This document shows positions 1 through 64,000 of a DNA stretch of 64,000 nucleotides, piece after piece. The stretch's first letter is position 1; each line of letters begins with the position of its first letter. Source of the stretch: Deltaproteobacteria bacterium (GTDB lineage: Bacteria; Myxococcota; Myxococcia; SLRQ01); NCBI GenBank assembly GCA_029210625.1, contig JARGFU010000003.1, positions 1 through 64,000 on the forward strand, read 5' to 3'. The notes under the pieces were generated by a model. That model was given only the letters and a program-made list of their open reading frames with translations, had not been told where the DNA came from and searched no databases. The position numbers and the translations under genes are program-made.

Positions 1-511
1 GCTCCAGGGTCGGGGAGGGTGTCTTCGCCCCACCAAGTGTGTGGCACCTCTTTCCGCAGCACCTCTTTCCGCACCTCTTTCCAGCACCTCTTTCCATCTT
101 CACCAGGCCCGCCCTCCGAGCCAGCCTCACCGTGTCCACGAAGAGCCCGGCGAAGGCGTCGAAGTGAGTCTTCCGAAACTCGCTGATCACCGAGTGGTCC
201 GGATGGTTTCCCGCCGCGATCACCCGAAACGCCACGTCCCGGTGAGTCGCCGATTCCATTCGCCGTGACGACCGCACTCCCACGCAGTAGCCGTACAGGA
301 GCAGGGCCGTCATCATCCGCGGATCGTAGGGACGCGTCCCTCGTGGATCCTTGGCCTGGGTGACCGCGATGATCGGCCCGAGGTCGAGCTCCTCCACGAC
401 GTCGAGGATGAAGTAGGCGAGGTCATCTTCCGGCAGCCAATCCTGCGGTGAGGGGGCCAAAAGATACTGCTGCCGGGGCAGCCACGGACGGTAGGTCTTC
501 ACGCCGGCCAT
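1..511 (-). pseudogene. IS1182/IS5-like transposase, N-terminal part only, runs off window
   Basis: Reading the minus strand from the ATG at 511 gives an open frame to the window edge. The first ~140 residues match the N-terminal helical domain of InsH/DUF772-type transposases: an opening LPRQQ, then RPYDPRMMTALLLYGY, SSRRMESATHRDVAFR and HPDHSVISEFRKTHFDAF. This domain normally leads, after an LVKxG segment, into a DDE catalytic domain. Here the similarity stops at LVKM and is replaced by a translated 12-bp tandem repeat rich in Lys, Arg, Cys and Gly. I infer a broken, inactive copy. The DDE domain may lie outside the window, but the junction is not normal for the family. Terminal inverted repeats were not identified. 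Confidence 0.75.
44..95. repeat. Four tandem copies of a 12-bp unit
   Basis: GCACCTCTTTCC occurs at 44-55, 59-70, 71-82 and 84-95, with spacers of 3, 0 and 1 bases. The first copy is preceded by AGTGTGTG. The array lies exactly where the transposase reading frame loses family similarity. From memory, not checked here, motifs of the form GTGTGGCACCTCTTTCC recur between genes in other bacteria near small REP-type transposases. Confidence 0.9.
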
Positions 512-583
512 GCCCGAAAACGATCATGGCCAGCTGAGATTGTCGATCGCTGACCGGCGATCTATGCCCGACAGGCTCCTAGC

Positions 584-613
584 CAGGCTCTCAGCGAAGC
601 CCCGAGGCCCCAT
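584..613. repeat. Left copy of 30-bp imperfect direct repeat
   Basis: This segment begins CAGGCTCTC and ends GGCCCCAT. It matches 1456-1485 at 27 of 30 positions. The pair brackets the DHFR-family gene at 775-1437. Both copies can be read in one frame as RLSxKPRGPI. Confidence 0.85.
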
Positions 614-774
614 TCTACGTTGGACCGGAGCCTCGACGAGGCGACCGCGGGTCCGAAGACGCAGCAGGCGTCAAAGGTGCCTAGCCACAAGGGCGGCAAT
701 CCTTCCTGTCCCTTGGGTCCTAGGCTGGGATTGGCGATGAGGCCGAAATCCGATCGAATCGAGGAGCCAGTGCG

Positions 775-1437
775 TTGCGAGTCGTGATCAGCGAGTTCAT
801 GTCCCTTGACGGTGTGTGCCAGGCGCCAGGCGGCCCCGACGAGGACGTCGACGGTGGATTTCGTCACGGCGGTTGGTCGATGCCGTTCTTCGACCCCGAG
901 GTGATGGGTGCCGCGATCGGCGACGGGTTCGCCACGACCGAGGCGCTGTTGTTCGGTCGCCGTACCTGGCAGGTCATGGCTGCGGCCTGGCCCGAGCGGT
1001 CCGGGGACGAGTTCGCGGACGCGATGAACCGCATCGAAAAGCACGTGGTGTCGGGATCGTTGAGCCCGGCCGACCTGACCTGGAACAACTCCCGCCTGAT
1101 CCCAGCCGACGGTGCACTCGAGGCAATCGAGGAGCTGAAGGCGCGCCCGGGTGGGGACCTCCAGGTCATGGGCAGCCTCACCCTGGCGCGCGCACTGATC
1201 TCGGCCGATCTGGTCGATGAGCTGCGGCTCATGATCGAGCCCGTGTCCCTCGGCGGGGGTAAGCGGCTGTTCCCCGACGACATGAACGCCCGCCCGATGC
1301 GGCTCGTGTCCCACACGGTGGCGCCGACAGGGGTCCTCATCTGCACGTACCAGCCCACCGGTGAGCCGCTGCGTACTGGCCACAGTGACGAGCTCTACGA
1401 GGACCACGACAACCCCCCGGTCCCGCCCCGCCAGTAG
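775..1437 (+). CDS. Dihydrofolate-reductase-family protein (RibD C-terminal-like, YyaP/YwjB group)
   Basis: A 220-residue soluble protein. It opens with RVVISEFMSLDGV, the usual start of the RibD-C/DHFR-like family, followed by ALLFGRRTWQVM and the nucleotide-binding stretch LQVMGSLTLARALISADLVDEL, then PVSLGGGKRLF. These enzymes bind NADPH, but the substrate of this subgroup is generally unknown. Calling it a true FolA would be unjustified, and a separate FolA is at 46263-46766. The start is TTG at 775, chosen because GAGGAG lies 8 bases upstream and the family N-terminus begins there. The gene sits alone between two 30-bp direct repeats beside a transposase remnant, so it may be an acquired cassette. 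Confidence 0.85.
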   Translation: MRVVISEFMSLDGVCQAPGGPDEDVDGGFRHGGWSMPFFDPEVMGAAIGDGFATTEALLFGRRTWQVMAAAWPERSGDEFADAMNRIEKHVVSGSLSPADLTWNNSRLIPADGALEAIEELKARPGGDLQVMGSLTLARALISADLVDELRLMIEPVSLGGGKRLFPDDMNARPMRLVSHTVAPTGVLICTYQPTGEPLRTGHSDELYEDHDNPPVPPRQ

Positions 1438-1455
1438 CAAGTGCGGCAGTGGGGT

Positions 1456-1485
1456 CAGGCTCTCGACGAAGCCCCGGGGCCCCAT
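1456..1485. repeat. Right copy of 30-bp imperfect direct repeat
   Basis: Differs from 584-613 at three positions (AG to GA in the middle, A to G near the end). It lies 18 bases after the stop of the DHFR-family gene and at the start of the pseudopilin-like remnant. Confidence 0.85.
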
Positions 1486-1504
1486 CGTAGGCCAGAGCCG
1501 ACCC

Positions 1505-1891
1505 GGTGCGTGGCTCGACATCACCATCCTGGGGATGGTGGCGGCCGCGGTCTCGGTCTCGGTGCTCGGGCGGTGGCGGGACGCTCGGTGCTCGACGGCG
1601 AAGATCGACCTCCTGACGATCGACACCGTCCTCGAGCTCCACACGGCCAGATACGGCGAGGTCCCGACCACCGATCAGGGGCTCGCGCTCCTCCTCGAGC
1701 GGGGCTTCGTGAAGACGGCGCTGATCGATCCCTGGAGGAAGCCCTACCTCTACCGGCAGCCCGGAACCCATAATCCCCGGGGGCCCGATGTAGGGACGCT
1801 CGGGGGCGATGGCCGGAGCGGGGGCCGGGGGGAGGATACGGACCTCTACCTCGGGGAGAGCGACCTGCGCTCGCCGGGGTGTGAACCCTGA
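1505..1891 (+). pseudogene. GspG-like type II secretion pseudopilin remnant
   Basis: The translation carries the family hallmarks: VLGRWRDAR, STAKIDLLTIDTVLELH, the YGEVPTTDQGLALLLERG segment (usually GRYPTTEQGL), DPWRKPYLYRQPG, and the calcium-loop region GGDGRSGGRGEDTDL. The prepilin N-terminus is damaged. The usual GFTLIE signal is replaced by GAWLDITILGMV, without the Glu at position 5, and no start codon with a ribosome site precedes it. The first in-frame ATG is at 1535. No other type II secretion gene is nearby. I read this as a decayed or captured fragment; an orphan expressed pseudopilin is less likely. Confidence 0.6.
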
Positions 1892-1928
1892 CCGCCGTGT
1901 TCGCTGTCTGCGGGGGACGCCCGCCCCC

Positions 1929-3362
1929 TCAGGCCGCCTCCGGCGCGACGGCGTGCCGGTCCTCGGGGCTCTGCTCCTTCTCCAGCTCCGTGCCCCGGGT
2001 GAACCAGCCGCGCAGCAGCAGCGCGGTCAGCGAGCCGCCGAGCGCCACCAGGGCGAGCACGAGCCACATCGCGTAGGGCGTGCGCCAGTACTCCACCTCC
2101 CCGGCCCGGAGCCGATCGCCGATGCCCTCGGGACACCAGTAGGCGAGCATGTGGCCCGAGACGAAGCCGATGGCCGTCTTCGCGAGGAAGTAGGGGACCA
2201 TCGAGAGGCCGAAGTAGGTCCCCTCCTGGCCCTTGGGGGCGATGGCGGCCGTGTACTCCTGCAGGCGCGGCGACCAGATGAGCTCGCCGACCGTCAGCAC
2301 GAGGAGGAAGATCCCCGCGGAGTAGTAGGTGAAGGTCGCCAGATCGAGGCCCCCGAAGGGCGGGACGGCCTGGAGCAGCAGCGCGACCGAGGTGATGAAG
2401 GCCCCGGTGACCAGCATCTTGTAGACGTTGAAGCGCTCGAGCACCGGGATGAGCACGATCAGCCCGACGATCACCCCGATGGGGTTGAGCGCCTGCAGGG
2501 TCCCGATGGCCGCGTCGCTGCCGATGACCCGGGTCCAGAACTTCGGGTGGAGGAGGCCGAGGTAGAGGAAGACCGCGCGCACGCCGAGCAGGAGCGAGAT
2601 GAGCGCGGTGAAGCGCCAGAAGGCCGACTCGCGCAGCACCGCCTTCGCGATCTCGATGGGGCTCTGCCGCGGCGCGTCCGCCGCCTCCTCCTCTTCCGGC
2701 TCCTCGTCCTCGCCGACGAGCTGCTCCGTGTGGTGGATGGTCAGGAAGATCGCGACGATGGAGAGCAGCGAGGTGAGGATGCCGAAGGTGAAGATGTGGT
2801 AGCGGGGCCAGCCGAAGTCGATGAAGGCCCAGTCGACGACGAAGCCGCCGAGGGCGGCCCCGACGTTCATGAAGAGGTACCAGAGGTTGAACCCGGCGCC
2901 GCGGGACCGCTTGGTCGTGAAGCGCTTGTTCGCCGCCTGGAAGGCGGTCTGGACCATGGCGACGAAGGGCGCCATCAGCGCGAGCCCGGCCACGGCGACC
3001 GCCGTCCGCAGGGTGCCCTCCGGCAGGAAGACCGCCGCGACGATGCCCGCCCGGCTCACCGCCATGCCCACCATCGACAGCCAGAGCGAGCGCTTGATGC
3101 CGAGCCAGTCGGTCAGCAGGCCGGAGAGGAAGAGGAAGATCGTGGTCGCCGACGAGAAGACCATGAAGGCGTAGCCGGCGTCGGCGTCGTCGAGCCCGAA
3201 GTCGTCGCTCAGGCTCAGGATCACGATGTTGAACATCGCGAAGTAGGCCGTGCTGTCCAGCACGTTGACGATCTGCAGACCCCAGTACTCCCGGCGGGTC
3301 TCCTTCAGGACGGAGAAGTCCTTGAAGTACTTCACGACGGGGTTCACGCGCTCGGTGCTCAT
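1929..3362 (-). CDS. MFS transporter
   Basis: A 477-residue inner-membrane carrier with about twelve hydrophobic segments. MFS features include the loop SGLLTDWLGIKRS between helices 2 and 3 and a central acidic cytoplasmic loop (EDEEPEEEEAAD). It resembles the POT-like protein at 33780-35228, for example in the segment around GAGFNLWYLFMNVGAALGGFVVDW, so the two are probably paralogues. The substrate cannot be read from the sequence; a peptide or small organic solute is possible. GAGGAG precedes the ATG. The gene begins 12 bases after the FAD oxidoreductase, probably as the last gene of the purM-purN transcript. Confidence 0.85.
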   Translation of the reverse strand: MSTERVNPVVKYFKDFSVLKETRREYWGLQIVNVLDSTAYFAMFNIVILSLSDDFGLDDADAGYAFMVFSSATTIFLFLSGLLTDWLGIKRSLWLSMVGMAVSRAGIVAAVFLPEGTLRTAVAVAGLALMAPFVAMVQTAFQAANKRFTTKRSRGAGFNLWYLFMNVGAALGGFVVDWAFIDFGWPRYHIFTFGILTSLLSIVAIFLTIHHTEQLVGEDEEPEEEEAADAPRQSPIEIAKAVLRESAFWRFTALISLLLGVRAVFLYLGLLHPKFWTRVIGSDAAIGTLQALNPIGVIVGLIVLIPVLERFNVYKMLVTGAFITSVALLLQAVPPFGGLDLATFTYYSAGIFLLVLTVGELIWSPRLQEYTAAIAPKGQEGTYFGLSMVPYFLAKTAIGFVSGHMLAYWCPEGIGDRLRAGEVEYWRTPYAMWLVLALVALGGSLTALLLRGWFTRGTELEKEQSPEDRHAVAPEAA

Positions 3363-3374
3363 GGGCTCCTCGGG

Positions 3375-4844
3375 CTAGCTGCCTTTAAGCGGGTCGTGCC
3401 GCTTCGCCTGCTCGGCGACCAGGCGAGCGGCGCGGTGCCCGGCCAGGAACTCGCCCTCGAGGCCGAGGCCGGGGACGTTCTCCCGGCCGGCGAGGATGAG
3501 GTTCTTGTAGGGCGTCGAGGGCGGCAGCAGGCCCACGCCGAGGGAGAGGCCGAGGTCGGTCTCCAGGCGGGGCCAGGGGTTCAGGCGCGAGCCCCGGCTC
3601 TCGCCGTCCTCGAGGATCGGCGCCGAGGTGGCGACCAGGTGCTCGTCGAGGAAGGGGAGCAGGTCGGAGCGCAGCAGGTCCAGGAGGCGCGCCTCCTCCT
3701 GCTCGAAGAAGGGGCGGCCCTGCTCCCGGCGGGAGGCCGGGACGAAGGTCGAGATCTGCAGCACCTCCTCGCCCTCGCCGCCGGCCTCGGGGAAGCGCTC
3801 GAGGAGGAGCACCTCGCCGTCGAGGGCCCCGTTCTCGCGGGGCAGGTAGAGGGCCGCGTCGGCGAGGCCGAGGGGCAGCTTCCCGGCCTTCAGGACCAGG
3901 TTCAGGGAGAAGAGCAGCTCTCGCGGGCGCACCGAGCCGAGGCGGGCGTCGAACTTGCGGCGGCGCGAGTCGAGGGGGAGCAGGCGGCGCAGCGCCGCGA
4001 CCTCGAGGCCCGAGACCACGAAGCGCGGGTGGTACTCGGTGTTGTCGTCGAGCACCTCGATGACGTCGATCCTGCCGCTCTTCACCCCGATGCTCTCGAC
4101 GATGCCCTTGTTGCCGCCGGCGCGTACCCCGCCGAGGCTCTCGAAGCGGCGGCGCAGGAGGCTCGCGTAGCCGCCCGGCTCGAGCTCGGCGGTGCCGCGC
4201 ACGACCCCCTGGAGCAGGCCGGCCACGCTGCGCAGGCGCTGCAGGGGCGACGGCGCCTCGGTGTGGAGGTAGCTGCCGAGGCGCTCCAGCCCGGCGAAGA
4301 GGGTCTCGAGCTCGGGCAGGCCCTCGAAGGAGGGGGCGGTGTCGGGGACCGTGTCGCCGAGGCGCTTGAGGGCGCGGCGCTCGAAGAGGCCGTCGGGGGG
4401 CAGCGGCGGGTGCTCGGCCAGCAGCTTGCTGGTCTCGGCGTCGGCGTGGAGGAGCGCGGCGATCCGCTCCGCGGCGCGGGCGCCGAGCTCCTCGCCGAAC
4501 TCGCGGGAGAGCTCCGCGCGCTGCTTCTCGGGCTCGAAGGGCAGCGAGAAGCGGCGGCCCGGGGTGAGGATCTGCAGGGCTGGCAGGGCGCGCAGCAGGC
4601 GGCCGCTGTCGGCCACCAGGGAGAGGGTGTCCAGGACCTCGGCCATCACCGGGCTGCGGCGGGGGAGGGGGAGGAACTCGGGCGCCACCGGGAGCGCGCG
4701 CCCCGCGTGGTGGTAGAGGCCGGCGAGCCCGTCGTGCTCGACGTGGACGACCTTGTAGCCCTTCTTGCGCAGGAGGCAGGCGGCCACCAGGGCACCGGTG
4801 CTGCCGCCGAGCACCGCCACGTCGAAGACCCGGCGCGTCTTCAT
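3375..4844 (-). CDS. FAD-dependent phytoene-desaturase-like oxidoreductase
   Basis: A 489-residue protein with an N-terminal Rossmann dinucleotide-binding motif (VAVLGGSTGALVAACLLRKKGY followed by an acidic VEHDG) and a C-terminal FAD signature (NLILAGRENVPGLGLEGEFLAGHRAARL). This arrangement is typical of the amine-oxidase/phytoene-desaturase superfamily. The substrate is unknown, and no carotenoid genes are nearby. The ATG at 4844 overlaps the purN stop as ATGA, fixing the start and implying translational coupling. Why this enzyme is coupled to purine synthesis is unclear; it may simply share the transcript. Confidence 0.8.
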   Translation of the reverse strand: MKTRRVFDVAVLGGSTGALVAACLLRKKGYKVVHVEHDGLAGLYHHAGRALPVAPEFLPLPRRSPVMAEVLDTLSLVADSGRLLRALPALQILTPGRRFSLPFEPEKQRAELSREFGEELGARAAERIAALLHADAETSKLLAEHPPLPPDGLFERRALKRLGDTVPDTAPSFEGLPELETLFAGLERLGSYLHTEAPSPLQRLRSVAGLLQGVVRGTAELEPGGYASLLRRRFESLGGVRAGGNKGIVESIGVKSGRIDVIEVLDDNTEYHPRFVVSGLEVAALRRLLPLDSRRRKFDARLGSVRPRELLFSLNLVLKAGKLPLGLADAALYLPRENGALDGEVLLLERFPEAGGEGEEVLQISTFVPASRREQGRPFFEQEEARLLDLLRSDLLPFLDEHLVATSAPILEDGESRGSRLNPWPRLETDLGLSLGVGLLPPSTPYKNLILAGRENVPGLGLEGEFLAGHRAARLVAEQAKRHDPLKGS

Positions 4845-5497
4845 GCCTCGCCCCCGTCGAAGATCACGAGGTCGTCGGTGGGGGGCAGCAACCCCGGAAA
4901 GCCCGGGCGCCGCGCGCGGGCCTCGAGCCGGCCCTCGGCGATCCACTGGAGGACCAGGGGGTAGAGGCGGTGCTCCTGCCGCTGGATCCGCGCGGTGAGG
5001 CTGGCCTCGTCGTCGCCCGCCTCCACCGGAACCAGGGCCTGCGCCAGGCGGGGGCCGGTGTCGCAGCCGGCGTCGACCAGGTGCACCGTGCAGCCGGTCT
5101 CGCGCACCCCGGCCTCGAGGGCCTGCCGGGCGCCGTGGAGGCCGGGGAAGGCCGGCAGGAGGGCAGGGTGGATGTTGAGGATCCGGTCGGGGTAGGCCGA
5201 GAGCAGGGTCGCCCCCACCAGGCGCATGAAGCCGGCGAGCACCAGCCACTCGACGCCGTGCTCGGCGAGCACCTCGCAGATCCGCGCCTCGAAGGCCTCG
5301 CGGCTCTCGAAGTGCTTGTGCGAGACGTGGACGGCGGGGATGCCCAGATCTCTCGCCCGGGCGAAGACGCCGGCCTTCTCCTTGTTGCAGACCAGCACCG
5401 CGATCTTCGCGTCGAGCTCGCCGCGCTCGATCGCCCGGCCGATGGCCTCGAAGTTGCTGCCGCTGCCCGAGGCGAGGACACCGAGGGTGAGGGTCAT
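4841..5497 (-). CDS. purN: Phosphoribosylglycinamide formyltransferase
   Basis: A 218-residue enzyme of purine synthesis that transfers a formyl group from 10-formyltetrahydrofolate to GAR. The N-terminal loop VLASGSGSNFEAI is the phosphate-binding motif. Catalytic residues are visible as N108 and H110 in ILNIHPALLP and D146 in DAGCDTGP. Their spacing (2 and 36) equals that of the E. coli triad N106/H108/D144. The ATG overlaps the purM stop by four bases, and its own stop overlaps the following oxidoreductase. The C-terminal ~15 residues extend slightly beyond typical PurN length. Confidence 0.96.
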   Translation of the reverse strand: MTLTLGVLASGSGSNFEAIGRAIERGELDAKIAVLVCNKEKAGVFARARDLGIPAVHVSHKHFESREAFEARICEVLAEHGVEWLVLAGFMRLVGATLLSAYPDRILNIHPALLPAFPGLHGARQALEAGVRETGCTVHLVDAGCDTGPRLAQALVPVEAGDDEASLTARIQRQEHRLYPLVLQWIAEGRLEARARRPGFPGLLPPTDDLVIFDGGEA

Positions 5498-6534
5498 GCG
5501 AGACCCTCGAGCTCCACGGCGGCCGGACCGTCGCCGCTCACGAGCTCACCGATCTCCACCGCCTCGACCCCGGCCCCGGCGAGGAGGGCGAGGGAGGCGT
5601 CGGCCGCCTCGGCGGGGACGACGGCGCAGAAGCCCACGCCCATGTTGAAGGTGCGGTGGGCCTCCAGGGGCGGCACGCCCCACTCCAGGAGCAGGTCGAA
5701 GATCGGCGGGCGCCGCCAGGCGGTGGCGTCGAGGCGGGCCACCAGGCCCGCGGGGAGCGAGCGGGGCAGGTTCTCGATGAGGCCGCCGCCGGTGATGTGG
5801 GCCAGGCTTCGCACGGGCTGCGCCGCGAGGAGGGCGAGGGCGGCCTTCACGTAGATCCGGGTGGGCTCGAGGAGGGCCTCGGCCAGGGTCTCGCCGCCGA
5901 GCACCTCGGGCCTCGCGTCCCAGGGGAGGCCCTGCTCCTCCACCAGCTTGCGGGCCAGGGAGTAGCCGTTGCTGTGCAGGCCGTTGGAGAGCAGGCCGAT
6001 CACCCGGTCGCCCGCCACGGCGCTCTTGCCGTCGAGGATCTTCGCGCGCTCGACCACCCCCACGGCGAAGCCGGCGAGGTCGAAGTGCCCCGGGGCATAG
6101 AAGCCCGGCATCTCGGCGGTCTCACCCCCGAGGAGGGCGGCGCCCGCCTGCTCGCAGCCGTCGGCGATCCCCTCGATCACCTCCCGCGCGGCCTCGACCT
6201 CGAGGCGGCCGGTGGCGAAGTAGTCGAGGAAGAAGAGGGGCTCGGCGCCGCAGACCACGATGTCGTTCACGCACATCGCGACCAGGTCCTGCCCGAGGCC
6301 GCGGTGGATCCCCGTGGCCTGCGCGACCATCAGCTTCGTGCCGACGCCGTCGGTGCCGGCGACCAGGACCGGATCCTCGAGCCCCTCGGGCAGCGAGAAG
6401 AGGCCGCCGAAGCCGCCGAGGCCGCCGAGGACCTCCGGCCGGCGCGTCCGGGCGGCGGCGGGCTTGATCGCCTCCACCAGGGCGTTGCCCGCCGCGATGT
6501 CGACGCCTGCCTCCTGGTAGGTCTTCGTGCCCAT
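5494..6534 (-). CDS. purM: Phosphoribosylformylglycinamidine cyclo-ligase (AIR synthetase)
   Basis: A 346-residue cytosolic enzyme that closes FGAM to AIR with ATP. Family landmarks are the opening YQEAGVDIAAGN, DGVGTKLMVAQ, DLVAMCVNDIVVCGAEPLFFLDYFATG, LLGGETAEMPGFY, LLSNGLHSNGYSL and HITGGGLIENLPR. The length matches PurM. It begins the purM-purN-oxidoreductase-MFS gene string. The ATG at 6534 has only a weak ribosome site but matches the normal family start. The upstream lipoprotein gene ends 29 bases away, so transcription could continue from it. Confidence 0.97.
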   Translation of the reverse strand: MGTKTYQEAGVDIAAGNALVEAIKPAAARTRRPEVLGGLGGFGGLFSLPEGLEDPVLVAGTDGVGTKLMVAQATGIHRGLGQDLVAMCVNDIVVCGAEPLFFLDYFATGRLEVEAAREVIEGIADGCEQAGAALLGGETAEMPGFYAPGHFDLAGFAVGVVERAKILDGKSAVAGDRVIGLLSNGLHSNGYSLARKLVEEQGLPWDARPEVLGGETLAEALLEPTRIYVKAALALLAAQPVRSLAHITGGGLIENLPRSLPAGLVARLDATAWRRPPIFDLLLEWGVPPLEAHRTFNMGVGFCAVVPAEAADASLALLAGAGVEAVEIGELVSGDGPAAVELEGLA

Positions 6535-6563
6535 TCGCGGCGGACCCTACGCGGGCGCCAATG

Positions 6564-7001
6564 TCAGGGCAACACCGAGAAGCAGTAGGCCGCGCCCCCC
6601 TCGGGGAGGGGGTCCTCGGGGCCGAGCGCGTCCACGCAGCTCGCGTCTCCGTACTCGGCCTGCCAGGGGGCGTAGCCGAAGTTCCCGTCGCCGTCCTCGG
6701 CCTCGACGAACCAGTGGAGCTCGGCGCCGGCGGGGTAGCCGGGGATCTCGCCGGTGAAGCGGCCGTCGCCCCGGTCCTCCATCAGGAGCACCTCGGCGGT
6801 GGCGGCCTCGGCGCTGCGGAAGGAGAGCCGCACGGCGGCGATCTCCCGGTTCTCCCGCACCACCACCGCCACGGCGTAGGGGCCCAGGGGGTCCCGGGTG
6901 TCACCCAGGGCCGTGGCCTCGACCACCGGGGCGTTGGGATCGGCGCAGGCGAGCAGCCCGAGGCAGGCGAGGATCGAGGCGAGGCGGCGCATGGCGGTCA
7001 T
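6564..7001 (-). CDS. Small lipoprotein of unknown function
   Basis: The reading frame starts at ATG 7001 (MTAM) or ATG 6992 (MRRL), giving about 145 or 142 residues. The N-terminus RRLASILACLGLLAC ends in a lipobox (LLAC), so the mature protein is probably lipid-anchored. The remainder resembles a compact beta-sandwich: AVAVVVRENREIAAVRLSFRS, then AEVLLMEDRGDGRFTGEIPGYPAG and HWFVEAEDGDGNFGY. Such motifs occur in extracellular Ig-like modules that pose sequence as property (damage, change) of a target, but no family is assigned. It lies 17 bases downstream of the Cys-rich giant lipoprotein, so the two probably share a transcript and perhaps a surface role. Confidence 0.7.
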   Translation of the reverse strand: MTAMRRLASILACLGLLACADPNAPVVEATALGDTRDPLGPYAVAVVVRENREIAAVRLSFRSAEAATAEVLLMEDRGDGRFTGEIPGYPAGAELHWFVEAEDGDGNFGYAPWQAEYGDASCVDALGPEDPLPEGGAAYCFSVLP

Positions 7002-7018
7002 CCTATCCGGATCCCCTC

Positions 7019-10000
7019 TCACTGGCAGCGGTTGCTCACGCAGCTCTGGCCGGCCAGGCAGTCGCCGTCGCTCGTGCACTGGGTGCCCGAGACGCACTGG
7101 CCGCTCACGCAGATCTGGTTGGAGAGGCAGTCGGTGTCGATCCGGCAGACCGCCGGGAAGTTGCAGAAGCCGAAGTTGCACTCGCCGTTGGGGGCGCAGT
7201 CCACGTCGCGCTCACAGAGGTTGCCGGGGAAGAAGAAGCAGCCCCCCTCGATGCAGCTCTGGTTCACCGGGCACTCGGCGTCGGTCTGGCAGCCCCCCGG
7301 GTTCATGCAGCGCCGGTTCACGCACTGCAGCCCGCTCATGCAGTCGCTGATGTCGGTGCAGAAGAGGGGGATCAGGCAGCGGCCGGCGGTGCAGGAGAAG
7401 TTGTCGTTGCAGTCGGCGTCCGAGGCACAGACGAAGGGCTGGCAGGAGCCCATGTCGCAGCGCTGATCGATCGGGCAGTCGGCGTCCGAGAGGCAGTCGA
7501 GGGTGGGCCAGCAGGTGCCGTTGAAGCACATGGTTCCGGTGGGGCAGTCCACGTCGCCCTGGCAGGTGGGCTGGGTGCCGCAGGTGTCCCCGAGGCAGAG
7601 CTGGCCGGCCGGGCAGTCGAGGTCGTCGGCGCAGGTGGTGTCGGCGATGCAGGTGGCCGAGAGGGCGTCGCAGATCTCGGGGGCCACGCAGTCCGCGTCG
7701 CTGCGGCAGGCGCCCGCCGGCAGGCAGCGGTACCAGATGCAGAAGCCGGCGCCGCAGTCGGCGTCCTCGAAGCAGGTGCCGGCGAAGCCGCAGGTGCCGT
7801 TGATGCAGTTCTGGCCCGCGCCGCACTCGAAGTGGAAGGTGCAGGGCTGGAGGAAGCGGCAGTGGCCCTGGACGCAGGAGGCGCCCGGGCAGTCCTCCGG
7901 GAGGGAGCAGGCCGGGGCGTGGATGCAGGTGCCGCCGTCGCAGACGTGATCGACGGGGCAGGTGCCGTCGGCGGCGCAGGCGCCGGCCTCGCAGCGGCCG
8001 TTGGCGCAGGTGTCGCCGGTGGGGCAGGCGGTGTCGGAGAGGCAGGTGCCCCGCCAGGCGCAGGCGCCACCCTCGCAGACGTAGCCCGCGCCGCAGTCGA
8101 GGTCGGCGCGGCACTCGGGCGGGACGCTGCAGTAGCCGAGGTCGCAGACCTCCTGCACGCGGCAGTCGGCGTCGGTGGTGCACTGGCCGGGCAGCTGGAT
8201 GCAGCCCCCGGAGACGCAGGAGAGGCCCGGGGGGCAGTCCGCCGGCGTGGCGCAGGCGGCGGCGCCCTGGCACTCCCCGTTGACGCAGGTGGAGCCGGCG
8301 CCGAGCCAGGCGCAGGTGGCGTCGTCCAGGCAGAGGAGGGGCGGCCAGCAGGCCCCGCTCCAGCAGCGCCAGTCGTCCGGGCAGTCGGCGTGGGTGGCGC
8401 AGGTCTCGGGCACGCACTTCAGGAGATCGCAGCGCTCGCCCGGGGCGCACTCGGCGTCGGTGCGGCAGTCGGGGTAGGGCGTGCAGATCACGTCCTTGCA
8501 GTAGGTGCCGCCCGGGCAGTCGAGGTCGCTCCGGCAGAGAGCGTAGGCCTGGCAGGCGCCGCCCACGCAGTAGCCCAGGGGCTGACAGTCGGCGTGCCCG
8601 GTGCAGCTCACCAGGGTCTCGCACTGCCGCGAGTTGTAGCTGCACTCCTCGCCGGGACCGCAGTCGGCGTCGGACTGGCAGCCCGGGAGGGCGACGCAGG
8701 CCCCGTAGGAGCAGGTCTCGCTCGCCCCGCAGTCGGTGTCGGCGCTGCACTCGGCGGGGGGCACGCAGGTGGAGAGCTCACAGGTCCAGGTGGCCGGACA
8801 CTCGTGGGTGTAGCGGCAGGCCCCGGGGGGCAGGACGCACTGCTGCCGGTCGCAGACCTCGGCCGCGGAGGGGCAGTCGCTGCTGGTCGCGCACTCGGGC
8901 ACCCACACGCAGCTCCCGCTCACGCAGCCCGTGCTCTCGGGGCAGTCGGCGTCGCTCTGGCAGCCGGCCCGCGGGACGCAGAGGCCGTCGTTGCAGACCT
9001 CGCCGGTGGCACAGTGCAGGTCGCTGACGCAGTAGGGCGCCGCGACGCAGACGCCGGCCTCGCAGGCCTCCCCCGTCGGGCACTCGAGCTCGGAGCGGCA
9101 CTCCGGGCGGGCGCTGCAGAAGCCCACGTTGCACTCCCGGCCCACGCCGCAGTCCGCGTCGGTCTCGCACTGGGGCGGGGGGAGGGCGGTGCAGGCGCCG
9201 AGGACGCAGTACTCGTTGCTGCGGCACTCGCTGTCGTCGGTGCATCCGCCCGGCTCCTGGCAGAGGTGCTGGACGCAGGAGAGCTCGAAGAGGCAGTCGG
9301 CGTCGGTGGTGCAGAGCAGGGGAGGGAAGCAGCGCTCGGCCTCGCAGGTCCAGCCGTTGCTGCACTCGGCGTCCTCGCTGCAGGTGTAGGGCTGGCAGCT
9401 GCCCCAGTCGCAGCGCTCGCCCGGCGCGCACTCGAAGTCCTCGACGCAGTCGGGGATGGCCATGCAGACCCCACTGCGGGTGCAGTACTCGCCCGCGCCG
9501 CACTCGGCGTCGGCCCGGCACATGCGCCAGGCCTGGCAGGCGCCGTCGAGGCAGAAGCTGCCCCCGCCGCAGTCGGCGTCGTCGGTGCAGGCCACGCGCG
9601 GGACGCAGGTCCGGCCGTAGAGGGCGCAGACCTCCTCTGCGAGGCAGTCGGCGTCCGTGCGGCAGCCCTCGATGGCCTCGCAGCGGCCCGCGACGCACTG
9701 GAAGGCGCCCGGGCAGTCGCCGTCGGTCAGGCAGCCGGGATCGAGGCAGGCCCCCAGCTCGCAGACCTCACCGTCGCCGCAGTCGGTGTCGCTCTGGCAG
9801 CCGCCCAGCGCGGTGCAGACTCCGGCCTGGCAGATCTCCAGGTCCTCGCAGTCGAGGCTGGTGCTGCAGCGGCAGGGTCCGGCCACGCACTCCCCGCCGG
9901 TGCAGCTCTCGCAGGCCTGGCAGTCGGCGTCGGAGCCGCAGGTGGCGCAGCCCGGATCGACCTCGCAGATCTGATCGTCGTTGCAGAGCTCGCAGGGCCC

Positions 10001-10105
10001 GCAGGCGGGATCGCAGGTCTCCACGGCGACGGTCGAGCGGCCGCAGCCAGCCAGCAGGACGAGCGAGGGGAGGAGCGCGAGGAGGAGCGGGCTCGTGCGG
10101 GTCAT
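7019..10105 (-). CDS. Giant Cys-rich repeat lipoprotein, 42 Dickkopf-N-like modules
   Basis: A 1028-residue exported protein. The leader TRTSPLLLALLPSLVLLAGC contains a lipobox, so the product is probably anchored at the cell surface. From about residue 56 to the last residue it consists of ~23-residue modules of the type CxxDxDCxxGxxCxxGxCxxxxx, each with four or more Cys. This is the pattern annotated in deltaproteobacteria as Dickkopf-N-like or Cys-rich repeats, presumably disulfide-bonded. I count 42 modules. Every 14th module shares peculiarities (for example CAPGERCD at modules 7 and 21 with CPIDQRCD at 35), giving three ~324-residue blocks. The start is ATG 10105. Function is unknown; adhesion, scaffold or stalk roles are possible. 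Confidence 0.85.
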   Translation of the reverse strand: MTRTSPLLLALLPSLVLLAGCGRSTVAVETCDPACGPCELCNDDQICEVDPGCATCGSDADCQACESCTGGECVAGPCRCSTSLDCEDLEICQAGVCTALGGCQSDTDCGDGEVCELGACLDPGCLTDGDCPGAFQCVAGRCEAIEGCRTDADCLAEEVCALYGRTCVPRVACTDDADCGGGSFCLDGACQAWRMCRADAECGAGEYCTRSGVCMAIPDCVEDFECAPGERCDWGSCQPYTCSEDAECSNGWTCEAERCFPPLLCTTDADCLFELSCVQHLCQEPGGCTDDSECRSNEYCVLGACTALPPPQCETDADCGVGRECNVGFCSARPECRSELECPTGEACEAGVCVAAPYCVSDLHCATGEVCNDGLCVPRAGCQSDADCPESTGCVSGSCVWVPECATSSDCPSAAEVCDRQQCVLPPGACRYTHECPATWTCELSTCVPPAECSADTDCGASETCSYGACVALPGCQSDADCGPGEECSYNSRQCETLVSCTGHADCQPLGYCVGGACQAYALCRSDLDCPGGTYCKDVICTPYPDCRTDAECAPGERCDLLKCVPETCATHADCPDDWRCWSGACWPPLLCLDDATCAWLGAGSTCVNGECQGAAACATPADCPPGLSCVSGGCIQLPGQCTTDADCRVQEVCDLGYCSVPPECRADLDCGAGYVCEGGACAWRGTCLSDTACPTGDTCANGRCEAGACAADGTCPVDHVCDGGTCIHAPACSLPEDCPGASCVQGHCRFLQPCTFHFECGAGQNCINGTCGFAGTCFEDADCGAGFCIWYRCLPAGACRSDADCVAPEICDALSATCIADTTCADDLDCPAGQLCLGDTCGTQPTCQGDVDCPTGTMCFNGTCWPTLDCLSDADCPIDQRCDMGSCQPFVCASDADCNDNFSCTAGRCLIPLFCTDISDCMSGLQCVNRRCMNPGGCQTDAECPVNQSCIEGGCFFFPGNLCERDVDCAPNGECNFGFCNFPAVCRIDTDCLSNQICVSGQCVSGTQCTSDGDCLAGQSCVSNRCQ

Positions 10106-10153
10106 GGACCCATTGTCCCGCTCCGGGAGCGCTCCGCTCAAGGCGAGGAGGAG

Positions 10154-10175
10154 TAAAAAAGCGCGCCGCGGCGTC
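10154..10175 (-). terminator. Intrinsic terminator after the CBS-domain gene
   Basis: On the minus strand, the stop of the CBS gene is followed at once by a GC-rich self-complementary stretch (CGCCGCGGCG) and then TTTTTT. The stem is short, but the uridine run is clear and rare in this GC-rich sequence. Confidence 0.55.
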
Positions 10176-10176
10176 T

Positions 10177-10596
10177 TCAGTCGAGCAGCCCGAGGAGGGC
10201 GCGCAGGGCGTCGGTCTGGGTGATGATGCCGACCAGGCGGCCGTGCTCGACCACCGGGATGCCGCCGATCTTCCGCTCGATCATCTGCTCGACCGCGTCG
10301 GCGAGGTTGGCGTCCGGCGAGATGGTCACCGGCTCGCGGGTCATCAGCCGCTGGATGGTCGTCTCGTCGAGGAGCTGCTCCCGGTCCTCCGCCTCGAGGC
10401 CAGAGAGCGGCGAGGGCAGCGACCGCTTCAGATCGCGGTCGGTGAAGATGCCCACCAGCTGCCCCTCCTCGTCGACGACGGGCAGGTGGCGGATCTTCCG
10501 CACGAGCACGCACTCGACCGCCGCTCGGAGCGTATCCGTCTCCTGCAGGGTGGTGGGCTCGCTGGCCATGTACTCCCGGACGATCTTGTGGGTCAT
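10177..10596 (-). CDS. Tandem CBS-domain protein
   Basis: A 139-residue cytosolic protein made of two CBS domains. The first contains VLVRKIRHLPVVDEEGQLVGIFTDRDLKR (split here as VRKIRHLPVVD and LVGIFTDRDLKR), the second MIERKIGGIPVVEHGRLVGIITQTD. Paired CBS domains form a Bateman module that usually binds adenine nucleotides and controls an attached or partner protein. There is no effector domain here, so a partner is needed. The ATG at 10596 was chosen because GGAAGGGAG lies about 10 bases upstream; longer in-frame extensions lack a ribosome site. It is divergent from the glycosyltransferase gene. Confidence 0.9.
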   Translation of the reverse strand: MTHKIVREYMASEPTTLQETDTLRAAVECVLVRKIRHLPVVDEEGQLVGIFTDRDLKRSLPSPLSGLEAEDREQLLDETTIQRLMTREPVTISPDANLADAVEQMIERKIGGIPVVEHGRLVGIITQTDALRALLGLLD

Positions 10597-10675
10597 CAGG
10601 CCGATCTCCCTTCCAGGGGGCCAGGCGGCACCGGGAGGGTGCACGCCTTCTGTCTTCATTGTACGACTCCAGCCC

Positions 10676-11380
10676 GTGGAAGGCACAAATTCACCTGGCC
10701 GCGTCTGCGTCTTCGCTCGCCCGCCCCGGGCCGGGAGGGTCAAGACCCGGCTGGCGGCGGCGCTCGGGGACGCGGCGGCCCTCGCCCTCTACCGCGCCTT
10801 CCTCGCCGACACCCTGGAGGCGGCGGGGCGCAGCGGGGCCGAGGTCGTCGTGCACCTCGCCGAGGCGCCACCCCCCGGACAGGCGGCAGGAAGGGAGGAG
10901 GCCCTCTCGGGGCTGCCCTGGCGGCTGCAGGGGGAGGGGGATCTGGGCGCCCGGATGGCGGGCGCCTTCGCCGCCGAGGCCGCCGATGGCGTCGCCACCC
11001 TCGCCATCGTCGGCTCGGATCTGCCGGCCCTGCGCCCGGCGGACCTGCGGGCCTGCCTGGCGCGGGCCCGGGAGGGGGCGGCGGTGCTGGCCCCCACCCC
11101 GGACGGCGGCTTCTGGTGCGTCGCCGGGCCCGCCGGCCTCCCCTGGGCCGCGGTCTTCGAGGGGGTCGCGTGGAGCAGCGGCGGCGAGCGGGTGGCCTGC
11201 GAGGCCCGCCTGCGGGCGCGGGGGGTGGAGGTGGCGGCCGGCCCTCTGCTCCGGGACGTGGATCGGCTCGAGGATCTGCTGGCGCTCTGGGAGGAGGTGC
11301 GGGACGCCGGGCCCGGCCTCGCCCGCCACACCCGGGCGGCGATCGCCGCGGACCCCGCCCTGCGCGAGCGCTTTCGGTAG
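10676..11380 (+). CDS. TIGR04282-family glycosyltransferase (DUF2064)
   Basis: About 234 residues. The N-terminus RVCVFARPPRAGRVKTRLA is the nucleotide-sugar/nucleotidyl binding signature of this GT-A-like family (usual form FAKxPxPGxVKTRL). The acidic metal site follows at AIVGSDLPALRPADL, and the segment LAPTPDGGFWCVA matches the family DGGYxLIG motif. Reaction and acceptor are not known. No ribosome site is evident; GTG at 10676 is the nearest start that keeps the conserved N-terminus. It ends 39 bases before the adenylate cyclase gene. Length is normal for the family. Confidence 0.8.
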   Translation: MEGTNSPGRVCVFARPPRAGRVKTRLAAALGDAAALALYRAFLADTLEAAGRSGAEVVVHLAEAPPPGQAAGREEALSGLPWRLQGEGDLGARMAGAFAAEAADGVATLAIVGSDLPALRPADLRACLARAREGAAVLAPTPDGGFWCVAGPAGLPWAAVFEGVAWSSGGERVACEARLRARGVEVAAGPLLRDVDRLEDLLALWEEVRDAGPGLARHTRAAIAADPALRERFR

Positions 11381-11419
11381 CCGGCAGGTCGCCTGCGCTG
11401 CTACCCTCGCGGACCGAAG

Positions 11420-14059
<2,640 letters not shown>

Positions 14060-14075
14060 GAGCGGGTTGAGGACG

Positions 14076-15698
14076 ATGTCCGAGCGCAAGATCCGGAAGC
14101 TGAAGGAGGCGGTGGCCAAGAGCCTGGCCCGCCAGCACTACCAGGACGCCCTGACGGCGGCCGAGGAGCTCATCGAGCTCGATCCCCGGGACGACCGCAC
14201 CCTGCTGAAGGTGGGCGAGCTCCACCAGCGCCTCGGCAACGAGGAGAAGGCCCTGGAGGTCTACCACCGGGTCGCCGACTTCTACGCCGACGACGGGCGG
14301 CTGGTGCGGGCCATCTCGGTGCTGAAGATGATCCTCCAGCTCCAGCCCGAGGACACCGCCACCGCCAAGAAGCTCTCGCTCCTCTACGCCGCCCGGGGGC
14401 TGCCGCCCTCCAAGGCGGTGAAGGCGATGCTGGACGAGAAGGTCCACGCCGCCGACCACGCCCCGGAGCCCGCGCCGGAGCCTGCCCCCCCGCCGGGTCC
14501 GAAGCCCGCGCCCGCCGGGCTCGCGCCGAAGCCGGTGCCCCGCCCCGCGCCCCCCTCGATGCCCCCGCCGAGGCCGGTGAGCTTCGACGAGATCTCCGTC
14601 GAGATCGAGATCCCGGTGGAGGTTCAGGAGGCCCTCGACCCGGAGCTGGCCGCCGCGCCCGAACCGGCGCCCGCGCCCGCACCAGCACCCGCGCCCGCCC
14701 CCGCGCCCCGCGCCGGGCCGAGCGGCTCCGAGCTCCTCGCCGCCATGGCCGAGGCCGAGAACCCCTTCGCCGTCACCAGCGACGAGGAGGCGCGGCGGCA
14801 GCTGGCCGAGGACGACCTGCAGTCCCTCGACCTGGGTGACCTGGACCTGGCCTTCGTGGAGCTGGCCCCCGACGCCCTGCCGGAGATGCCCCACACGCCT
14901 CTCTTCTCCGACCTGGCCCCCGAGGAGCTCCATGCCCTCCTCACCCGGGTGCAGGCGCGGCCCATCGCCCCCGGTCAGACGGTGGTCGAGCAGGGCGACG
15001 TGGGCTCGTCGATCTTCGTGGTCAGCGATGGGCACCTGGTCGTCGAGGTGAACTCCGGCGAGTCCGTGCAGGAGGTCGCCGAGCTGGAGGAGGGCGCCTT
15101 CTTCGGCGAGTTCGGGATGCTCACCGACGGCATCCGCCACGCGACCGTAAGGGCCGTGGACGACGTCGAGGTGCTGGAGATCCACCACGAGGACCTGCTC
15201 GAGCTCACCCGGCAGCACCCGCGGGTGCGCAGAGTCCTGGTCGAGTTCTACCAGAAGCGCGCCATGGAGACGGCCCTGGCCGCCTCGCGGGTCTTCGGTA
15301 GCCTGGACCAGTTCGCGCGGCACGAGCTCGCCCGCTGCGCCTCGATGGAGCGCCACCAGGCCGAGTCGACCATCCTGCAGGAGGGCGACGATCCCGAGGG
15401 CATCTTCCTGGTGAAGCGGGGCAAGCTGCGGGTCGAGAGCCGCGGGCTGCAGGACGAGGCGGTCGCGCTCGCCGAGCTCGGGCCGGGCGACTTCTTCGGC
15501 GAGATCTCCACCTTCAGCGGCTCACCGGTGACCGCCGACGTGGTCGCCGACGAGGCGGTGGAGGTCCTGAAGATCTCCCGGCGCGAGGTCCTCGAGTTCT
15601 GCGGTGATCACCCGGGCGTACGTGAGGTCCTCGAGGAGATCGGGCAGCGCCGCCTGCACGAGTCGATCGATCGCCTCACCTCGGCCGGCCTGGTCTGA
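14076..15698 (+). CDS. TPR-like protein with two cyclic-nucleotide-binding domains
   Basis: A 540-residue soluble protein. Residues ~1-120 look like TPR helices (LARQHYQDALTAAEELIELDP, EKALEVYHRVADFY). A Pro-Ala-rich linker spans ~130-225, and two CNB domains follow (~275-390 and ~400-515). The first phosphate-binding cassette, FFGEFGMLTDGIRHATV, keeps the Arg that grips the cyclic phosphate. The second, FFGEISTFSGSPVTADV, has Val in that place and may not bind nucleotide. The ATG at 14076 has GAGG just upstream; a TTG at 14067 is an alternative. It starts 16 bases after the cyclase. There is no DNA-binding or kinase domain, so it is probably a scaffold or adaptor. Confidence 0.88.
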   Translation: MSERKIRKLKEAVAKSLARQHYQDALTAAEELIELDPRDDRTLLKVGELHQRLGNEEKALEVYHRVADFYADDGRLVRAISVLKMILQLQPEDTATAKKLSLLYAARGLPPSKAVKAMLDEKVHAADHAPEPAPEPAPPPGPKPAPAGLAPKPVPRPAPPSMPPPRPVSFDEISVEIEIPVEVQEALDPELAAAPEPAPAPAPAPAPAPAPRAGPSGSELLAAMAEAENPFAVTSDEEARRQLAEDDLQSLDLGDLDLAFVELAPDALPEMPHTPLFSDLAPEELHALLTRVQARPIAPGQTVVEQGDVGSSIFVVSDGHLVVEVNSGESVQEVAELEEGAFFGEFGMLTDGIRHATVRAVDDVEVLEIHHEDLLELTRQHPRVRRVLVEFYQKRAMETALAASRVFGSLDQFARHELARCASMERHQAESTILQEGDDPEGIFLVKRGKLRVESRGLQDEAVALAELGPGDFFGEISTFSGSPVTADVVADEAVEVLKISRREVLEFCGDHPGVREVLEEIGQRRLHESIDRLTSAGLV

Positions 15699-15828
15699 AC
15701 CACCCGCCCTCGCGTTCGGCCAGACCGGGGTTGGATCGACCCCATACTTCTTGCTAGGCAGGCCCCTATACGCGAGGCTGTCCGCTCACCGGGCCAGAGT
15801 GGAACTCTCGAGAACAGGGTAGAGCCCC

Positions 15829-16461
15829 ATGGGTGTCGAGGACGTCCTCTTCCAGAAATTCGGCAAGACCTTCCCCGCCGGCACCGTGCTCTTCCGCGAG
15901 GGAGAGGGCGGCGACGAGATGTACGTCATCCACGCCGGGACGGTGCGGATCACCAAGGAGATCCGGGGCCGGGAGAAGTTCCTGGCCGAGCTGGGGCAGG
16001 GCGAGTTCTTCGGTGAGATGGCGATCCTGAACGCCAAGCCCCGCTCGGCGACCGCCACCGTCTCCTCGGAGGCGAAGCTGATCGTCATCAACCCCAAGGT
16101 CTTCGAGGCGATGATCCTCGGCTCCACCGAGGTGGCGCTGCGGATGGTCAAGCGCCTGGCCTCCCGCCTGCAGGAGGCGGACGAGCAGATCGAGAACCTC
16201 ATGATGCGGGACGCCCGCTCCCGGGTGGTGCACTTCCTGCTCTCCCAGGACGCCAAGGGGATGAACCCGCTTCCCTTCGTCGCCGAGGACCTGCCCTCCC
16301 AGCTGGGCCTGCCTCTCGACGAGATCGAAGAGGTCTTCGAGGGCCTTCGCAAGAAGGGCTTCGTCGAGACCACCGAAGAGACCACACGCCTCGTCGACCG
16401 GGCGAAGCTACAGCAGTACCTCGAGTTCCTGGAGATGAAGGAACAGTTCGGGGACGCCTAG
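15829..16461 (+). CDS. Crp/Fnr-family cyclic-nucleotide-binding regulator
   Basis: A 210-residue protein with an N-terminal CNB domain and a C-terminal winged helix. The cassette FFGEMAILNAKPRSATATV (about residues 59-78) holds the Glu and Arg expected for cAMP contact. A dimerization helix follows (VALRMVKRLASRLQEADEQIENL), then a helix-turn-helix region around VAEDLPSQLGLPLDEIEEVFEGLRKKGFVE. The DNA-binding half resembles Crp but is somewhat divergent. It follows the cyclase and the double-CNB gene by 130 bases, with its own possible promoter there, and precedes accD by 11 bases. Control of accD-folC is plausible but unproven. Confidence 0.9.
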   Translation: MGVEDVLFQKFGKTFPAGTVLFREGEGGDEMYVIHAGTVRITKEIRGREKFLAELGQGEFFGEMAILNAKPRSATATVSSEAKLIVINPKVFEAMILGSTEVALRMVKRLASRLQEADEQIENLMMRDARSRVVHFLLSQDAKGMNPLPFVAEDLPSQLGLPLDEIEEVFEGLRKKGFVETTEETTRLVDRAKLQQYLEFLEMKEQFGDA

Positions 16462-16472
16462 GAAGGCAGCGC

Positions 16473-17309
16473 ATGGCCTGGTTTTCGAAGACGCCGTCCA
16501 AGCGGACGGCAGCCTCCAAGTCACAGATCGCCGAGGGCATCTGGAGCAAGTGCGACGGCTGCGGCGAGATCGTCTACGCCGCCGAGATCGAGCGCAACCA
16601 GATGGTCTGCCCCCTCTGCGACCATCACTTCCACTGGCCGATCCGCGACCGCCTCGCCTCGCTCCTCGACTCCGGCAGCTTCGAGGAGACCGACGCCGAG
16701 CTCCAGTCCGGGGATCCCCTCGGCTTCAGTGACAGCAAGCGCTACCGCGATCGCCTGAAGTCCACCCGCAAGCGCCTCTCCGAGAACGAGGCCTTCGTCT
16801 CGGGGCTCGCGCGCCTCGACGGCCACCTGGTGGCGGTGGGCGGCTTCAACTTCCAGTTCATGGGCGGCTCCATGGGCTCGGTGGTGGGGGAGAAGGTGAC
16901 CCGCCTCTTCCTGCGGGCCCACGAGCGCAAGTGCGCGGTGGTCCTCTTCAACGCCTCGGGCGGCGCCCGGATGCAGGAGGGGGTCTTCTCCCTCATGCAG
17001 ATGGCGAAGGCCTCGGCGGCCATCGGCCGCTTCCGCGAGGTGAAGAAGCCCTTCATCTCGGTGATGCTGCACCCCACCACCGGCGGGGTGGCGGCCTCCT
17101 TCGCCTGGCTCGGCGACGTCGTGGTGGCCGAGCCCAAGGCCCTGGTCGGCTTCGCCGGCCCCCGGGTGATCGAGCAGACCATCCGCCAGACCCTCCCCGA
17201 GGGCTTCCAGCGCTCGGAGTTCCTCCTCGAGAAGGGGATGGTCGACATGGTGGTCCGCCGGCCCGAGCTGCGCGCGCGCCTGGCGCTGCTGCTCAACCTC
17301 CTGGCTTGA
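16473..17309 (+). CDS. accD: Acetyl-CoA carboxylase carboxyltransferase subunit beta
   Basis: A 278-residue subunit of the enzyme that makes malonyl-CoA for fatty-acid synthesis. The N-terminal zinc ribbon has Cys27, Cys30, Cys46 and Cys49. The crotonase-fold part follows: GGFNFQFMGGSMGSVVGEKVTRL, NASGGARMQEGVFSLMQMAK, HPTTGGVAASFAWLGDVVVAEP and FAGPRVIEQTIRQTLPEGFQRSEFLLEKGMVDMVV (given here as family landmarks in order). The length is typical. Its stop overlaps the folC ATG (TGATG), a common accD-folC arrangement. The alpha subunit is not in the window. Confidence 0.97.
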   Translation: MAWFSKTPSKRTAASKSQIAEGIWSKCDGCGEIVYAAEIERNQMVCPLCDHHFHWPIRDRLASLLDSGSFEETDAELQSGDPLGFSDSKRYRDRLKSTRKRLSENEAFVSGLARLDGHLVAVGGFNFQFMGGSMGSVVGEKVTRLFLRAHERKCAVVLFNASGGARMQEGVFSLMQMAKASAAIGRFREVKKPFISVMLHPTTGGVAASFAWLGDVVVAEPKALVGFAGPRVIEQTIRQTLPEGFQRSEFLLEKGMVDMVVRRPELRARLALLLNLLA

Positions 17310-18649
17310 TGGAGGCGGAGCGCTTCAGGGAGTGGCTCTTCTCCCTGCGTCGCAGCGGCGTGCACCCCTCGCTCGCTCCGACCCGCAGCGTCCTCGCGGC
17401 CCTGGGTCACCCCGACCGCGGCTACCGGGCGGTGCAGGTGGTGGGCACGGTGGGGAAGGGGAGCGTCTCGGCGACCCTCGCCTCGCTGCTCCAGCAGGAG
17501 GGCCGCCGGGTGGGCCTCTTCACCTCGCCGCACCTGGTGCACTTCGAGGAGCGGATGCGGGTCGACGGGGTCGACGCGACGTCCGCCGAGCTGGCCGAGG
17601 CCTACCGGGAGATCGACGCGGCGGCCCCCTGGGCCAGCGATGACCCCCGGCTGCCCGGCGAGGCCGGCCGGCGGGGGCTGACCTTCTTCGAGTGGGCCGT
17701 GGTGCTCGCCGCCCGGCACTTCGCGCGGAAGGGCTGCGAAGTGGTGGTCTGGGAGGCCGGCCTCGGCGGCCGCTGGGACGGCACCACCGCCGCGCGGGCC
17801 GACCTCACGGTGATCAGCCGCATCGATCTCGACCACACCAGGACCCTCGGGGAGACCCTGGAGGCCATCGCCGCCGAGAAGGCCGAGGCCTTCCGCCCGG
17901 GGGCGCCGGTGGTCAGCGCGCCGCAGGCGGCAGCGGCCGCCGAGGTGATCGCGCGCTTCGCCGCCGAGCGCGGCTGCCCCCTCCACCGCTTCGGGGAGGA
18001 CGCCACCCTCGGCGCCGAGGGCTACCGGGAGGGCGAGGTCTTCCACCCGGGCCTGCGTCCGCGGCTCGCCGGCGCCCACCAGGCGATCAACGCCGGGGTG
18101 GCCATCCTCGCCGCCCGCCGCCTCGCCGCGCTCGAGGGGCGGCCCGCGCCCGACGCCGAGGCGCTGAGGCGCGGCCTGGAGGAGACCCGCTGGCCGGGGC
18201 GGCTCCAGTGGCTCGAGCCCTCCCTCCTCTGCGACGGCTTCCACAACCGTGCCGGGGCCGAGGCGAGCGCCGCCGCGCTGCCGGCCCTGCTGGAGGGGCG
18301 CCCCCTGCACCTCGTCTTCGGCTGCCTCAAGGATCGCGATCCTCTGGCCCTGCTCGAGCCCTTCCTGCCCCTGATCCGGCGCCTGACCCTGGTCTCGCCG
18401 GTGAGCGAGCGGGGGCTCGACGCCCGCACCTACCACGCCGAGGTCGCGCGCCGGGTGCCGGGCGCGGTCCTCGCCGGCCGCCTGCCGGAGTTGCTGGAGG
18501 GCGGGCGGCCGCCCGCGGACGCGGCGGGCGGGGAGGTCACGATGGTCGGGGGCTCGCTCTACCTCGTCGGCGAGCTCCTCGCCCTGCGCGAGGGCACGGC
18601 GCCGGATCCAGGCGAGGCGACCACCGAGGTGGCCGCCGCCGCGCCCTGA
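17309..18649 (+). CDS. folC: Folylpolyglutamate synthase / dihydrofolate synthase
   Basis: A 446-residue Mur-ligase-type enzyme that adds glutamate to folates, and possibly to dihydropteroate. The ATP loop reads VVGTVGKGSVSATLASLL, with Val where most family members have Asn (GTNGKGS). Other landmarks are GLFTSPHLVHFEERMRVDG, the TFFEWAVVLAARHF region, WEAGLGGRWDGTT (family EVGLGGRxDATN), DHTRTLGETLEAIAAEKA and DGFHNRAGAEA (family DGAHNP). The start overlaps the accD stop. Its stop abuts the convergent amidase stop with no gap. Two residue changes in conserved motifs are notable but do not suggest a broken enzyme. Confidence 0.93.
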   Translation: MEAERFREWLFSLRRSGVHPSLAPTRSVLAALGHPDRGYRAVQVVGTVGKGSVSATLASLLQQEGRRVGLFTSPHLVHFEERMRVDGVDATSAELAEAYREIDAAAPWASDDPRLPGEAGRRGLTFFEWAVVLAARHFARKGCEVVVWEAGLGGRWDGTTAARADLTVISRIDLDHTRTLGETLEAIAAEKAEAFRPGAPVVSAPQAAAAAEVIARFAAERGCPLHRFGEDATLGAEGYREGEVFHPGLRPRLAGAHQAINAGVAILAARRLAALEGRPAPDAEALRRGLEETRWPGRLQWLEPSLLCDGFHNRAGAEASAAALPALLEGRPLHLVFGCLKDRDPLALLEPFLPLIRRLTLVSPVSERGLDARTYHAEVARRVPGAVLAGRLPELLEGGRPPADAAGGEVTMVGGSLYLVGELLALREGTAPDPGEATTEVAAAAP

Positions 18650-20332
18650 TCACTGCTCGCCGAGCAGGTCGTAGCGCACCCGGGGGGACTTCTTGGGCAC
18701 GAAGTGCTCCGAGACCAGCGCGGCCTTCAGCAGCAGGTCCTCGCGCCAGGGCGCCGCGATGAGCTGGAAGCCCACCGGCAGGCCTGCGGCGGTGTAGCCG
18801 GCGGGGAAGGTGATGGCCGGCAGGCCGGTGAGGTTGGCGATGCCGGCGAAGCGCATGATCTTGTCGAGGAGCTCGAGGTTCGACTCTCCGGTCTCGGCGG
18901 CGTCGGCCGGGAATGGGGGCGCCACGGTGCCCGAGGTGGGCAGCGCGATCAGATCGACCTCCCCGAAGAGGCGGCGGAAGCGCTCGCAGGCCTGGGTGCG
19001 GACCCGCTGGGCGTTCACGTAGTCGGCGCCGTCGAGGGAGGCGACCAGGGAGAAGTTCAGCCGCACGTCGTGGCCGTAGCGGGTGGGATCCTCCCGGTAG
19101 TACTGCCGGTGGGAGGCGACCATCTCCGAGGCGATCGTGACCAGCTGCGCCAGGCGCATGCCGTCGATGTCCTCGATCTCGATGCCCACCTCGCTGGCGC
19201 CCGCCTCGGTGAGGTTCTGGAGCATCCCGTCGCAGTGCTTCACGACCTCCTCGTCGGCGTCCTCGAAGTAGGGGCGGTAGACCCCGATGCGCAGGCCCGA
19301 GAGATCCGGATCGCCGAGGCCGGCGAGGGTCGGCTCGGGCTGCTCGAGGGAGTGGGGGTCGCGGGGATCGGGGCCCGCCAGCACGTGGTAGAGCAGGGCG
19401 GTGTCCCGGGCGGTCATGCCCATCGGGCCCAGGTGGGCGACGCTCCAGCAGAGGGGCGCCGCGCCGTGCTCGCTGACCCGGCCGAAGGTGGGCTTGAGCC
19501 CCACCAGGCCGCAGAAGCCCGCGGGCATCCGGATCGAGCCGCCGCCGTCGGCGCCCAGGGCGACCGGGCAGAGGCCCGCCGCGACCGCGCCGCCGGGGCC
19601 GCTGGAGGAGCCGCCGGTCATCCGCGCCGGATCGTAGGGGTTGCGGACCGCGCCGAGGTGCGGGTTCAGGCCCGTCACCACGATGCCGATCTCGGTCATG
19701 TTCGCCTTGCCGATGAGCAGGGCGCCGGCGTTGCGCAGGCGCTCGACCACCGTGCTGTCGCTCTGGGCCGGGCTCTGCCCCAGGAAGGAGGTGCCGGCGG
19801 TGGTGCCGTAGCCCTCCTGATCCACCTCGTCCTTCACCGCCACCGGGACCCCGTCGAGGAGGGAGCGGGTGGTGCCCTTGGCGTAGCGCTCGGCCGACTC
19901 CTGGGCCTGCTGGAGCAGGTCGCTCTCGTGCTGGGCGATGATCGCCCGCAGGGGTGGGGTGGTGGCGTTCGACTGCCGGGTGGCCTCGACCACCCGCCGG
20001 GCGATGTCGACCGGCGAGCGGTCGCCGGCGCGGTAGGCCGAGACGAAGGCCCAGACCGACTCCTCCGGGAAGCTGCCCCCGGGGGGCGGGCTGGAGATCA
20101 GCGCCTCGAGATCGGGCTCGCTCCCCTCGGGGGCCTTCGCCGGGTGAGGCCGGATCGACCAGGGCGAGGGGCCCTCCTCGATCGCCCGCTCCCGGAAGGC
20201 GGGCATCCCGAGGTTGGTGAGCATCATCTTCTTCAGCGGTCCGCCGAAGGGGCTCTCCAGGAGACCGACGAAGAGCTTGAGCTTGAAGCCGGCGAGACGC
20301 GGCGCCTTCACGGGGGTGCGGGTATAGGCCAT
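18650..20332 (-). CDS. Amidase signature family enzyme (FAAH-like)
   Basis: A 560-residue amidase. From the MAYT start the Lys-Ser-Ser triad can be placed at K167 (VPVAVKDEVD), S242 (MTGGSSSGPGG) and S265 (GADGGGSIRMPAG). The Lys-to-Ser spacing of 75 equals that of mammalian fatty acid amide hydrolase. There is no signal peptide; the extended N-terminus resembles fatty-amide or aryl-amide hydrolases more than GatA. The ATG at 20332 follows the ribosome site GGAGG, which overlaps the stop of the reductase upstream. Co-transcription with a phaB-like reductase suggests a role in acyl or hydroxyacyl metabolism, but the substrate is unknown. Confidence 0.9.
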   Translation of the reverse strand: MAYTRTPVKAPRLAGFKLKLFVGLLESPFGGPLKKMMLTNLGMPAFRERAIEEGPSPWSIRPHPAKAPEGSEPDLEALISSPPPGGSFPEESVWAFVSAYRAGDRSPVDIARRVVEATRQSNATTPPLRAIIAQHESDLLQQAQESAERYAKGTTRSLLDGVPVAVKDEVDQEGYGTTAGTSFLGQSPAQSDSTVVERLRNAGALLIGKANMTEIGIVVTGLNPHLGAVRNPYDPARMTGGSSSGPGGAVAAGLCPVALGADGGGSIRMPAGFCGLVGLKPTFGRVSEHGAAPLCWSVAHLGPMGMTARDTALLYHVLAGPDPRDPHSLEQPEPTLAGLGDPDLSGLRIGVYRPYFEDADEEVVKHCDGMLQNLTEAGASEVGIEIEDIDGMRLAQLVTIASEMVASHRQYYREDPTRYGHDVRLNFSLVASLDGADYVNAQRVRTQACERFRRLFGEVDLIALPTSGTVAPPFPADAAETGESNLELLDKIMRFAGIANLTGLPAITFPAGYTAAGLPVGFQLIAAPWREDLLLKAALVSEHFVPKKSPRVRYDLLGEQ

Positions 20333-20339
20333 GGTCCTC

Positions 20340-21053
20340 CTAGACCACGAGGCCGCCATCCACGTCCAGGCAGGTCGCGGTGATGTAGCGGGCGTCGTCG
20401 CTGGCCAGGAAGGCGTAGGCCGCGGCGATGTCGGCGGGCTCGCCCAGCTCGCCCAGGGGGGTCCGGGCGGCCATCTGGCCCAGGACCTCCTCCGGGACGA
20501 CGTCGGTCATCGGGGTCTTCACGAAACCCGGCGCCACGGCGTTGACCCGGATGCCCTTGCGGCCCAGCTCCCGGGCCAGGGTCTTGGTCAGCCCGATGAC
20601 CCCGGCCTTGGTCGCGACGTAGTTCGCCTGACCGAAGTTGCCGGTGTGGGCGACCACGCTCGCCGCGTTGAGGATCACCCCGCCGCGGCCCTGCTCGCGC
20701 ATCCGGCCGGCGGCCTGGCGGGCGAGGCGGAAGACGGCCGTGAGGTTCACGGCCAGGACCTGATCCCAGGCCGCGTCGCTCATCTTCAGGGCGGTGCCGT
20801 CCCGGGTGATGCCGGCGTTGTTCACCAGCACGTCCACGCCCCCCTCAGCGCACCAGGCGTCGATCGCCGCCAGGCCCGCGTCGGAGGTGACGTCCGCCGC
20901 CAGGTTCGTCACCCGGGGGTGCTCGAGGGCCGGGGCCTCCAGATCCACCGCGGCCACCACGGCGCCCTCCTCGAGGAAGCGCTCGGCCGTCGCCCGTCCG
21001 ATCCCCCGGCCGGCGCCGGTCACCACCACTCGCTTGTCCTTCAGTCCACGCAT
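20340..21053 (-). CDS. Short-chain dehydrogenase, FabG/PhaB-like 3-oxoacyl reductase
   Basis: A 237-residue classical SDR. It has TGAGRGIGR for cofactor binding, DVLVNNAG, and catalytic Ser132, Tyr145 and Lys149 (YVATK). The C-terminal DVDGGLVV fits FabG/PhaB proteins. Family members reduce 3-oxoacyl-ACP or acetoacetyl-CoA with NADPH. Its position downstream of phasin and phaR favours acetoacetyl-CoA reductase (PhaB) for PHA precursor supply, but sequence alone does not separate the two. GAGGAG precedes the ATG. A strong hairpin separates it from phasin, so it may be expressed by read-through. Confidence 0.88.
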   Translation of the reverse strand: MRGLKDKRVVVTGAGRGIGRATAERFLEEGAVVAAVDLEAPALEHPRVTNLAADVTSDAGLAAIDAWCAEGGVDVLVNNAGITRDGTALKMSDAAWDQVLAVNLTAVFRLARQAAGRMREQGRGGVILNAASVVAHTGNFGQANYVATKAGVIGLTKTLARELGRKGIRVNAVAPGFVKTPMTDVVPEEVLGQMAARTPLGELGEPADIAAAYAFLASDDARYITATCLDVDGGLVV

Positions 21054-21086
21054 CTTCGTCGTCTCCTCACGTTGCTCGAAGTGAAA

Positions 21087-21130
21087 CGGCGCGGCCCGGT
21101 CCGACGGGGGGTCGGAGCCTGGCCGCGCCG
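21087..21130 (-). terminator. Terminator/attenuator hairpin between phasin and reductase genes
   Basis: CGGCGCGGCC at 21087-21096 pairs perfectly with GGCCGCGCCG at 21121-21130, and a second inner stem (GGTCCGAC with GTCGGA) lies inside. On the minus strand the hairpin follows the phasin stop and is followed by TTTCACTT. The layout suits high phasin expression with partial read-through. Confidence 0.6.
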
Positions 21131-21150
21131 CGAAAGGCAGGTCCGATTCA

Positions 21151-21405
21151 TCAGGCCTGGAAGGCGTCGGTCACCCGGCGGGCGGTCTCGATCGAGGTGT
21201 CGAAGAGCCGGCGGGCGGTCTTCAGCTGGGTGTCGGCCACCTTGCGGCTCTCCTCACCGAGCTTCTCGATCTGGGTGAGGGTGGCCTGGCCGGCCTTTTC
21301 GAACTCGTCCACCATGCGGGTGGCGCTCTCGGTCCAGAGCTGGCCGATGGCGGCGATGTCGAAGGTCTCGAGGGAGGGGGGGGTCAGGGTCTTCTTCTGG
21401 GCCAT
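21151..21405 (-). CDS. Phasin-like PHA granule protein
   Basis: An 84-residue helical protein. The helical body has repeated hydrophobic positions: ATRMVDEFEKAGQATLTQIEKLGEESRK (spanning two helices) and TARRLFDTSIETARRVTDAF. Such short amphipathic helical proteins coat PHA granules. The identification rests on composition and on the neighbouring phaR and phaC genes. AGGAGG lies 8 bases before the ATG, fixing the start. A promoter and a palindromic operator lie just upstream. It is shorter than typical phasins (~110-190 residues). Confidence 0.78.
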   Translation of the reverse strand: MAQKKTLTPPSLETFDIAAIGQLWTESATRMVDEFEKAGQATLTQIEKLGEESRKVADTQLKTARRLFDTSIETARRVTDAFQA

Positions 21406-21457
21406 GGTGGGCCTCCTGATGGTTGGGTTCGTCTGGAGCGTCCTGCGCTCGGCAACC

Positions 21458-21485
21458 AACCTAGCGATCTTGTGCGTCGCGTCAA
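21458..21485 (-). promoter_or_regulatory. Sigma70-like promoter of the phasin gene
   Basis: On the minus strand TTGACG (21480-21485) and TAGGTT (21458-21463) are separated by 16 bases. This predicts a start of transcription about 45 bases before the phasin ATG. The palindromic operator lies directly upstream of the -35 box. Confidence 0.55.
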
Positions 21486-21486
21486 G

Positions 21487-21515
21487 GGATATTTTTGCAG
21501 TGCACAAAAATATCC
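21487..21515. promoter_or_regulatory. Perfect 11-bp inverted repeat, candidate PhaR operator
   Basis: GGATATTTTTG and CAAAAATATCC form perfect arms around the 7-base centre CAGTGCA. This AT-rich site stands out in ~70% GC surroundings. It adjoins the phasin -35 box. A related sequence lies in the phaR control region (22134-22154). PhaR proteins are known to repress phasin genes by binding TGC-containing sites; the assignment here is inference. Confidence 0.6.
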
Positions 21516-21529
21516 GAGCGCCGCCACCC

Positions 21530-22093
21530 TCACTCCGCGTCCTTGCGCCCGTGGATCAGCTCCCGCAGCACCGCCTGAGTGGCCTTAAGCTCGGCCCGCA
21601 GCTCGGCGAGCTCGGCCCGGGTCTCGGCGCCCTCCTTCACCTCGGCGGGGGAGGGCACCGCGGCCTGATCCTGGGGCCGGGGCGGGGCAGGAGGGTAGCC
21701 GAAGGGTGCCGCGAAGGGGTTCATCCGCATGGTCTCGGCGGCGGCCTTCTGGACCTCGGCGGCCAGGTTGCGCTGGAGCTCGGAGAAGCCCCGGACCACC
21801 CCGAGGAGCTGTTCGCCCAGCTTCTCCCGGGCCTCGGGGGAGGCGCCGGTGCGGATCACGCGGGTGAGGAAGGCCACCGGGAGCACCTCCCGGCTGCTCT
21901 GCCGCTCGCTGATGATCTGGGCGAGCACCGCCCGGGTGAGGTCCTCGCCGGTCTTGGCGTCGACCACCTCGATGTCGCTCCCCGCCTGGATCAGCTGCTC
22001 CACCTCGGCGAGGGTCACGTAGCGCGAGGCCTCGGTGTCGTAGAGGCGGCGGTTTCCGTACTTCTTCAGGACGCGGGGGCTGGGGGCTTCCAT
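21530..22093 (-). CDS. phaR: PHA synthesis transcriptional regulator
   Basis: A 187-residue protein. The N-terminus holds the PHA_gran DNA-binding domain signature, KKYGNRRLYDTEASRYVTLAEV, followed by IEVVDAKTGEDLTRAVLAQIISERQ, typical of PhaR. A Pro-rich linker and a C-terminal coiled coil (ETRAELAELRAELKATQAVLREL) follow. PhaR binds both DNA and nascent PHA granules, releasing phasin expression when polymer forms. The ATG at 22093 has GAGGA about 10 bases upstream. It is divergent from the acyl-CoA ligase operon and lies upstream of phasin in the same direction. Confidence 0.95.
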   Translation of the reverse strand: MEAPSPRVLKKYGNRRLYDTEASRYVTLAEVEQLIQAGSDIEVVDAKTGEDLTRAVLAQIISERQSSREVLPVAFLTRVIRTGASPEAREKLGEQLLGVVRGFSELQRNLAAEVQKAAAETMRMNPFAAPFGYPPAPPRPQDQAAVPSPAEVKEGAETRAELAELRAELKATQAVLRELIHGRKDAE

Positions 22094-22112
22094 GGCAGCG
22101 GCATCCTCGGCA

Positions 22113-22124
22113 ATTTGTGCAAAT
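22113..22124. promoter_or_regulatory. Short palindrome in phaR promoter region
   Basis: ATTTGTGCAAAT is a perfect 5+2+5 inverted repeat located 20-31 bases before the phaR ATG. It shares TTTG/GTGCA with the other two candidate operators, and may allow PhaR autoregulation. Confidence 0.45.
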
Positions 22125-22133
22125 GCGTCAAGA

Positions 22134-22154
22134 CTTTTGCTGTGCAACAAAAAG
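22134..22154. promoter_or_regulatory. Second candidate PhaR operator
   Basis: CTTTTGCTGTGCAACAAAAAG has near-palindromic arms (CTTTTG and CAAAAAG) around a TGTGCA core, closely resembling the phasin-side site (TTTTTGCAGTGCACAAAAA). It lies between the phaR gene and a TTGACA box for the rightward operon, so it could control both. Confidence 0.55.
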
Positions 22155-22156
22155 GG

Positions 22157-22185
22157 TTGACAGGTCGGGTCCGGTTTGGTCTGTC
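22157..22185 (+). promoter_or_regulatory. Possible promoter of the acyl-CoA ligase/PHA synthase operon
   Basis: A consensus -35 box TTGACA lies at 22157-22162. At 17 bases downstream the hexamer is TCTGTC, a weak -10. The box directly follows the second candidate PhaR operator. Confidence 0.35.
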
Positions 22186-22282
22186 TGCGCCCCGAGATGA
22201 GCGGCAAAGATCGTCGACTGGCCGGAGAGGCCCTGATTGTGCGCAGCAACAACGTCGCTCTGCACCCGAGAGGGAGGCCAGC

Positions 22283-23761
22283 ATGATCTTCCGAGGTGAC
22301 TGGACCGGAACCCTGGCCGAGCTCTTCGGCGAGCGTGAGGCGATCTTCGAGGTCTCCAGCGGGCGGCGCCTCTCCTACCTCGACCTGGCCCGGGCCACCG
22401 ACGAGGCGGCCCGCCTCCTCGTCGATCTCGGCGTGGAGCGCGGCGAGCGGGTGGCCGTGCTCGCTCACAATCGCCTCGAGACCCTCCTGCTGATGTTCGC
22501 CACCGCGCGCCTCGGGGCGATCTTCGTGCCGCTGAACTGGCGGCTGGCGCAGCCCGAGCTCGAGTTCCTCCTCGATGACTGCGAGCCGCGGGCGCTCTTC
22601 TTCGACGAGGAGCACGCCCACCTCGCCGGGCGGCTCTGCGGCCCTCGAGGGGTGAGCTCCCTCTCCCTCGACTGGAAGGAGGGCCCGGCCGGTCCGGCGC
22701 CGGCCCAGGTGGCGATCGACGCCGACGACCCCTGGATGATCCTCTACACCTCGGGGACCACCGGGCACCCCAAGGGCGCCCTGATCCCCCACCGGCAGGT
22801 CGCCTACAACGCGCTCAACACGATGGTCGCCCTCGACCTGACGAGCGCCGACCGCACGGTGACCTACACCCCCCTCTTCCACACGGGCGCGCTCCACGTC
22901 CTGACCACGCCCCTGCTCTGCAAGGGCGGCTCGATCGTGCTCACCGACGGCTTCGACGCCGATCAGGTGCTGCGCCTCTCGGCCGAGGAGCGCTGCACCC
23001 TCCTCTTCGGGGTGCCCACCACCTTCGAGATGATGGCCGAGACGGAGAGCTTCACCGCGCTCGAGCTCGACACGGTCCGGGTGGCCCTCTGCGGCGGGGC
23101 GCCCTGCCCGCCGGCCCTGATCGAGCGCTACAACGCGCGCGGCATCGTCTTCAAGCAGGGCTACGGCCTCACCGAGGTGGGCCCCAACTGCCTGAACCTC
23201 CCGGAGGCCGAGGCGGTGCGCCGGGCCGGCAGCGCCGGGCGCCCGAACCTCCAGATCCTCGCCCGGGTGCTGGGCGAGGGGGGCCTCGTCGAGGGCGCCG
23301 GCCGCGGCGAGCTGGCCCTGGCCGGCCCCTGCGTCTTCCTGGGCTACTGGCGCCGCCCCGACGCCAACCGCGCCTGCTTCACCGAGGAGGGCTACTTCCT
23401 CACCGGCGACGTCGTCGAGCGGGACGCAGAGGGCTGGTACACCATCGTCGATCGCGCCAAGGACATGTTCATCTCCGGGGGCGAGAACGTCTATCCGGCC
23501 GAGGTGGAGAAGGTCCTCTCCTCGCACCCGGCGGTGCGGGCCTGCGCGGTGGTCGGCATCCCCGACCCACGCTGGGGCGAGGTCGGCCGGGCCTACCTCG
23601 AGGCCCGCAGCGAGGAGAGCGCGGTCGAGGGCGCCGAGCTGCGCACCTGGCTCAAGGAGCGCCTGGCCACCTACAAGGTCCCCAAGGAGTACGTGGTGGT
23701 CGAGGCGCTGCCGCGCAACCCCTCCGGGAAGATCATGAAGCACGTGCTGGGGGTCGCATGA
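22283..23761 (+). CDS. Acyl-CoA synthetase (AMP-binding family)
   Basis: A 492-residue ANL-superfamily ligase that would activate a carboxylic acid with ATP and CoA. Motifs are the AMP-binding loop ILYTSGTTGHPKGAL, FKQGYGLTEVGPN, the hinge aspartate region YFLTGDVVERDAEGW, DRAKDMFISGGENVYPAEVE and the catalytic C-terminal Lys in RNPSGKIMKHVL. It most resembles fatty-acyl or short-chain acyl-CoA ligases. GAGGGAGG precedes ATG 22283. Its stop overlaps the next start as ATGA, the first of seven overlapping junctions in an eight-gene string ending at 30911. It could feed hydroxyacyl-CoA or acyl-CoA to PHA synthesis. Confidence 0.93.
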   Translation: MIFRGDWTGTLAELFGEREAIFEVSSGRRLSYLDLARATDEAARLLVDLGVERGERVAVLAHNRLETLLLMFATARLGAIFVPLNWRLAQPELEFLLDDCEPRALFFDEEHAHLAGRLCGPRGVSSLSLDWKEGPAGPAPAQVAIDADDPWMILYTSGTTGHPKGALIPHRQVAYNALNTMVALDLTSADRTVTYTPLFHTGALHVLTTPLLCKGGSIVLTDGFDADQVLRLSAEERCTLLFGVPTTFEMMAETESFTALELDTVRVALCGGAPCPPALIERYNARGIVFKQGYGLTEVGPNCLNLPEAEAVRRAGSAGRPNLQILARVLGEGGLVEGAGRGELALAGPCVFLGYWRRPDANRACFTEEGYFLTGDVVERDAEGWYTIVDRAKDMFISGGENVYPAEVEKVLSSHPAVRACAVVGIPDPRWGEVGRAYLEARSEESAVEGAELRTWLKERLATYKVPKEYVVVEALPRNPSGKIMKHVLGVA

Positions 23762-24783
23762 GCCCTCGCTTCCTCGCCCGGCTCGCCCTCCCGCTCCTGG
23801 CGGTGGCCGCGATGGCCTGCGGCCCCGGGCCCGAGCAGGCCTGTGACGCGGACGATCAGTGCTCCGCGGACGAGGTCTGCGAGGCCGGCCGCTGCATGCT
23901 TCCGGGCGATCCGGACGGCGGCGCGAGCGACGCCTCCACCGACGCCGGCCTCGATGGCGGCGGCGACGGGGGCCTCGAGGACGGCGGCACCGACGGCGGC
24001 AGCGATGGGGGCAGCGACGGTGGGACCGACGGTGGGACCGACGGCGGCGGCAGCTGCACCATCGTCGCCGACGGCCGGATCAGCGCCGAGGAGGCCCCGG
24101 TGGTCCTCGACCTCCCGGTGAAGTACCTCGAGGCCGACCCGGCCGATCCCTTCCCCGTGGATCTCGTCGGCGCCGACGAGGCGGGCACGACCGTCTGGGA
24201 CCTCTCCGGCGCCTACCCCGGGGACCACGCCGTGACGATCGGCGCCTCCGCGCTCGCCGGTCACTGGTTCGAGCACGACTTCCCGGGCCCCTTCACCGGC
24301 ACGGTCCTGGTCCTCCCCCTGGAGGGCGACGCGGGGAACTACGGGGTCTACGAGCGCACCGGCGACGCCCTGCGTCTGCACGGCGTGGCGAGCGCGCTGC
24401 CCGACGAGACCTCGATCCAGTACGAACCCCCGATCGACGTGATCCGCTATCCCCTCGAGCTCGGCGCGAGCTGGAGCCAGACGACCTCGACCCTGGGCAC
24501 CTTCGAGGGCCTCTACTTCCAGAGCACCGACACCTGGGCGCTCGAGGTCGAGGCCGCCGGGGTGGTCGACACGCCCGCCGGCCGCTTCGAGGCGCTGCGC
24601 CTGCGGACGGTGCTGGAGGTCGAGTTGCCGATCCTGGTCTGGCCCTTCAGCCTCACCTACCGCTACGTCCGCTACACCTTCGTGACCCCCTGCCTGGGCG
24701 TCGCGGCGCAGGTGGCGAGCGTCGAGGACGAGACGGAGCTGCTCTTCACTCAGGCGGCCGAGCTGCGGAGGTTCAGCCTGTGA
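23758..24783 (+). CDS. Lipoprotein A with Asp-Gly-Gly linker
   Basis: A 341-residue exported lipoprotein. The signal ends in VAAMAC. A short Cys-rich module follows (CDADDQCSADEVCEAGRC), then a flexible linker of DGG/TDGG repeats (~50-98) and a folded C-terminal domain. That domain is homologous to the protein at 27240-28085: both have VWDLS, ALAGxWFxxDFPG, a VLPL/VVPL strand, LHGxAS, a Tyr-x-x-Pro strand, CLG near the end and a terminal ELRRxSL. I do not recognise the fold. The linker suggests display at the cell surface. Its place among ligase, hydrolase, barrel and PHA synthase genes suggests substrate capture, but that is conjecture. Confidence 0.8.
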   Translation: MSPRFLARLALPLLAVAAMACGPGPEQACDADDQCSADEVCEAGRCMLPGDPDGGASDASTDAGLDGGGDGGLEDGGTDGGSDGGSDGGTDGGTDGGGSCTIVADGRISAEEAPVVLDLPVKYLEADPADPFPVDLVGADEAGTTVWDLSGAYPGDHAVTIGASALAGHWFEHDFPGPFTGTVLVLPLEGDAGNYGVYERTGDALRLHGVASALPDETSIQYEPPIDVIRYPLELGASWSQTTSTLGTFEGLYFQSTDTWALEVEAAGVVDTPAGRFEALRLRTVLEVELPILVWPFSLTYRYVRYTFVTPCLGVAAQVASVEDETELLFTQAAELRRFSL

Positions 24784-25682
24784 GCAAGCGCGCCCTCGTC
24801 CTCCTGCTCCTCGTCGCGGCCAGCGGCTGCGTGCGGCCGGGGCCGCACGGCACCTCGGCCCCGCGCGAGGACATGGTGAAGGTGGGGGGCGCCTGGCTGC
24901 GGGTGCGGGACCTGGGGCCGCGGGAGAGCGGCCGGGTGCCGGTGCTGCTGCTCCACGGCTACGGCTCGCGCCTGGAGGCCTGGGCGCCGGTGCAGGAGGC
25001 CCTCGCCGCGGAGCGGCGGGTCGTCGCCTTCGATCAGCGGGGCTTCGGCTTCAGCGAGCGGCCCGAGGGCGAGTACGGCCCCGAGGCCCACGCCCGGGAC
25101 GCGCTGGCCCTGATGGACGCCCTCGGACTCGAGCGGGTGGTGGTGGCCGGGCACTCCTACGGGGGTGGGGTCGCGCTGCGCCTCGCCCTCGACGCCCCCG
25201 AGCGGGTGGAGGGGCTGCTGCTGGTCTCCACCTTCGCCCTCGAGGAGCAGATCCCCGAGTCCTTCCGCTGGGCGCAGGTCGCCGGCCTCGGCGAGCTGAT
25301 CTTCGGCGCCTTCTACAAGCAGGTGCCCGGCGAGAAGAGCCTGCTGGCCTTCCACGACCGCGATCGCTTCGTCACCCTCGAGGCCCTCGACGAGATGAGG
25401 GCGATGATGGCCCGCCCCGGCTCGACCTACGCGGCCCTCGAGACCGTGCGCGGCATGCGCTACACCGAGGCCGAGGAGCGCTACGGCGCCCTGAAGGTGC
25501 CGGTGCGGGTCGTCTGGGGCCGGGACGACCGGGCGCTGCCCCTCGCCCAGGGCCGCCGGCTCGCCGGGCGCCTCTCCGTGCCCCTCGACGTGATCGAGGA
25601 CTGCGGGCACCTGCCCCTCTTCGAGCAGCCCGCCTCGGTGGTGCGCGTCGCCCGGGAATTGCTGGGGGAGGTGGAGCCGTGA
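24780..25682 (+). CDS. Alpha/beta-hydrolase lipoprotein
   Basis: A 300-residue hydrolase beginning at GTG 24780, which overlaps the preceding stop as GTGA; GGAGG lies upstream. The leader RALVLLLLVAASGC is a lipoprotein signal, unusual for this family. The core shows HGYGS for the oxyanion hole, FDQRGFGFS, the nucleophile elbow VVAGHSYGGG (Ser), the acid in VVWGRDDRALP and His in EDCGHLPLFEQP. An esterase is most likely. Its anchoring outside the cytoplasm, upstream of a barrel protein and with an intracellular acyl-CoA ligase in the same operon, suggests it releases acids that are then imported. The substrate is unknown. Confidence 0.88.
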   Translation: MSKRALVLLLLVAASGCVRPGPHGTSAPREDMVKVGGAWLRVRDLGPRESGRVPVLLLHGYGSRLEAWAPVQEALAAERRVVAFDQRGFGFSERPEGEYGPEAHARDALALMDALGLERVVVAGHSYGGGVALRLALDAPERVEGLLLVSTFALEEQIPESFRWAQVAGLGELIFGAFYKQVPGEKSLLAFHDRDRFVTLEALDEMRAMMARPGSTYAALETVRGMRYTEAEERYGALKVPVRVVWGRDDRALPLAQGRRLAGRLSVPLDVIEDCGHLPLFEQPASVVRVARELLGEVEP

Positions 25683-27250
25683 GGCGCAGCCGCTCCCTGC
25701 GCGCCTTCGCGGCCGCCCTCTCCCTCGCCGCGGCGCTGCCGGCCTCCGCGCGGGTGGGCTTCGGCGATCCCTCCGAGGCCTGGCGCGAGCGCGAGCCCGG
25801 GCAGACGGTGGCCCTCGAGGGCCACCTGCGGCTGCGGGCGGCGAGCTTCCTCGATCTGGATCTCGACCGGCCCGCGGGGCCCGCCACCTCGCTCTGGCCG
25901 GCGGGGGAGGGCGCCCTCGATCACACGGCGGGCGCGGACCTGCGGGCCCGCCTGCGGCCGAGCTTCTTCCTCGGGGGCTTCGGGCGCCTGGTCCTCGAGC
26001 TGGATCTCGTCGACCTCGCCCTCGGCGCCCGCCCCACCGGCACGCCCTTCGGCGACCGGACCGGCCTGGTGGCGGCGACCGCCTTCCAGGAGCCGGCGGT
26101 GGGGATCGAGCTGCGCTCGGCCTACGGCGAGGTGATCCTGCCGGTGGGCATCCTCGCGGCCGGGCGGATGCCCTCCCACTTCGGCCTGGGCATCGCCGCG
26201 AACGCCGGGGACGATCTCGACGACGACGGCGGCGACCGCTCCGATCGCGTCGCCTTCGTCCTTCCCCTCTTCGGGCACTTCCTCGCCGCGGGCTACGATC
26301 TGGGCGCCAGCGGCCCGCAGGTCTCCGCCGCAGGTGTGGCGCCGGCCGCGGGCCTGCCCTCCACCCGGGTGCAGTCGGTCTCCCTCGCCGCGGTGCGCTT
26401 CCACGCCCCCTGGGAGACCGACCTCTACCGCCAGAAGGGGCGCCCTCTCCTGAACTACGGGCTCGCGCTCTCCCACACGTGGCAAGCCCGGGACCTCCCG
26501 GCGTACTACCAGACCCTCGAGGCGCCCACCTCGATCCCGCCGGAGCTGACCGTCGAGCGCGGCGCCCGCACCTTCGTGGCCGACCTCTGGGTGCGCGCCA
26601 CCTTCGGCGCGCTGCGCCTGGAGCTGGAGGCCGTCGCCACCCACTTCCGCATCGACAACGCCTCGCCCTGGCCCGGCGTGACCCTGCGCCAGCCGGTGCA
26701 GGGCAACCCCTTCGGCGCCGTGCTGCAGGTGGCCTGGGAGCCGCCCGAGGGGCGCTTCGATCTCGTCGCCGAGGTGGGCCTCGCCAGCGCCGATCCGGCG
26801 CCGGGCTTCCCCCTGGCCTCGCCCACCGCCTTCGGGGGCGGCCGCCCGGGCGACGTCTCCGGCTCCCAGCTCGACGGCAGCCGCGACACCCGGATGGACG
26901 CCTTCCGCTTCCACCCGGCCTACGCCGTCGACCTGGTGCTCTGGCGCACGCTCCTGGGCGGGGTGAGCGAGGCCGCCTACGGGCGCACCCGCCTGCGCTT
27001 CCGCCCCGGCAGCGCCGTGGAGCTCGAGGCCAACCTCGTCTACAGCCACGGCCTCTCCGCCGCCTCCAACCCCGGTGGGGTCGCCCCCCTGGGGCTCGAG
27101 CTCGACCTCGGCGCCGAGCTCACCTTCGATCACTTCGCCGCCCGCCTCTCCTGGGGTGGCCTGGCCGCGCTCGGCGGGCTGGGCACCCGGGGCGAGCCGG
27201 CCCCGCCCTTCGCCCAGGTCTTCCTCCTGAGGTTCAGCTATGCGCTCTGA
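25679..27250 (+). CDS. Predicted outer-membrane beta-barrel protein (possibly TIGR04551)
   Basis: A 523-residue protein starting at GTG 25679, overlapping the upstream stop. It has a Sec signal (FAAALSLAAALPASA) with cleavage likely at ASARVG. Mature residues alternate in strand-like fashion with many aromatic girdle positions, for example HLRLRAASFLDLDLDR, RLVLELDLVDLAL, GRTRLRFRPGSAVELEANLVYSHGL (split among strands), and it ends LLRFSYAL. A C-terminal aromatic strand supports an outer-membrane barrel. I recall a myxobacterial family TIGR04551 of this type but could not check. An acidic DDLDDDGGDRSD loop may bind calcium. It is probably a channel or surface receptor in the PHA operon. Confidence 0.7.
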   Translation: MRRSRSLRAFAAALSLAAALPASARVGFGDPSEAWREREPGQTVALEGHLRLRAASFLDLDLDRPAGPATSLWPAGEGALDHTAGADLRARLRPSFFLGGFGRLVLELDLVDLALGARPTGTPFGDRTGLVAATAFQEPAVGIELRSAYGEVILPVGILAAGRMPSHFGLGIAANAGDDLDDDGGDRSDRVAFVLPLFGHFLAAGYDLGASGPQVSAAGVAPAAGLPSTRVQSVSLAAVRFHAPWETDLYRQKGRPLLNYGLALSHTWQARDLPAYYQTLEAPTSIPPELTVERGARTFVADLWVRATFGALRLELEAVATHFRIDNASPWPGVTLRQPVQGNPFGAVLQVAWEPPEGRFDLVAEVGLASADPAPGFPLASPTAFGGGRPGDVSGSQLDGSRDTRMDAFRFHPAYAVDLVLWRTLLGGVSEAAYGRTRLRFRPGSAVELEANLVYSHGLSAASNPGGVAPLGLELDLGAELTFDHFAARLSWGGLAALGGLGTRGEPAPPFAQVFLLRFSYAL

Positions 27251-28085
27251 AGCGAGGCTCCTCGCCCTCCTCGGCGTCGCGTCGATCGCCGCCCTCGGCT
27301 GTGAGCCGGCGCCGGTCGCGGACGATCCCTCTCTCGATCCCGCGGTGCGCGTCGCCGCCTGCACCCCGGACAACGACGGCGTCCTCGAGGCCGGGGAGCT
27401 CGCCTTCGTGCCGGACCTCAAGGCCCGCTACCGGGTGCGGGAGAGCGCCATCGACTTCGACACCGCCGGCCGGCTCGAGGAGGGCGTCACCGTCTGGGAT
27501 CTCTCCCGCCCGGATCCCGAGAGCGAGCCCGTCGCCCGCCTCGGCCTCTCGGCCCTCGCGGGGCAGTGGTTCGCCGGCGACTTCCCCGGCGCCGACCTGG
27601 TGGTGCCCCTCGACACCCGGGGCGACACCCTCGGCGCCGTCCACGCCGACGAGGGCGGCCTGCACCTCCACGGCTTCGCCTCGGCGCAGGAGAGCCCGCC
27701 CGAGGGCCGCACCCTGGCGGTCTACCAGGCGCCGGTCACCCTCACGCCCCTGCCGATGGCGCTCGGCGGCGCCTGGACCGAGACCGTGCGGGCGAGCAAC
27801 GCCACGCTGCTCGGGCTGCCCGGCACCTTCGACGACGCCTACGAGGTCGAGGTGACGGGGCAGGGGAGGGTGATCCTCCCCGACCTGATCCTCGAGAACA
27901 CCCTGCGGGTGACCCTGCGCCTCGAGCGCACCCTGCTGGCCGGCGAGGTCCGGCAGATCTCCCACGTCTGGATGCACGAGTGCCTGGGCGAGGTCGCCCG
28001 GGCGACCGGCCCCCTCCTTCCCCTCTCCGAACCCTACCCCGACGAGCTGACGACCATCGTCGAGCTGCGGAGGCTCTCGCTATGA
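27240..28085 (+). CDS. Lipoprotein B, paralogue of lipoprotein A
   Basis: A 281-residue exported lipoprotein with a signal ending IAALGC. It overlaps the barrel gene by 11 bases. It lacks the Cys module and the DGG linker of lipoprotein A, but the folded part runs parallel to it: EEGVTVWDLSRP, LGLSALAGQWFAGDFPGADLVVPLD, LHLHGFASAQE, a central strand series with YEVEVTGQGRV, CLGEVARATGP and a terminal VELRRLSL. This points to duplication and divergence. The shorter tether would place it close to the membrane, possibly on the periplasmic side. Function is unknown. Confidence 0.8.
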   Translation: MRSEARLLALLGVASIAALGCEPAPVADDPSLDPAVRVAACTPDNDGVLEAGELAFVPDLKARYRVRESAIDFDTAGRLEEGVTVWDLSRPDPESEPVARLGLSALAGQWFAGDFPGADLVVPLDTRGDTLGAVHADEGGLHLHGFASAQESPPEGRTLAVYQAPVTLTPLPMALGGAWTETVRASNATLLGLPGTFDDAYEVEVTGQGRVILPDLILENTLRVTLRLERTLLAGEVRQISHVWMHECLGEVARATGPLLPLSEPYPDELTTIVELRRLSL

Positions 28086-28333
28086 GCAACGATCGAACCA
28101 CCTCCCTCCCCGAGCAGGCCCTCGACCGCGCCATCGGCTTCATCGAGGGTCCGGCCAACCGCGCCGCCGAGAGGCTCTTCAAGAGCCGCCTCCTCCTCAC
28201 CCCCATGGGCCTGGGCTGGATGCTCTACTGCCGGACCGCCCTCGCCCTGCGCGACGGCAAGCCCTCCCGCCTCTGGCGTGGCGCCACCGTCGCCGGCACC
28301 CAGTCCGCCGCCGCCAAGAAGGAGCAGTCATGA
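28082..28333 (+). CDS. Small protein preceding PHA synthase
   Basis: An 83-residue protein with overlapping start and stop (ATGA at both ends), preceded by GGAGG. Visible features are an amphipathic helix (EQALDRAIGFIEGPANRAAERL), a hydrophobic patch LLLTPMGLGWMLY and a Lys-rich end. It does not resemble PhaE or Bacillus PhaR subunits closely enough to name. Class III and IV PHA synthases need a second subunit encoded next to phaC, so this is the natural candidate for an accessory subunit. A granule-targeting peptide is an alternative. I do not recognise the family. Confidence 0.7.
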   Translation: MSNDRTTSLPEQALDRAIGFIEGPANRAAERLFKSRLLLTPMGLGWMLYCRTALALRDGKPSRLWRGATVAGTQSAAAKKEQS

Positions 28334-29442
28334 TGACCCTCTCCGAGCTCACCGATCCCGTCTCCCTCGCCCGCAAGCTCGGCGTCTTCGACGCGGTGCC
28401 CAACGCCATGGCCCGCTTCAACGGCGCCGTCGCCCTCACCCGCGCCAACCTCGCCGGCGAGCCGGCCCCGGTGGCCCCCAGCCCCTTCTCGGTGGTCGCC
28501 GGCCTCGGCGGCTCGCGCCTCCTTCGCTACGAGCCGCGGGTGGCGCGCCGGTTCCGGGAGCCGGTGCTGATCACCCCCTCGGTGATCAACCGCCCCTACA
28601 TCCTGGATCTGGTCGACGGGAACAGCGTGGTGCAGGACCTGCTCGACGCGGGCTACGCCGTCTACCTGATCGATTGGGGCGCCCCCGGCGAGGCCGAGGA
28701 GGCCGCGGGCTTCGACACCTACGTGTACGAGCGCCTGCGCACCTTCGCCGAGGCCGCCTGCGCCGACGCCGGCGCCGAGAAGCTCCACCTCTTCGCCCAG
28801 TGCCTGGGGGGGACCATGGGCGCCATGCTCGCGGCGGTGGACGACAGCCACCTCGCCTCGCTGGTCCTCCTCACCGCGCCGCTCGGCTTCGAGGACGACG
28901 GCCTGCTCTCGGCCTGGTCCCGGGCGCCCTTCTTCGACGCCGAGTCCTTCGCCGAGCTCTTCGGCCACGTGCCCAACTGGATCACCCAGCCCTCCTTCAT
29001 GACCCTGCGCCCCCTGGGGCAGCCGGCGAAGCTGCTGCGCCTCTACCAGAACCTGGGCAGCGAGCGCTTCCTCGACTTCTTCCGCGCCCTGGAGACCTGG
29101 GTCAACGACAACGTGCCGCTGCCCAAGGCCTTCTTCGTCGACCTGATCACCCAGCTCTACCGCGAGAACGCGCTCCTCGAGGGCGGCCTGGTCCTGGGCG
29201 GCAAGGCCGTGCGCCTCGAGGCGGTGCGGGTGCCGGTGCTCACGATCGCGGCCAGCGAGGATCACATCGTCCCGCTCTCCTCGGCCCTCGTCGGTCACGA
29301 GCGCTTCAGCAGCGAGGACAAGAAGGCCGTCACCCTGCAGGGCGGCCACATCGGCATCGTGGTCGGTGGCCGGGTCCGGCGGGAGCTGGTCGCCCACACC
29401 ACCGAGCTCTTCGACCGGCACTCGGAGGAGCTCGCGTCATGA
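28330..29442 (+). CDS. phaC: PHA synthase, class III-type catalytic subunit
   Basis: A 370-residue alpha/beta-hydrolase-type polymerase that joins 3-hydroxyacyl-CoA units into PHA. The catalytic triad is visible as Cys158 (LFAQCLGGTMG), Asp311 (ASEDHIVPL) and His340 (QGGHIGIV). The intervals of 153 and 29 residues equal those of the Allochromatium vinosum class III enzyme (C149, D302, H331). Length also fits class III. The lipase-like box is A-x-C-x-G-G, with Ala replacing the usual first Gly. Other landmarks are PSVINRPYILDL and VYLIDWGAP. It is coupled to an 83-residue protein upstream and a symporter downstream. Confidence 0.93.
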   Translation: MMTLSELTDPVSLARKLGVFDAVPNAMARFNGAVALTRANLAGEPAPVAPSPFSVVAGLGGSRLLRYEPRVARRFREPVLITPSVINRPYILDLVDGNSVVQDLLDAGYAVYLIDWGAPGEAEEAAGFDTYVYERLRTFAEAACADAGAEKLHLFAQCLGGTMGAMLAAVDDSHLASLVLLTAPLGFEDDGLLSAWSRAPFFDAESFAELFGHVPNWITQPSFMTLRPLGQPAKLLRLYQNLGSERFLDFFRALETWVNDNVPLPKAFFVDLITQLYRENALLEGGLVLGGKAVRLEAVRVPVLTIAASEDHIVPLSSALVGHERFSSEDKKAVTLQGGHIGIVVGGRVRRELVAHTTELFDRHSEELAS

Positions 29443-30911
29443 GCGCCGCCGCCTTCGCCATCGGCCTGGTGGGGCTCTACGCCGCCATCACCATCGTCCT
29501 CTCGGTGATCGGCATGCGCAAGACGAAGGACCTCAAGTCCTTCGCCATCGGCAAGGGAGACATGGGCCCGGTGCTGGTGGGCATCACCATGTCCTCCTCG
29601 ATCGCCTCCACCGCCACCTTCGTGATCAACCCGGGCTTCGTCTGGGCCGACGGCCTGGCCGCCTGGGCCCACTACGGCCTGGCGGCGGGCGCCGGCCTGA
29701 CCTGCGCCCTGCTGGTGATGACGAAGGGCTTCCACCGGGTCGGCGCGAAGGTCAGCGCCGTGACCCTCCCCAACTGGCTGGAGCGCCGCTACGAGAGCGC
29801 CTGGATCGGCCGCGCCTTCGCGCTGCTGACCCTCCTCTACATCACCTTCATCGTGCTCATCCTCTCGGGCAGCGCGCTGATCATCGGCGCGCTCTTCGGG
29901 ATCGGCTACCACGTCGCCCTGGTCTGCGTGCTGGCCTTCGTCTTCTCCTACGTGCTGATGGGCGGCACCTACGCGCACGCCTACACCAACGCCTTCCAGG
30001 GCGGGCTGATGCTGATCATCGCCCTGATGGTCTTCGGCACCGGCCTGCTCGAGTACGGCGCCGACTTCGGTGCGCGCCTCTCGGCGGTGGGTGAGAGCTA
30101 CTCGGCCTGGCTGAACCCCGAGTCGACCCTCTACCACTCGACCTTCGGCGTCTTCATCGCGGCCTTCGTCGTCACCGCGGCGCTGATGCTCCAGCCGCAC
30201 ATCATCACCAAGATCCTCTACCTGAAGCGCAAGGAGGACCTGCGCCGCTTCCTCGCGGTGACCATCCTCTCCAGCGTCGCCTTCAGCGGGATGCTCTTCG
30301 TCGGCTTCTGGGCGCGCTTCTCCGGGATGGCGGTCAGCGCCCAGGACAAGGTCGTGATCGAGTGGATCGGCGCCACCTATCCGCCCCTGGTCGTCAGCTT
30401 CGTGCTGGTCACCCTCCTGGCCGCCGGGATGAGCACCCTCGACGGGATCCTCGTCTCGATCTCCACGGTGGTGGTGAACGACCTGGTGCTGCCCTCGCTG
30501 CCCAGGCTCGACGAGGAGCGCCGGATGCGCTTCGGCCTCCAGGCCTCCCGCGGCGTGCTGGTGGCCGTCGGCCTGGTCAGCCTGGCCCTGGCCTGGGATC
30601 CCCCCGAGCTCCTCGGCCTCTTCGCCCAGCAGGGGGTCTACGGCCTGGTGGCGGCCTCCGCGGCGCCGATGCTCCTGGGGATCCTGGTGCAGGGGAGGGT
30701 GCCCGCCGCCCTCGCCGGGGGCCTCGGCGTCCTCGGCGTGGCCACCCACTTCGTGCTGAAGCTCGCCGGGGTGTCGAACCCGGCGGTCTCGGCGGCCTGG
30801 GGCATCCTCGCCTCCCTGGCCATCGGCGCCGGGTGGTGGGCGTGGAGCCGGCGGCGCAGCGCCGGGGAGGCGGCGGTCTCCCTGCCGGGCGTCAGCGAAG
30901 GAGCAGGCTGA
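29439..30911 (+). CDS. Sodium:solute symporter (SSS) family protein
   Basis: A 490-residue inner-membrane protein with about 13 helices. The N-terminal third contains FAIGKGDMGPVLVGITMSSSIASTATFVINPGFV, the usual SSS core with a Ser-rich sodium-site helix, and LPNWLERRYESAWIGRAFALL. The later helix pair ends in LLAAGMSTLDGILVSISTVVVNDL, a strong SSS signature (AAxMSTxDS). Substrates of the family include proline, acetate, propionate and sugars. The position after phaC and downstream of an acyl-CoA ligase favours a small organic acid, by inference. ATGA overlap with phaC; 20-base convergent overlap with the exporter gene. Confidence 0.9.
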   Translation: MSAAAFAIGLVGLYAAITIVLSVIGMRKTKDLKSFAIGKGDMGPVLVGITMSSSIASTATFVINPGFVWADGLAAWAHYGLAAGAGLTCALLVMTKGFHRVGAKVSAVTLPNWLERRYESAWIGRAFALLTLLYITFIVLILSGSALIIGALFGIGYHVALVCVLAFVFSYVLMGGTYAHAYTNAFQGGLMLIIALMVFGTGLLEYGADFGARLSAVGESYSAWLNPESTLYHSTFGVFIAAFVVTAALMLQPHIITKILYLKRKEDLRRFLAVTILSSVAFSGMLFVGFWARFSGMAVSAQDKVVIEWIGATYPPLVVSFVLVTLLAAGMSTLDGILVSISTVVVNDLVLPSLPRLDEERRMRFGLQASRGVLVAVGLVSLALAWDPPELLGLFAQQGVYGLVAASAAPMLLGILVQGRVPAALAGGLGVLGVATHFVLKLAGVSNPAVSAAWGILASLAIGAGWWAWSRRRSAGEAAVSLPGVSEGAG

Positions 30912-31647
30912 TCCCGCTGGCCAGGGCGAAGAGCGCCACCGGGTAGCGCAGCCAGCGCGCCTGCACCTTCATCGCCAGCCGGGCGCCGGCGATCCCGCCG
31001 AGGCCGGCCCCGACCGCGAGGGCCACGCCGGGCAGCCAGGCCACCTGCGCCGAGAGGCCGAAGACCAGCAGGGAGAGCCCGGTGAAGAGCGCCACCAGGA
31101 CCACCTTGAGGGCGTTGGCCCGGGCGAGCGCGTGGCCGAGGCCGCCCACCAGGAGGAAGAGGAGGAGGAAGCCGACGCCCGCCTGGGCGAAGCCCCCGTA
31201 GGCTCCGACGAGGAAGAGGCCGAGGAGGTGCAGCGGCCCGGTGGTCGCGACCTGCTCCCGCCCCTCGAGGAGGCGGGGGCGCAGGGCCGTGAGCAGGCCC
31301 ATCACCACCAGCACCCCGCCGAGGACGGGGCGGAAGGCGTCGCCCGGCCAGCGGGTGGCCAGGTAGGCGCCCGCCAGGGCCCCGGCGAGGGTGGGCAGCG
31401 CCAGGCGGCCGGCCTGCCGGAAGGGGCGCTCGCCCTCCCGGGCGAAGGTGGCGGTGGCGCTGAGGCTCTGCACCAGCACCGAGATCCGGTTGGTGCCGTT
31501 CGCCACCCCGGCGGGCAGGCCCAGGAAGACCAGGGCGGGGAGGGTGAGCAGCGATCCACCGCCGGCCAGGGTGTTGATCACGCCGGCCACGACCCCGACC
31601 AGGGCCAGGACGAGGAGGGCGAGGGGGTCGTCGGGGGTGGCGAGCAT
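30892..31647 (-). CDS. TauE/SafE family permease
   Basis: A 251-residue membrane protein with about eight helices in two homologous halves, each starting with a Gly/Ala-rich helix: LVGVVAGVINTLAGGGSLLTLPALVFLGLP and LVGAYGGFAQAGVGFLLLFLL. This is the TauE/SafE (DUF81) pattern. Members export sulfite, sulfoacetate or other anions; the substrate here is unknown. GGAG lies 5 bases before the ATG. Its 3' end overlaps the convergent symporter gene by 20 bases. Confidence 0.9.
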   Translation of the reverse strand: MLATPDDPLALLVLALVGVVAGVINTLAGGGSLLTLPALVFLGLPAGVANGTNRISVLVQSLSATATFAREGERPFRQAGRLALPTLAGALAGAYLATRWPGDAFRPVLGGVLVVMGLLTALRPRLLEGREQVATTGPLHLLGLFLVGAYGGFAQAGVGFLLLFLLVGGLGHALARANALKVVLVALFTGLSLLVFGLSAQVAWLPGVALAVGAGLGGIAGARLAMKVQARWLRYPVALFALASGISLLLR

Positions 31648-31757
31648 CTTCGGCTCCAGGGTCGGGGGAAGCCCCCACCGGGGTCAAGCCGGGGACCGCC
31701 GGGACAAAGCCCTGCAAAGACGCGCCCTTCGGGTCTCCAGAAGGGTGGGTCGAGAAT

Positions 31758-31786
31758 TTGCTCCCCCAGAGGACGGCAGGTAGCAT
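31758..31786 (+). promoter_or_regulatory. Sigma70-like promoter of the AMIN protein gene
   Basis: TTGCTC (31758-31763) and TAGCAT (31781-31786) are separated by 17 bases, about 35 bases before the chosen ATG. Confidence 0.45.
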
Positions 31787-31820
31787 CGGCGTGATGCCAA
31801 GTCAGAACTGGAGCCATCTC

Positions 31821-33332
31821 ATGAAGCTCGCCAGGACCCTCGCTGCCATCGCAATCGCCGGACTCTTCCAGACCGGTGCCAGCGCCGACACCCGCAACGT
31901 CATCACCCGGATCGACAGCGGGCAGGATGCCCGGGGCGCGTTCCTCAAGATCGTCGGGAGCCGCGCGCCGAGCTTCACCCAGTATCGCCTCGAGGCCCCG
32001 GCGCGGGTCGTCATCGATCTGGGCGACGCCGTCCTGGCCGGGCCACCCGCCGAGCTTCCCCTCCATACGGAGGTGCTCCGCTCGGTGCGCACCCTCATGT
32101 ACGAGGCGCGCGGCGTCTCCTTCACCCGGGTGGTGCTCGAGACCGGCGACGACGTGCCCTACACGATCGACACCCAGGGCAGTGAACTCTTCGTCCGGCT
32201 CGAGGGCCAGAGCCTGGGCCGTCAGCTCGCCCGCAAGTCCACCGAGGACGCCGTGGAGGCCGCCCGCCGCGCCCGCGCCGCCGAGACCCGCCTCGCCGAG
32301 GCCGCCGCCCGGGTGGACCAGCTCCAGCAGGAGGCCGAGCAGTGGAGAGAGCAGGCTGCCCGCTCCTCCGTCGCCCTGAACGAGGCCAAGCAGGCCGCCG
32401 CCAGCACCGAGGCGCGCGCCGCCGAGGAGGCCCGGGCCGTGAAGGCCGCGCAGGCCGAGCTGGCCCGCCGTGACGCCGACCTCGCCGCCGCGATGAACGA
32501 TCTGGGCGCCCTGCGCAGCAAGGCCGCCGACGCCGAGGCGAAGGCCCGCGACGCCGAGGCCAAGGCCCGCGACGCCGAGGCCGCGCTGGCCTCCACCCGC
32601 AACGAGGTCCGCTCGGATCTCGACACCGCCGTGCACGAGCGGGACATCGCCCTGGCCCGCGCCGAGGCCGCCCGCCAGCGCCTCGACGAGACCGACCGCA
32701 CCCTGAAGGACGCCCACCAGCGGGTCGACTCCCTCCAGGCGCAGCTCGACCAGATGCGCGCGACCGCCGAGCGCAGCGCCGCCGAGCAGCTGCGCGCCCG
32801 CGAGGAGGCCGAGGCCCTCGCCCGCCGCGAGGCGGCGGCCCGCGCCGAGCTCGAGACCCAGCTGGCCAAGCTGCGCGCCGAGGGGCGCCTCGCCGCCGAC
32901 GCCCGCGCGGCCGTGCCCGCGGGCCGACAGGTGGCCTGGGCCCAGTACGAGACCGGCGAGGAGGCCGGCGGGGACGCCCCGGGCGCCCGCGTCGACAACC
33001 GCCCGAAGGTGATGTCCTACGTCGGCTTCCAGCAGCGCCCGGACGTGTCGCGCGTCTACGTGCGCACCAACGAGCCCGCCCGCTACACCGTCACCCAGCA
33101 GGGCGACGAGATCTGGCTCGAGATCGAGAACACCCGCGCCTCGACCCTCAACGATCTGAACCACCTCGACACGCGCTTCTTCGACACCGCCGTGGCGATG
33201 ATCGACCCCGAGGAGATCGAGGGCGCCGGCACCCACATCCGGGTGCGCATCCGCCTGAAGCAGAACGTGCCCTACGAGGCCACGCGGACCGACAACGAGA
33301 TCCGCATCGACTTCCGGCGCCCGGGCCAGTAG
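31821..33332 (+). CDS. AMIN - coiled coil - AMIN periplasmic protein
   Basis: A 503-residue exported protein. MKLARTLAAIAIAGLFQTGASA is a Sec signal (ATG 31821, GGAG 7 bases upstream; in-frame codons further upstream are not needed). Residues ~25-130 form one AMIN domain (LEAPARVVIDLGDAVL, FTRVVLETGDDVPYTI), and ~405-500 a second (VYVRTNEPARYTVTQQGDEIWLEI, then VRIRLKQNVPYEATRTDNEIRIDF). Between them lie ~250 residues of Ala/Glu/Arg heptads with repeated KARDAEAKARDAEA. AMIN domains localize amidases and secretin complexes to peptidoglycan or septa. No catalytic domain is present. A cell-wall spacer or scaffold is likely. Confidence 0.88.
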   Translation: MKLARTLAAIAIAGLFQTGASADTRNVITRIDSGQDARGAFLKIVGSRAPSFTQYRLEAPARVVIDLGDAVLAGPPAELPLHTEVLRSVRTLMYEARGVSFTRVVLETGDDVPYTIDTQGSELFVRLEGQSLGRQLARKSTEDAVEAARRARAAETRLAEAAARVDQLQQEAEQWREQAARSSVALNEAKQAAASTEARAAEEARAVKAAQAELARRDADLAAAMNDLGALRSKAADAEAKARDAEAKARDAEAALASTRNEVRSDLDTAVHERDIALARAEAARQRLDETDRTLKDAHQRVDSLQAQLDQMRATAERSAAEQLRAREEAEALARREAAARAELETQLAKLRAEGRLAADARAAVPAGRQVAWAQYETGEEAGGDAPGARVDNRPKVMSYVGFQQRPDVSRVYVRTNEPARYTVTQQGDEIWLEIENTRASTLNDLNHLDTRFFDTAVAMIDPEEIEGAGTHIRVRIRLKQNVPYEATRTDNEIRIDFRRPGQ

Positions 33333-33363
33333 GCCCCCCGCTCAACCTGCGGCCGTACCCGAG

Positions 33364-33385
33364 CGCCCTCCCCCCCGGGAGGGCG
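33364..33385 (+). terminator. Terminator after AMIN protein gene
   Basis: CGCCCTCCC and GGGAGGGCG form a perfect 9-bp stem with a CCCC loop, 31 bases after the stop, followed by TTCGTCGTTC. Confidence 0.6.
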
Positions 33386-33733
33386 TTCGTCGTTCCCCCG
33401 CACGCGGCACGCAGGGGCCTGCGCTACCCTCTCTGGCGGCAAGTGAGAGGGGGGCCGGAGGGCGACGTCCCGGCCCTGATCCGCTTCTAGCCGGCCAGCG
33501 CCTCCCCGGGGAGGGCGCCGAGGAGCGAAGGCCCCGCGCCCGGGCTGGCAGAGCCGGTGGTGACGAGCACCCCCCTAGCTCGCGATCGCCAGGTGCGCCG
33601 CCACCAGCACGCTCCAGCGGGGGACACCCTCCCCAGCCCGACTCCAGCCCTTCGCCACCCGCTGCCCCTCCCCCGAAGTAGGTGCATCGTGGAACCGCGA
33701 TCCACCAGCAGCCTATCACGTGGGGGCGCCATC

Positions 33734-33758
33734 CTCCCTCCGGGGAGCCCGGAGGGAG
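33734..33758 (-). terminator. Hairpin downstream of POT-like MFS gene
   Basis: CTCCCTCCGG and CCGGAGGGAG form a perfect 10-bp stem with a 5-base loop, about 20 bases past the stop of the minus-strand MFS gene. No uridine run follows, so termination would be weak or factor-aided. Confidence 0.45.
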
Positions 33759-33779
33759 ATCAGGAGGCGTGTCGATCGA

Positions 33780-35228
33780 TCAGGCGTTCGCCCCTTCCCA
33801 GCGGCTGGCGAAGCGGTTGTAGACGACCAGCATCACCACCGCGACGCCGATGCCGATGGCGAAGGGCGTCCAGACCTGGCCGGGGGAGTAGAGCTCCCAG
33901 AGCTTCGTGGTCGCCTCGGCGGCGCTCCACCCCGTCTTCTCCAGCAGCATCGAGAAGGCCTCGTTGCGGGGGATCTCTCCGACCACCTGCAGCTCCTCGC
34001 CGAGGTAGCGCATCGCCAGGGTCGCCTTCTCGCCCAGGCGGCCGTAGAGGTCGCCGCCCGCGAAGGCGCCGTAGGTCCAGCCGATGGCGAAGGGGATGTT
34101 GGAGTAGCCCATGTAGAGGGCCTTCTTGTCCTCCGGCGCGATGACGCCGAGGTACTCGCTCATCTTCGGGCTCGAGAGCATCTCGCCCAGGGAGAAGAGG
34201 GCGATGCCCAGCAGGCAGAAGCTCCACAGGGGCGTGGCGCCGGCCAGCGCGACGCCGAGGCCCGCCACCAGCATCCCGACCGCGATGGAGGTCAGCCGCC
34301 GCATCAGGTTGTTCACCAGCCAGGAGATCGGCACGACGAAGATGACGATCAGGAAGGGGTTCAGGTTGATCATCCACTCCTGGGCGATCTGCGGACCCCG
34401 GGAGGTGTCGGCGGCGCGCATGAACTCGGGGAGGCTGCCGGCGATGGCGGAGCTGTCCACCCAGTCGACGATGAAGTTGGGCATCATGTCGAAGAGCTGG
34501 GTGAAGCCCGCCCAGAAGAAGGACATGATCCCGATGAAGAGCAGCAGCTTCCACTGGAAGATGTTCTTCAGGGTCAGCCAGGCGACGTCGAGCACGCTGG
34601 TCGAGGTGTCCGCCCCGGACGCCGGGCTCTCGTAGGTGAAGAGCCAGAGCAGGTTGAGGCTGACGAGCACGGCGCAGCCGTAGAAGACCATGGCCCACGA
34701 GTAGCCGTAGAGGAAGTGAGCCAGGGGCGGCCCGAGGAAGCCGCCGATGTTCACCACCATGTAGAAGAAGCCCCAGCCCACGCCGGAGTTGCGCTCGTCG
34801 AGGGTCTTCACGAAGGTGCCCTGCACCGGTGGCTTGAAGACCGCGGTGCCGGCCGCGAGCAGCATGCAGCTGAAGAAGAAGGGCCAGAACTCGCGCTGGG
34901 TCGCCATGCCCACGTAACCGACGGCCTTGAGCGCGATGGCGATGACGATCTGCTTCTTGTAGCCGTAGCGATCCGCGAAGCCGCCGGTGAAGACCGGCAG
35001 GAGGGACTGGATCAGCGCCCAGGCCATGAAGATCATGCCCTTGTCGGCCTGGGAGAAGTGGAGGCCGCCCGGCTCGTCCGCCTGCGCGATGTAGATGGGG
35101 ATGACGACCCGCACCCCGTAGTAGGCGAGCCGCTCGATCATCTCCATGATGTTCGCGACCCAGAAGGGCCAGGGCAGGGCCTTGACCTGATCGATGAAGC
35201 TCAGTCGGGCAGACTCGGCAGACTCCAA
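33780..35228 (-). CDS. POT-like MFS transporter
   Basis: A 482-residue inner-membrane carrier with about twelve helices. The opening FWVANIMEMIERLAYYGVR resembles the E-x-x-E-R start of proton-dependent oligopeptide transporters (ExxERFxYYG). GGFADRYGYKK is the MFS loop 2-3 motif, and GWGFFYMVVNIGGFLGPPLAHFL lies where POT proteins have their second signature. The start is TTG at 35228, chosen because GGAGGG lies about 9 bases upstream and longer in-frame extensions read as low-complexity Arg-rich sequence. It is divergent from the LysE-type gene. Peptide transport is plausible but not certain. Confidence 0.85.
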   Translation of the reverse strand: MESAESARLSFIDQVKALPWPFWVANIMEMIERLAYYGVRVVIPIYIAQADEPGGLHFSQADKGMIFMAWALIQSLLPVFTGGFADRYGYKKQIVIAIALKAVGYVGMATQREFWPFFFSCMLLAAGTAVFKPPVQGTFVKTLDERNSGVGWGFFYMVVNIGGFLGPPLAHFLYGYSWAMVFYGCAVLVSLNLLWLFTYESPASGADTSTSVLDVAWLTLKNIFQWKLLLFIGIMSFFWAGFTQLFDMMPNFIVDWVDSSAIAGSLPEFMRAADTSRGPQIAQEWMINLNPFLIVIFVVPISWLVNNLMRRLTSIAVGMLVAGLGVALAGATPLWSFCLLGIALFSLGEMLSSPKMSEYLGVIAPEDKKALYMGYSNIPFAIGWTYGAFAGGDLYGRLGEKATLAMRYLGEELQVVGEIPRNEAFSMLLEKTGWSAAEATTKLWELYSPGQVWTPFAIGIGVAVVMLVVYNRFASRWEGANA

Positions 35229-35383
35229 GGCGGCATCCCTCCGTAGGTTGGTGTCCGGCTGCCTATCTCGCGTGGGCCTCCAGGTCGAGAGGCGTGGCGA
35301 CGCGAGAGCGCGGACCCCGTCGCCCGCGGTCCGGGCTAGGATGGTGGCCCCGCGAGGCAAGACGCGTCGCCGAGCTCGACCCC

Positions 35384-36004
35384 ATGACCCTCACCACCTG
35401 GCTCACGGTCGTGACGATCTGCGTGCTGGGGGCCATGTCCCCCGGCCCCTCGCTGGCGCTCGTGCTCAAGCAGACCCTCGGCGGCGGGCGGCGAAACGGT
35501 GTGATCACCGCCCTGGCCCATGGCCTCGGGGTCGGGCTCTACGCCCTGCTGAGCCTCCTGGGGCTGGCCGCCCTGATCACCGCCTCCCCGGTGGCCTTCG
35601 CGCTCTTGCAGGGGGGCGGCGCGGCCTACCTGGCCTGGCTGGGGGTGAAGGGGCTGCGGGCCCGGGTGGCCCCGGGGGAGGCGCTGCCCGACGCGCCGAC
35701 CACCCGGAGCGCGGCGCGGGACGGCTTCCTGATCGCCTTCCTCAACCCGAAGGTCGCGGTCTTCTTCCTGGCCCTCTTCAGCCAGGTCGTGGGCGCCGAG
35801 ACCACCGGGCTGGCCCGCCTCGGCTACGCGGCGACGGCGCTCGTCATCGACACCTCCTGGTATCTGATCGTCGCCTGGCTCTTCTCCGACCCCCGCTGGT
35901 TGGAGGTCCTGCGCCGCCGGGCCGTCTGGGTCGAGCGCGTCTTCGGCGTGGTGCTGCTCGCCCTGGCCGCCCGGCTGGTGGCGGGGATCCTCGGCGCCCC
36001 CTGA
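35384..36004 (+). CDS. LysE/RhtB family exporter
   Basis: A 206-residue membrane protein with about six helices. The N-terminal helix contains CVLGAMSPGPSLALVLKQTL, the family P-G-P motif, and GVITALAHGLGVGLYALLSLLGL follows. FLIAFLNPKVAVFFLALFSQVV is the conserved internal NPK segment. Members export amino acids such as lysine, homoserine or threonine; the substrate here is unknown. ATG 35384 fits the family N-terminus, although the ribosome site is weak. A TAGGAT box lies about 42 bases upstream. Confidence 0.92.
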   Translation: MTLTTWLTVVTICVLGAMSPGPSLALVLKQTLGGGRRNGVITALAHGLGVGLYALLSLLGLAALITASPVAFALLQGGGAAYLAWLGVKGLRARVAPGEALPDAPTTRSAARDGFLIAFLNPKVAVFFLALFSQVVGAETTGLARLGYAATALVIDTSWYLIVAWLFSDPRWLEVLRRRAVWVERVFGVVLLALAARLVAGILGAP

Positions 36005-36061
36005 AGGGCGCGGGCCACTGGCGCGGGCGGTGGGGTTCGGGATACCTCCTCTAGGAGAGGT

Positions 36062-38329
36062 ATGAACCGCTCGACCGCAGCCCTGGCCGCCCTCCTGGTG
36101 GCGGCGTCGCTCCTGACGCCGGCGGCCTCGGGCGCGCTGCCGCCGGCTTGCGGTCCCGAGGATGTCTGCCTGGAGGCCGCGCGCATCCGCTGGGATCGCG
36201 GATCGGACACCGGCCTGGCCGAGGGCGAGGTGCACCTGCGGGCCCGCGGCCTCGACCTGAAGACGCCGCGGCTCTACTTCGACCTCGAGCTCGGGCTCCT
36301 GGCGGCGAGCCTCGGGGCTCACCTCTCGGCGCCCTGGGGCGAGCTGGAGGCGCGCACCCTGCGGGTCTCCCTGCGGGGCGACAACCTGGAGGCCTCCGAC
36401 GCCCACCTCAACCACCAGATCTCCAGCGGCCGGACCCTGCGCCTGGACGCGGCCTACATCCGGCGGATCCCCGGGGGCGTGGTGCTGGCCCGCCGCCTGG
36501 AGGTCACCGCCTGCGGCTGCCAGGAGGGCGTGCCCGCCTGGAGCCTCTCGGCCGCCCGGGCCCGCATCGATCTCGATCGCGGCGCCTTCCTTCTTTCTCC
36601 GGTGATGAAGCTCGCCGGCGTGCCGGTGCTCTGGCTGCCCGCCTTCTACCTGCCCCTGGGCTCACGGCGCAGCGGCCTGCTCATCCCCAAGCTCGGCTAT
36701 TCCGGCCGGGGGGGCTACCGCATCACCCAGCCCCTCTACCTGGCCCTCGGCCGCTCCTGGGATCTCACCCTCGAGGGGGTCTACCGCTTCGGGCGCGCTC
36801 CGGAGCAGGTGCTCGGCCGCCGCGGGGAGCGGGTGCGGCCCGGCCCCGCCGGCCCCGCCCTCGGGGTCGAGCTGCGCTACGCGCCGCGCCGCCACACCTC
36901 TGGCCACCTGCGGGTCGACTACCTCCACGACCTGATGACCACCGGGACGGTGGGGCAGGGCGAGGGCATCCGGGGTCAGCGCTGGCGCCTGGGCTGGCGA
37001 CACGACACCCACTTCGGGGACGCGGCGCGGGCGGCCCGCGCGGGCTTCGCCGCCAACGTCCAGCTCGCGAGCGACGCGGCCCTGATCTCCGATCTGGGGC
37101 TGCGCCTCGAGGAGCGGCAGGTGGGCTACCTGCGCTCCAGCGCCCGCGTCTACCACCTCCTGGGCCGCGAGGACGTCGCCAGCTCGCTGGAGGTGGGGGC
37201 GCGCTACCTCCAGGACCTCTCCTCGCCCCTCTTCGGCACCGACGCGACCGCCCTGGCCCGACCCCTCTTCGGCAGCGCCGAGGGTGGGGTGCCCGGCACC
37301 CTCCAGGCCCTGCCGGAGGTGCACTGGGTCCACCTGCCCCGGCCCCTCCTCCTCGGCGTGCTGGGGGGCGCCTCGCTCAACAGCTACACCTGGTTGCGGC
37401 CCACCGGCCTCTCCGAGGCCCCGGAGGTCGAGGCCTTCTCTCCCCACCTGCACCTCCACGGCCGGGCCCGGGCCGAGCGGGCCTTCCACCTCGGGCAGGT
37501 CCTCACCGGCGGCGTGGCCACCGAGCTGCACACCGACCTCTGGCAGCCCTGGAGCGGGGAGGCCCCGGCCCTGCGCGCCTGGCCGCTCCTGCGGGCCGAG
37601 GTGCAGAGCGCCCTCGAGGTGCGCGAGCCGACGCTGCGCCACCGCATCGTGCCCTCGCTCGAGGCCCTCTGGGCTCCGCCGGCGCTCCAGCAGGGTGAGG
37701 GCTCGGCCATCGACGCCTGGAGCATGGCGCTGCACGACGAGGGGGTCGCCCAGGCGGTCGCCGCGCTCTCCAGCCGCTTCACGAGCCGCGGCACCCGGGT
37801 CGAGCTCTCCGGCCGGCAGGGCTGGGACTTCCGGGCCGGGGCCCCTTCCGAGGCCGACGCCCGCCTGCGCCTGCAGCGCGGCCCCCTGCGGATGCTGGCC
37901 CGGGCGGCCTACGCCTGGCCCCGCCGCGAGCTCTCCTTCGCCCAGGCGAGCCTCTCGGCGCGGGGCCCCTTCGCGAGCCGCCTGGGCCTCTCCTACGTGC
38001 GCCTCGAGCCCTGGGCGAGCGCCTGGCTGAGGGCGGGCCTCTCCGAGCTCTTCGACGGCGGCGCCACCGGGCCGGGCATCCTGCCCCAGCGGATCGACGA
38101 GCTCTCCCTCTCCCTCGGCTTCAGCGTCTTCCCGGGGCTGCAGACCTCCTACGCGCTGCGCCTCGACCTGGGGGAGCGCGAGACGGCCCGCCTGCCCCAG
38201 CACGTGGTGGGGCTGACCTACGAGGCGCCCTGCAAGTGCCTCTCCCTGCGGGGGATCGCGGTCTGGCTCCCCGGCCAGTCGGCGCCCGAGATCCGGCTGG
38301 CGCTGGATCTCGCCGGACTCGGCGGGTAG
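36062..38329 (+). CDS. lptD: LPS-assembly outer-membrane protein LptD
   Basis: A 755-residue outer-membrane protein. A Sec signal (residues 1-25, LAALLVAASLLTPAASG) is followed by an OstA/LptA-like beta-jellyroll (~30-150; GEVHLRARGLDLKTPRLYFD). A large C-terminal barrel begins near VLWLPAFYLPLGSRRSGLLIPKLGYSGRGGYRITQPLYL (the LptD family junction, given in part). Cys pairs occur near the N-terminus (ACGPEDVC), mid-domain (ACGC) and near the C-terminus (APCKC), reminiscent of the disulfides that join the domains in E. coli LptD. It inserts lipopolysaccharide into the outer leaflet. AGGAG precedes ATG 36062. Confidence 0.92.
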   Translation: MNRSTAALAALLVAASLLTPAASGALPPACGPEDVCLEAARIRWDRGSDTGLAEGEVHLRARGLDLKTPRLYFDLELGLLAASLGAHLSAPWGELEARTLRVSLRGDNLEASDAHLNHQISSGRTLRLDAAYIRRIPGGVVLARRLEVTACGCQEGVPAWSLSAARARIDLDRGAFLLSPVMKLAGVPVLWLPAFYLPLGSRRSGLLIPKLGYSGRGGYRITQPLYLALGRSWDLTLEGVYRFGRAPEQVLGRRGERVRPGPAGPALGVELRYAPRRHTSGHLRVDYLHDLMTTGTVGQGEGIRGQRWRLGWRHDTHFGDAARAARAGFAANVQLASDAALISDLGLRLEERQVGYLRSSARVYHLLGREDVASSLEVGARYLQDLSSPLFGTDATALARPLFGSAEGGVPGTLQALPEVHWVHLPRPLLLGVLGGASLNSYTWLRPTGLSEAPEVEAFSPHLHLHGRARAERAFHLGQVLTGGVATELHTDLWQPWSGEAPALRAWPLLRAEVQSALEVREPTLRHRIVPSLEALWAPPALQQGEGSAIDAWSMALHDEGVAQAVAALSSRFTSRGTRVELSGRQGWDFRAGAPSEADARLRLQRGPLRMLARAAYAWPRRELSFAQASLSARGPFASRLGLSYVRLEPWASAWLRAGLSELFDGGATGPGILPQRIDELSLSLGFSVFPGLQTSYALRLDLGERETARLPQHVVGLTYEAPCKCLSLRGIAVWLPGQSAPEIRLALDLAGLGG

Positions 38330-38380
38330 ATTTCCGGCTCACTCGACCCCCTCTTCGGGGGCCAGCGAAAGGGAGCACGC

Positions 38381-38656
38381 GTGTCGGACATCAAGGTCAA
38401 GCGCAACCACACGATGGGTCAGGCCGAGGCGCGGCGCGCCGCCGAGGAGATCGCCGAGAACCTGAAGGACCGCCTTCAGGTGGGCTACCACTGGGACGGC
38501 GAGCACCTGCGCTTCAAGCGCACCGGCGCCGAGGGCTACCTCTGGGTGACCGAGGAGGCCATCGAGATCAGCATCAAGCTGGGCCTCATGTTCCGGCCGA
38601 TGAAGGGCGTCATCGAGGGGAAGATCGTCGAGTTCCTCGACAAGAAGCTCGGGTGA
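38381..38656 (+). CDS. Polyhydroxyalkanoic acid system family protein (PHA_gran_rgn)
   Basis: A 91-residue protein. SDIKVKRNHTMGQAEARRAAEEIAENL, followed by GYHWDGEHLRFKRTGAEGYLWV and MKGVIEGKIVEFLDKKL, fits the small PHA-system family found near PHA genes in proteobacteria. Its exact role is unknown; association with granules is assumed. GTG at 38381 is preceded by AAAGGGAG. It is separated from lptD by a small hairpin and is about 7.5 kb from the main PHA locus. Confidence 0.85.
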   Translation: MSDIKVKRNHTMGQAEARRAAEEIAENLKDRLQVGYHWDGEHLRFKRTGAEGYLWVTEEAIEISIKLGLMFRPMKGVIEGKIVEFLDKKLG

Positions 38657-38659
38657 AGG

Positions 38660-38684
38660 GACCTCCCTGCTCCGGCGGGAGGTC
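38660..38684 (+). terminator. Hairpin after PHA-system gene
   Basis: GACCTCCC and GGGAGGTC form a perfect 8-bp stem around a 9-base loop, 4 bases after the stop. TTCGG follows, so the uridine run is weak. Confidence 0.5.
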
Positions 38685-38728
38685 TTCGGTAGAGAGGATG
38701 ACCGTACCCACGCGAGCTGCGAGGCCGT

Positions 38729-38868
38729 AGCTATCTGCTGTCAGCTATCAGCTCAGGCGGTATGGGTCCGCGTGGACCGATCGGGTGTGCTGACACGCGC
38801 GGATGCCCGGAGAGCGTCGCCCGGGCACGGCCAGACTGAGAGCTGACAGCTGAAAGCTGATAGCCGCC
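38729..38868. repeat. MITE- or REP-like palindromic element
   Basis: The left arm at 38731-38760 (CTATCTGCTGTCAGCTATCA, then GCTCAGGCGG) matches the reverse complement of 38835-38868 with a few mismatches and one 2-base gap. Both arms carry repeated TCAGCT units and GGCGG at the inner or outer edge. Inside are two further inverted repeats (CGCGTG/CACGCG and TGCCCGG/CCGGGCA). No coding capacity is seen. Similar AGCTGATAGCTGA-type arms are, from memory, widespread in bacterial intergenic regions. Confidence 0.65.
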
Positions 38869-38875
38869 TGTCGGA

Positions 38876-39379
38876 TCAGCCCGCCTGCTCGGAGAAGTAC
38901 TTCGACTCCGCGGTCGAGAGCTCCGCGTAGGTCTTCTCGAGCTGCCCGACGATCACCTTCTCGGCGACCTTGCCGGCGAGGGGGATCTTGATCTCGATCC
39001 GGCCCTCGACGACCCGCCGGGTCTGGTCACCGGCGGCGACGTAGAAGAGCTCGCCCGCGCAGTCGATCTTGTTGCTCATCACCTGGGTGAGCACCCGCCA
39101 GTGGATCGTCTCGCCCTTCGGATCCCAGCGGCTCTCCTCGTCCCACTCGAAGACCTCGGGCTTGAGGACCTTGGTCGCGCCGGGCGGCAGGTCGCGCACC
39201 TTCACGTGGAAGCGCTGCAGCACCTCCCCGCCCTCCTTGTGCTCGACCGACACGCGCGAGCGGTCGGCGGAGGAGAGGGCGACGTTGCAGCGGTCGTGGA
39301 GCTCGTCGTCGAAGAGGTGGGCCAGGACGACCTCGCGCTTGACGGGCCAGGTGTGCTCGATCCGGAACTTGGTTGCCAT
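38876..39379 (-). CDS. DUF2505-like protein
   Basis: A 167-residue protein. KFRIEHTWPVKREVVLAHLFDDELHDRC, then RVVEGRIEIKIPLAGKVAEKVIVGQLEKTYAEL, are reminiscent of DUF2505, a START/SRPBCC-like domain family. A hydrophobic ligand or lipid-binding role is possible but unknown. There is no signal peptide. ATG 39379 lies only 34 bases from the ATG of the divergent hydrolase; TATACC/GGTATA between them may serve both. An in-frame extension upstream is possible but overlaps the hydrolase gene and lacks a ribosome site. Confidence 0.72.
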   Translation of the reverse strand: MATKFRIEHTWPVKREVVLAHLFDDELHDRCNVALSSADRSRVSVEHKEGGEVLQRFHVKVRDLPPGATKVLKPEVFEWDEESRWDPKGETIHWRVLTQVMSNKIDCAGELFYVAAGDQTRRVVEGRIEIKIPLAGKVAEKVIVGQLEKTYAELSTAESKYFSEQAG

Positions 39380-39413
39380 GGTGGGTCTTATACCGCAGGC
39401 TGCCGGCCCGAGG

Positions 39414-40346
39414 ATGGACTCTCCCGCACCCGAGCTGCTGCACTGCGTCACCGAGGACGGCTGGACGCTCCAGCTTCGCCGCCACGCCGCGGCGGGCGAG
39501 GCCCGGGCCGCCGTGCTCTGCCTCCACGCCATGATGGTGGACGGGCGTACCTTCGAGCGCCGGGGTGAGGGGCTGGCCGCCACCCTGGGGGCCCGGGGCC
39601 TCCTGCCCCTGGTGGCGGATCTGCGGGGCCGGGGCGGGTCCGGTCCCCCGGTGGAGCGGGGCGGCCGCTGGAGCTACGAGGGCTTCGCTCACCAGGACCT
39701 GCCGGCGCTCTTCGCCGCGGCCCGGGAGGCGGCGCCCGGCCTGCCCCTCTTCGTCGTGGGCCACTCGCTGGGCGGCCACCTCGCCATCGCCGCGGTCACC
39801 CGCGATCCCTCGCTGGCCCCGGCGGGCTTCGTCCTCCTCTCGACCAACATCTGGCTGCCCTCCCTGGATCGGCACCCCCTGCGGCGCCTCGAGCGCCACG
39901 CCCAGATGGCCGTCTTCGACGCCGTGGGCGTGGCCCTGGATCACTTCCCGAGCCGGCGGCTCAAGATGGGGCCCATCGACGAGGCGGCCCCCTACGTGAA
40001 CGACCTCGCGCGCTTCTGGTGGGAGGACCGCTGGGGCAGCGCCCCGGGCGAGGACTACCTGCAGGCGGCCCGGGCCATCGAGGCGCCGGCCCTCTGCGTC
40101 TTCGGCCGCGGAGACCGCCTGATGGCCCACGAGGCCGGCGGACGGGCCTGGGCCGCCCGGATCGGGAAGGAGGGCGCCGAGGTCTGGCTGGAGGGGAGGG
40201 CGAGCGGGCTGCCCTTCGATCCCGGTCACATGGAGGTGCTCACCGACCCCCGCGCCCGCCCCCTCTGGGAGCGGCTGGCTTCCTGGATCCTTCAGCGCTG
40301 CGAGGCGCCGGGCCGCGCCCCTTCGCCGGGCCGCGCCGGGGCGTAG
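39414..40346 (+). CDS. Alpha/beta hydrolase
   Basis: A 310-residue cytosolic hydrolase. LCLHAMMVDGRTF is the oxyanion-hole region, FVVGHSLGGHLAIAA the nucleophile elbow, and CVFGRGDRLMAHEAGG the acid; the His is probably in FDPGHMEVL. It resembles monoacylglycerol-lipase-like or serine aminopeptidase S33 proteins. The substrate is unknown. The last ~35 residues are overlapped by the convergent truD gene for 107 bases. The final Pro/Arg/Gly tail looks like unselected sequence. No ribosome site is seen; a TATACC box lies about 20 bases before the ATG. Confidence 0.87.
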   Translation: MDSPAPELLHCVTEDGWTLQLRRHAAAGEARAAVLCLHAMMVDGRTFERRGEGLAATLGARGLLPLVADLRGRGGSGPPVERGGRWSYEGFAHQDLPALFAAAREAAPGLPLFVVGHSLGGHLAIAAVTRDPSLAPAGFVLLSTNIWLPSLDRHPLRRLERHAQMAVFDAVGVALDHFPSRRLKMGPIDEAAPYVNDLARFWWEDRWGSAPGEDYLQAARAIEAPALCVFGRGDRLMAHEAGGRAWAARIGKEGAEVWLEGRASGLPFDPGHMEVLTDPRARPLWERLASWILQRCEAPGRAPSPGRAGA

Positions 40347-41721
40347 GAGCCCGGGTCGCCCGCTCCTCGCGGGTCTCCTCCACGGCGATGCCCTTGAAGG
40401 CCCGCGGGCGGCGGTTGCGGCGCCGGCCCTGCGCGCGGGAGAAGCGGGAGTGGACCTCGCGGCGCAGCTCCTCGGAGAGGAAGTCGCCGTGCGCCTCGGG
40501 GAGGGGGCCGCCCCAGTCGCGGACCTCGCTGTCGGCGAACCACATCACCCGGCGGACCACGAGGGTCGCGTAGGCACCGGAGGGGAGGGTGAAGGCCAGG
40601 GAGATCTTCACCCGACCCGGGTTCAGCTCGTCCGGGCGGGGGTTCACCACCGAGAGGCGGGTGGGCTTCACCACCAGCGCCCGCGGCTCGTCCTTGAAGA
40701 CCATCCGGGCCGCCGCCGGCAGCTTCAGGTCGGAGAGCTTCAGGCGCTGCTTCTTGAGCACCTTGTTCACGGCCGCGGCGATCCGCGGATCGGTCAGCTC
40801 GGTGTCCGGTCCCAGCAGCGGCAGCTGGATCTTGCGCAGCTGGGCCAGGGAGGGCCCGGTGTCGACCTCGGCCCGCTCCTCGGGATCGGGCCGGGGGAAG
40901 CGCTGGATGCCGGCCTGGTAGCGCAGGGCGAGGAGGCGCTCGCGGGCGTAGGCCTCCTCCAGGAAGATGCGCGCGGTCTCGTTCCAGAGCAGGCTCTGGA
41001 ACTCGAAGAGCAGCAGGGTGCGCCGCCGCGTCTCCATCGCCCCGAAGGCCTTGAGGAAGTCGCGGGGGTTCTCGCGCAGGCTGCGGATGATCGGCTCGTA
41101 GGTGCGGGCGGCGGGCAGGGAGCAGCGGCGCTTCCACTCGCCCCAGTGGCGGGCCCAGAAGGCCTTCACCCGGGCGTCCTCGCTCTTGTCGAGGCGGCTG
41201 GGGCGGGCGATGAGCTGGCGCAGGGCATCCTCACTGCGCCCCTGCAGGAGGTCCCGCACCACGTAGCCCTGCCCGTGCTTCACCGAGCCGAAGCGCTGGG
41301 AGTCGAAGTAGTTGATCACCCCCGAGCGGCGGACCTCCACCACCGAGGCAGGGATGCGCTCGGCCTCGTCGAGGGTCAGGTCGCGGACGGTGACGACGAA
41401 GCGGTTGGCCCGCAGGTTGGCCGCCGAGAGGGGCTCCTTGGTCCGACCCAGGAACTTCAGCCGCAGGTTCGGCTCCTGGTGCTCGACCGCCTTGCCGTCC
41501 ACGGCGATGATCTGCTCGGTGCGGCCCTGCTTGTCCTTCAGTCCGCAGAAGGAGATGGCGTGCGGAGGAAGATCGTTCGCCTCGGCCACCCGGTGGATGG
41601 CCTCGAGGGTCGAGAGCTTCTGCTTGTCCATCAGGTAGACGTAGTGCGCGCCCCGGGCGGCCTTCTCGAAGTGGTAGGCCTCCCGGACGATGAAATCCTC
41701 GGGTCGGGTCTTGAGTCGCAT
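40240..41721 (-). CDS. truD: tRNA pseudouridine(13) synthase TruD
   Basis: A 493-residue enzyme that isomerizes U13 in tRNA. Catalytic Asp63 lies in FCGLKDKQGRT, the conserved GLKDK motif. Further landmarks are GVINYFDSQRFGSVKHG and the TRUD-domain region containing WNETARIFLEEAYARER. The segment SLPAARTYEPIIRSLRENPRDF fits the TruD insertion. It is longer than E. coli TruD (~349) because of an enlarged middle and a basic, disordered C-terminal tail (~57 residues of Arg, Pro, Gly and Ala). The tail is encoded antisense to the end of the hydrolase gene. Confidence 0.93.
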   Translation of the reverse strand: MRLKTRPEDFIVREAYHFEKAARGAHYVYLMDKQKLSTLEAIHRVAEANDLPPHAISFCGLKDKQGRTEQIIAVDGKAVEHQEPNLRLKFLGRTKEPLSAANLRANRFVVTVRDLTLDEAERIPASVVEVRRSGVINYFDSQRFGSVKHGQGYVVRDLLQGRSEDALRQLIARPSRLDKSEDARVKAFWARHWGEWKRRCSLPAARTYEPIIRSLRENPRDFLKAFGAMETRRRTLLLFEFQSLLWNETARIFLEEAYARERLLALRYQAGIQRFPRPDPEERAEVDTGPSLAQLRKIQLPLLGPDTELTDPRIAAAVNKVLKKQRLKLSDLKLPAAARMVFKDEPRALVVKPTRLSVVNPRPDELNPGRVKISLAFTLPSGAYATLVVRRVMWFADSEVRDWGGPLPEAHGDFLSEELRREVHSRFSRAQGRRRNRRPRAFKGIAVEETREERATRAPTPRRGPAKGRGPAPRSAEGSRKPAAPRGGGRGGR

Positions 41722-41860
41722 GGGCGAGGCACCCTACCACGCCGCCTCCGGGACGTCGGTCCCGCCGGAGGGCGATTTTGGGCGGCAGAGTCGCCTTGAG
41801 GGGGGATCGGGCGCGTGGTAGCGTTCCGGGGCCGGGAACGGCGTTTTTCCAGGCTCTATC

Positions 41861-43519
41861 ATGCACGCTTCTTGCCCCTCGTGCCGGACGCCCATCGTGG
41901 GGCCCTCTCTCCCCGAGACGTGTCCGGCCTGTGGCGAGACCCTGGACCTGGGAGTGAGGGCGGACCCACACCTCGTCCTGCATTCTCCGGACGGCCTGAC
42001 CGCCGAGTTCCCCATCGGGGCGCGCCTCTCCCTCGGGCGGCACTACGAGAACGGGGTGGTGGTCGCCGACCGGGAGGTCTCCAAGCGCCACGCCGTGGTC
42101 GAGCGGACCCCGGAGGGCCACTTCCTGCGGGATCTGGGCTCCTCCAACGGCACCTTCGTGAACGGCCGGCGCATCGAGAGCCTCAAGCTCAAGGACGGCG
42201 ACGAGGTCCGCCTGGGCACCTCCAAGCTGGTCTTCCGGGCCGGGATCGCGCCGGTCCCGGCCGGCCCCAAGGTGGTGCAGGCCCCCTCCGTGACCCAGGT
42301 GCTGGCGAGCGTCCGGCCGGTGGCGGTCACCGAGGCGGCCTCGTTCCTGCCCGCATCGCAGGTCACGGATCTCGAGGCGCTGCGCAAGGACTACGAGCGC
42401 CTGCGGGTGGCCTACCGCTTCCACCAGGAGACGGGGCTGGTCATCGATCCCTCCGACCTCTACGAGCGGATCCTCGAGCTGGCCTTCGAGATCCTCCCCG
42501 CCGAGAACGGCGTGCTGCTGGTGCCCGACGCCGAGGGCTACCGGGTGGTGCGGGCCCGCTCCCGCACCGAGGGGGAGGAGATCCAGGTCTCCCGCACCCT
42601 GCTGGAGGGGGTCGCCGAGCGGGGCGAGGGGGTCCTCTCCACCGACGCGATCACCGACCAGCGCTTCAAGGCGGCGGCCTCGATGGTGACCCGCGGCGTG
42701 CGCTCGGTGCTGGCGGTGCCCCTGGTCGTCCACGGGACGATCCGGGCCATCATCTACCTCGACTCCCGCCAGATCTCGTCCTTCACCGCCAAGGACCTCG
42801 ACATCCTCTCGGCCCTGGCCGGCCAGGCCGCGGTCTCGCTGCTCAACGCCGAGCTCATCGACAAGATCAAGAACGAGGAGACCACCCGCTCCCGGCTGGA
42901 GCGCTTCCTCTCTCCGGCGCTGGTGCAGAAGGCGCAGGCTGGCGAGCTGGACCTCGAGAAGGGTGGCAGCCTGATGCGGGCCACCATCCTCTTCTCGGAC
43001 ATCCGCGGCTTCACCAACCTCTCGGAGAATAGCGAGCCCGAAGCCGTCGTCGGAATGCTGAACGCCTACTTCGAGGAGATGGTGGACGCGGTCTTCCAGC
43101 ACCACGGCATCCTGGACAAGTTCATCGGCGACGCGGTGATGGCCCTCTGGGGCGTGCCCGTGGCCGGTGAGGACGACGCCTCACGCGCCGTGCGCGCCGC
43201 CCTGGGGATGATCGAGCGGGTGCGCCGCCTCAACGAGGAGCGGGCCGCCGAGGGGCTGCCGGCCATCGAGGTCGGCATCGGGATCAACACCGGGGAGTGC
43301 GTCGTCGGGAACATGGGCTCCAGCCGGCGGTTGGAGTACACGGCCATCGGTGACTCGGTGAACCTGGCCTCCCGCCTCTGCGACCTGGCCTCCGGGGGGG
43401 AGGTGCTGATCTCCGAGTTCACCCGGGAGGCCCTGCGGGGCGAGTTCCAGTGCGAGGCCCTGCCGGCCAAGCAGGTGAAGGGCAAGGCCCGGCCGGTGCC
43501 GGTGTTCAAGGTGAGCTAG
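41861..43519 (+). CDS. Zinc ribbon - FHA - GAF - adenylate cyclase
   Basis: A 552-residue soluble signalling protein. Domains in order: zinc ribbon (Cys5, Cys8, Cys21, Cys24), FHA (~40-125; SLGRHYENGVVVADREVSKRHA, GSSNGTFVNG), GAF (~180-335; GVRSVLAVPLVVHGTIRAIIYLDS), short coiled coil, then a class III cyclase (~370-550). The cyclase keeps both metal Asp (FSDIRGFT, DKFIGDAVMALWG), the adenine-selecting Lys before FIGD and NLASRL with the catalytic Asn/Arg. FHA domains bind phosphothreonine. The gene lies 3 bases upstream of a Ser/Thr kinase, which is the obvious partner. ATG 41861 has a weak ribosome site; a TAGCGT box lies about 37 bases upstream. Confidence 0.92.
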   Translation: MHASCPSCRTPIVGPSLPETCPACGETLDLGVRADPHLVLHSPDGLTAEFPIGARLSLGRHYENGVVVADREVSKRHAVVERTPEGHFLRDLGSSNGTFVNGRRIESLKLKDGDEVRLGTSKLVFRAGIAPVPAGPKVVQAPSVTQVLASVRPVAVTEAASFLPASQVTDLEALRKDYERLRVAYRFHQETGLVIDPSDLYERILELAFEILPAENGVLLVPDAEGYRVVRARSRTEGEEIQVSRTLLEGVAERGEGVLSTDAITDQRFKAAASMVTRGVRSVLAVPLVVHGTIRAIIYLDSRQISSFTAKDLDILSALAGQAAVSLLNAELIDKIKNEETTRSRLERFLSPALVQKAQAGELDLEKGGSLMRATILFSDIRGFTNLSENSEPEAVVGMLNAYFEEMVDAVFQHHGILDKFIGDAVMALWGVPVAGEDDASRAVRAALGMIERVRRLNEERAAEGLPAIEVGIGINTGECVVGNMGSSRRLEYTAIGDSVNLASRLCDLASGGEVLISEFTREALRGEFQCEALPAKQVKGKARPVPVFKVS

Positions 43520-43522
43520 AAG

Positions 43523-45709
43523 GTGCCAGAGCAGACCTGCCCCAACTGTGGCACGGGCCACGACGTCTCGATCTTCGTGACCGGTCAGCGCGTCCGCTGC
43601 ACCCGCTGCGGGATCCGCTTCGACGTGCAGCGCAGCGACATCTCGATGGGGCGGCCCACCGCGGAGCAGCGCGCCCGTGCTCCGGAGAACGGGAAGGGCA
43701 CGGCCGTGGGCGAGATCGGCCGGGCGCCGCCGCCGCCCCCCCCGGTCCCGCTGGAGGCAGAGAGCGCCCCCCGGAGCGACGAGCACGTCACCGAGGGGCC
43801 GACCGACGCCGAGGTGGCCGGCGAGAGCTTCGCCAACGACGAGACCCGCGTGCGCGCCGGGCTGGCCATCCCCGGCTTCGACGTCCTGCGCACCCTGGGG
43901 CGCGGCGGCATGGGCGAGGTCTACCTGGCCCAGCAGCAGTCCCTCGCCCGGCAGGTGGCCCTGAAGGTGCTGGCGCCGGAGCTGGCCCGCTCCGAGGACT
44001 TCGTCGCGCGCTTCGAGAAGGAGGCCGCGGCCCTGGCCTCGCTCTCGCACCCCAACATCGTCGGCATCATCGACCGGGGCGAGGCCGAGGGCACCTACTA
44101 CTTCGCCATGGAGTTCGTGGAGGGGCCCTCGCTCCGGGACCTCCTCCGGGAGGGACCCCTGGCCCCGACCCGGGCCGTCGAGATCATCGCCCAGGTCTGC
44201 GCCGCCATCGACTACGCCCACTCGAAGGGCGTGATCCACCGGGACCTCAAGCCCGAGAACATCCTCATCGATCCCCACGGGGTGGTGAAGGTGGCGGACT
44301 TCGGCCTCGCCGGCATCATCGGCGGCGACGAGCGGCTGCACCTGACCCGCACCGACATGGCGATGGGCACCTTCCACTACATGGCACCCGAGCAGCGCAA
44401 GAGCGCCCGGGACGTCGACGCCCGCGCCGATCTCTTCTCCCTCGGGGTGATGCTCTACGAGCTGCTCTGCGGTGAGGTGCCCGCCGGGGTCTTCAAGCTG
44501 CCCTCCAAGCGCATCGAGGGACTCGACGAGCGGGTCGACGCCATCGTCACCCGGGCGATGGAGGCCAACCCCGCCGACCGCTACCAGCGGGCCTCGGCGA
44601 TCTTCGCCGACCTCCAGCAGGTGGCCGAGTCGAGCCGCCTCACCTCGACCCCCATGAAGATCTCCGGCCCGGCGACCGCCGCCGACCGCCCCCGGGCGCG
44701 GGCGCGGAGCGTCGAGGGCGAGAGCGAGCTCTCCCTCTCCACCGTCGACAGCGTCTTGGAGCGCACCGGGCGGGGCCTCAAGCGCACGGTCCAGATCCTG
44801 ATCTTCGGGCTGGCGGTGGCGGCGGTGCTGGTCTTCGTGCTGGTGGGCCAGGAGGGCCGGCGCGCGATCAGCACCGGCCTGACCACCGGCCTGGGGGGCG
44901 AGCTGACCGCCGACGGGGGCGGCGGCGAGCTCCCCCGTGAGGTCGTGCACCACCAGGAGAGCCCGATGTCCCTGCCGGTGAAGATGCGCCTGGACGGAGA
45001 CGAGCGGGTCGAGCGCGAGTTCGACTTCGTCACCGACACCTCCGGAGAGATGCCCTGGTTCCTCTACCGCGGCTACTGGGTCCACGAGGCCGAGGCGCTG
45101 GTGCAGGACGTCTTCATGGGCGGCGCGGGCCTGGCGACCACCGACCGGATGCCTCGGGCCTTCCTCGGTGACGAGCGCTTCTTCGCCGACGGCTTCCGCC
45201 TGGAGAGCTCGGTGGTGCTCTCCTCCTCGCCGGGCCCCGAGGTGCCCCTGGGGAAGGCGCGGGCGCTGGTCGACGCGCTGGAGTCGGACGAGAGCGAGCC
45301 GGTGCCCACCGCCAAGCTCTACCTCTACCGCAACAAGCGGCACTTCTTCGCCCTGGAGGTCTCCGGCGGCGAGTCCGGGGGCTACCGCCTCTCCTGGAAC
45401 CTGGAGGACGGCGAGCGCTTCGGCACCCTCGAGGGCGGCACCGGCCTCCCCGAGGCCGCCGGCCGCGAGGCCCTGCGCCTCGCCCTCTGGATCGAGGGGG
45501 GCTGGCTCTACGGCTCGGTCGAGGGCAAGGAGATCGGCCGCGCCCAGCTCGGCGACCTCACCGAGGAGAACTGGGGCAAGGTCGGCTTCGGCTGCCAGGA
45601 CGCCCGCTGCATCTTCGACGACGCCCTCATCGTCGGCAAGACCCGCCCGCCGCCGCGCAAGGACGAGAAGGGACAGACCGGTCCCGGCGTCGAGCCGATC
45701 GAGCGCTAG
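43523..45709 (+). CDS. Membrane Ser/Thr protein kinase with zinc ribbon and LamG-like sensor
   Basis: A 728-residue kinase. The N-terminal zinc ribbon has Cys6, Cys9, Cys26 and Cys29. A Pro-rich linker precedes the kinase domain (~110-375) with LGRGGMGEV, the ATP-binding Lys in VALKVL, VIHRDLKPENILI, VADFGLAG and YMAPEQ. One transmembrane helix (~421-440; ILIFGLAVAAVLVFVLV) separates it from a ~285-residue periplasmic part whose end resembles a LamG/concanavalin-like sandwich (LALWIEGGWLYGSVEGKEIG). The start is GTG 43523, because the zinc ribbon begins at once. It shares the zinc ribbon type with the cyclase upstream. Its stop codon shares a palindrome with the convergent PEGA gene. Confidence 0.92.
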   Translation: MPEQTCPNCGTGHDVSIFVTGQRVRCTRCGIRFDVQRSDISMGRPTAEQRARAPENGKGTAVGEIGRAPPPPPPVPLEAESAPRSDEHVTEGPTDAEVAGESFANDETRVRAGLAIPGFDVLRTLGRGGMGEVYLAQQQSLARQVALKVLAPELARSEDFVARFEKEAAALASLSHPNIVGIIDRGEAEGTYYFAMEFVEGPSLRDLLREGPLAPTRAVEIIAQVCAAIDYAHSKGVIHRDLKPENILIDPHGVVKVADFGLAGIIGGDERLHLTRTDMAMGTFHYMAPEQRKSARDVDARADLFSLGVMLYELLCGEVPAGVFKLPSKRIEGLDERVDAIVTRAMEANPADRYQRASAIFADLQQVAESSRLTSTPMKISGPATAADRPRARARSVEGESELSLSTVDSVLERTGRGLKRTVQILIFGLAVAAVLVFVLVGQEGRRAISTGLTTGLGGELTADGGGGELPREVVHHQESPMSLPVKMRLDGDERVEREFDFVTDTSGEMPWFLYRGYWVHEAEALVQDVFMGGAGLATTDRMPRAFLGDERFFADGFRLESSVVLSSSPGPEVPLGKARALVDALESDESEPVPTAKLYLYRNKRHFFALEVSGGESGGYRLSWNLEDGERFGTLEGGTGLPEAAGREALRLALWIEGGWLYGSVEGKEIGRAQLGDLTEENWGKVGFGCQDARCIFDDALIVGKTRPPPRKDEKGQTGPGVEPIER

Positions 45710-46266
45710 CGCTCGAGGGGCTTGAGGGTGATGTCCGCCCGGATCCCACCGTCGACGATCTGCACGCGGCCCTTCCAGGTCGCGTAGCCCTTCTTGCTGA
45801 CCTGCACGGAGGCGAACTCTCCCTCGTAGGCGCGGCCGACCATCAGCGGCGTCTTGCCGATCAGCTCGCCGTCGATCCGCACCTCGGCGCCGTCGGGGAG
45901 GGAGTCGAGGTAGACCATCCCCGGCACGGTGTTGCCGGTGGGCACGTAGGTCTCGGTCACCAGCGAGGCGGCCGGGTCGATCGTCGCGTCGTCCTCCGAC
46001 GCCGCCCCGCTCGAGGCCAGCAGGCGCGCGAACCAGCTCTCGCCTTGCGCGGTCCCGGTGTCGGGCTTCGCGTCCAGGAGGAAGACGGCCGCGGCGGCGG
46101 TGAGCCCGAGCAGCGCCACGCCGCCGAGCACGAAGAAGAGGCGCCGCGCCCTCACCCGGGCGGGCACCCGCGCGAGATCGTCGACGGTGGTGCCCACGGA
46201 GACGGGCGGGTGATCGAGCTCGATGGGGGTGCCCTCGGGCGGCGGGGTCATCGGGGTCTGGGTCAT
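45706..46266 (-). CDS. PEGA-domain membrane protein
   Basis: A 186-residue protein with a cytoplasmic N-terminus, one membrane helix (~43-63; LFFVLGGVALLGLTAAAAVFLL) and a C-terminal PEGA domain (GMVYLDSLPDGAEVRIDGELIGKTPL, then VQVSKKGYATWKGRV). PEGA domains are surface-layer-like beta modules that often accompany Ser/Thr kinases. The ATG overlaps the folA stop (ATGA), so it is translated with thyA and folA. It converges on the kinase gene with stops sharing GAGCGCTAGCGCTC. A functional tie to the kinase is possible. Confidence 0.85.
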   Translation of the reverse strand: MTQTPMTPPPEGTPIELDHPPVSVGTTVDDLARVPARVRARRLFFVLGGVALLGLTAAAAVFLLDAKPDTGTAQGESWFARLLASSGAASEDDATIDPAASLVTETYVPTGNTVPGMVYLDSLPDGAEVRIDGELIGKTPLMVGRAYEGEFASVQVSKKGYATWKGRVQIVDGGIRADITLKPLER

Positions 46267-46766
46267 GAGGCGCTCCTCGTCAGCTCGGTGAAGACCACCC
46301 CCGGCGTCTCGCCCGGCGTGCGGCGCGTCTCCTCCCACAGCGAGCGATCGAAGGCGGGGAAGAAGACGTCGCCAGGCTGGCCCGGCGGCACCTCCAGGTG
46401 GGACGCGTCCACCTCGGTGAGCAGGAGGCGGGTGGCCAGGGGGAGGGCGGCCGCGTAGAGGTGCGCGCCGCCGATGATGCGGGGCTCGGCATCCTCCGCC
46501 CACGCCAGGGCGAGGGCCGCCTCCAGGCTGGGGGTCACCTCGGCGCCCTCGGGGCGGAAGTCGGGGGAGCGGCTCACGACGATGTTGCGTCGGCGGGGGA
46601 GGGGGCGGCCGACCTCCTCCCAGGTCAGGCGCCCCATGACGATGGCGTGCCCGACGGTCTGCGCCTTGAAGAACTTCAGGTCCTCCGGGATGCGCCAGGG
46701 CAGGCCGCCGCCGCGCCCGATGAGCCGCTCCGGGCCCACCGCGGCGATGATCACCAGGGGCCTCAC
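46263..46766 (-). CDS. folA: Dihydrofolate reductase
   Basis: A 167-residue enzyme that reduces dihydrofolate to tetrahydrofolate with NADPH. The N-terminus [31 protein letters not shown] is the family active-site region (IGxxGxLPWxxPxDxxxFK). [28 protein letters not shown] and [14 protein letters not shown] (cofactor loop) follow, and LLLTEVDA sits near the end. GTG at 46766 overlaps the thyA stop as GTGA. It is downstream of thyA, whose reaction produces the dihydrofolate that FolA recycles. Confidence 0.96.
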
Positions 46767-47605
46767 ACCGAGACCTCGGCCTTGATGTGGGGGTGCGGGT
46801 CGTAGCCCACGAGCTCGAAGTCCTCGTAGCGGAAGGCGAAGAGGTCGTCGACCTTGCGCTTGATCTCCATCGTGGGCAGGGGGCGCGGCTCGCGCTCGAG
46901 CTGCAGCCGGGCCTGCTCCAGGTGGTTCAGGTAGAGGTGCACGTCGCCGAAGGTGTGGACGAAGTCCCCGACCTCCAGGTCGCAGACCATGGCCAGCATC
47001 TGGGTGAGCAGGGCGTAGCTGGCGATGTTGAAGGGCACGCCGAGGAAGAGGTCGGCGGAGCGCTGGTAGAGCTGGCAGGAGAGGCGCCCCCCCTGCACGT
47101 AGAACTGGAAGAGGGTGTGGCAGGGGGGCAGGGCGACCTGGTCGGCCTCGGCGGGATGCCAGCCGCTGACGATGAGGCGCCGGCTGTGCGGGTTCCGGCG
47201 GATCTGCTCGACCAGGTTGGCCAGCTGATCCACGCCGTCCGCCTCCCAGGTGCCGTCCGGCCTCGGCGTCGCGCCGAAGTTGCGCCACTGGTGGCCGTAG
47301 ACCGGCCCCAGGTCCCCGGCCTGGCGGCCGAAGCGGGCGCACTGCTCGGCGGTGGCCCACTCGTTCCAGATCCGGACCCCCGCCTCCTGGAGGGGCTCGA
47401 CCCGGGTCTCGCCGGAGAGGAACCAGAGCAGCTCGTGGATGATCGAGCGCAGGTGCAGCTTCTTGGTCGTCAGCACCGGGAAGCCGGCCGAGAGGTCGAA
47501 GCGCAGCTGGTGGCCGAAGACGCTGCGGGTGCCGGTGCCGGTCCGGTCCTCCCGGTCGACCCCCTCCTCGAGCACTCTCCGCATGAGATCGAGATAGGCC
47601 TGCAT
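46763..47605 (-). CDS. thyA: Thymidylate synthase
   Basis: A 280-residue enzyme that methylates dUMP with methylenetetrahydrofolate. Landmarks are [43 protein letters not shown], the nucleophile Cys in [33 protein letters not shown] and [13 protein letters not shown]. The start is ATG 47605 (MQAYLDLM, like other ThyA), with GGAAGG a few bases upstream; an ATG at 47617 is an alternative. It heads the thyA-folA-PEGA string with overlapping junctions, and lies about 42 bases from the divergent yjbQ-like start. Confidence 0.97.
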
Positions 47606-47647
47606 GGCCCTTCCCATAGCATCATGGTCGAGGGTTTAGTCCCCTCC

Positions 47648-48058
47648 ATGCATCGCGAGAGCTTCGTCGTCGCCACCGAGGGCCGGGGCACCACCTCCCT
47701 CGACACCCGGGTCGACGCCGTGATCGCCGCCTCCGGGGTCGAGGAGGGGCTCTGCACGGTCTTCGTCCACCACACCAGCGCCTCGTTGATCGTCTGCGAG
47801 AACGCCGATCCCACCGTCCGCCGGGATCTCGAGGCCTTCACCGCGCGCCTGGTCCCCGACGGCGATCCGATCTACCGGCACACCGCCGAGGGGCCCGACG
47901 ACATGGCCGCCCACGTCCGCAGCATCCTCACCCAGACCAGCATCGGCATCCCCGTCGCCGGGGGCCGGCTGGACCTGGGCACCTGGCAGAGCCTCTATCT
48001 CTGGGAGCACCGCACCCACCCCCACCGCCGAAAGATCAGCGTGGTGATCACCGGCTAG
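47648..48058 (+). CDS. YjbQ/UPF0047 family protein
   Basis: A 136-residue protein. GLCTVFVHHTSASLIVCENADPTVRRDLEAF contains the conserved HHTSA motif, and the family continues with YRHTAEGPDDMAAHVRSIL and LGTWQSLYLWEHR (W-Q-x-I/L-Y-L-x-E-H). A weak thiamine-phosphate synthase activity has been reported for family members, hence the common product name; the true role is unclear. ATG 47648 matches the family length; an in-frame ATG at 47624 is possible. The stop abuts the convergent synthase-like gene with no gap. Confidence 0.92.
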   Translation: MHRESFVVATEGRGTTSLDTRVDAVIAASGVEEGLCTVFVHHTSASLIVCENADPTVRRDLEAFTARLVPDGDPIYRHTAEGPDDMAAHVRSILTQTSIGIPVAGGRLDLGTWQSLYLWEHRTHPHRRKISVVITG

Positions 48059-50125
48059 TCAGGGGGCGCGCCACTTCAGCAGCCCCAGGATGCTGGCCCG
48101 GTCGTCCGTCCAGACCACCGGCTCCAGGCCGGCGGTCCAGGGGACGAGGGCCGCGTCCAGCTCCTCGCTCGCGAGGAAGTCCCGGTTGCGGGTGAGGAGG
48201 GCCCAGTTGCTCATCACCCCGCCGGTCGCGCCGTCCCGGTCGCGGCGCACCCGCCGGACCTCCCAGCCCTGGCTCGCGGCCAGGCCCCGCACCACCGGCT
48301 CGAGCTGCAGGTGGCGGTTGGAGATGTGGAAGGCGAGGATGCCGTCGGCGGCCAGGTGCGCCCGGTAGAGGGCGAAGGCCTCGGCGGTCAGCAGGTGGAC
48401 GGGGATCGCGTCGGAGGAGAAGGCGTCCACCACCAGCACGTCGAAGCCGCGCAGCGCCCCGGCGCGCCGCTCCTGCTCGAGGACGAAGCGGGCGTCGCCC
48501 AGGACGACCTCGACGCTGGCGGCCGAGTCCGCGAGGTAGGTGAAGTGCTCTCGAGCCATCCGCTCGACGGCGGGATCGAGCTCGTAGAAGAGGTAGCGCT
48601 GCCCCTCGCGGGCGTGCGCGGCCAGGGTGCCCGCCCCCAGCCCGATGACCCCGACCGTGAAGCCCGGCGCCGCCGCCCGGGGGTGGAGGCGCAGCGCCAG
48701 CCCGACGCCGCTCTCGCGGCCGTAGTAGGTCGTGGCGAAGCCGCGGCGGTGGGGGGCCAGGTACTGATCCCCGTGCCGCGTCTGCCCGTGCATCATCATG
48801 CGGTACCAGTCCTCGCCGCCGCGGCCCGCCTCCTTCACCCGCAGCACGCCGTGGAAGTTGCGCTCGCTCTCCAGCGAGCTGCGCAGCTTCTTCTCCCGGT
48901 CGGCCAGGGCGAAGAGGACCAGGAGGACGACCGCCAGGGTCCAGCCGGCGACCAGCCCGCGCCGCAGGAGGCCGGGGAGGCTCCGGGAGCGCCAGGGGAG
49001 GGCGACCAGCCCGAGGAGGAGGAAGACCAGCACCAGGCCGAGCGGGTACTCCCAGTAGCCGTCGAAGAGCAGCGGCGCGCCCAGCGCCACGAAGGCCCCG
49101 CCGGCGGCGCCGCCCAGGGAGACCAGGAGGTAGAAGCCGGTGAGGCGATCCGGGGCGGGGCGCAGGCGGGCCAGCTCCCCGTGGCAGACCATGCAGGCGG
49201 TGAAGAGGGTGGCGCTGTAGCTCGTCACCTGCAGCCAGAGCCGCACCGAGGGGCCGGCCTCGACGATGAGCAGCGAGGTGAGGGTCGCGAGCGCCAGGAG
49301 GGGGATCCAGACGCCCCGGTGGTACCAGCGGTCCCGCTCGAAGGCGACGATGAAGGTGACGAGGTAGAGGGAGAGGGGCAGCACCCAGAGGAAGGGCACC
49401 GAGGCCACGTCCTGGACCAGCTGGTTGGTGGTGGCCAGGAGGAAGAGGCTCCCGGAGCCGGGCAGGAGGAGCCAGAGCAGGGGGTGGTGCCAGGGGGGCG
49501 CGGCGCTCCGGTCGGCCGGGGCGTCGAGGGGCCAGACCGTGTCCCGGCGCAGGAGGGGCAGGGCGCAGGCGACGCTCAGGGCGGCGAAGGCGAGGTAGAC
49601 GCCCGACCAGCTCCAGGCCTGGGCCTCCAGGCCGAGGAGGGGCTCGAGCGCGAAGGGATAGGCCAGCAGCCCGAGGAGGGAGCCCAGGTTGGGGAGGGCG
49701 TAGAGGCGGTAGGGCGAGTCGCCGGGGCGGGCCAGGGCGAACCAGCTCTGCATCAGGGGGCCGGTGGACGAGAGCAGCAGGTAGGGCGCGCCGACGGTGC
49801 CGGCCAGGAGGCCGAGGATCCCCAGGGTGGGGTCGGCCGGGGGCGAGGCGGGGGGACGAGGGACGATCGGGAGGAAGAGCAGGGTGAGCGCGAGGAGCAG
49901 CAGGTGGAGCGCCGCCTGCCGCCGGGGCGAGAGGTGGCGCCGGATCCCGTGGGCGTAGGCGTAGCCGCCGAGCAGCCCGGTCTGGAAGAAGACCAGGGAG
50001 GTGGCCCAGACGGCGGTCCCCCCGCCGAACCAGGGGGTGATGAAGCGCGCGATCATCGGCTGCACTCCGAAGAGGAGCAGGGCGCCGAGGAAGATGGTGG
50101 GGGCGAAGCGGCTCAACCCGGCCAT
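48059..50125 (-). CDS. Membrane-fused spermidine-synthase-like protein
   Basis: A 688-residue protein. The first ~400 residues form about ten membrane helices (FLGALLLFGVQPMIARFITPWFGG and similar). The C-terminal ~270 residues form a Rossmann-like methyltransferase domain of the spermidine synthase type: TVGVIGLGAGTLAAHAREGQRYLFYELDPAVERMA, VLGDARFVLEQE, and VLVVDAFSSDAIPVHLLTAEAF. The family is widespread as fused MFS/spermidine-synthase proteins of unproven function. Polyamine production is not established, since the decarboxylated SAM and putrescine site residues cannot be judged here. It is convergent with the YjbQ-like gene. Confidence 0.88.
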   Translation of the reverse strand: MAGLSRFAPTIFLGALLLFGVQPMIARFITPWFGGGTAVWATSLVFFQTGLLGGYAYAHGIRRHLSPRRQAALHLLLLALTLLFLPIVPRPPASPPADPTLGILGLLAGTVGAPYLLLSSTGPLMQSWFALARPGDSPYRLYALPNLGSLLGLLAYPFALEPLLGLEAQAWSWSGVYLAFAALSVACALPLLRRDTVWPLDAPADRSAAPPWHHPLLWLLLPGSGSLFLLATTNQLVQDVASVPFLWVLPLSLYLVTFIVAFERDRWYHRGVWIPLLALATLTSLLIVEAGPSVRLWLQVTSYSATLFTACMVCHGELARLRPAPDRLTGFYLLVSLGGAAGGAFVALGAPLLFDGYWEYPLGLVLVFLLLGLVALPWRSRSLPGLLRRGLVAGWTLAVVLLVLFALADREKKLRSSLESERNFHGVLRVKEAGRGGEDWYRMMMHGQTRHGDQYLAPHRRGFATTYYGRESGVGLALRLHPRAAAPGFTVGVIGLGAGTLAAHAREGQRYLFYELDPAVERMAREHFTYLADSAASVEVVLGDARFVLEQERRAGALRGFDVLVVDAFSSDAIPVHLLTAEAFALYRAHLAADGILAFHISNRHLQLEPVVRGLAASQGWEVRRVRRDRDGATGGVMSNWALLTRNRDFLASEELDAALVPWTAGLEPVVWTDDRASILGLLKWRAP

Positions 50126-50162
50126 TCTGCGGGCAGGGGCGGCCTCGTGTCAGGCCCGGGCG

Positions 50163-51080
50163 CTATTCGATCGTGCGCGTGGCGCGGGACTTCAGGTCGT
50201 CGGGAAGGGTGAGGCCGGCCTCTGCCGCGGCCTTCTGGTTCAGGATCACCGCCGTCTCCTGCAGCTCACGGTTGCCGAGGCTCTCGGGCGTGGCCCCCTG
50301 GAGGAGCTGGGCCGCGAGCTCCCCGACGGCCTTCCCCTCGGCGGCCGGATCGGGGGCGAAGGTCACGTGCACGCCTCGCTGCTCCGCCCCCGCGGTGGTG
50401 GTGGCGATCGGCAGCTTCCGGGGCTTCGCCGCCGCGAGCAGCGGCGCGATGGCGTCGATCGCCGTGGCGTTGCCCGTGACGTAGACCGAGCCCACCTCCG
50501 CGAGCTTCGCGGCGAGGTCGTCGGCCTTCAGATCGACCTCCACCGGCGTGAGGCCCAGGCGCTCGCAGATGGCGGTGGCGGTCTTCAGCTCCCGCTTGGC
50601 GTCGCTGCCCCCGGCGTGGGCGAGGGCGACGGGCTTGCCGGGGGCCAGCGCCTGCAACACCCCCAGGGCTTCCTCGATCGGGAGCTGCCAGGTCAGCCCC
50701 ACCATGTGGGAGCTGCCGGGGATCTTGATCTGCTTCGGGGTGGTCAGGGAGAAGACCAGCGGCGCGACCCGCTTGAGGCCCACCGCCGAGCGCGTCACCG
50801 TGGTGCCCAGGGTCACGATCACGTCGACCTTGAGGGTCTCCAGGCGCTCGAGGGAGTTGGAGCGGGCGACGCTGGTCGGGCCCGGCTTCTGGACCAGCAC
50901 CTTGGTGCCCGGCGCCTTGGCCTCGAGGGCGGCCTCGAAGGCCTTCAGCGAGGCCTGGTAGTGGGGGTTGTCTCGCTCCAGCAAGATCCCCACCGTCGCT
51001 GCCTGCGCCGGCGCGGACGCCGCCAGGGAGAGGAGGAGGGCCGCCGCGACGACCCAGGGGTGTCGGCGAGCGTTCCTCAT
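50163..51080 (-). CDS. ABC substrate-binding protein, TrpX-like family
   Basis: A 305-residue periplasmic binding protein with a Sec signal (VVAAALLLSLAASAPAQA). The mature part shows two Rossmann-like lobes: VGILLERDNPHYQASLKAFEAAL, DVIVTLGTTVTRSAV, PLVFSLTT, and VALAHAGGSDAKRELKTATAICERLG. This fits the ABC_sub_bind (TrpX-type) family, whose members bind aromatic amino acids or unknown ligands. No permease or ATPase gene is adjacent. Its ATG overlaps the stop of the outer-membrane barrel gene, so it is translated with the cytochrome conduit. A role as sensor or as partner of that complex is conjecture. Confidence 0.88.
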   Translation of the reverse strand: MRNARRHPWVVAAALLLSLAASAPAQAATVGILLERDNPHYQASLKAFEAALEAKAPGTKVLVQKPGPTSVARSNSLERLETLKVDVIVTLGTTVTRSAVGLKRVAPLVFSLTTPKQIKIPGSSHMVGLTWQLPIEEALGVLQALAPGKPVALAHAGGSDAKRELKTATAICERLGLTPVEVDLKADDLAAKLAEVGSVYVTGNATAIDAIAPLLAAAKPRKLPIATTTAGAEQRGVHVTFAPDPAAEGKAVGELAAQLLQGATPESLGNRELQETAVILNQKAAAEAGLTLPDDLKSRATRTIE

Positions 51081-53140
51081 TCGAAGCTCCTCATCACGTG
51101 GACGGCGAGGAAGGTGGTCGAGCTGTCGGGCCAGGGATCGTAGGGGTTGGCGGCCTGATCGATCGATCGCCAGCCGCCCGTCAGCGAGGTGGTCCAGCGC
51201 GGGTGGACCTGAAGGCGCAGGTAGGCGTCCACCCGGTACTGGAGGGAGAAGCCCGAGGAGAAGGCCGCGATGGAGACCGGCTCGAGGGCGAGGGGCTCGG
51301 TGGGCGTGAAGCGGGAGTGCGCGGAGTTGGTGCTCACGCGCAGGCCGGTGTGCAGCCAGTCCAGGGGTCTCCAGGAGAGGTCGCCCACGACCTGGTGGAG
51401 GTCGTGCTGGTAGAGGGCCAGGGGATCCCGGAGGAAGGGGGTGTCCTCTTCGGTGCTCCAGAGGTCGTAGGCCAGCTCCTGCCCCACCTGCACCTGCATG
51501 TAGCCGTAGAGGAGTAGCAGGGTGATCCCGTCGTTGGTGTTGATGGTCACGCTGCCCTGGGCGTTGTGGCTGCCCGTCCGGCGGGCGCCGCCGCGGACGG
51601 TCACGCCGCTCACCTCGTAGGCGAGGGACTCCCGCATGCCCATCGCGTACTGGTAGCGGCCGCGGGCGGAGAAGTGGGGGGAGGGGCGCCAGGTCAGCGA
51701 GAGCTCCGTCTTCCCGGTGGCGTCCGGCTCGGTGTTGAGGGCCGGGGCCGCGATCCACTCGTGCTCGTAGCCGCCCTCCACCGTGATCGTGCGGTGGGCG
51801 TCGACCTTCACCCGGGCCCCGATGCGGCTGCGGATGGTGTAGGGCGAGAGGCCCCAGTCCGACCCGTCGGGCCGCTGGAGGTCCTGCCGGCGGAAGCGCA
51901 GGTCCAGCACCGCGTCGCGGTTGACGCGGTAGCGCAGGCGCAGGCGGGTGATCAGCTCGTTCCGGTCGAGGGGCGGACGGGCCGGCACGGCCGTCGTCTC
52001 GCCGGTGGTGACGTTGGTGATGGTGGCGGTGTCGGGGCCCCGCCAGCCGACCGTCCGCCCCGAGACGCTGCCGCGCAGGGAGAGCGAGGGGAAGGGGCGC
52101 GCGGTCGCCGCCAGGTAGGCCCCCAGGGTCCGGCCCTTCAGGTCCGCCCGAGGATTGGCGACCTCGGACCAGCGCAGGCGGCCGACCAGGGAGTACATGC
52201 CGGAGTTGTCCGAGTTGAGGGCCAGCTCCTCGGTGTGACCCCTCCACACGGTCGAGAGGTTCCGGGCGTACTCTCCCGCCCCCAGCGGGAGCGCGCCCTC
52301 GTAGCGGTAGGTCTCGAAGGCGCTCAGCGGGGTGAGGGCGACCTGCCGGTGGATGAAGCTCAGCTCGACGGGCCCGAGGTGGCTGTTGAGGGTGGCGGAG
52401 CCCTCCTGGAAGAGATCGGAGGCCAGGTCGGGGGCGTGCTGGAGCGCCAGGTCGTCGAAGTGGCCCGAGCCGCCGAGGAAGGGGCGCGCCTGGTTCACGG
52501 TCCGATGATGGAGCCAGCCATCCAGGACGAGGTGGGCCGGGAAGTCGGGCAGCTTCAACATCACCTTGAGCCGGCCCGTCTGGGTGTCGATGTAGCGGTG
52601 ATCCGGCAGCTCCCCGGTCCCGACCGAGAAGCGGGGATCCGGGCCGAGGTCGAGGGGGGTGGGGGCCTCGGTGTCGTGGTGAAGGGCCGTACCGGTGAGG
52701 CGAACCTGGAGGAGCTCCCCCAGGCCGTAGACGCCGTCGACGCAGAAGTCCCGTGGATTGCGGATCACGGTGTCCGCCTTGACCCGGTGCTTCCCGATCC
52801 CGTAGAGCCCGAGGTGCCCGTCCAGGGTCGGCCAGGTCTGCTCGTGGAGGTACTCGCTGGCGCGATGGGAGCCCTCGGCGGAGAAGAAGCGGACGCCAGC
52901 GCCCAGCTCGAGCTTGAAGTCGTGCGGAGCGACGTAGGTCTCGTGGGGCTCCGGGGTCTCGGCGAAGAAGTCGTCCAGCCCCTCCTCGTCCTCCTCCTTC
53001 GCCGGGGCGGGGGTCGCCCCGGCCTGGGCGACGAGGAGGGCGGGAGCGGGCGCGTCTTCGCCAGCGAGAGCAGACGCGTCTTCACCAGCGAGAGCGGGAG
53101 CGGGAGTGGCCGCGAAGAGGAAGATGAGCAGGAGTTCCAC
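51077..53140 (-). CDS. MtrB/PioB-like outer-membrane barrel of a porin-cytochrome complex
   Basis: A 687-residue outer-membrane protein. It begins at GTG 53140 with AGGAG upstream, and the signal is ELLLIFLFAATPAPALA. A low-complexity acidic linker follows (EEDEEGLDDFF), then many alternating strands: FKLELGAGVRFFSAEG, DAVLDLRFRRQDLQRPDG, TITVEGGYEHEWI, LSLTWRPSPHFSARGRYQYAMG and a terminal TTFLAVHVMRSFE. Size, strand pattern and position 8 bases after a DmsE-type decaheme gene fit the MtrB/PioB family, which sheathes a periplasmic cytochrome in the outer membrane. Sequence similarity to characterised members could not be tested here. Confidence 0.78.
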   Translation of the reverse strand: MELLLIFLFAATPAPALAGEDASALAGEDAPAPALLVAQAGATPAPAKEEDEEGLDDFFAETPEPHETYVAPHDFKLELGAGVRFFSAEGSHRASEYLHEQTWPTLDGHLGLYGIGKHRVKADTVIRNPRDFCVDGVYGLGELLQVRLTGTALHHDTEAPTPLDLGPDPRFSVGTGELPDHRYIDTQTGRLKVMLKLPDFPAHLVLDGWLHHRTVNQARPFLGGSGHFDDLALQHAPDLASDLFQEGSATLNSHLGPVELSFIHRQVALTPLSAFETYRYEGALPLGAGEYARNLSTVWRGHTEELALNSDNSGMYSLVGRLRWSEVANPRADLKGRTLGAYLAATARPFPSLSLRGSVSGRTVGWRGPDTATITNVTTGETTAVPARPPLDRNELITRLRLRYRVNRDAVLDLRFRRQDLQRPDGSDWGLSPYTIRSRIGARVKVDAHRTITVEGGYEHEWIAAPALNTEPDATGKTELSLTWRPSPHFSARGRYQYAMGMRESLAYEVSGVTVRGGARRTGSHNAQGSVTINTNDGITLLLLYGYMQVQVGQELAYDLWSTEEDTPFLRDPLALYQHDLHQVVGDLSWRPLDWLHTGLRVSTNSAHSRFTPTEPLALEPVSIAAFSSGFSLQYRVDAYLRLQVHPRWTTSLTGGWRSIDQAANPYDPWPDSSTTFLAVHVMRSFE

Positions 53141-53148
53141 GGCAGCTC

Positions 53149-54189
53149 CTAGCGGATGAAGGTCCCGGACCCGCTGGGGGAGGGGAGGTGGGAGCCATGC
53201 AGCGTCGAGTGGCAGTTGCTGCAGCGGGTGTAGAAGGCGGCCTTCGACTCCAGGCTGGAGGGGCCGGCGGCGGCGTCGACCGGATGCCCGACGTGGCACT
53301 GCATGCAGAGGAAGGGCTCGGTGGCGACCAGCATGTCGTCGTTGGGGGCGCCGTGGGGATCGTGGCAGGTCTCGCAGTCGTCGATGACGTCGGCGTGGGC
53401 GAAGGAGAAGGGCGCGATCTTGTCGCCGTGGCAGCTGCCACAGGTCTCCCGCACCGTCGGGCGGACGAGGGCGCTCTCGGCGCCGCCGGAGCCATGGGGC
53501 TCGTGGCAGCTGTTGCAGCCCATCTTCCGCTCCATCACCGGGTGGCGGCTGGGCATCGCCATCTTGGCCCGCTGGTCCTCGTGACACTTGAGGCAGAGGT
53601 CCGACTGGTCCCGGAAGGAGATCAGCATGTCGGGGCCGGCGTGGATCGGGTGGCAGTTGGTGCAGGTGACCTCCGCGGTCGCGTGGCTGCTCGCCGCCCA
53701 GTCGTGGAGGTTGGGGTTCGCGCTGGAGGAGTGACAGTTGAGGCACATCAGGTCCTGCGCCCCCGCCGGCAGCCTCTTGATCGGGGTGAGGGTCTCGTAG
53801 CGGCAGGGGATCTTGATGCCCCGGGCCGCCGCGGCCTCGACCTCGTCATGATCGAGGCCGGCGATGGCGAGGCTGCCCGGGCCGTGGCAGGACTCGCAGT
53901 CGACCCGGTGTTCACCCTCGGCCGAGCCGGGCTGCTGTCCCATCGTGCTGTTGGCCAGGTCGTTGCGCCGGGCGTCGTGGGTGTGACAGGCCTCCAGGCA
54001 CCGGTCGGTGCCGACGTACTGGGCGTCGGGGTGACCGAGGAGCATCTCCTTGTACTCCTGGAGGGTGCCGAGGGGCTCGCGGGCCTTCAGGGCCCCGCAG
54101 GCCGCCAGGATCGCGAGGGCCGGGACGAGGAGCCACCCTCCACGGCGCCCGGGCTTCGTCGGTGCGTTCTCTCGGATGTCAGGGCGCAT
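53149..54189 (-). CDS. DmsE/MtrA-type decaheme cytochrome c
   Basis: A 346-residue exported cytochrome. The N-terminus ends in LVPALAILAAC, a probable lipobox. There are nine CXXCH motifs (CESCH, CLNCH, CTNCH, CLKCH, CNSCH, CGSCH, CETCH, CMQCH, CSNCH) and one CLEACH of the CX3CH type, giving ten likely hemes. Between hemes lie typical DmsE-family phrases: GPGS, SSHATAEVTCTNCHPIH, CLKCHEDQRAKMAMPSRHPV and CHEPHGSGG. MtrA/DmsE proteins carry electrons through the outer-membrane barrel. ATG 54189 overlaps the upstream cytochrome gene by 11 bases; GTG 54204 is an alternative. Confidence 0.92.
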   Translation of the reverse strand: MRPDIRENAPTKPGRRGGWLLVPALAILAACGALKAREPLGTLQEYKEMLLGHPDAQYVGTDRCLEACHTHDARRNDLANSTMGQQPGSAEGEHRVDCESCHGPGSLAIAGLDHDEVEAAAARGIKIPCRYETLTPIKRLPAGAQDLMCLNCHSSSANPNLHDWAASSHATAEVTCTNCHPIHAGPDMLISFRDQSDLCLKCHEDQRAKMAMPSRHPVMERKMGCNSCHEPHGSGGAESALVRPTVRETCGSCHGDKIAPFSFAHADVIDDCETCHDPHGAPNDDMLVATEPFLCMQCHVGHPVDAAAGPSSLESKAAFYTRCSNCHSTLHGSHLPSPSGSGTFIR

Positions 54190-55684
54190 AGGAGGTGGTC
54201 TCACGATCGTAGGGAGAGGTGGGGCGGGTCCCGGGCGGGACGCTCCCCGTGATCAGCTCGAGGCTGTCCCGGAGCACCTGCGCCGCGTAGAGGTAGTTGT
54301 GCACGTGGACGCCGGTGTCGTGGGAGAGGAAGTGCAGGTTGTAGGCCGCGATCAGCTGGGACTCGGTCCAGTCCCGGAGGCGGGTGCCGTAGTTCTGCTG
54401 CGCGGGATCCGGGGTGTTGAAGACGTAGGGGTAGCTCTCCTCGTTGTAGTGGACCCCCTGGGCGGCCAGCGCCTCGATCAGGGCGTCGTAGAGCCCGTGG
54501 AGCTCTTCGATGGGCGGCTCGGCGCTGCCATCCCCGTCGGCGTCGATGGCCGGGCCGATGGCCTCGTAGTCGCTCCAGACCCGGCCGGTGCTGCCGTGGC
54601 ACTCCCGGCAGGTGGCGTTGTCCCGCACGCCCCCGTCCCTCGCGGCCCGCAGGGAGTGGCCGCCGAGGTCCACCTCGTCACTGTCGGGCATGTGGCAGCC
54701 CACGCAGCCCGCGCTCTGGTGGAAGAGGTTGCCCGGCGAGTAGCGGTGGCCCGGCAGCTCGTAGGCCTTCAGGCTGAAGAGGGTCGCGCCCGCCGCCTGG
54801 TAGTGGGCCTGGATGAAGTCCTGTCCGGTGATCGTCTCGTCGTTGCCGTCGTAGGGGTCCGTGCCCTTCGCCACCATGGCGCGGAAGAGGCTGCCGCCGC
54901 TCTCCCGGCCGGAGTGGCAGATGACGCAGGCGGCGCCGCGGCCGGCGTCGACCGTGCCGTCGACGACGTCGGTGGCCGGGGCGGTCCCGCTCGTCAGGGT
55001 CACCGCGCCCTCGGCACGGAGGAGGGGCTCCCTCCCGGAGGGTAGCCCGGTGCCGAGGTGGCAGGTGTTGCAGGTGATCAGGTCCCCGCCCGGGGATCCA
55101 CCCTCGGTGAGAGGGCGGGAGTGGTCCGGCGGCCTCCAGGCCGTCGTGGCCGGATCGGTGTAGAGGGCGAAGCCGGCGCCGGAGTGGCACTGGAAGCAGG
55201 CGGTGGTGCTGAAGCCGCCCCAGGTCGGTGAGATCCAGTGGCTCTCACGGTCCGCGTGGGAGGAGCGGGCGTACTGCTCACGGACCAGCCCGGCGTGATC
55301 GTGTCCGGCGTGGCAGCTGGCCGCGCACTGATCCTCGGCGCCCTCCACCACGAAGCCCGGCGGGTTCCGGGCGGGCGCGCCGCCCGGGATGGAGAGGGAC
55401 CAGTCGACCGCGGGGTCGAGGACGAAGGCGTCGCCGGCGACGTTCTCGATCTGGACGAGGGCGCCGTCGGCGTCGAGGTGCTGATCGTCGAAGTGGGTGT
55501 CGACGATGTCGGCGGTCAGCGCCTCGGGGCTGGCCCCGGCGCCGCGGGTGCCGTGGCACTCCCGGCAGGTCGCCGAGGTCCAGCGATCGGGCGTGCCCTC
55601 GCCGTCGTGGCTCTGGGCGCTGCAGGCGGCCAGGAGGAGGGAGAGGGCCAGCACCGCGCCCGGACAGAGAGGTTGCTTGAACAT
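54179..55684 (-). CDS. Multiheme c-type cytochrome lipoprotein (about seven hemes)
   Basis: A 501-residue lipoprotein with a signal ending LALSLLLAAC. Six CXXCH motifs (CRECH, CFQCH, CNTCH, CVICH, CVGCH, CRECH) and one CAASCH of the CX3CH type are visible. The hemes lie in residues ~40-370; the last 130 residues lack Cys and form a separate domain. With a decaheme protein and a barrel behind it in the operon, it is the likely outer-surface terminal reductase or oxidase. GGAGGA precedes the ATG. The redox partner outside the cell, such as metal oxide, another cell or a soluble molecule, is not evident from the sequence. Confidence 0.9.
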   Translation of the reverse strand: MFKQPLCPGAVLALSLLLAACSAQSHDGEGTPDRWTSATCRECHGTRGAGASPEALTADIVDTHFDDQHLDADGALVQIENVAGDAFVLDPAVDWSLSIPGGAPARNPPGFVVEGAEDQCAASCHAGHDHAGLVREQYARSSHADRESHWISPTWGGFSTTACFQCHSGAGFALYTDPATTAWRPPDHSRPLTEGGSPGGDLITCNTCHLGTGLPSGREPLLRAEGAVTLTSGTAPATDVVDGTVDAGRGAACVICHSGRESGGSLFRAMVAKGTDPYDGNDETITGQDFIQAHYQAAGATLFSLKAYELPGHRYSPGNLFHQSAGCVGCHMPDSDEVDLGGHSLRAARDGGVRDNATCRECHGSTGRVWSDYEAIGPAIDADGDGSAEPPIEELHGLYDALIEALAAQGVHYNEESYPYVFNTPDPAQQNYGTRLRDWTESQLIAAYNLHFLSHDTGVHVHNYLYAAQVLRDSLELITGSVPPGTRPTSPYDRETTSYAP

Positions 55685-55774
55685 GGATGTTCCTCCACCC
55701 GAGCCCCCCCCGGCCCGATCGAGATCAACCTATGCGCAGGTACGCCTGGCTTCCACCGGTCCGGTGAAAAATAA

Positions 55775-56497
55775 TCAGGGGGTCTCCCAGCGCTTCACGT
55801 GGTCGTTCTCGAGGTCGATGGTCGCGCCGCCCTCGTAGATCCACCGCTCCTTCTTCACCCCCGCCTCGACCGTCCGCTGGATCTGCCGGGGGAAGCCCCA
55901 GGCCATCTGGGCGGCGTCGGCGCGCATGCCGGCCAGCAGCTCCTTGTGCTCGATGGCGGCCTGGACGTCGGGGTGCAGCCCCTCGAGGGCCTTCAGCACC
56001 GAGTCGTCGCCCAGGTAGCGGCCCACCATGGCCTCGAAGCCCGCCAGGTCCGGCGGATCGTCCCGGAAGACCAGGACGTGGGGGGTCTGGCTCCCCGGCA
56101 CCTCCACCAGCACCCAGGTGAAGTAGCGGGGGGTGAGGAGGGAGCGGCCGGTGACGTTGGTCGCCGTGGGGAGCTGGACGTCGAGGATGCGCACCCTGGT
56201 GCCCGCCGGGATCAGGCCGTCCGCGGCGCCGGCCGTGATCGGCTCGTCCCGCGGACCGCGCAGCAGGTCGACGGTCTCGGGTGGGCGATCCGAGAGGAAG
56301 CGGAAGCGGGCGTCGCGGAAGAAGGGGCCCGTGTGGCAGCTCACCTGGAGCGTGCGGGCCTGGCCCTCGAGGGTGTCCTCGACCTGGGAGATGATCGCCG
56401 GGGCCATCCGGGTGTGGGCGGGGCAGCCGAGCGTGCCTCCGAGCGCGAGCACGAGCACGAGCGCGGACGCGAGGTCTCTCCAGGGGTTCGTCGTCAT
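55775..56497 (-). CDS. Lipoprotein of unknown function upstream of cytochrome operon
   Basis: A 240-residue lipoprotein; the leader ALVLVLALGGTLGC has a clear lipobox. The middle contains strands around PAGTRVRILDVQLPTATNVTGRSLLTPRYFTWVLVEVPG that look SH3-like, followed by a helical part (FEAMVGRYLGDDSVLKAL, IEHKELLAGMRADAAQMAWGFP) and a strand-rich end, WIYEGGATIDLENDHVKRW. The last segment resembles the SmpA/BamE-like pattern of small outer-membrane lipoproteins. No heme motif is present. It lies 90 bases before the heptaheme gene and may share its transcript. It is divergent from the enolase-superfamily gene by 45 bases. Confidence 0.75.
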   Translation of the reverse strand: MTTNPWRDLASALVLVLALGGTLGCPAHTRMAPAIISQVEDTLEGQARTLQVSCHTGPFFRDARFRFLSDRPPETVDLLRGPRDEPITAGAADGLIPAGTRVRILDVQLPTATNVTGRSLLTPRYFTWVLVEVPGSQTPHVLVFRDDPPDLAGFEAMVGRYLGDDSVLKALEGLHPDVQAAIEHKELLAGMRADAAQMAWGFPRQIQRTVEAGVKKERWIYEGGATIDLENDHVKRWETP

Positions 56498-56542
56498 GGG
56501 CCGACTCTATTCCGTGCCCCCGCCGGGGTGTAGCGTGACGGG

Positions 56543-57886
56543 ATGCAGATCACCCGCATCGAGCTCTGGCGCGTCGCGGTGCCCCTGCCCGCGCCCTTCT
56601 ACCCCTCCTGGATCCCGGGCTTCGAGCAGCAGGAGAACCGCTTCGATCTGATCCGGCTGGTGACGGCCTCGGGCCTCGAGGGGTGGTCCGCCGCCCAGTG
56701 CATGTCGAGCGAGCGCTCGGGGCTCGGCTCGCTGCTGGGCAACTACCTCCTGGGGGAGCGGGCCGACGACATCGCCAACATCCGCCAGCGGGTGCGGGAG
56801 ATGAGCTACCTGGGCTGGCGGGTCGGCTGGATCGAGGCGGCCTGCTGGGACATCGTCGGCAAGGCCCGGGGCAAGCCCATCTACCAGCTCCTCGGGGGCG
56901 AGCCCCTCGAGTCGGTGCGGGGCTACGCCAGCACCGGCCAGGTGCGCTCGGGCGCCGAGCGGGTGAAGGAGGTCGAGGCCCGCCTCTCCGAGGGCTTCGA
57001 GGGGGTCAAGCTGCGGGTGCACGCCGAGACCCTCGAGGAGGACCTGGAGCAGCTCGAGGTGACCCGGAAGGGGGTGGGGGACGCGGCGATCCTGGGGGTG
57101 GACGCGAACCAGGCCTGGCGGGTGGCGGCCATCGGCGACGCCCCCCTCTGGGACGAGGCGCGGGCGCTCGCCTTCTGCCGGGGCGCCGAGGCCCAGGGCT
57201 TCACCTGGGTGGAGGAGCCCCTGGCCATGGACGACTACGCGGCGCAGGCGCGCCTGCGGGAGGCGACCGAGATCGCCATCACCGGCGGAGAGCTCAACAA
57301 CCAGGGCCTGCCCGAGTTCGGGGTGATGATCGGCCGGGGCTGCTACGACTGGTACCAGCCGGACGCCGTCTTCACCGGCGGCATCGCCGAGACCTGGGCC
57401 ATCATCCAGGCCATCGACCACGGGGGCGCGGCCTACTCCCCCCACACCTGGACCAACGGGGTGGGCTTCGCGATCAACCTCCAGCTCTTCGCGGCGTCAC
57501 GCTGGCGGGAGGAGAAGCTCCTCGAGTACCCCTACGATCCGCCGGGCTGGGTCCCCGAGGGTCGGGACGGCATCCTGGTCGAGCCCTGGAGCGCGGAGAA
57601 GGGGCGGATCCCGGTGCCCGATGGCCCGGGCCTCGGCATCGAGATCGATGGCCGGGCGCTGCGGCGACACGGCACGCGCTACTTCGTCGGCACCGCGGGG
57701 AGGGTGGCGCTCAACGCCGTCCTCGACCGGGGCCTCGGGCTGGCCAAGCGCCTCGGCGCCACCCGCCAGGCGCGCCTGGAGGCCCGCAGGCGGGCCCTGG
57801 AGGCGAATCCGGGCGATCCGGCGCTCGAGGAGGTCGAGCGGCTGGTGCGCTTCGCCCACTCGATGCTTCCGACCGACGGCCGCTGA
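56543..57886 (+). CDS. Mandelate racemase / muconate lactonizing enzyme family protein
   Basis: A 447-residue enolase-superfamily enzyme. Metal ligands are D187 (LGVDANQAW), E224 (TWVEEPL) and E250 (ITGGELNN). K156-x-R158 occupies the place of the KxK catalytic motif, and the base His is probably H301 in YSPHTW. The N-terminal capping domain is present. The class (racemase, dehydratase or epimerase) is not determined, though the KxR and H-containing pattern fits acid-sugar dehydratases better than dipeptide epimerases. A ~70-residue Arg-rich C-terminal extension exceeds the usual length. No sugar-acid genes are adjacent. Confidence 0.88.
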   Translation: MQITRIELWRVAVPLPAPFYPSWIPGFEQQENRFDLIRLVTASGLEGWSAAQCMSSERSGLGSLLGNYLLGERADDIANIRQRVREMSYLGWRVGWIEAACWDIVGKARGKPIYQLLGGEPLESVRGYASTGQVRSGAERVKEVEARLSEGFEGVKLRVHAETLEEDLEQLEVTRKGVGDAAILGVDANQAWRVAAIGDAPLWDEARALAFCRGAEAQGFTWVEEPLAMDDYAAQARLREATEIAITGGELNNQGLPEFGVMIGRGCYDWYQPDAVFTGGIAETWAIIQAIDHGGAAYSPHTWTNGVGFAINLQLFAASRWREEKLLEYPYDPPGWVPEGRDGILVEPWSAEKGRIPVPDGPGLGIEIDGRALRRHGTRYFVGTAGRVALNAVLDRGLGLAKRLGATRQARLEARRRALEANPGDPALEEVERLVRFAHSMLPTDGR

Positions 57887-57915
57887 GCCCCGACTTTTTC
57901 TCTCTTTTTTGAGGG

Positions 57916-57958
57916 GACCCCTTGCCGCAGGCGACCCGGGGAGTAACCTCAAGGGGTC
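57916..57958 (+). promoter_or_regulatory. 9-bp inverted repeat before the sensor-receptor pair
   Basis: GACCCCTTG (57916-57924) and CAAGGGGTC (57950-57958) are perfect complements around 25 bases. They lie 22 bases before the ATG of the small binding protein, and after the T-rich stretch ACTTTTTCTCTCTTTTTTG that could end the preceding transcript. It could be an operator or a leader hairpin. It does not match any riboswitch I can recall. Confidence 0.4.
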
Positions 57959-57979
57959 GGCTACACCCTGGGGGGAGAG

Positions 57980-58516
57980 ATGAGCCTAGGTGTACTGCAT
58001 GCGCGAACACTGTGGCCGGGGATCACCATCCTCATCGGCCTGCTGTTCTCGCTGCCCTCTCTCCCTGCCCGGGGCGAGCTCGAGGACCCCAGTGGCTGGG
58101 TCCTGATCTGCAGCGAGGAGTCGCCCCTCCAGGGGCTAACCCGCCGCGCCGCGTCCCGGCTCTTCCTCCGGCAGGGTGAGATGCTGGTCGGCGGCCGGAA
58201 GGTCGAGCCGGTGAACCTGGAGTCCATGAAGGAGCGGCTGGCCTTCCTCTCGGCGCTCACCCGCCTCACGCCGAGCCTGGTCGAGCGGCACTTCCTGGAG
58301 CTGAAATTCCGCCGGGAGGGCGACTGGCCCTCGACGGTGTCCGGCCCCAATCAGTTGATCGACCGGCTGCGGCCCGACCCGAACTACCTCTACGTCGGTT
58401 GGCTGCGGATCGAGACCGTGGAAAAACTGCCCCCATCGAGCCTCAAGGGGTTGCGTCTGCTCAAGCTCGACGGCAAGGATCACTCGTCGACGGAGTACGA
58501 TCTGCGACCGAGGTGA
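57980..58516 (+). CDS. Small periplasmic phosphate-binding-like protein
   Basis: A 178-residue exported protein (signal ITILIGLLFSLPSLPARG). RRAASRLFLRQGEMLVGGRKVEPVNLESMKERLAF, then LVERHFLELKFRREGDWPSTVSG and DPNYLYVGWL, parallel the short PstS-like domain proteins in which the pattern is LFLGRxxxLPNGxxVxPVD...REAFxxxxLxxS...YWxxLxFxGxGxxP...IGYV. It is only about half a full binding protein. It precedes and overlaps (GTGA) a chemoreceptor-like gene, so it is probably the periplasmic sensing part of that pathway. The ligand is unknown. GGGGGAGAG precedes the ATG. Confidence 0.75.
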   Translation: MSLGVLHARTLWPGITILIGLLFSLPSLPARGELEDPSGWVLICSEESPLQGLTRRAASRLFLRQGEMLVGGRKVEPVNLESMKERLAFLSALTRLTPSLVERHFLELKFRREGDWPSTVSGPNQLIDRLRPDPNYLYVGWLRIETVEKLPPSSLKGLRLLKLDGKDHSSTEYDLRPR

Positions 58517-59928
58517 TCGGGACGGTGACGGAACAAGCTCGGAGCCCAGACAGAGGTCTGGAGCTGGTCTGGTACCAGCGACTCTCCTTCCAGCTAGGAG
58601 CGATGAGCGGCGCACTTGCGACCGTCGCGCTCGCCCTCTCCACGGTGGTCGCGGGCGTCTACACCGAGAGCGTCCTCATCGACGCCGAGCGGGAGAAGAT
58701 CACCGCGGTCGGCAGCCTGGTCGGCAGCGCGGTCGTCGTCTACGTGGCGATGGAGGAGGAGGAGGCCGCGATGCGCTCCCTGCGGGAGCTGGCCCCCTCC
58801 GTTCGCGGCCTGGTCAGCATCGAGGTGTTCCTGGCCGAGGGCGGCGAGTTCGTCCGCCTGGACACGGGCCTCGAGGCCGCCGAGGACGAGATGCTCCACG
58901 CGGACGCGGAGATCCCGGGTGAGCTGGGCACGGTGCGGACCACGGTCTCCACCGCGGCCGTGACCGAGGCCGCCGGCCGGGCCTGGCGGAGCCTGCTGGT
59001 CGTCCTGGTCGTCGGCGTCGGCCTGGTGCTGGCGGTGGCCGGCTACCTCGGGGACCGCATGGCGCGGATGCTCCGCCTCATGGCGCAGATCGCCCGGGCC
59101 GTGGCCAAGGGCGACCTCTCCCGGACGGTTCCGATCTCGGGCAGCCGCAGCGAGATCGTCCTCCTGGCCGAGGACCTCAACCGCATGGTCGACAACCTGC
59201 GGGGGCTGGTGGGCGCGCTCTCCCAGACCGTGGCCGAGGTCGGCTCGGTGGCCGGCGAGAGCCTCGCGACCACCGAGCGGCAGCAGGAGGGCGCCAACGA
59301 GCAGACCCGGGCGGCCGACCGGACCCTCAACGCCACCGAGGCGCTGGTCGAGTCCGGTGAGCGGATCCACGAGGCCTCGCTGGAGGTGGTCGCCAACGCC
59401 GACACCTCCCTGGAGAACAACAAGAAGTCGGCGGCGCAGTCGAGCGATCTCGAGCGCATCGTCTTCAAGATGGGCGAGCTGCTCGAGACCGTGCGGGACA
59501 TCGCCGAGAAGAGCGAGATGCTCGCCCTCAACGCCTCCCTCGAGGGGGTGCGGGCTCAGGAGCACGGCGCCGGCTTCGTGCTGGTCGCGACCGAGATGCA
59601 GCGCCTCTCGGAGTCGATCCTCTACGCGGTGCTCCAGATGCAGCAGCTGGCCAAGGAGGTGCGCGACTTCGCGGGCATCTCCTCGGCGCTCTCCGCCGAC
59701 GGCATCCGGCTGGCGGACGGGACCGCGGACTCGGCCCGCCTCATCGGCAGCCTGGTGGGCGCGCTCCAGCTCGGCATGGGCGAGGTGGAGCAGGAGATGA
59801 CGCAGGTGTCCGGCTCGGCCCTCTCCGTGGCCAGCGGCAGTCAGCAGATCGCCGAGGCGATGCGCAGCCTGGTCGAGCTCGCCGGGCGCCTCCAGGATCA
59901 GATCGAGGTCTTCCGGACCGAGGCCTGA
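58513..59928 (+). CDS. Methyl-accepting chemotaxis-like transducer
   Basis: A 471-residue membrane receptor starting at GTG 58513, overlapping the upstream stop. It has TM1 (~27-50), a ~105-residue periplasmic domain, TM2 (~158-178), HAMP (~180-232) and a cytoplasmic coiled coil (~235-471). The hairpin tip (~335-368) reads SEMLALNASLEGVRAQEHGAGFVLVATEMQRLSES, where typical receptors have [32 protein letters not shown]. The core is recognisable but several contact residues differ. The coiled coil is short, and no CheB/CheR tether is seen. It may act in a non-chemotaxis pathway typical of deltaproteobacteria. Confidence 0.87.
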   Translation: MIGTVTEQARSPDRGLELVWYQRLSFQLGAMSGALATVALALSTVVAGVYTESVLIDAEREKITAVGSLVGSAVVVYVAMEEEEAAMRSLRELAPSVRGLVSIEVFLAEGGEFVRLDTGLEAAEDEMLHADAEIPGELGTVRTTVSTAAVTEAAGRAWRSLLVVLVVGVGLVLAVAGYLGDRMARMLRLMAQIARAVAKGDLSRTVPISGSRSEIVLLAEDLNRMVDNLRGLVGALSQTVAEVGSVAGESLATTERQQEGANEQTRAADRTLNATEALVESGERIHEASLEVVANADTSLENNKKSAAQSSDLERIVFKMGELLETVRDIAEKSEMLALNASLEGVRAQEHGAGFVLVATEMQRLSESILYAVLQMQQLAKEVRDFAGISSALSADGIRLADGTADSARLIGSLVGALQLGMGEVEQEMTQVSGSALSVASGSQQIAEAMRSLVELAGRLQDQIEVFRTEA

Positions 59929-60046
59929 ACCACGAACCGGCCGGCCGGACCCCTCGCCCTGCGGGTGGGGGAGGGCGGCCACAAAAGACGACAGGCCCCC
60001 CGGGGGATGCTACCGAGGGCCGTCACGACAGAAGGGGGAGCAATCC

Positions 60047-61873
60047 ATGACGCTCAGAATCGATCGGACCCAGACCTTCCGGGCCCTCCTGGCCCTGATC
60101 CTCATGACCACCCTCGCGGCCTGCTCGGGTTCCGGCGGGGGGGGTGGCGGTGACGCCGGCGCCGATGGGGGCGCCGACGGCGGCACGGACGGCGGGAGCA
60201 CCGGCCCCTACGCGCTCGGCGGGACGGTCATGGGCCTGGTGGGGGCGCTGGTGCTCCAGAACCAGGGCGCGGACGATCTGCGGATCGAGGCCGACGGCCC
60301 CTTCGCCTTCTCCACCCGCCTCGACGAGGGCACGGCCTTCGCCGTCACCCTCCTCTCCGATCCCCTCCTGCAGAACTGCGCGGTGAGCGGCGCCGAGGGC
60401 GTCATGGGCACCGAGGACGTCACCACGGTGGAGGTCACCTGTGAGGACAAGCGCTGGTACCCGCCGGCCTCCCTCGAGGACAGCATCAGCCCGCCCTCCA
60501 CCACCGTCCGGGGCGCCCGGGTGGTGATGAACGCCGGCGGGGACGCGCTCGTCGCCTGGCAGCAGAGCGAGGGCGGCACCCTCCGGCTGCTCCTGAGTGA
60601 GCGCACCGGCGGCACCTGGACCCACCCCCAGACCCTCGCCGAGAGCATCGCCCCGACCGGTGGCCTGGGGCTCATCGGCTCGAGCCCGGTGCAGGTGGCC
60701 CTGGGCGACGACGGTCAGGCCCTGCTGGCCTGGCTGCAGGACGACGGCAGCACCGCCTGCGGCGGCGCCAGCTGCCGGCAGATCTACCGCAGCGAGCGCG
60801 GCAGCGGCGGCTGGACCCACCCGGCGAGCCTCGGCGATCGGATCAGCCTCGCGGGCCTCAACGTGGACACCCCGCGGCTCGTCCTGGACGACGCCGGCGA
60901 CGCCACGATCCTCTGGGCGAGCTCCGACGGGGAGGTCTGCGGGACCTTCTCCTGCAGCCGCATCTTCCGCTCCGAGCGCACCTCCGGCGTCTGGGTCGAT
61001 CCCCTGGTGATGGCCACCGACGCGATGAGCCCGCCCAGCGGCCGAGCCCGCGAGCCGCGGATCGCGGCCGACGGGGCGGGCAACCGCCTGGCCAGCTGGC
61101 TGGACGAGGAGGCGGGCAACAGCTGCGTCGGCAACTACCCCTGCTTCCAGCTCTACCTGGCCACCCGCGACAGCGGCGGCTGGACCGTCCCGACCGACCG
61201 GACCGGGGGCATCGCCCCCGACGGTCAGCACGTCATGGCGACCGACCTGGCGGTGAGCCCGGGAGGCCAGGCGCTGGTCGTCTGGCAGCAGTCGGACGGG
61301 AATCGGATGCAGATCTACGTCAGCCACTTCGACGGCACGGTCTGGAGCCACCCGATGAGCCTCTCCGAGAGCCTGGGGCCGACGGGCCTGACGGGCTCCT
61401 CGCCGCGGGTCGTGATGGACCACCAGGGGCACGGCCTGCTGGTCTGGCGCCAGACGGACGGCAGCGTGGCGGAGCTCCACGGCCGGCTCTGGGATGGCAG
61501 CGCCTGGTCCGCCCCCGAGCGCTTCTCGCTGCCCGGCAGCGCCCTGGTCGGCACCGACGGCCGGGAGGTGGACCTGGCGTTGGCCGTGGACGACCACGAG
61601 AACCGGCTGGTGGCCTGGGCCCAGGAGGACGAGAGCAGCGACTGCGGTGGCGGCCCCTGCTCCCAGATCTACGTCTCCGAGTTCCGGCGGGGTGCCTGGC
61701 ACCACCCGGCGACCCTCGCGGATCACCTGAGCCTCGCCGGTCAGCCGGCGAACGAGCCGGGCCTCGCCACCGACGACGACGGCAACGCCCTGCTGGTCTG
61801 GACCCAGGAGGACGGGCTGCCGGGGTGCCTGGAGAGCACCTGCCGCCAGACCTTCCTGGCCGAGTACCGCTAG
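60047..61873 (+). CDS. Lipoprotein with eight propeller-like repeats
   Basis: A 608-residue surface lipoprotein. The signal ends LMTTLAAC, followed by a Gly/Asp-rich tether (GGADGGTDGG). A small strand-rich domain spans ~52-135. From W137 to the end there are eight repeats of about 59 residues, each with W-x-x-P near its start and a strand like GxALVxWxQxDG near its middle. SER or QIY strands alternate. This suggests an eight-bladed beta-propeller, although a 7+1 arrangement is possible. Several repeats carry a paired Cys insertion (CGGASC, CGTFSC, CVGNYPC, CGGGPC). Function is unknown. GGGGGAG precedes the ATG. Confidence 0.8.
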   Translation: MTLRIDRTQTFRALLALILMTTLAACSGSGGGGGGDAGADGGADGGTDGGSTGPYALGGTVMGLVGALVLQNQGADDLRIEADGPFAFSTRLDEGTAFAVTLLSDPLLQNCAVSGAEGVMGTEDVTTVEVTCEDKRWYPPASLEDSISPPSTTVRGARVVMNAGGDALVAWQQSEGGTLRLLLSERTGGTWTHPQTLAESIAPTGGLGLIGSSPVQVALGDDGQALLAWLQDDGSTACGGASCRQIYRSERGSGGWTHPASLGDRISLAGLNVDTPRLVLDDAGDATILWASSDGEVCGTFSCSRIFRSERTSGVWVDPLVMATDAMSPPSGRAREPRIAADGAGNRLASWLDEEAGNSCVGNYPCFQLYLATRDSGGWTVPTDRTGGIAPDGQHVMATDLAVSPGGQALVVWQQSDGNRMQIYVSHFDGTVWSHPMSLSESLGPTGLTGSSPRVVMDHQGHGLLVWRQTDGSVAELHGRLWDGSAWSAPERFSLPGSALVGTDGREVDLALAVDDHENRLVAWAQEDESSDCGGGPCSQIYVSEFRRGAWHHPATLADHLSLAGQPANEPGLATDDDGNALLVWTQEDGLPGCLESTCRQTFLAEYR

Positions 61874-61894
61874 CCCCGGAAGGAGCGCGGAGCC

Positions 61895-63223
61895 GTGCGG
61901 GAGGTCGAGTTCGAGGTCGAGGCGCTGCTCGCGGCCCTCGCCCCGACGCTCCGGCGCGGCCGCCTCCTCACCGGTGGTTGGAAGCTGGTCGACGCGCTCT
62001 TCGTGCGCGACGACACCATCAGCCTGCGCCTCGTCTCCCGGCGGGGTGGGGCGCTGGAGCTCTGGGTCTCCCCACGCGACGAGGGGCGGGAGGCCTACGC
62101 CCGCACCCCGCACTTCAACGTGAACTACCGCCGCCCGAGGCAGCGGGGCGCGGACCCGGGCGCCGAGGGCGCGGGCGCGGGAGGGGTCCTGCGGCTGGTC
62201 GTCCGGGCGCTGGAGCGCGCCGACGCCGGGCAGCGGCGCTGGATCTTCCCCGAGGTGCCGCCCGCGCCCCCCGAGGTCGCGGTGGCCGTCTACACCCTCT
62301 CCCTGCCCAGCCCCTGCGGGCTGCGCTGCACCTTCTGCGGGATCGAGCCCGAGCCCGCGCTCGCCGCCCGCACCCTGGCGGAGCTCCACTCGGAGCTGCA
62401 CCAGGGGCGGGAGCAGGGGGCGCGCCTGCTCAACCTGACCGGCACCGAGCCCCTGGCGCACCCCCACGCCCTCGGCCTGGTGCGGGAGGCGGTGCGCCTC
62501 GGCTACGAGGAGCTCCACATCTCCACCGCCGGCCTCCCCCTGGCCGACCGAGCCTTCGCCGAGGCGCTGGCCGACGCCCTCCCGGGACGGTACGAGCTCT
62601 CCATCCCCATCCTGGCCGCCGAGGCGGAGCTCCACGACGCCCTCACCCGGACCCCCGGCAGCCACCAGCGCCTCTTGGAGGCGCTCGCCATCGCCCGGGA
62701 GGTCTTCGAGCCCTCCCGGATCAAGCTGGTCTGCGTCGTCCTCGCCCAGAACCTCGCGGCCATCCCCGACCTCGCGCGCCACGCCGCTGCGCTGGGGCTC
62801 GAGCTGCAGCTGCAGCTCCCCTTCCCGGACCGGGCCGAGCCGGGCTCGCGCTACGAGGCGGTCGCCCTGCGCTACGAGGAGGCGGTCGAGGCCCTCCTCG
62901 TCCCGGGCTCGGAGCTCTCCCTCTCCGAGGTGCACCCCTGCATCCTCTGGCGCCACGAGCAGGCCACCGGGCTCCCGGTCTTCACCCGGCTGGGCGGGGA
63001 GCGCTCGCGCCTGACCGGCAGGGCCGAGGTGGACAGCCAGGCCCTCGCCGCGCGGGGCACGCGCCTGCGGGCCGGCGTGCCCTCGGTCGCCTGCCCCGAG
63101 CGCGAGGCCTGCGCCCTGGCCGGGCAGTGCAGCGGTGCGATCTACCGGGCCTACGCCGAGCGCTTCGGCCTCGGCGAGTTCCGCGCGGTGCCGGCCGAGG
63201 CCCTCGCCCCGTCCGGGACCTGA
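61895..63223 (+). CDS. Radical SAM protein
   Basis: A 442-residue enzyme. The iron-sulfur site is CGLRCTFC (Cys141, Cys145, Cys148). The SAM core continues with LLNLTGTEPLAHPHALGLVREA, which replaces the usual GGEP. A ~120-residue N-terminal domain precedes the core. A Cys-rich end (VACPEREACALAGQC) could bind a second cluster, as in SPASM/twitch proteins. No substrate peptide gene is evident, and the preceding lipoprotein is not an obvious substrate. GTG 61895 is preceded by AAGGAG. The gene ends 4 bases before the convergent aldo/keto reductase. Confidence 0.87.
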   Translation: MREVEFEVEALLAALAPTLRRGRLLTGGWKLVDALFVRDDTISLRLVSRRGGALELWVSPRDEGREAYARTPHFNVNYRRPRQRGADPGAEGAGAGGVLRLVVRALERADAGQRRWIFPEVPPAPPEVAVAVYTLSLPSPCGLRCTFCGIEPEPALAARTLAELHSELHQGREQGARLLNLTGTEPLAHPHALGLVREAVRLGYEELHISTAGLPLADRAFAEALADALPGRYELSIPILAAEAELHDALTRTPGSHQRLLEALAIAREVFEPSRIKLVCVVLAQNLAAIPDLARHAAALGLELQLQLPFPDRAEPGSRYEAVALRYEEAVEALLVPGSELSLSEVHPCILWRHEQATGLPVFTRLGGERSRLTGRAEVDSQALAARGTRLRAGVPSVACPEREACALAGQCSGAIYRAYAERFGLGEFRAVPAEALAPSGT

Positions 63224-63227
63224 GCCC

Positions 63228-64000
63228 TCAGGCCACGAAGATCTGCCGGGCCCGCTCCATCAGGGCCACCACGTCCACGCCGTGCGGACACACCCGCTTC
63301 GCCGGCTCGAAGTCGATCCCGGCGAGGCGGCGGGCGCCCTCGGGGAGCTCGCGGAAGAGGCGCTGGGCCTTCTCCGCCTCGCCGTAGGCGTCGTGGTACA
63401 TCAGGTAGCGCAGGGTGGTCCCGATCTGGACCTCGCCGTCCACCGCCGGGTTGCAGAGGTGGTCGCAGCCGTCGCAGGCGTCGCCCCGGGTGGCGTCGGC
63501 GTACTTCCGGAGGGCCTCCACCTCGCGCAGGCCCAGCTCCGAGTCGTCGAGGGCGGCGGCGATGTTCTCCTTGAGCTTCTCGAAGGTGTCCATCGCCGAG
63601 ACCGCGGCGGTGATCCGGGAGTCGGCCCAGACCGCCTTGAGCACGGCCTGGTGCTTGTTCCACTTCCCCGTCTTCTCGAACTTCTTCCAGGCCTCCTGGA
63701 AGGAGACCTCCGAGCCCTGGGTCTTCATGGCGATGAGGCCGATCTTCGCCGCGTGGCAGGCGTCGATGGCGGCGTTGAGCTTCTCGTCGCCGTACATCCG
63801 GAAGTTGTAGCGGAACATGATCGCGTCGATCCACGGCAGCTTGGCGGCCTGCTGCATCAGCTCGGCGACGTTGCCGTGGTGGCAGGAGAAGCCGAAGTAC
63901 TTCAGCTTGCCGGCCTTCTTCAGCCGCGCCACGGTCTTCTCGAACTCGGGGGAGAGGTAGCTCCCCTCCTGCAGCGCGTGGAGGAAGTAGAGATCGACGT
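63228..64000 (-). CDS. Aldo/keto reductase with C-terminal Cys-rich segment, partial
   Basis: The C-terminal 257 residues are in the window; the frame continues past the right edge. [27 protein letters not shown] and [12 protein letters not shown] are barrel strands of the aldo/keto reductase fold, and [11 protein letters not shown] is the later strand-loop. The end has CDGCDHLC and a lone C-P-H (RVCPHGVDV), resembling the ferredoxin-like tail of AKR proteins that bind iron-sulfur, although here the motif is incomplete. The N-terminal Asp-Tyr catalytic residues are outside the window. The substrate is unknown. Confidence 0.88.

Follow-up and report, generated by a model that had tools for sequence, protein, structure and literature searches.

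The window analysed here, a stretch of 64,000 nucleotides, contains four consecutive genes that are tightly packed on the minus strand between positions 50163 and 55684, and all of their open reading frames were confirmed at the coordinates given below. The first gene (54179..55684, minus strand) encodes a 501-residue lipoprotein, a heptaheme c-type cytochrome with six CXXCH motifs and one CX3CH motif that is assigned by its sequence to the family of Pcc-type outer-membrane cytochromes. It is followed by the gene for a decaheme cytochrome of the DmsE/MtrA family (minus strand, 53149..54204 from a GTG start or from 54189 if an ATG is used), which has nine CXXCH motifs and one CX3CH motif, and by the gene for a predicted MtrB/PioB-like outer-membrane β-barrel of 687 residues (51077..53140, minus strand, GTG start). 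The fourth gene (50163..51080, minus strand) encodes an exported binding protein of the ABC_sub_bind family, 305 residues long with a signal peptide. The heptaheme and decaheme genes overlap by 11 bases if the decaheme gene starts at the ATG at 54189, 8 bases separate the decaheme and barrel genes, and the barrel and binding-protein genes overlap as ATGA, which corresponds to translational coupling; the gene order and junctions were all as the preliminary description had stated. Sequences resembling ribosome-binding sites (GGAGG or GAGG) were present 5' of the heptaheme, barrel and binding-protein genes. The GC content of the operon (0.71-0.72) was the same as that of its surroundings, its base composition revealed no signal of recent transfer, and no RNA family or tRNA was found in the operon region. 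Directly upstream on the same strand lies a 240-residue lipoprotein-like open reading frame (55775-56497) without any family match, and 37 bases past the binding-protein gene is a fused MFS/spermidine-synthase-like gene (48059-50125). The host lineage, which had been described as myxobacteria-like, was indeed Myxococcota-like as judged by the kinship of related genomes.

The decaheme protein passed the cut-off of the curated DmsE model TIGR03508 (217.3 bits, cut-off 192.2) and matched MtrA of the solved Mtr complex (6r2q_A) with an E-value of 5e-42, which upholds its earlier reading as a ten-heme cytochrome of the DmsE/MtrA type; it missed the cut-off of NF041028, the GSU2203 family (215 bits, cut-off 325). 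It was the only match to TIGR03508 above cut-off in its own genome, and just two of the 195 Myxococcota genomes searched contained such a match. In the second of these (G159), the gene adjoins NrfD-like and ferredoxin-like genes and an 808-residue open reading frame that was read by eye as barrel-like. A single-sequence search of the genome_contigs collection gave no confirmed relative of the decaheme protein; a four-row alignment was needed for the scan of this collection, which returned 433 relatives, and the best 80 of these were kept and examined. A large barrel open reading frame was located immediately 3' of the decaheme gene in nearly all of these 80 independent loci, and because of this adjacency, together with the curated cut-off passed by the decaheme protein, the gene arrangement is not due to chance.

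In a tree of 83 decaheme proteins, the operon protein was placed on a long branch within a clade of Desulfobacterota and similar metagenome-assembled genomes (MAGs) with a support of 96/96, and a predicted lipobox (LAAC) was found in the operon protein as well as in most decaheme proteins of the Desulfobacterota clade. As far as the sequences tell, the decaheme protein and its barrel are distant allies of the Desulfobacterota branch that includes OmcK/GSU2204. The heme-1 motif of the operon protein is a CX3CH (CLEACH, 53983..54000, minus strand), and it is alone in this among the aligned proteins, as the other 82 relatives have CXXCH at this position; the insertion rests on one assembly. Two further residues set the protein apart: Met88, numbered from the GTG start (53941..53943, minus strand), is a histidine in 81 of the 83 decaheme proteins, and Ala113 (53866..53868, minus strand) is a histidine in 82 of them. 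Since these histidines are near-invariant in the relatives, an argument from conservation and not from structure, they are probably the distal ligands of the first hemes.

The barrel protein missed the cut-offs of the curated barrel models, by 0.3 bits for PF11854 (22.7 bits, cut-off 23) and by far more for TIGR03509 (14.9 bits, cut-off 240) and for NF041027, the GSU2204 family (34 bits, cut-off 350). A joint profile was built from 31 MtrB-like and GSU2204-like barrels with the operon barrel excluded, and it gave the operon barrel 30.3 bits, whereas among 100 shuffles the highest score was -0.9, and the reversed sequence scored -0.7. Profile-profile comparison returned a probability of 67% with MtrB-type barrels and 13% with GSU2204-type barrels, and a single-sequence search of the 195 genomes of the phylum found no relative. 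The AlphaFold model, which was calculated from 41 alignment rows, had a pLDDT of 66.6, with residues 330-687 mostly confident and the N-terminal half low. Its best fold match in the PDB was MtrB (6r2q_B; E-value 5.7e-12, TMq 0.55), followed by solved barrels of the TonB-dependent type at about 1e-6 with TMq values mostly of 0.33-0.42; the rows used for folding were all MtrB relatives, which may have biased the result in favour of MtrB. As modelled, the protein is a remote MtrB/PioB relative. The MtrB/PioB pattern that had been proposed for it was thus supported by the fold match and by the profile score above shuffles but not by the PF11854 and TIGR03509 cut-offs, and both the barrel and its co-occurrence with the cytochrome gene, on which the proposal had been staked, were found: MtrB was the best fold, and a barrel open reading frame stood beside the gene in nearly all of the best 80 relatives.

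MtrB forms a barrel of 26 strands and has an N-terminal CXXC motif. The operon barrel has a single cysteine and hence no N-terminal CXXC, and it contains neither a CXXCH motif nor an in-frame TGA. In 11 loci of the Desulfobacterota type (L043, L044, L047, L048, L052, L055, L056, L063, L066, L092 and L100), the barrel gene has a CXXCH motif and an in-frame TGA that is followed by 139-156 further residues, which is consistent with selenocysteine. The GSU2204 family is annotated as a selenoprotein (PMC13188914), and this matches the in-frame TGA of the Desulfobacterota-type barrels.

The lipobox of the heptaheme protein (LAAC, lipidated Cys21; 55622..55633, minus strand) was read directly and aligns with the lipobox cysteines of its relatives L187 and L186, and its CX3CH motif (CAASCH, residue 120; 55310..55327, minus strand) aligns with a CXXCH of Pcc-type outer cytochromes. 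A profile built from seven outer cytochromes of Pcc triads, with the operon protein excluded from training, gave it 129 bits, while the best unrelated multiheme open reading frame, MtrCAB loci included, reached 29 bits; no heme-preserving shuffle was among the matches listed. With a wider profile of 22 sequences, the heptaheme protein reached 143 bits, the best unrelated open reading frame (a decaheme) 56 and the best shuffle 18, and no match to the OmcA/MtrC model TIGR03507 was found at E <= 1. These profile scores place the heptaheme protein in the family whose members serve as outer cytochromes in Pcc triads of the Geobacter type. The preliminary description had held the outer cytochrome to be unlike MtrC or OmcB; the first half agrees with the TIGR03507 result, but the second is at odds with the 129 bits of the Pcc-triad profile, OmcB itself being outside the comparison. 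The protein presumably resembles OmcB of Geobacter sulfurreducens, an assumption that forms no part of the evidence.

Full-length relatives of the heptaheme protein occur in Desulfuromonadota-like genomes. Family matches were present in 42 of the 48 genomes around a Geobacter MAG (G221), and several of these genomes have a triad of porin, eight-heme protein and lipoprotein. A MAG among them (L187) has a nine-heme lipoprotein as the relative; its gene is the third of a triad, behind those for a 403-residue barrel-like protein and a 236-residue eight-heme protein. A profile scan found no family member in the best 80 of the 433 MtrA loci, and among the genomes searched, which represent part of the known diversity, the combination of this cytochrome with MtrAB was seen in this genome only; in two genomes with Desulfobacterota-type MtrAB (G216 and G220), a family member was found on another contig. 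Heptaheme genes near MtrAB in loci of the Zoogloea type were considered as relatives and rejected, as their products scored at most 34 bits with the heptaheme profile, near the multiheme background, and end in a C-terminal membrane anchor. In those loci (L076, L079, L080, L085, L087, L102 and L120), the multiheme gene lies upstream with seven motifs (six in L120) and has a neighbouring membrane-protein gene; its product is unrelated to the operon protein.

In Myxococcota, the relatives of the heptaheme protein are lipoproteins in which its C-terminal pentaheme domain occurs two or three times, and in a tree of this domain the operon protein stood alone between the Geobacteraceae and Myxococcota groups. 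The clusters that encode these tandem proteins also contain NapC/NrfH-like tetraheme proteins and proteins whose sequences read as a pair of cytochrome domains followed by a barrel-like tail, and one of them holds a decaheme of the OmcA/MtrC family as well. Four clusters in Myxococcota (L174:9597-18209, L172:4576-9576, L135:8012-14400 and L176:6381-12703) combine a tandem pentaheme lipoprotein with a protein of two cytochrome domains and a barrel tail, the NapC/NrfH-like protein being present in L174, L135 and L176 and not seen in L172, and they possibly represent another, undescribed type of conduit. In a further Myxococcota genome (L171:9426-19999), a triple pentaheme lipoprotein with 15 CXXCH motifs lies near an 11-heme protein, a 487-residue barrel-like open reading frame and an open reading frame with 14 CXXCH motifs, an arrangement that is Pcc-like. 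The profile of the pentaheme domain first matched OcwA (6i5b) and then NrfA chains, and an NrfA-like C-terminal three-helix bundle has been reported for OcwA (PMC6703420). The single-sequence model of the heptaheme protein failed (pLDDT 33, the C-terminal helices being its least bad stretches), and its tentative kinship with OcwA and NrfA therefore derives from sequence profiles.

The binding protein passed the cut-off of PF04392 (ABC_sub_bind; 53.6 bits, cut-off 25.9). The earlier label of a TrpX-like protein was discarded because it scored far below the cut-off of the TrpX model NF041285 (44 bits, cut-off 390). No ABC permease or ATPase was recognised beside its gene, and defence-system models matched neither the binding protein nor the 240-residue open reading frame upstream of the operon. 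Relatives within the phylum at an E-value of 1e-8 were 25-29% identical; in two Myxococcota genomes, one relative lies beside a chemoreceptor gene and neither lies beside a cytochrome gene, which provides no link to a conduit. Because the searches made found no binding protein beside MtrAB at any other locus of the set, its membership of the conduit, which had been proposed, is unsupported; it is probably either a passenger on the transcript or a protein that senses a ligand in the periplasm.

The host genome contains other large multiheme open reading frames. On contig 22, a frame of 3187 residues with 67 CXXCH motifs and mostly coding-like codon usage (G000:C22:20000-39999; L123:8801-18364, minus strand) is a candidate giant multiheme cytochrome, and a frame of at least 3124 residues with 18 CXXCH motifs runs off the adjoining stretch (G000:C22:40000-59999; L124, minus strand). 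An open frame of 4005 residues with 46 CXXCH motifs has a signal-peptide-like start near residue 55 (G000:C50:1-20000; L125:1752-13769), and a cluster of multiheme open reading frames with 18, 7 and 4 CXXCH motifs was found elsewhere (G000:C1:432000-451999; L126:7707-11327, minus strand).

Taken together, the operon probably codes for a hybrid conduit that moves electrons across the outer membrane and has the heptaheme protein on its outer face; it is a hybrid because MtrAB is of the Mtr type and the outer cytochrome is of the Pcc type. The conduit that had been proposed for this locus is upheld by the DmsE/MtrA family assignment, the MtrB-like fold, the tight operon and the lipoprotein outer cytochrome, with the binding protein removed from it. 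It had also been put forward as a possible new variant, on the grounds of an outer cytochrome unlike MtrC or OmcB and of its lineage; the conclusion was correct but for a different reason, since outer cytochromes of this kind are already known and the novelty is the Mtr/Pcc hybrid. The decaheme protein would be a heme wire threaded through the barrel, as MtrA is in MtrB, and the heptaheme protein would be lipid-anchored on the outer face of the outer membrane. Electrons would pass from periplasmic carriers to the decaheme protein, traverse the membrane within the barrel and exit by way of the heptaheme protein. The latter would deliver them to a partner outside the cell, for example a metal oxide, humic matter or a second cell, or, less likely, receive electrons from such a partner. 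Candidate feeders in the host genome are two matches over the NapC/NirT cut-off and many multiheme open reading frames. We infer the assembly into one complex, the outer-surface position of the heptaheme protein, the electron transfer and its direction; outward flow is suggested because the outer cytochrome is kin to reduction systems, and it could be reversed. We know of no docking between Mtr and Pcc parts.

A limited search of the open-licence literature found no report of an Mtr/Pcc hybrid. Pcc and Mtr proteins have been called phylogenetically unrelated, and Anaeromyxobacter has Pcc clusters without an outer cytochrome (PMC4245776). The OmcB complex and MtrCAB were reported to share no sequence similarity at all, and related clusters typically differ by non-orthologous replacement of the outer lipoprotein (PMC6148476). 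MtrAB has been proposed as a core able to take on other cytochromes (PMC8805035), and expression of GSU2203 (OmcK) and GSU2204 was higher with hematite and magnetite (PMC4070692).

Other explanations were weighed against the hybrid conduit. It is very improbable that the cluster was assembled by chance around a porin or TonB-type receptor with no relation to MtrB. The curated barrel cut-offs were indeed missed, and the model also has hits at about 1e-6 to many unrelated barrels; yet MtrB leads the fold matches by five orders of magnitude, the profile score of 30 bits compares with at most -0.9 for shuffles, and the gene directly follows a DmsE gene, as in related loci. We give as little credence to a DmsE-type module that serves an extracellular DMSO-type reductase and not a metal-oxide conduit; the best curated model does carry the name DmsE, but no molybdopterin reductase subunit was recognised in the neighbouring genes in the Pfam and NCBIfam scan, and the cluster has an outer cytochrome instead. 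Electron uptake through an inward conduit like MtoAB or PioAB, oxidising Fe(II) or another extracellular donor, appears quite improbable. In other bacteria, electrons move inward through the MtrAB homologues PioAB and MtoAB (PMC8805035), but the kin of the heptaheme protein are Pcc-type outer cytochromes that serve Fe(III) reduction in Geobacter, and Fe(II)-oxidation clusters are often without an outer cytochrome (PMC4245776).

We also regard it as unlikely that the MtrAB pair works alone, as MtrAB or MtoAB, with an independent heptaheme protein that merely shares its transcript. The occurrence of the combination in a single genome, the other partners that heptaheme relatives have in Myxococcota and the reported ability of MtrAB alone to transfer electrons (PMC4245776) would fit such an arrangement; against it, the genes overlap on the same strand, the heptaheme family is found repeatedly in the outer-cytochrome slot of conduits, and non-orthologous replacement of the outer lipoprotein has been described as a typical difference between clusters in Geobacter (PMC6148476).

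According to the hybrid reading, bacteria may be able to combine parts of two outer-membrane electron machines that were supposed to be unrelated. A broader and rather unlikely reading is that Mtr-type wire-barrel pairs without their own outer cytochrome, like OmcK/GSU2204, generally use Pcc-type cytochromes encoded elsewhere, that this operon has kept or rebuilt the pairing, and that its entry heme is tuned; CX3CH attachment and methionine or lost-histidine ligation would then set the periplasmic end of the wire to another potential. If the operon is a hybrid, an Mtr wire and sleeve with a Pcc tip in one operon would mean that conduits are built from exchangeable modules across the Mtr/Pcc divide, and it would point to a concrete candidate partner for the MtrAB-like pairs that stand as orphans in Desulfobacterota. 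The locus extends DmsE-type conduits to Myxococcota, and the change at heme 1 provides a natural variant with which the determinants of the potential at the wire entry could be studied.

Among known systems, the operon resembles Shewanella MtrCAB (PDB 6r2q) in its decaheme DmsE/MtrA wire, large MtrB-like barrel and outer lipoprotein cytochrome, and the order of outer cytochrome, wire and barrel is that of mtrC-mtrA-mtrB. In contrast to MtrCAB, the outer cytochrome is not MtrC/OmcA and has seven hemes, not ten; the decaheme protein has a lipobox, CX3CH at heme 1 and two lost histidines; and the barrel lacks the CXXC of MtrB and is followed by an ABC_sub_bind gene. The operon shares with Geobacter GSU2203/GSU2204 (OmcK and a selenoprotein-type barrel) and their kin in Desulfobacterota a two-gene module of wire and barrel with decaheme proteins that are predicted lipoproteins, whereas the NF041028 and NF041027 cut-offs are missed, the operon barrel has no CXXCH or in-frame TGA, and loci of the GSU2203/GSU2204 type show no outer cytochrome alongside. 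The heptaheme protein is, by its sequence profile, homologous to the outer lipoprotein cytochromes of the Geobacter Pcc triads of porin, eight-heme and outer cytochrome; however, the wire of the operon has ten hemes and its barrel 687 residues, while the triads have an eight-heme cytochrome and a porin of 400-460 residues. The tandem pentaheme lipoproteins found in Myxococcota, both in Myxococcaceae-like genomes and in others, have the same C-terminal pentaheme domain (32-35% identity), but there it is duplicated or triplicated and the clusters have no MtrAB. OcwA of Thermincola (6i5b) and NrfA are remote from the heptaheme protein, and their likeness to it, which comes from profiles and not from a fold comparison, consists of a pentaheme domain whose profiles are weakly similar and a helical D-x-G-x-x-HN segment towards the C terminus.
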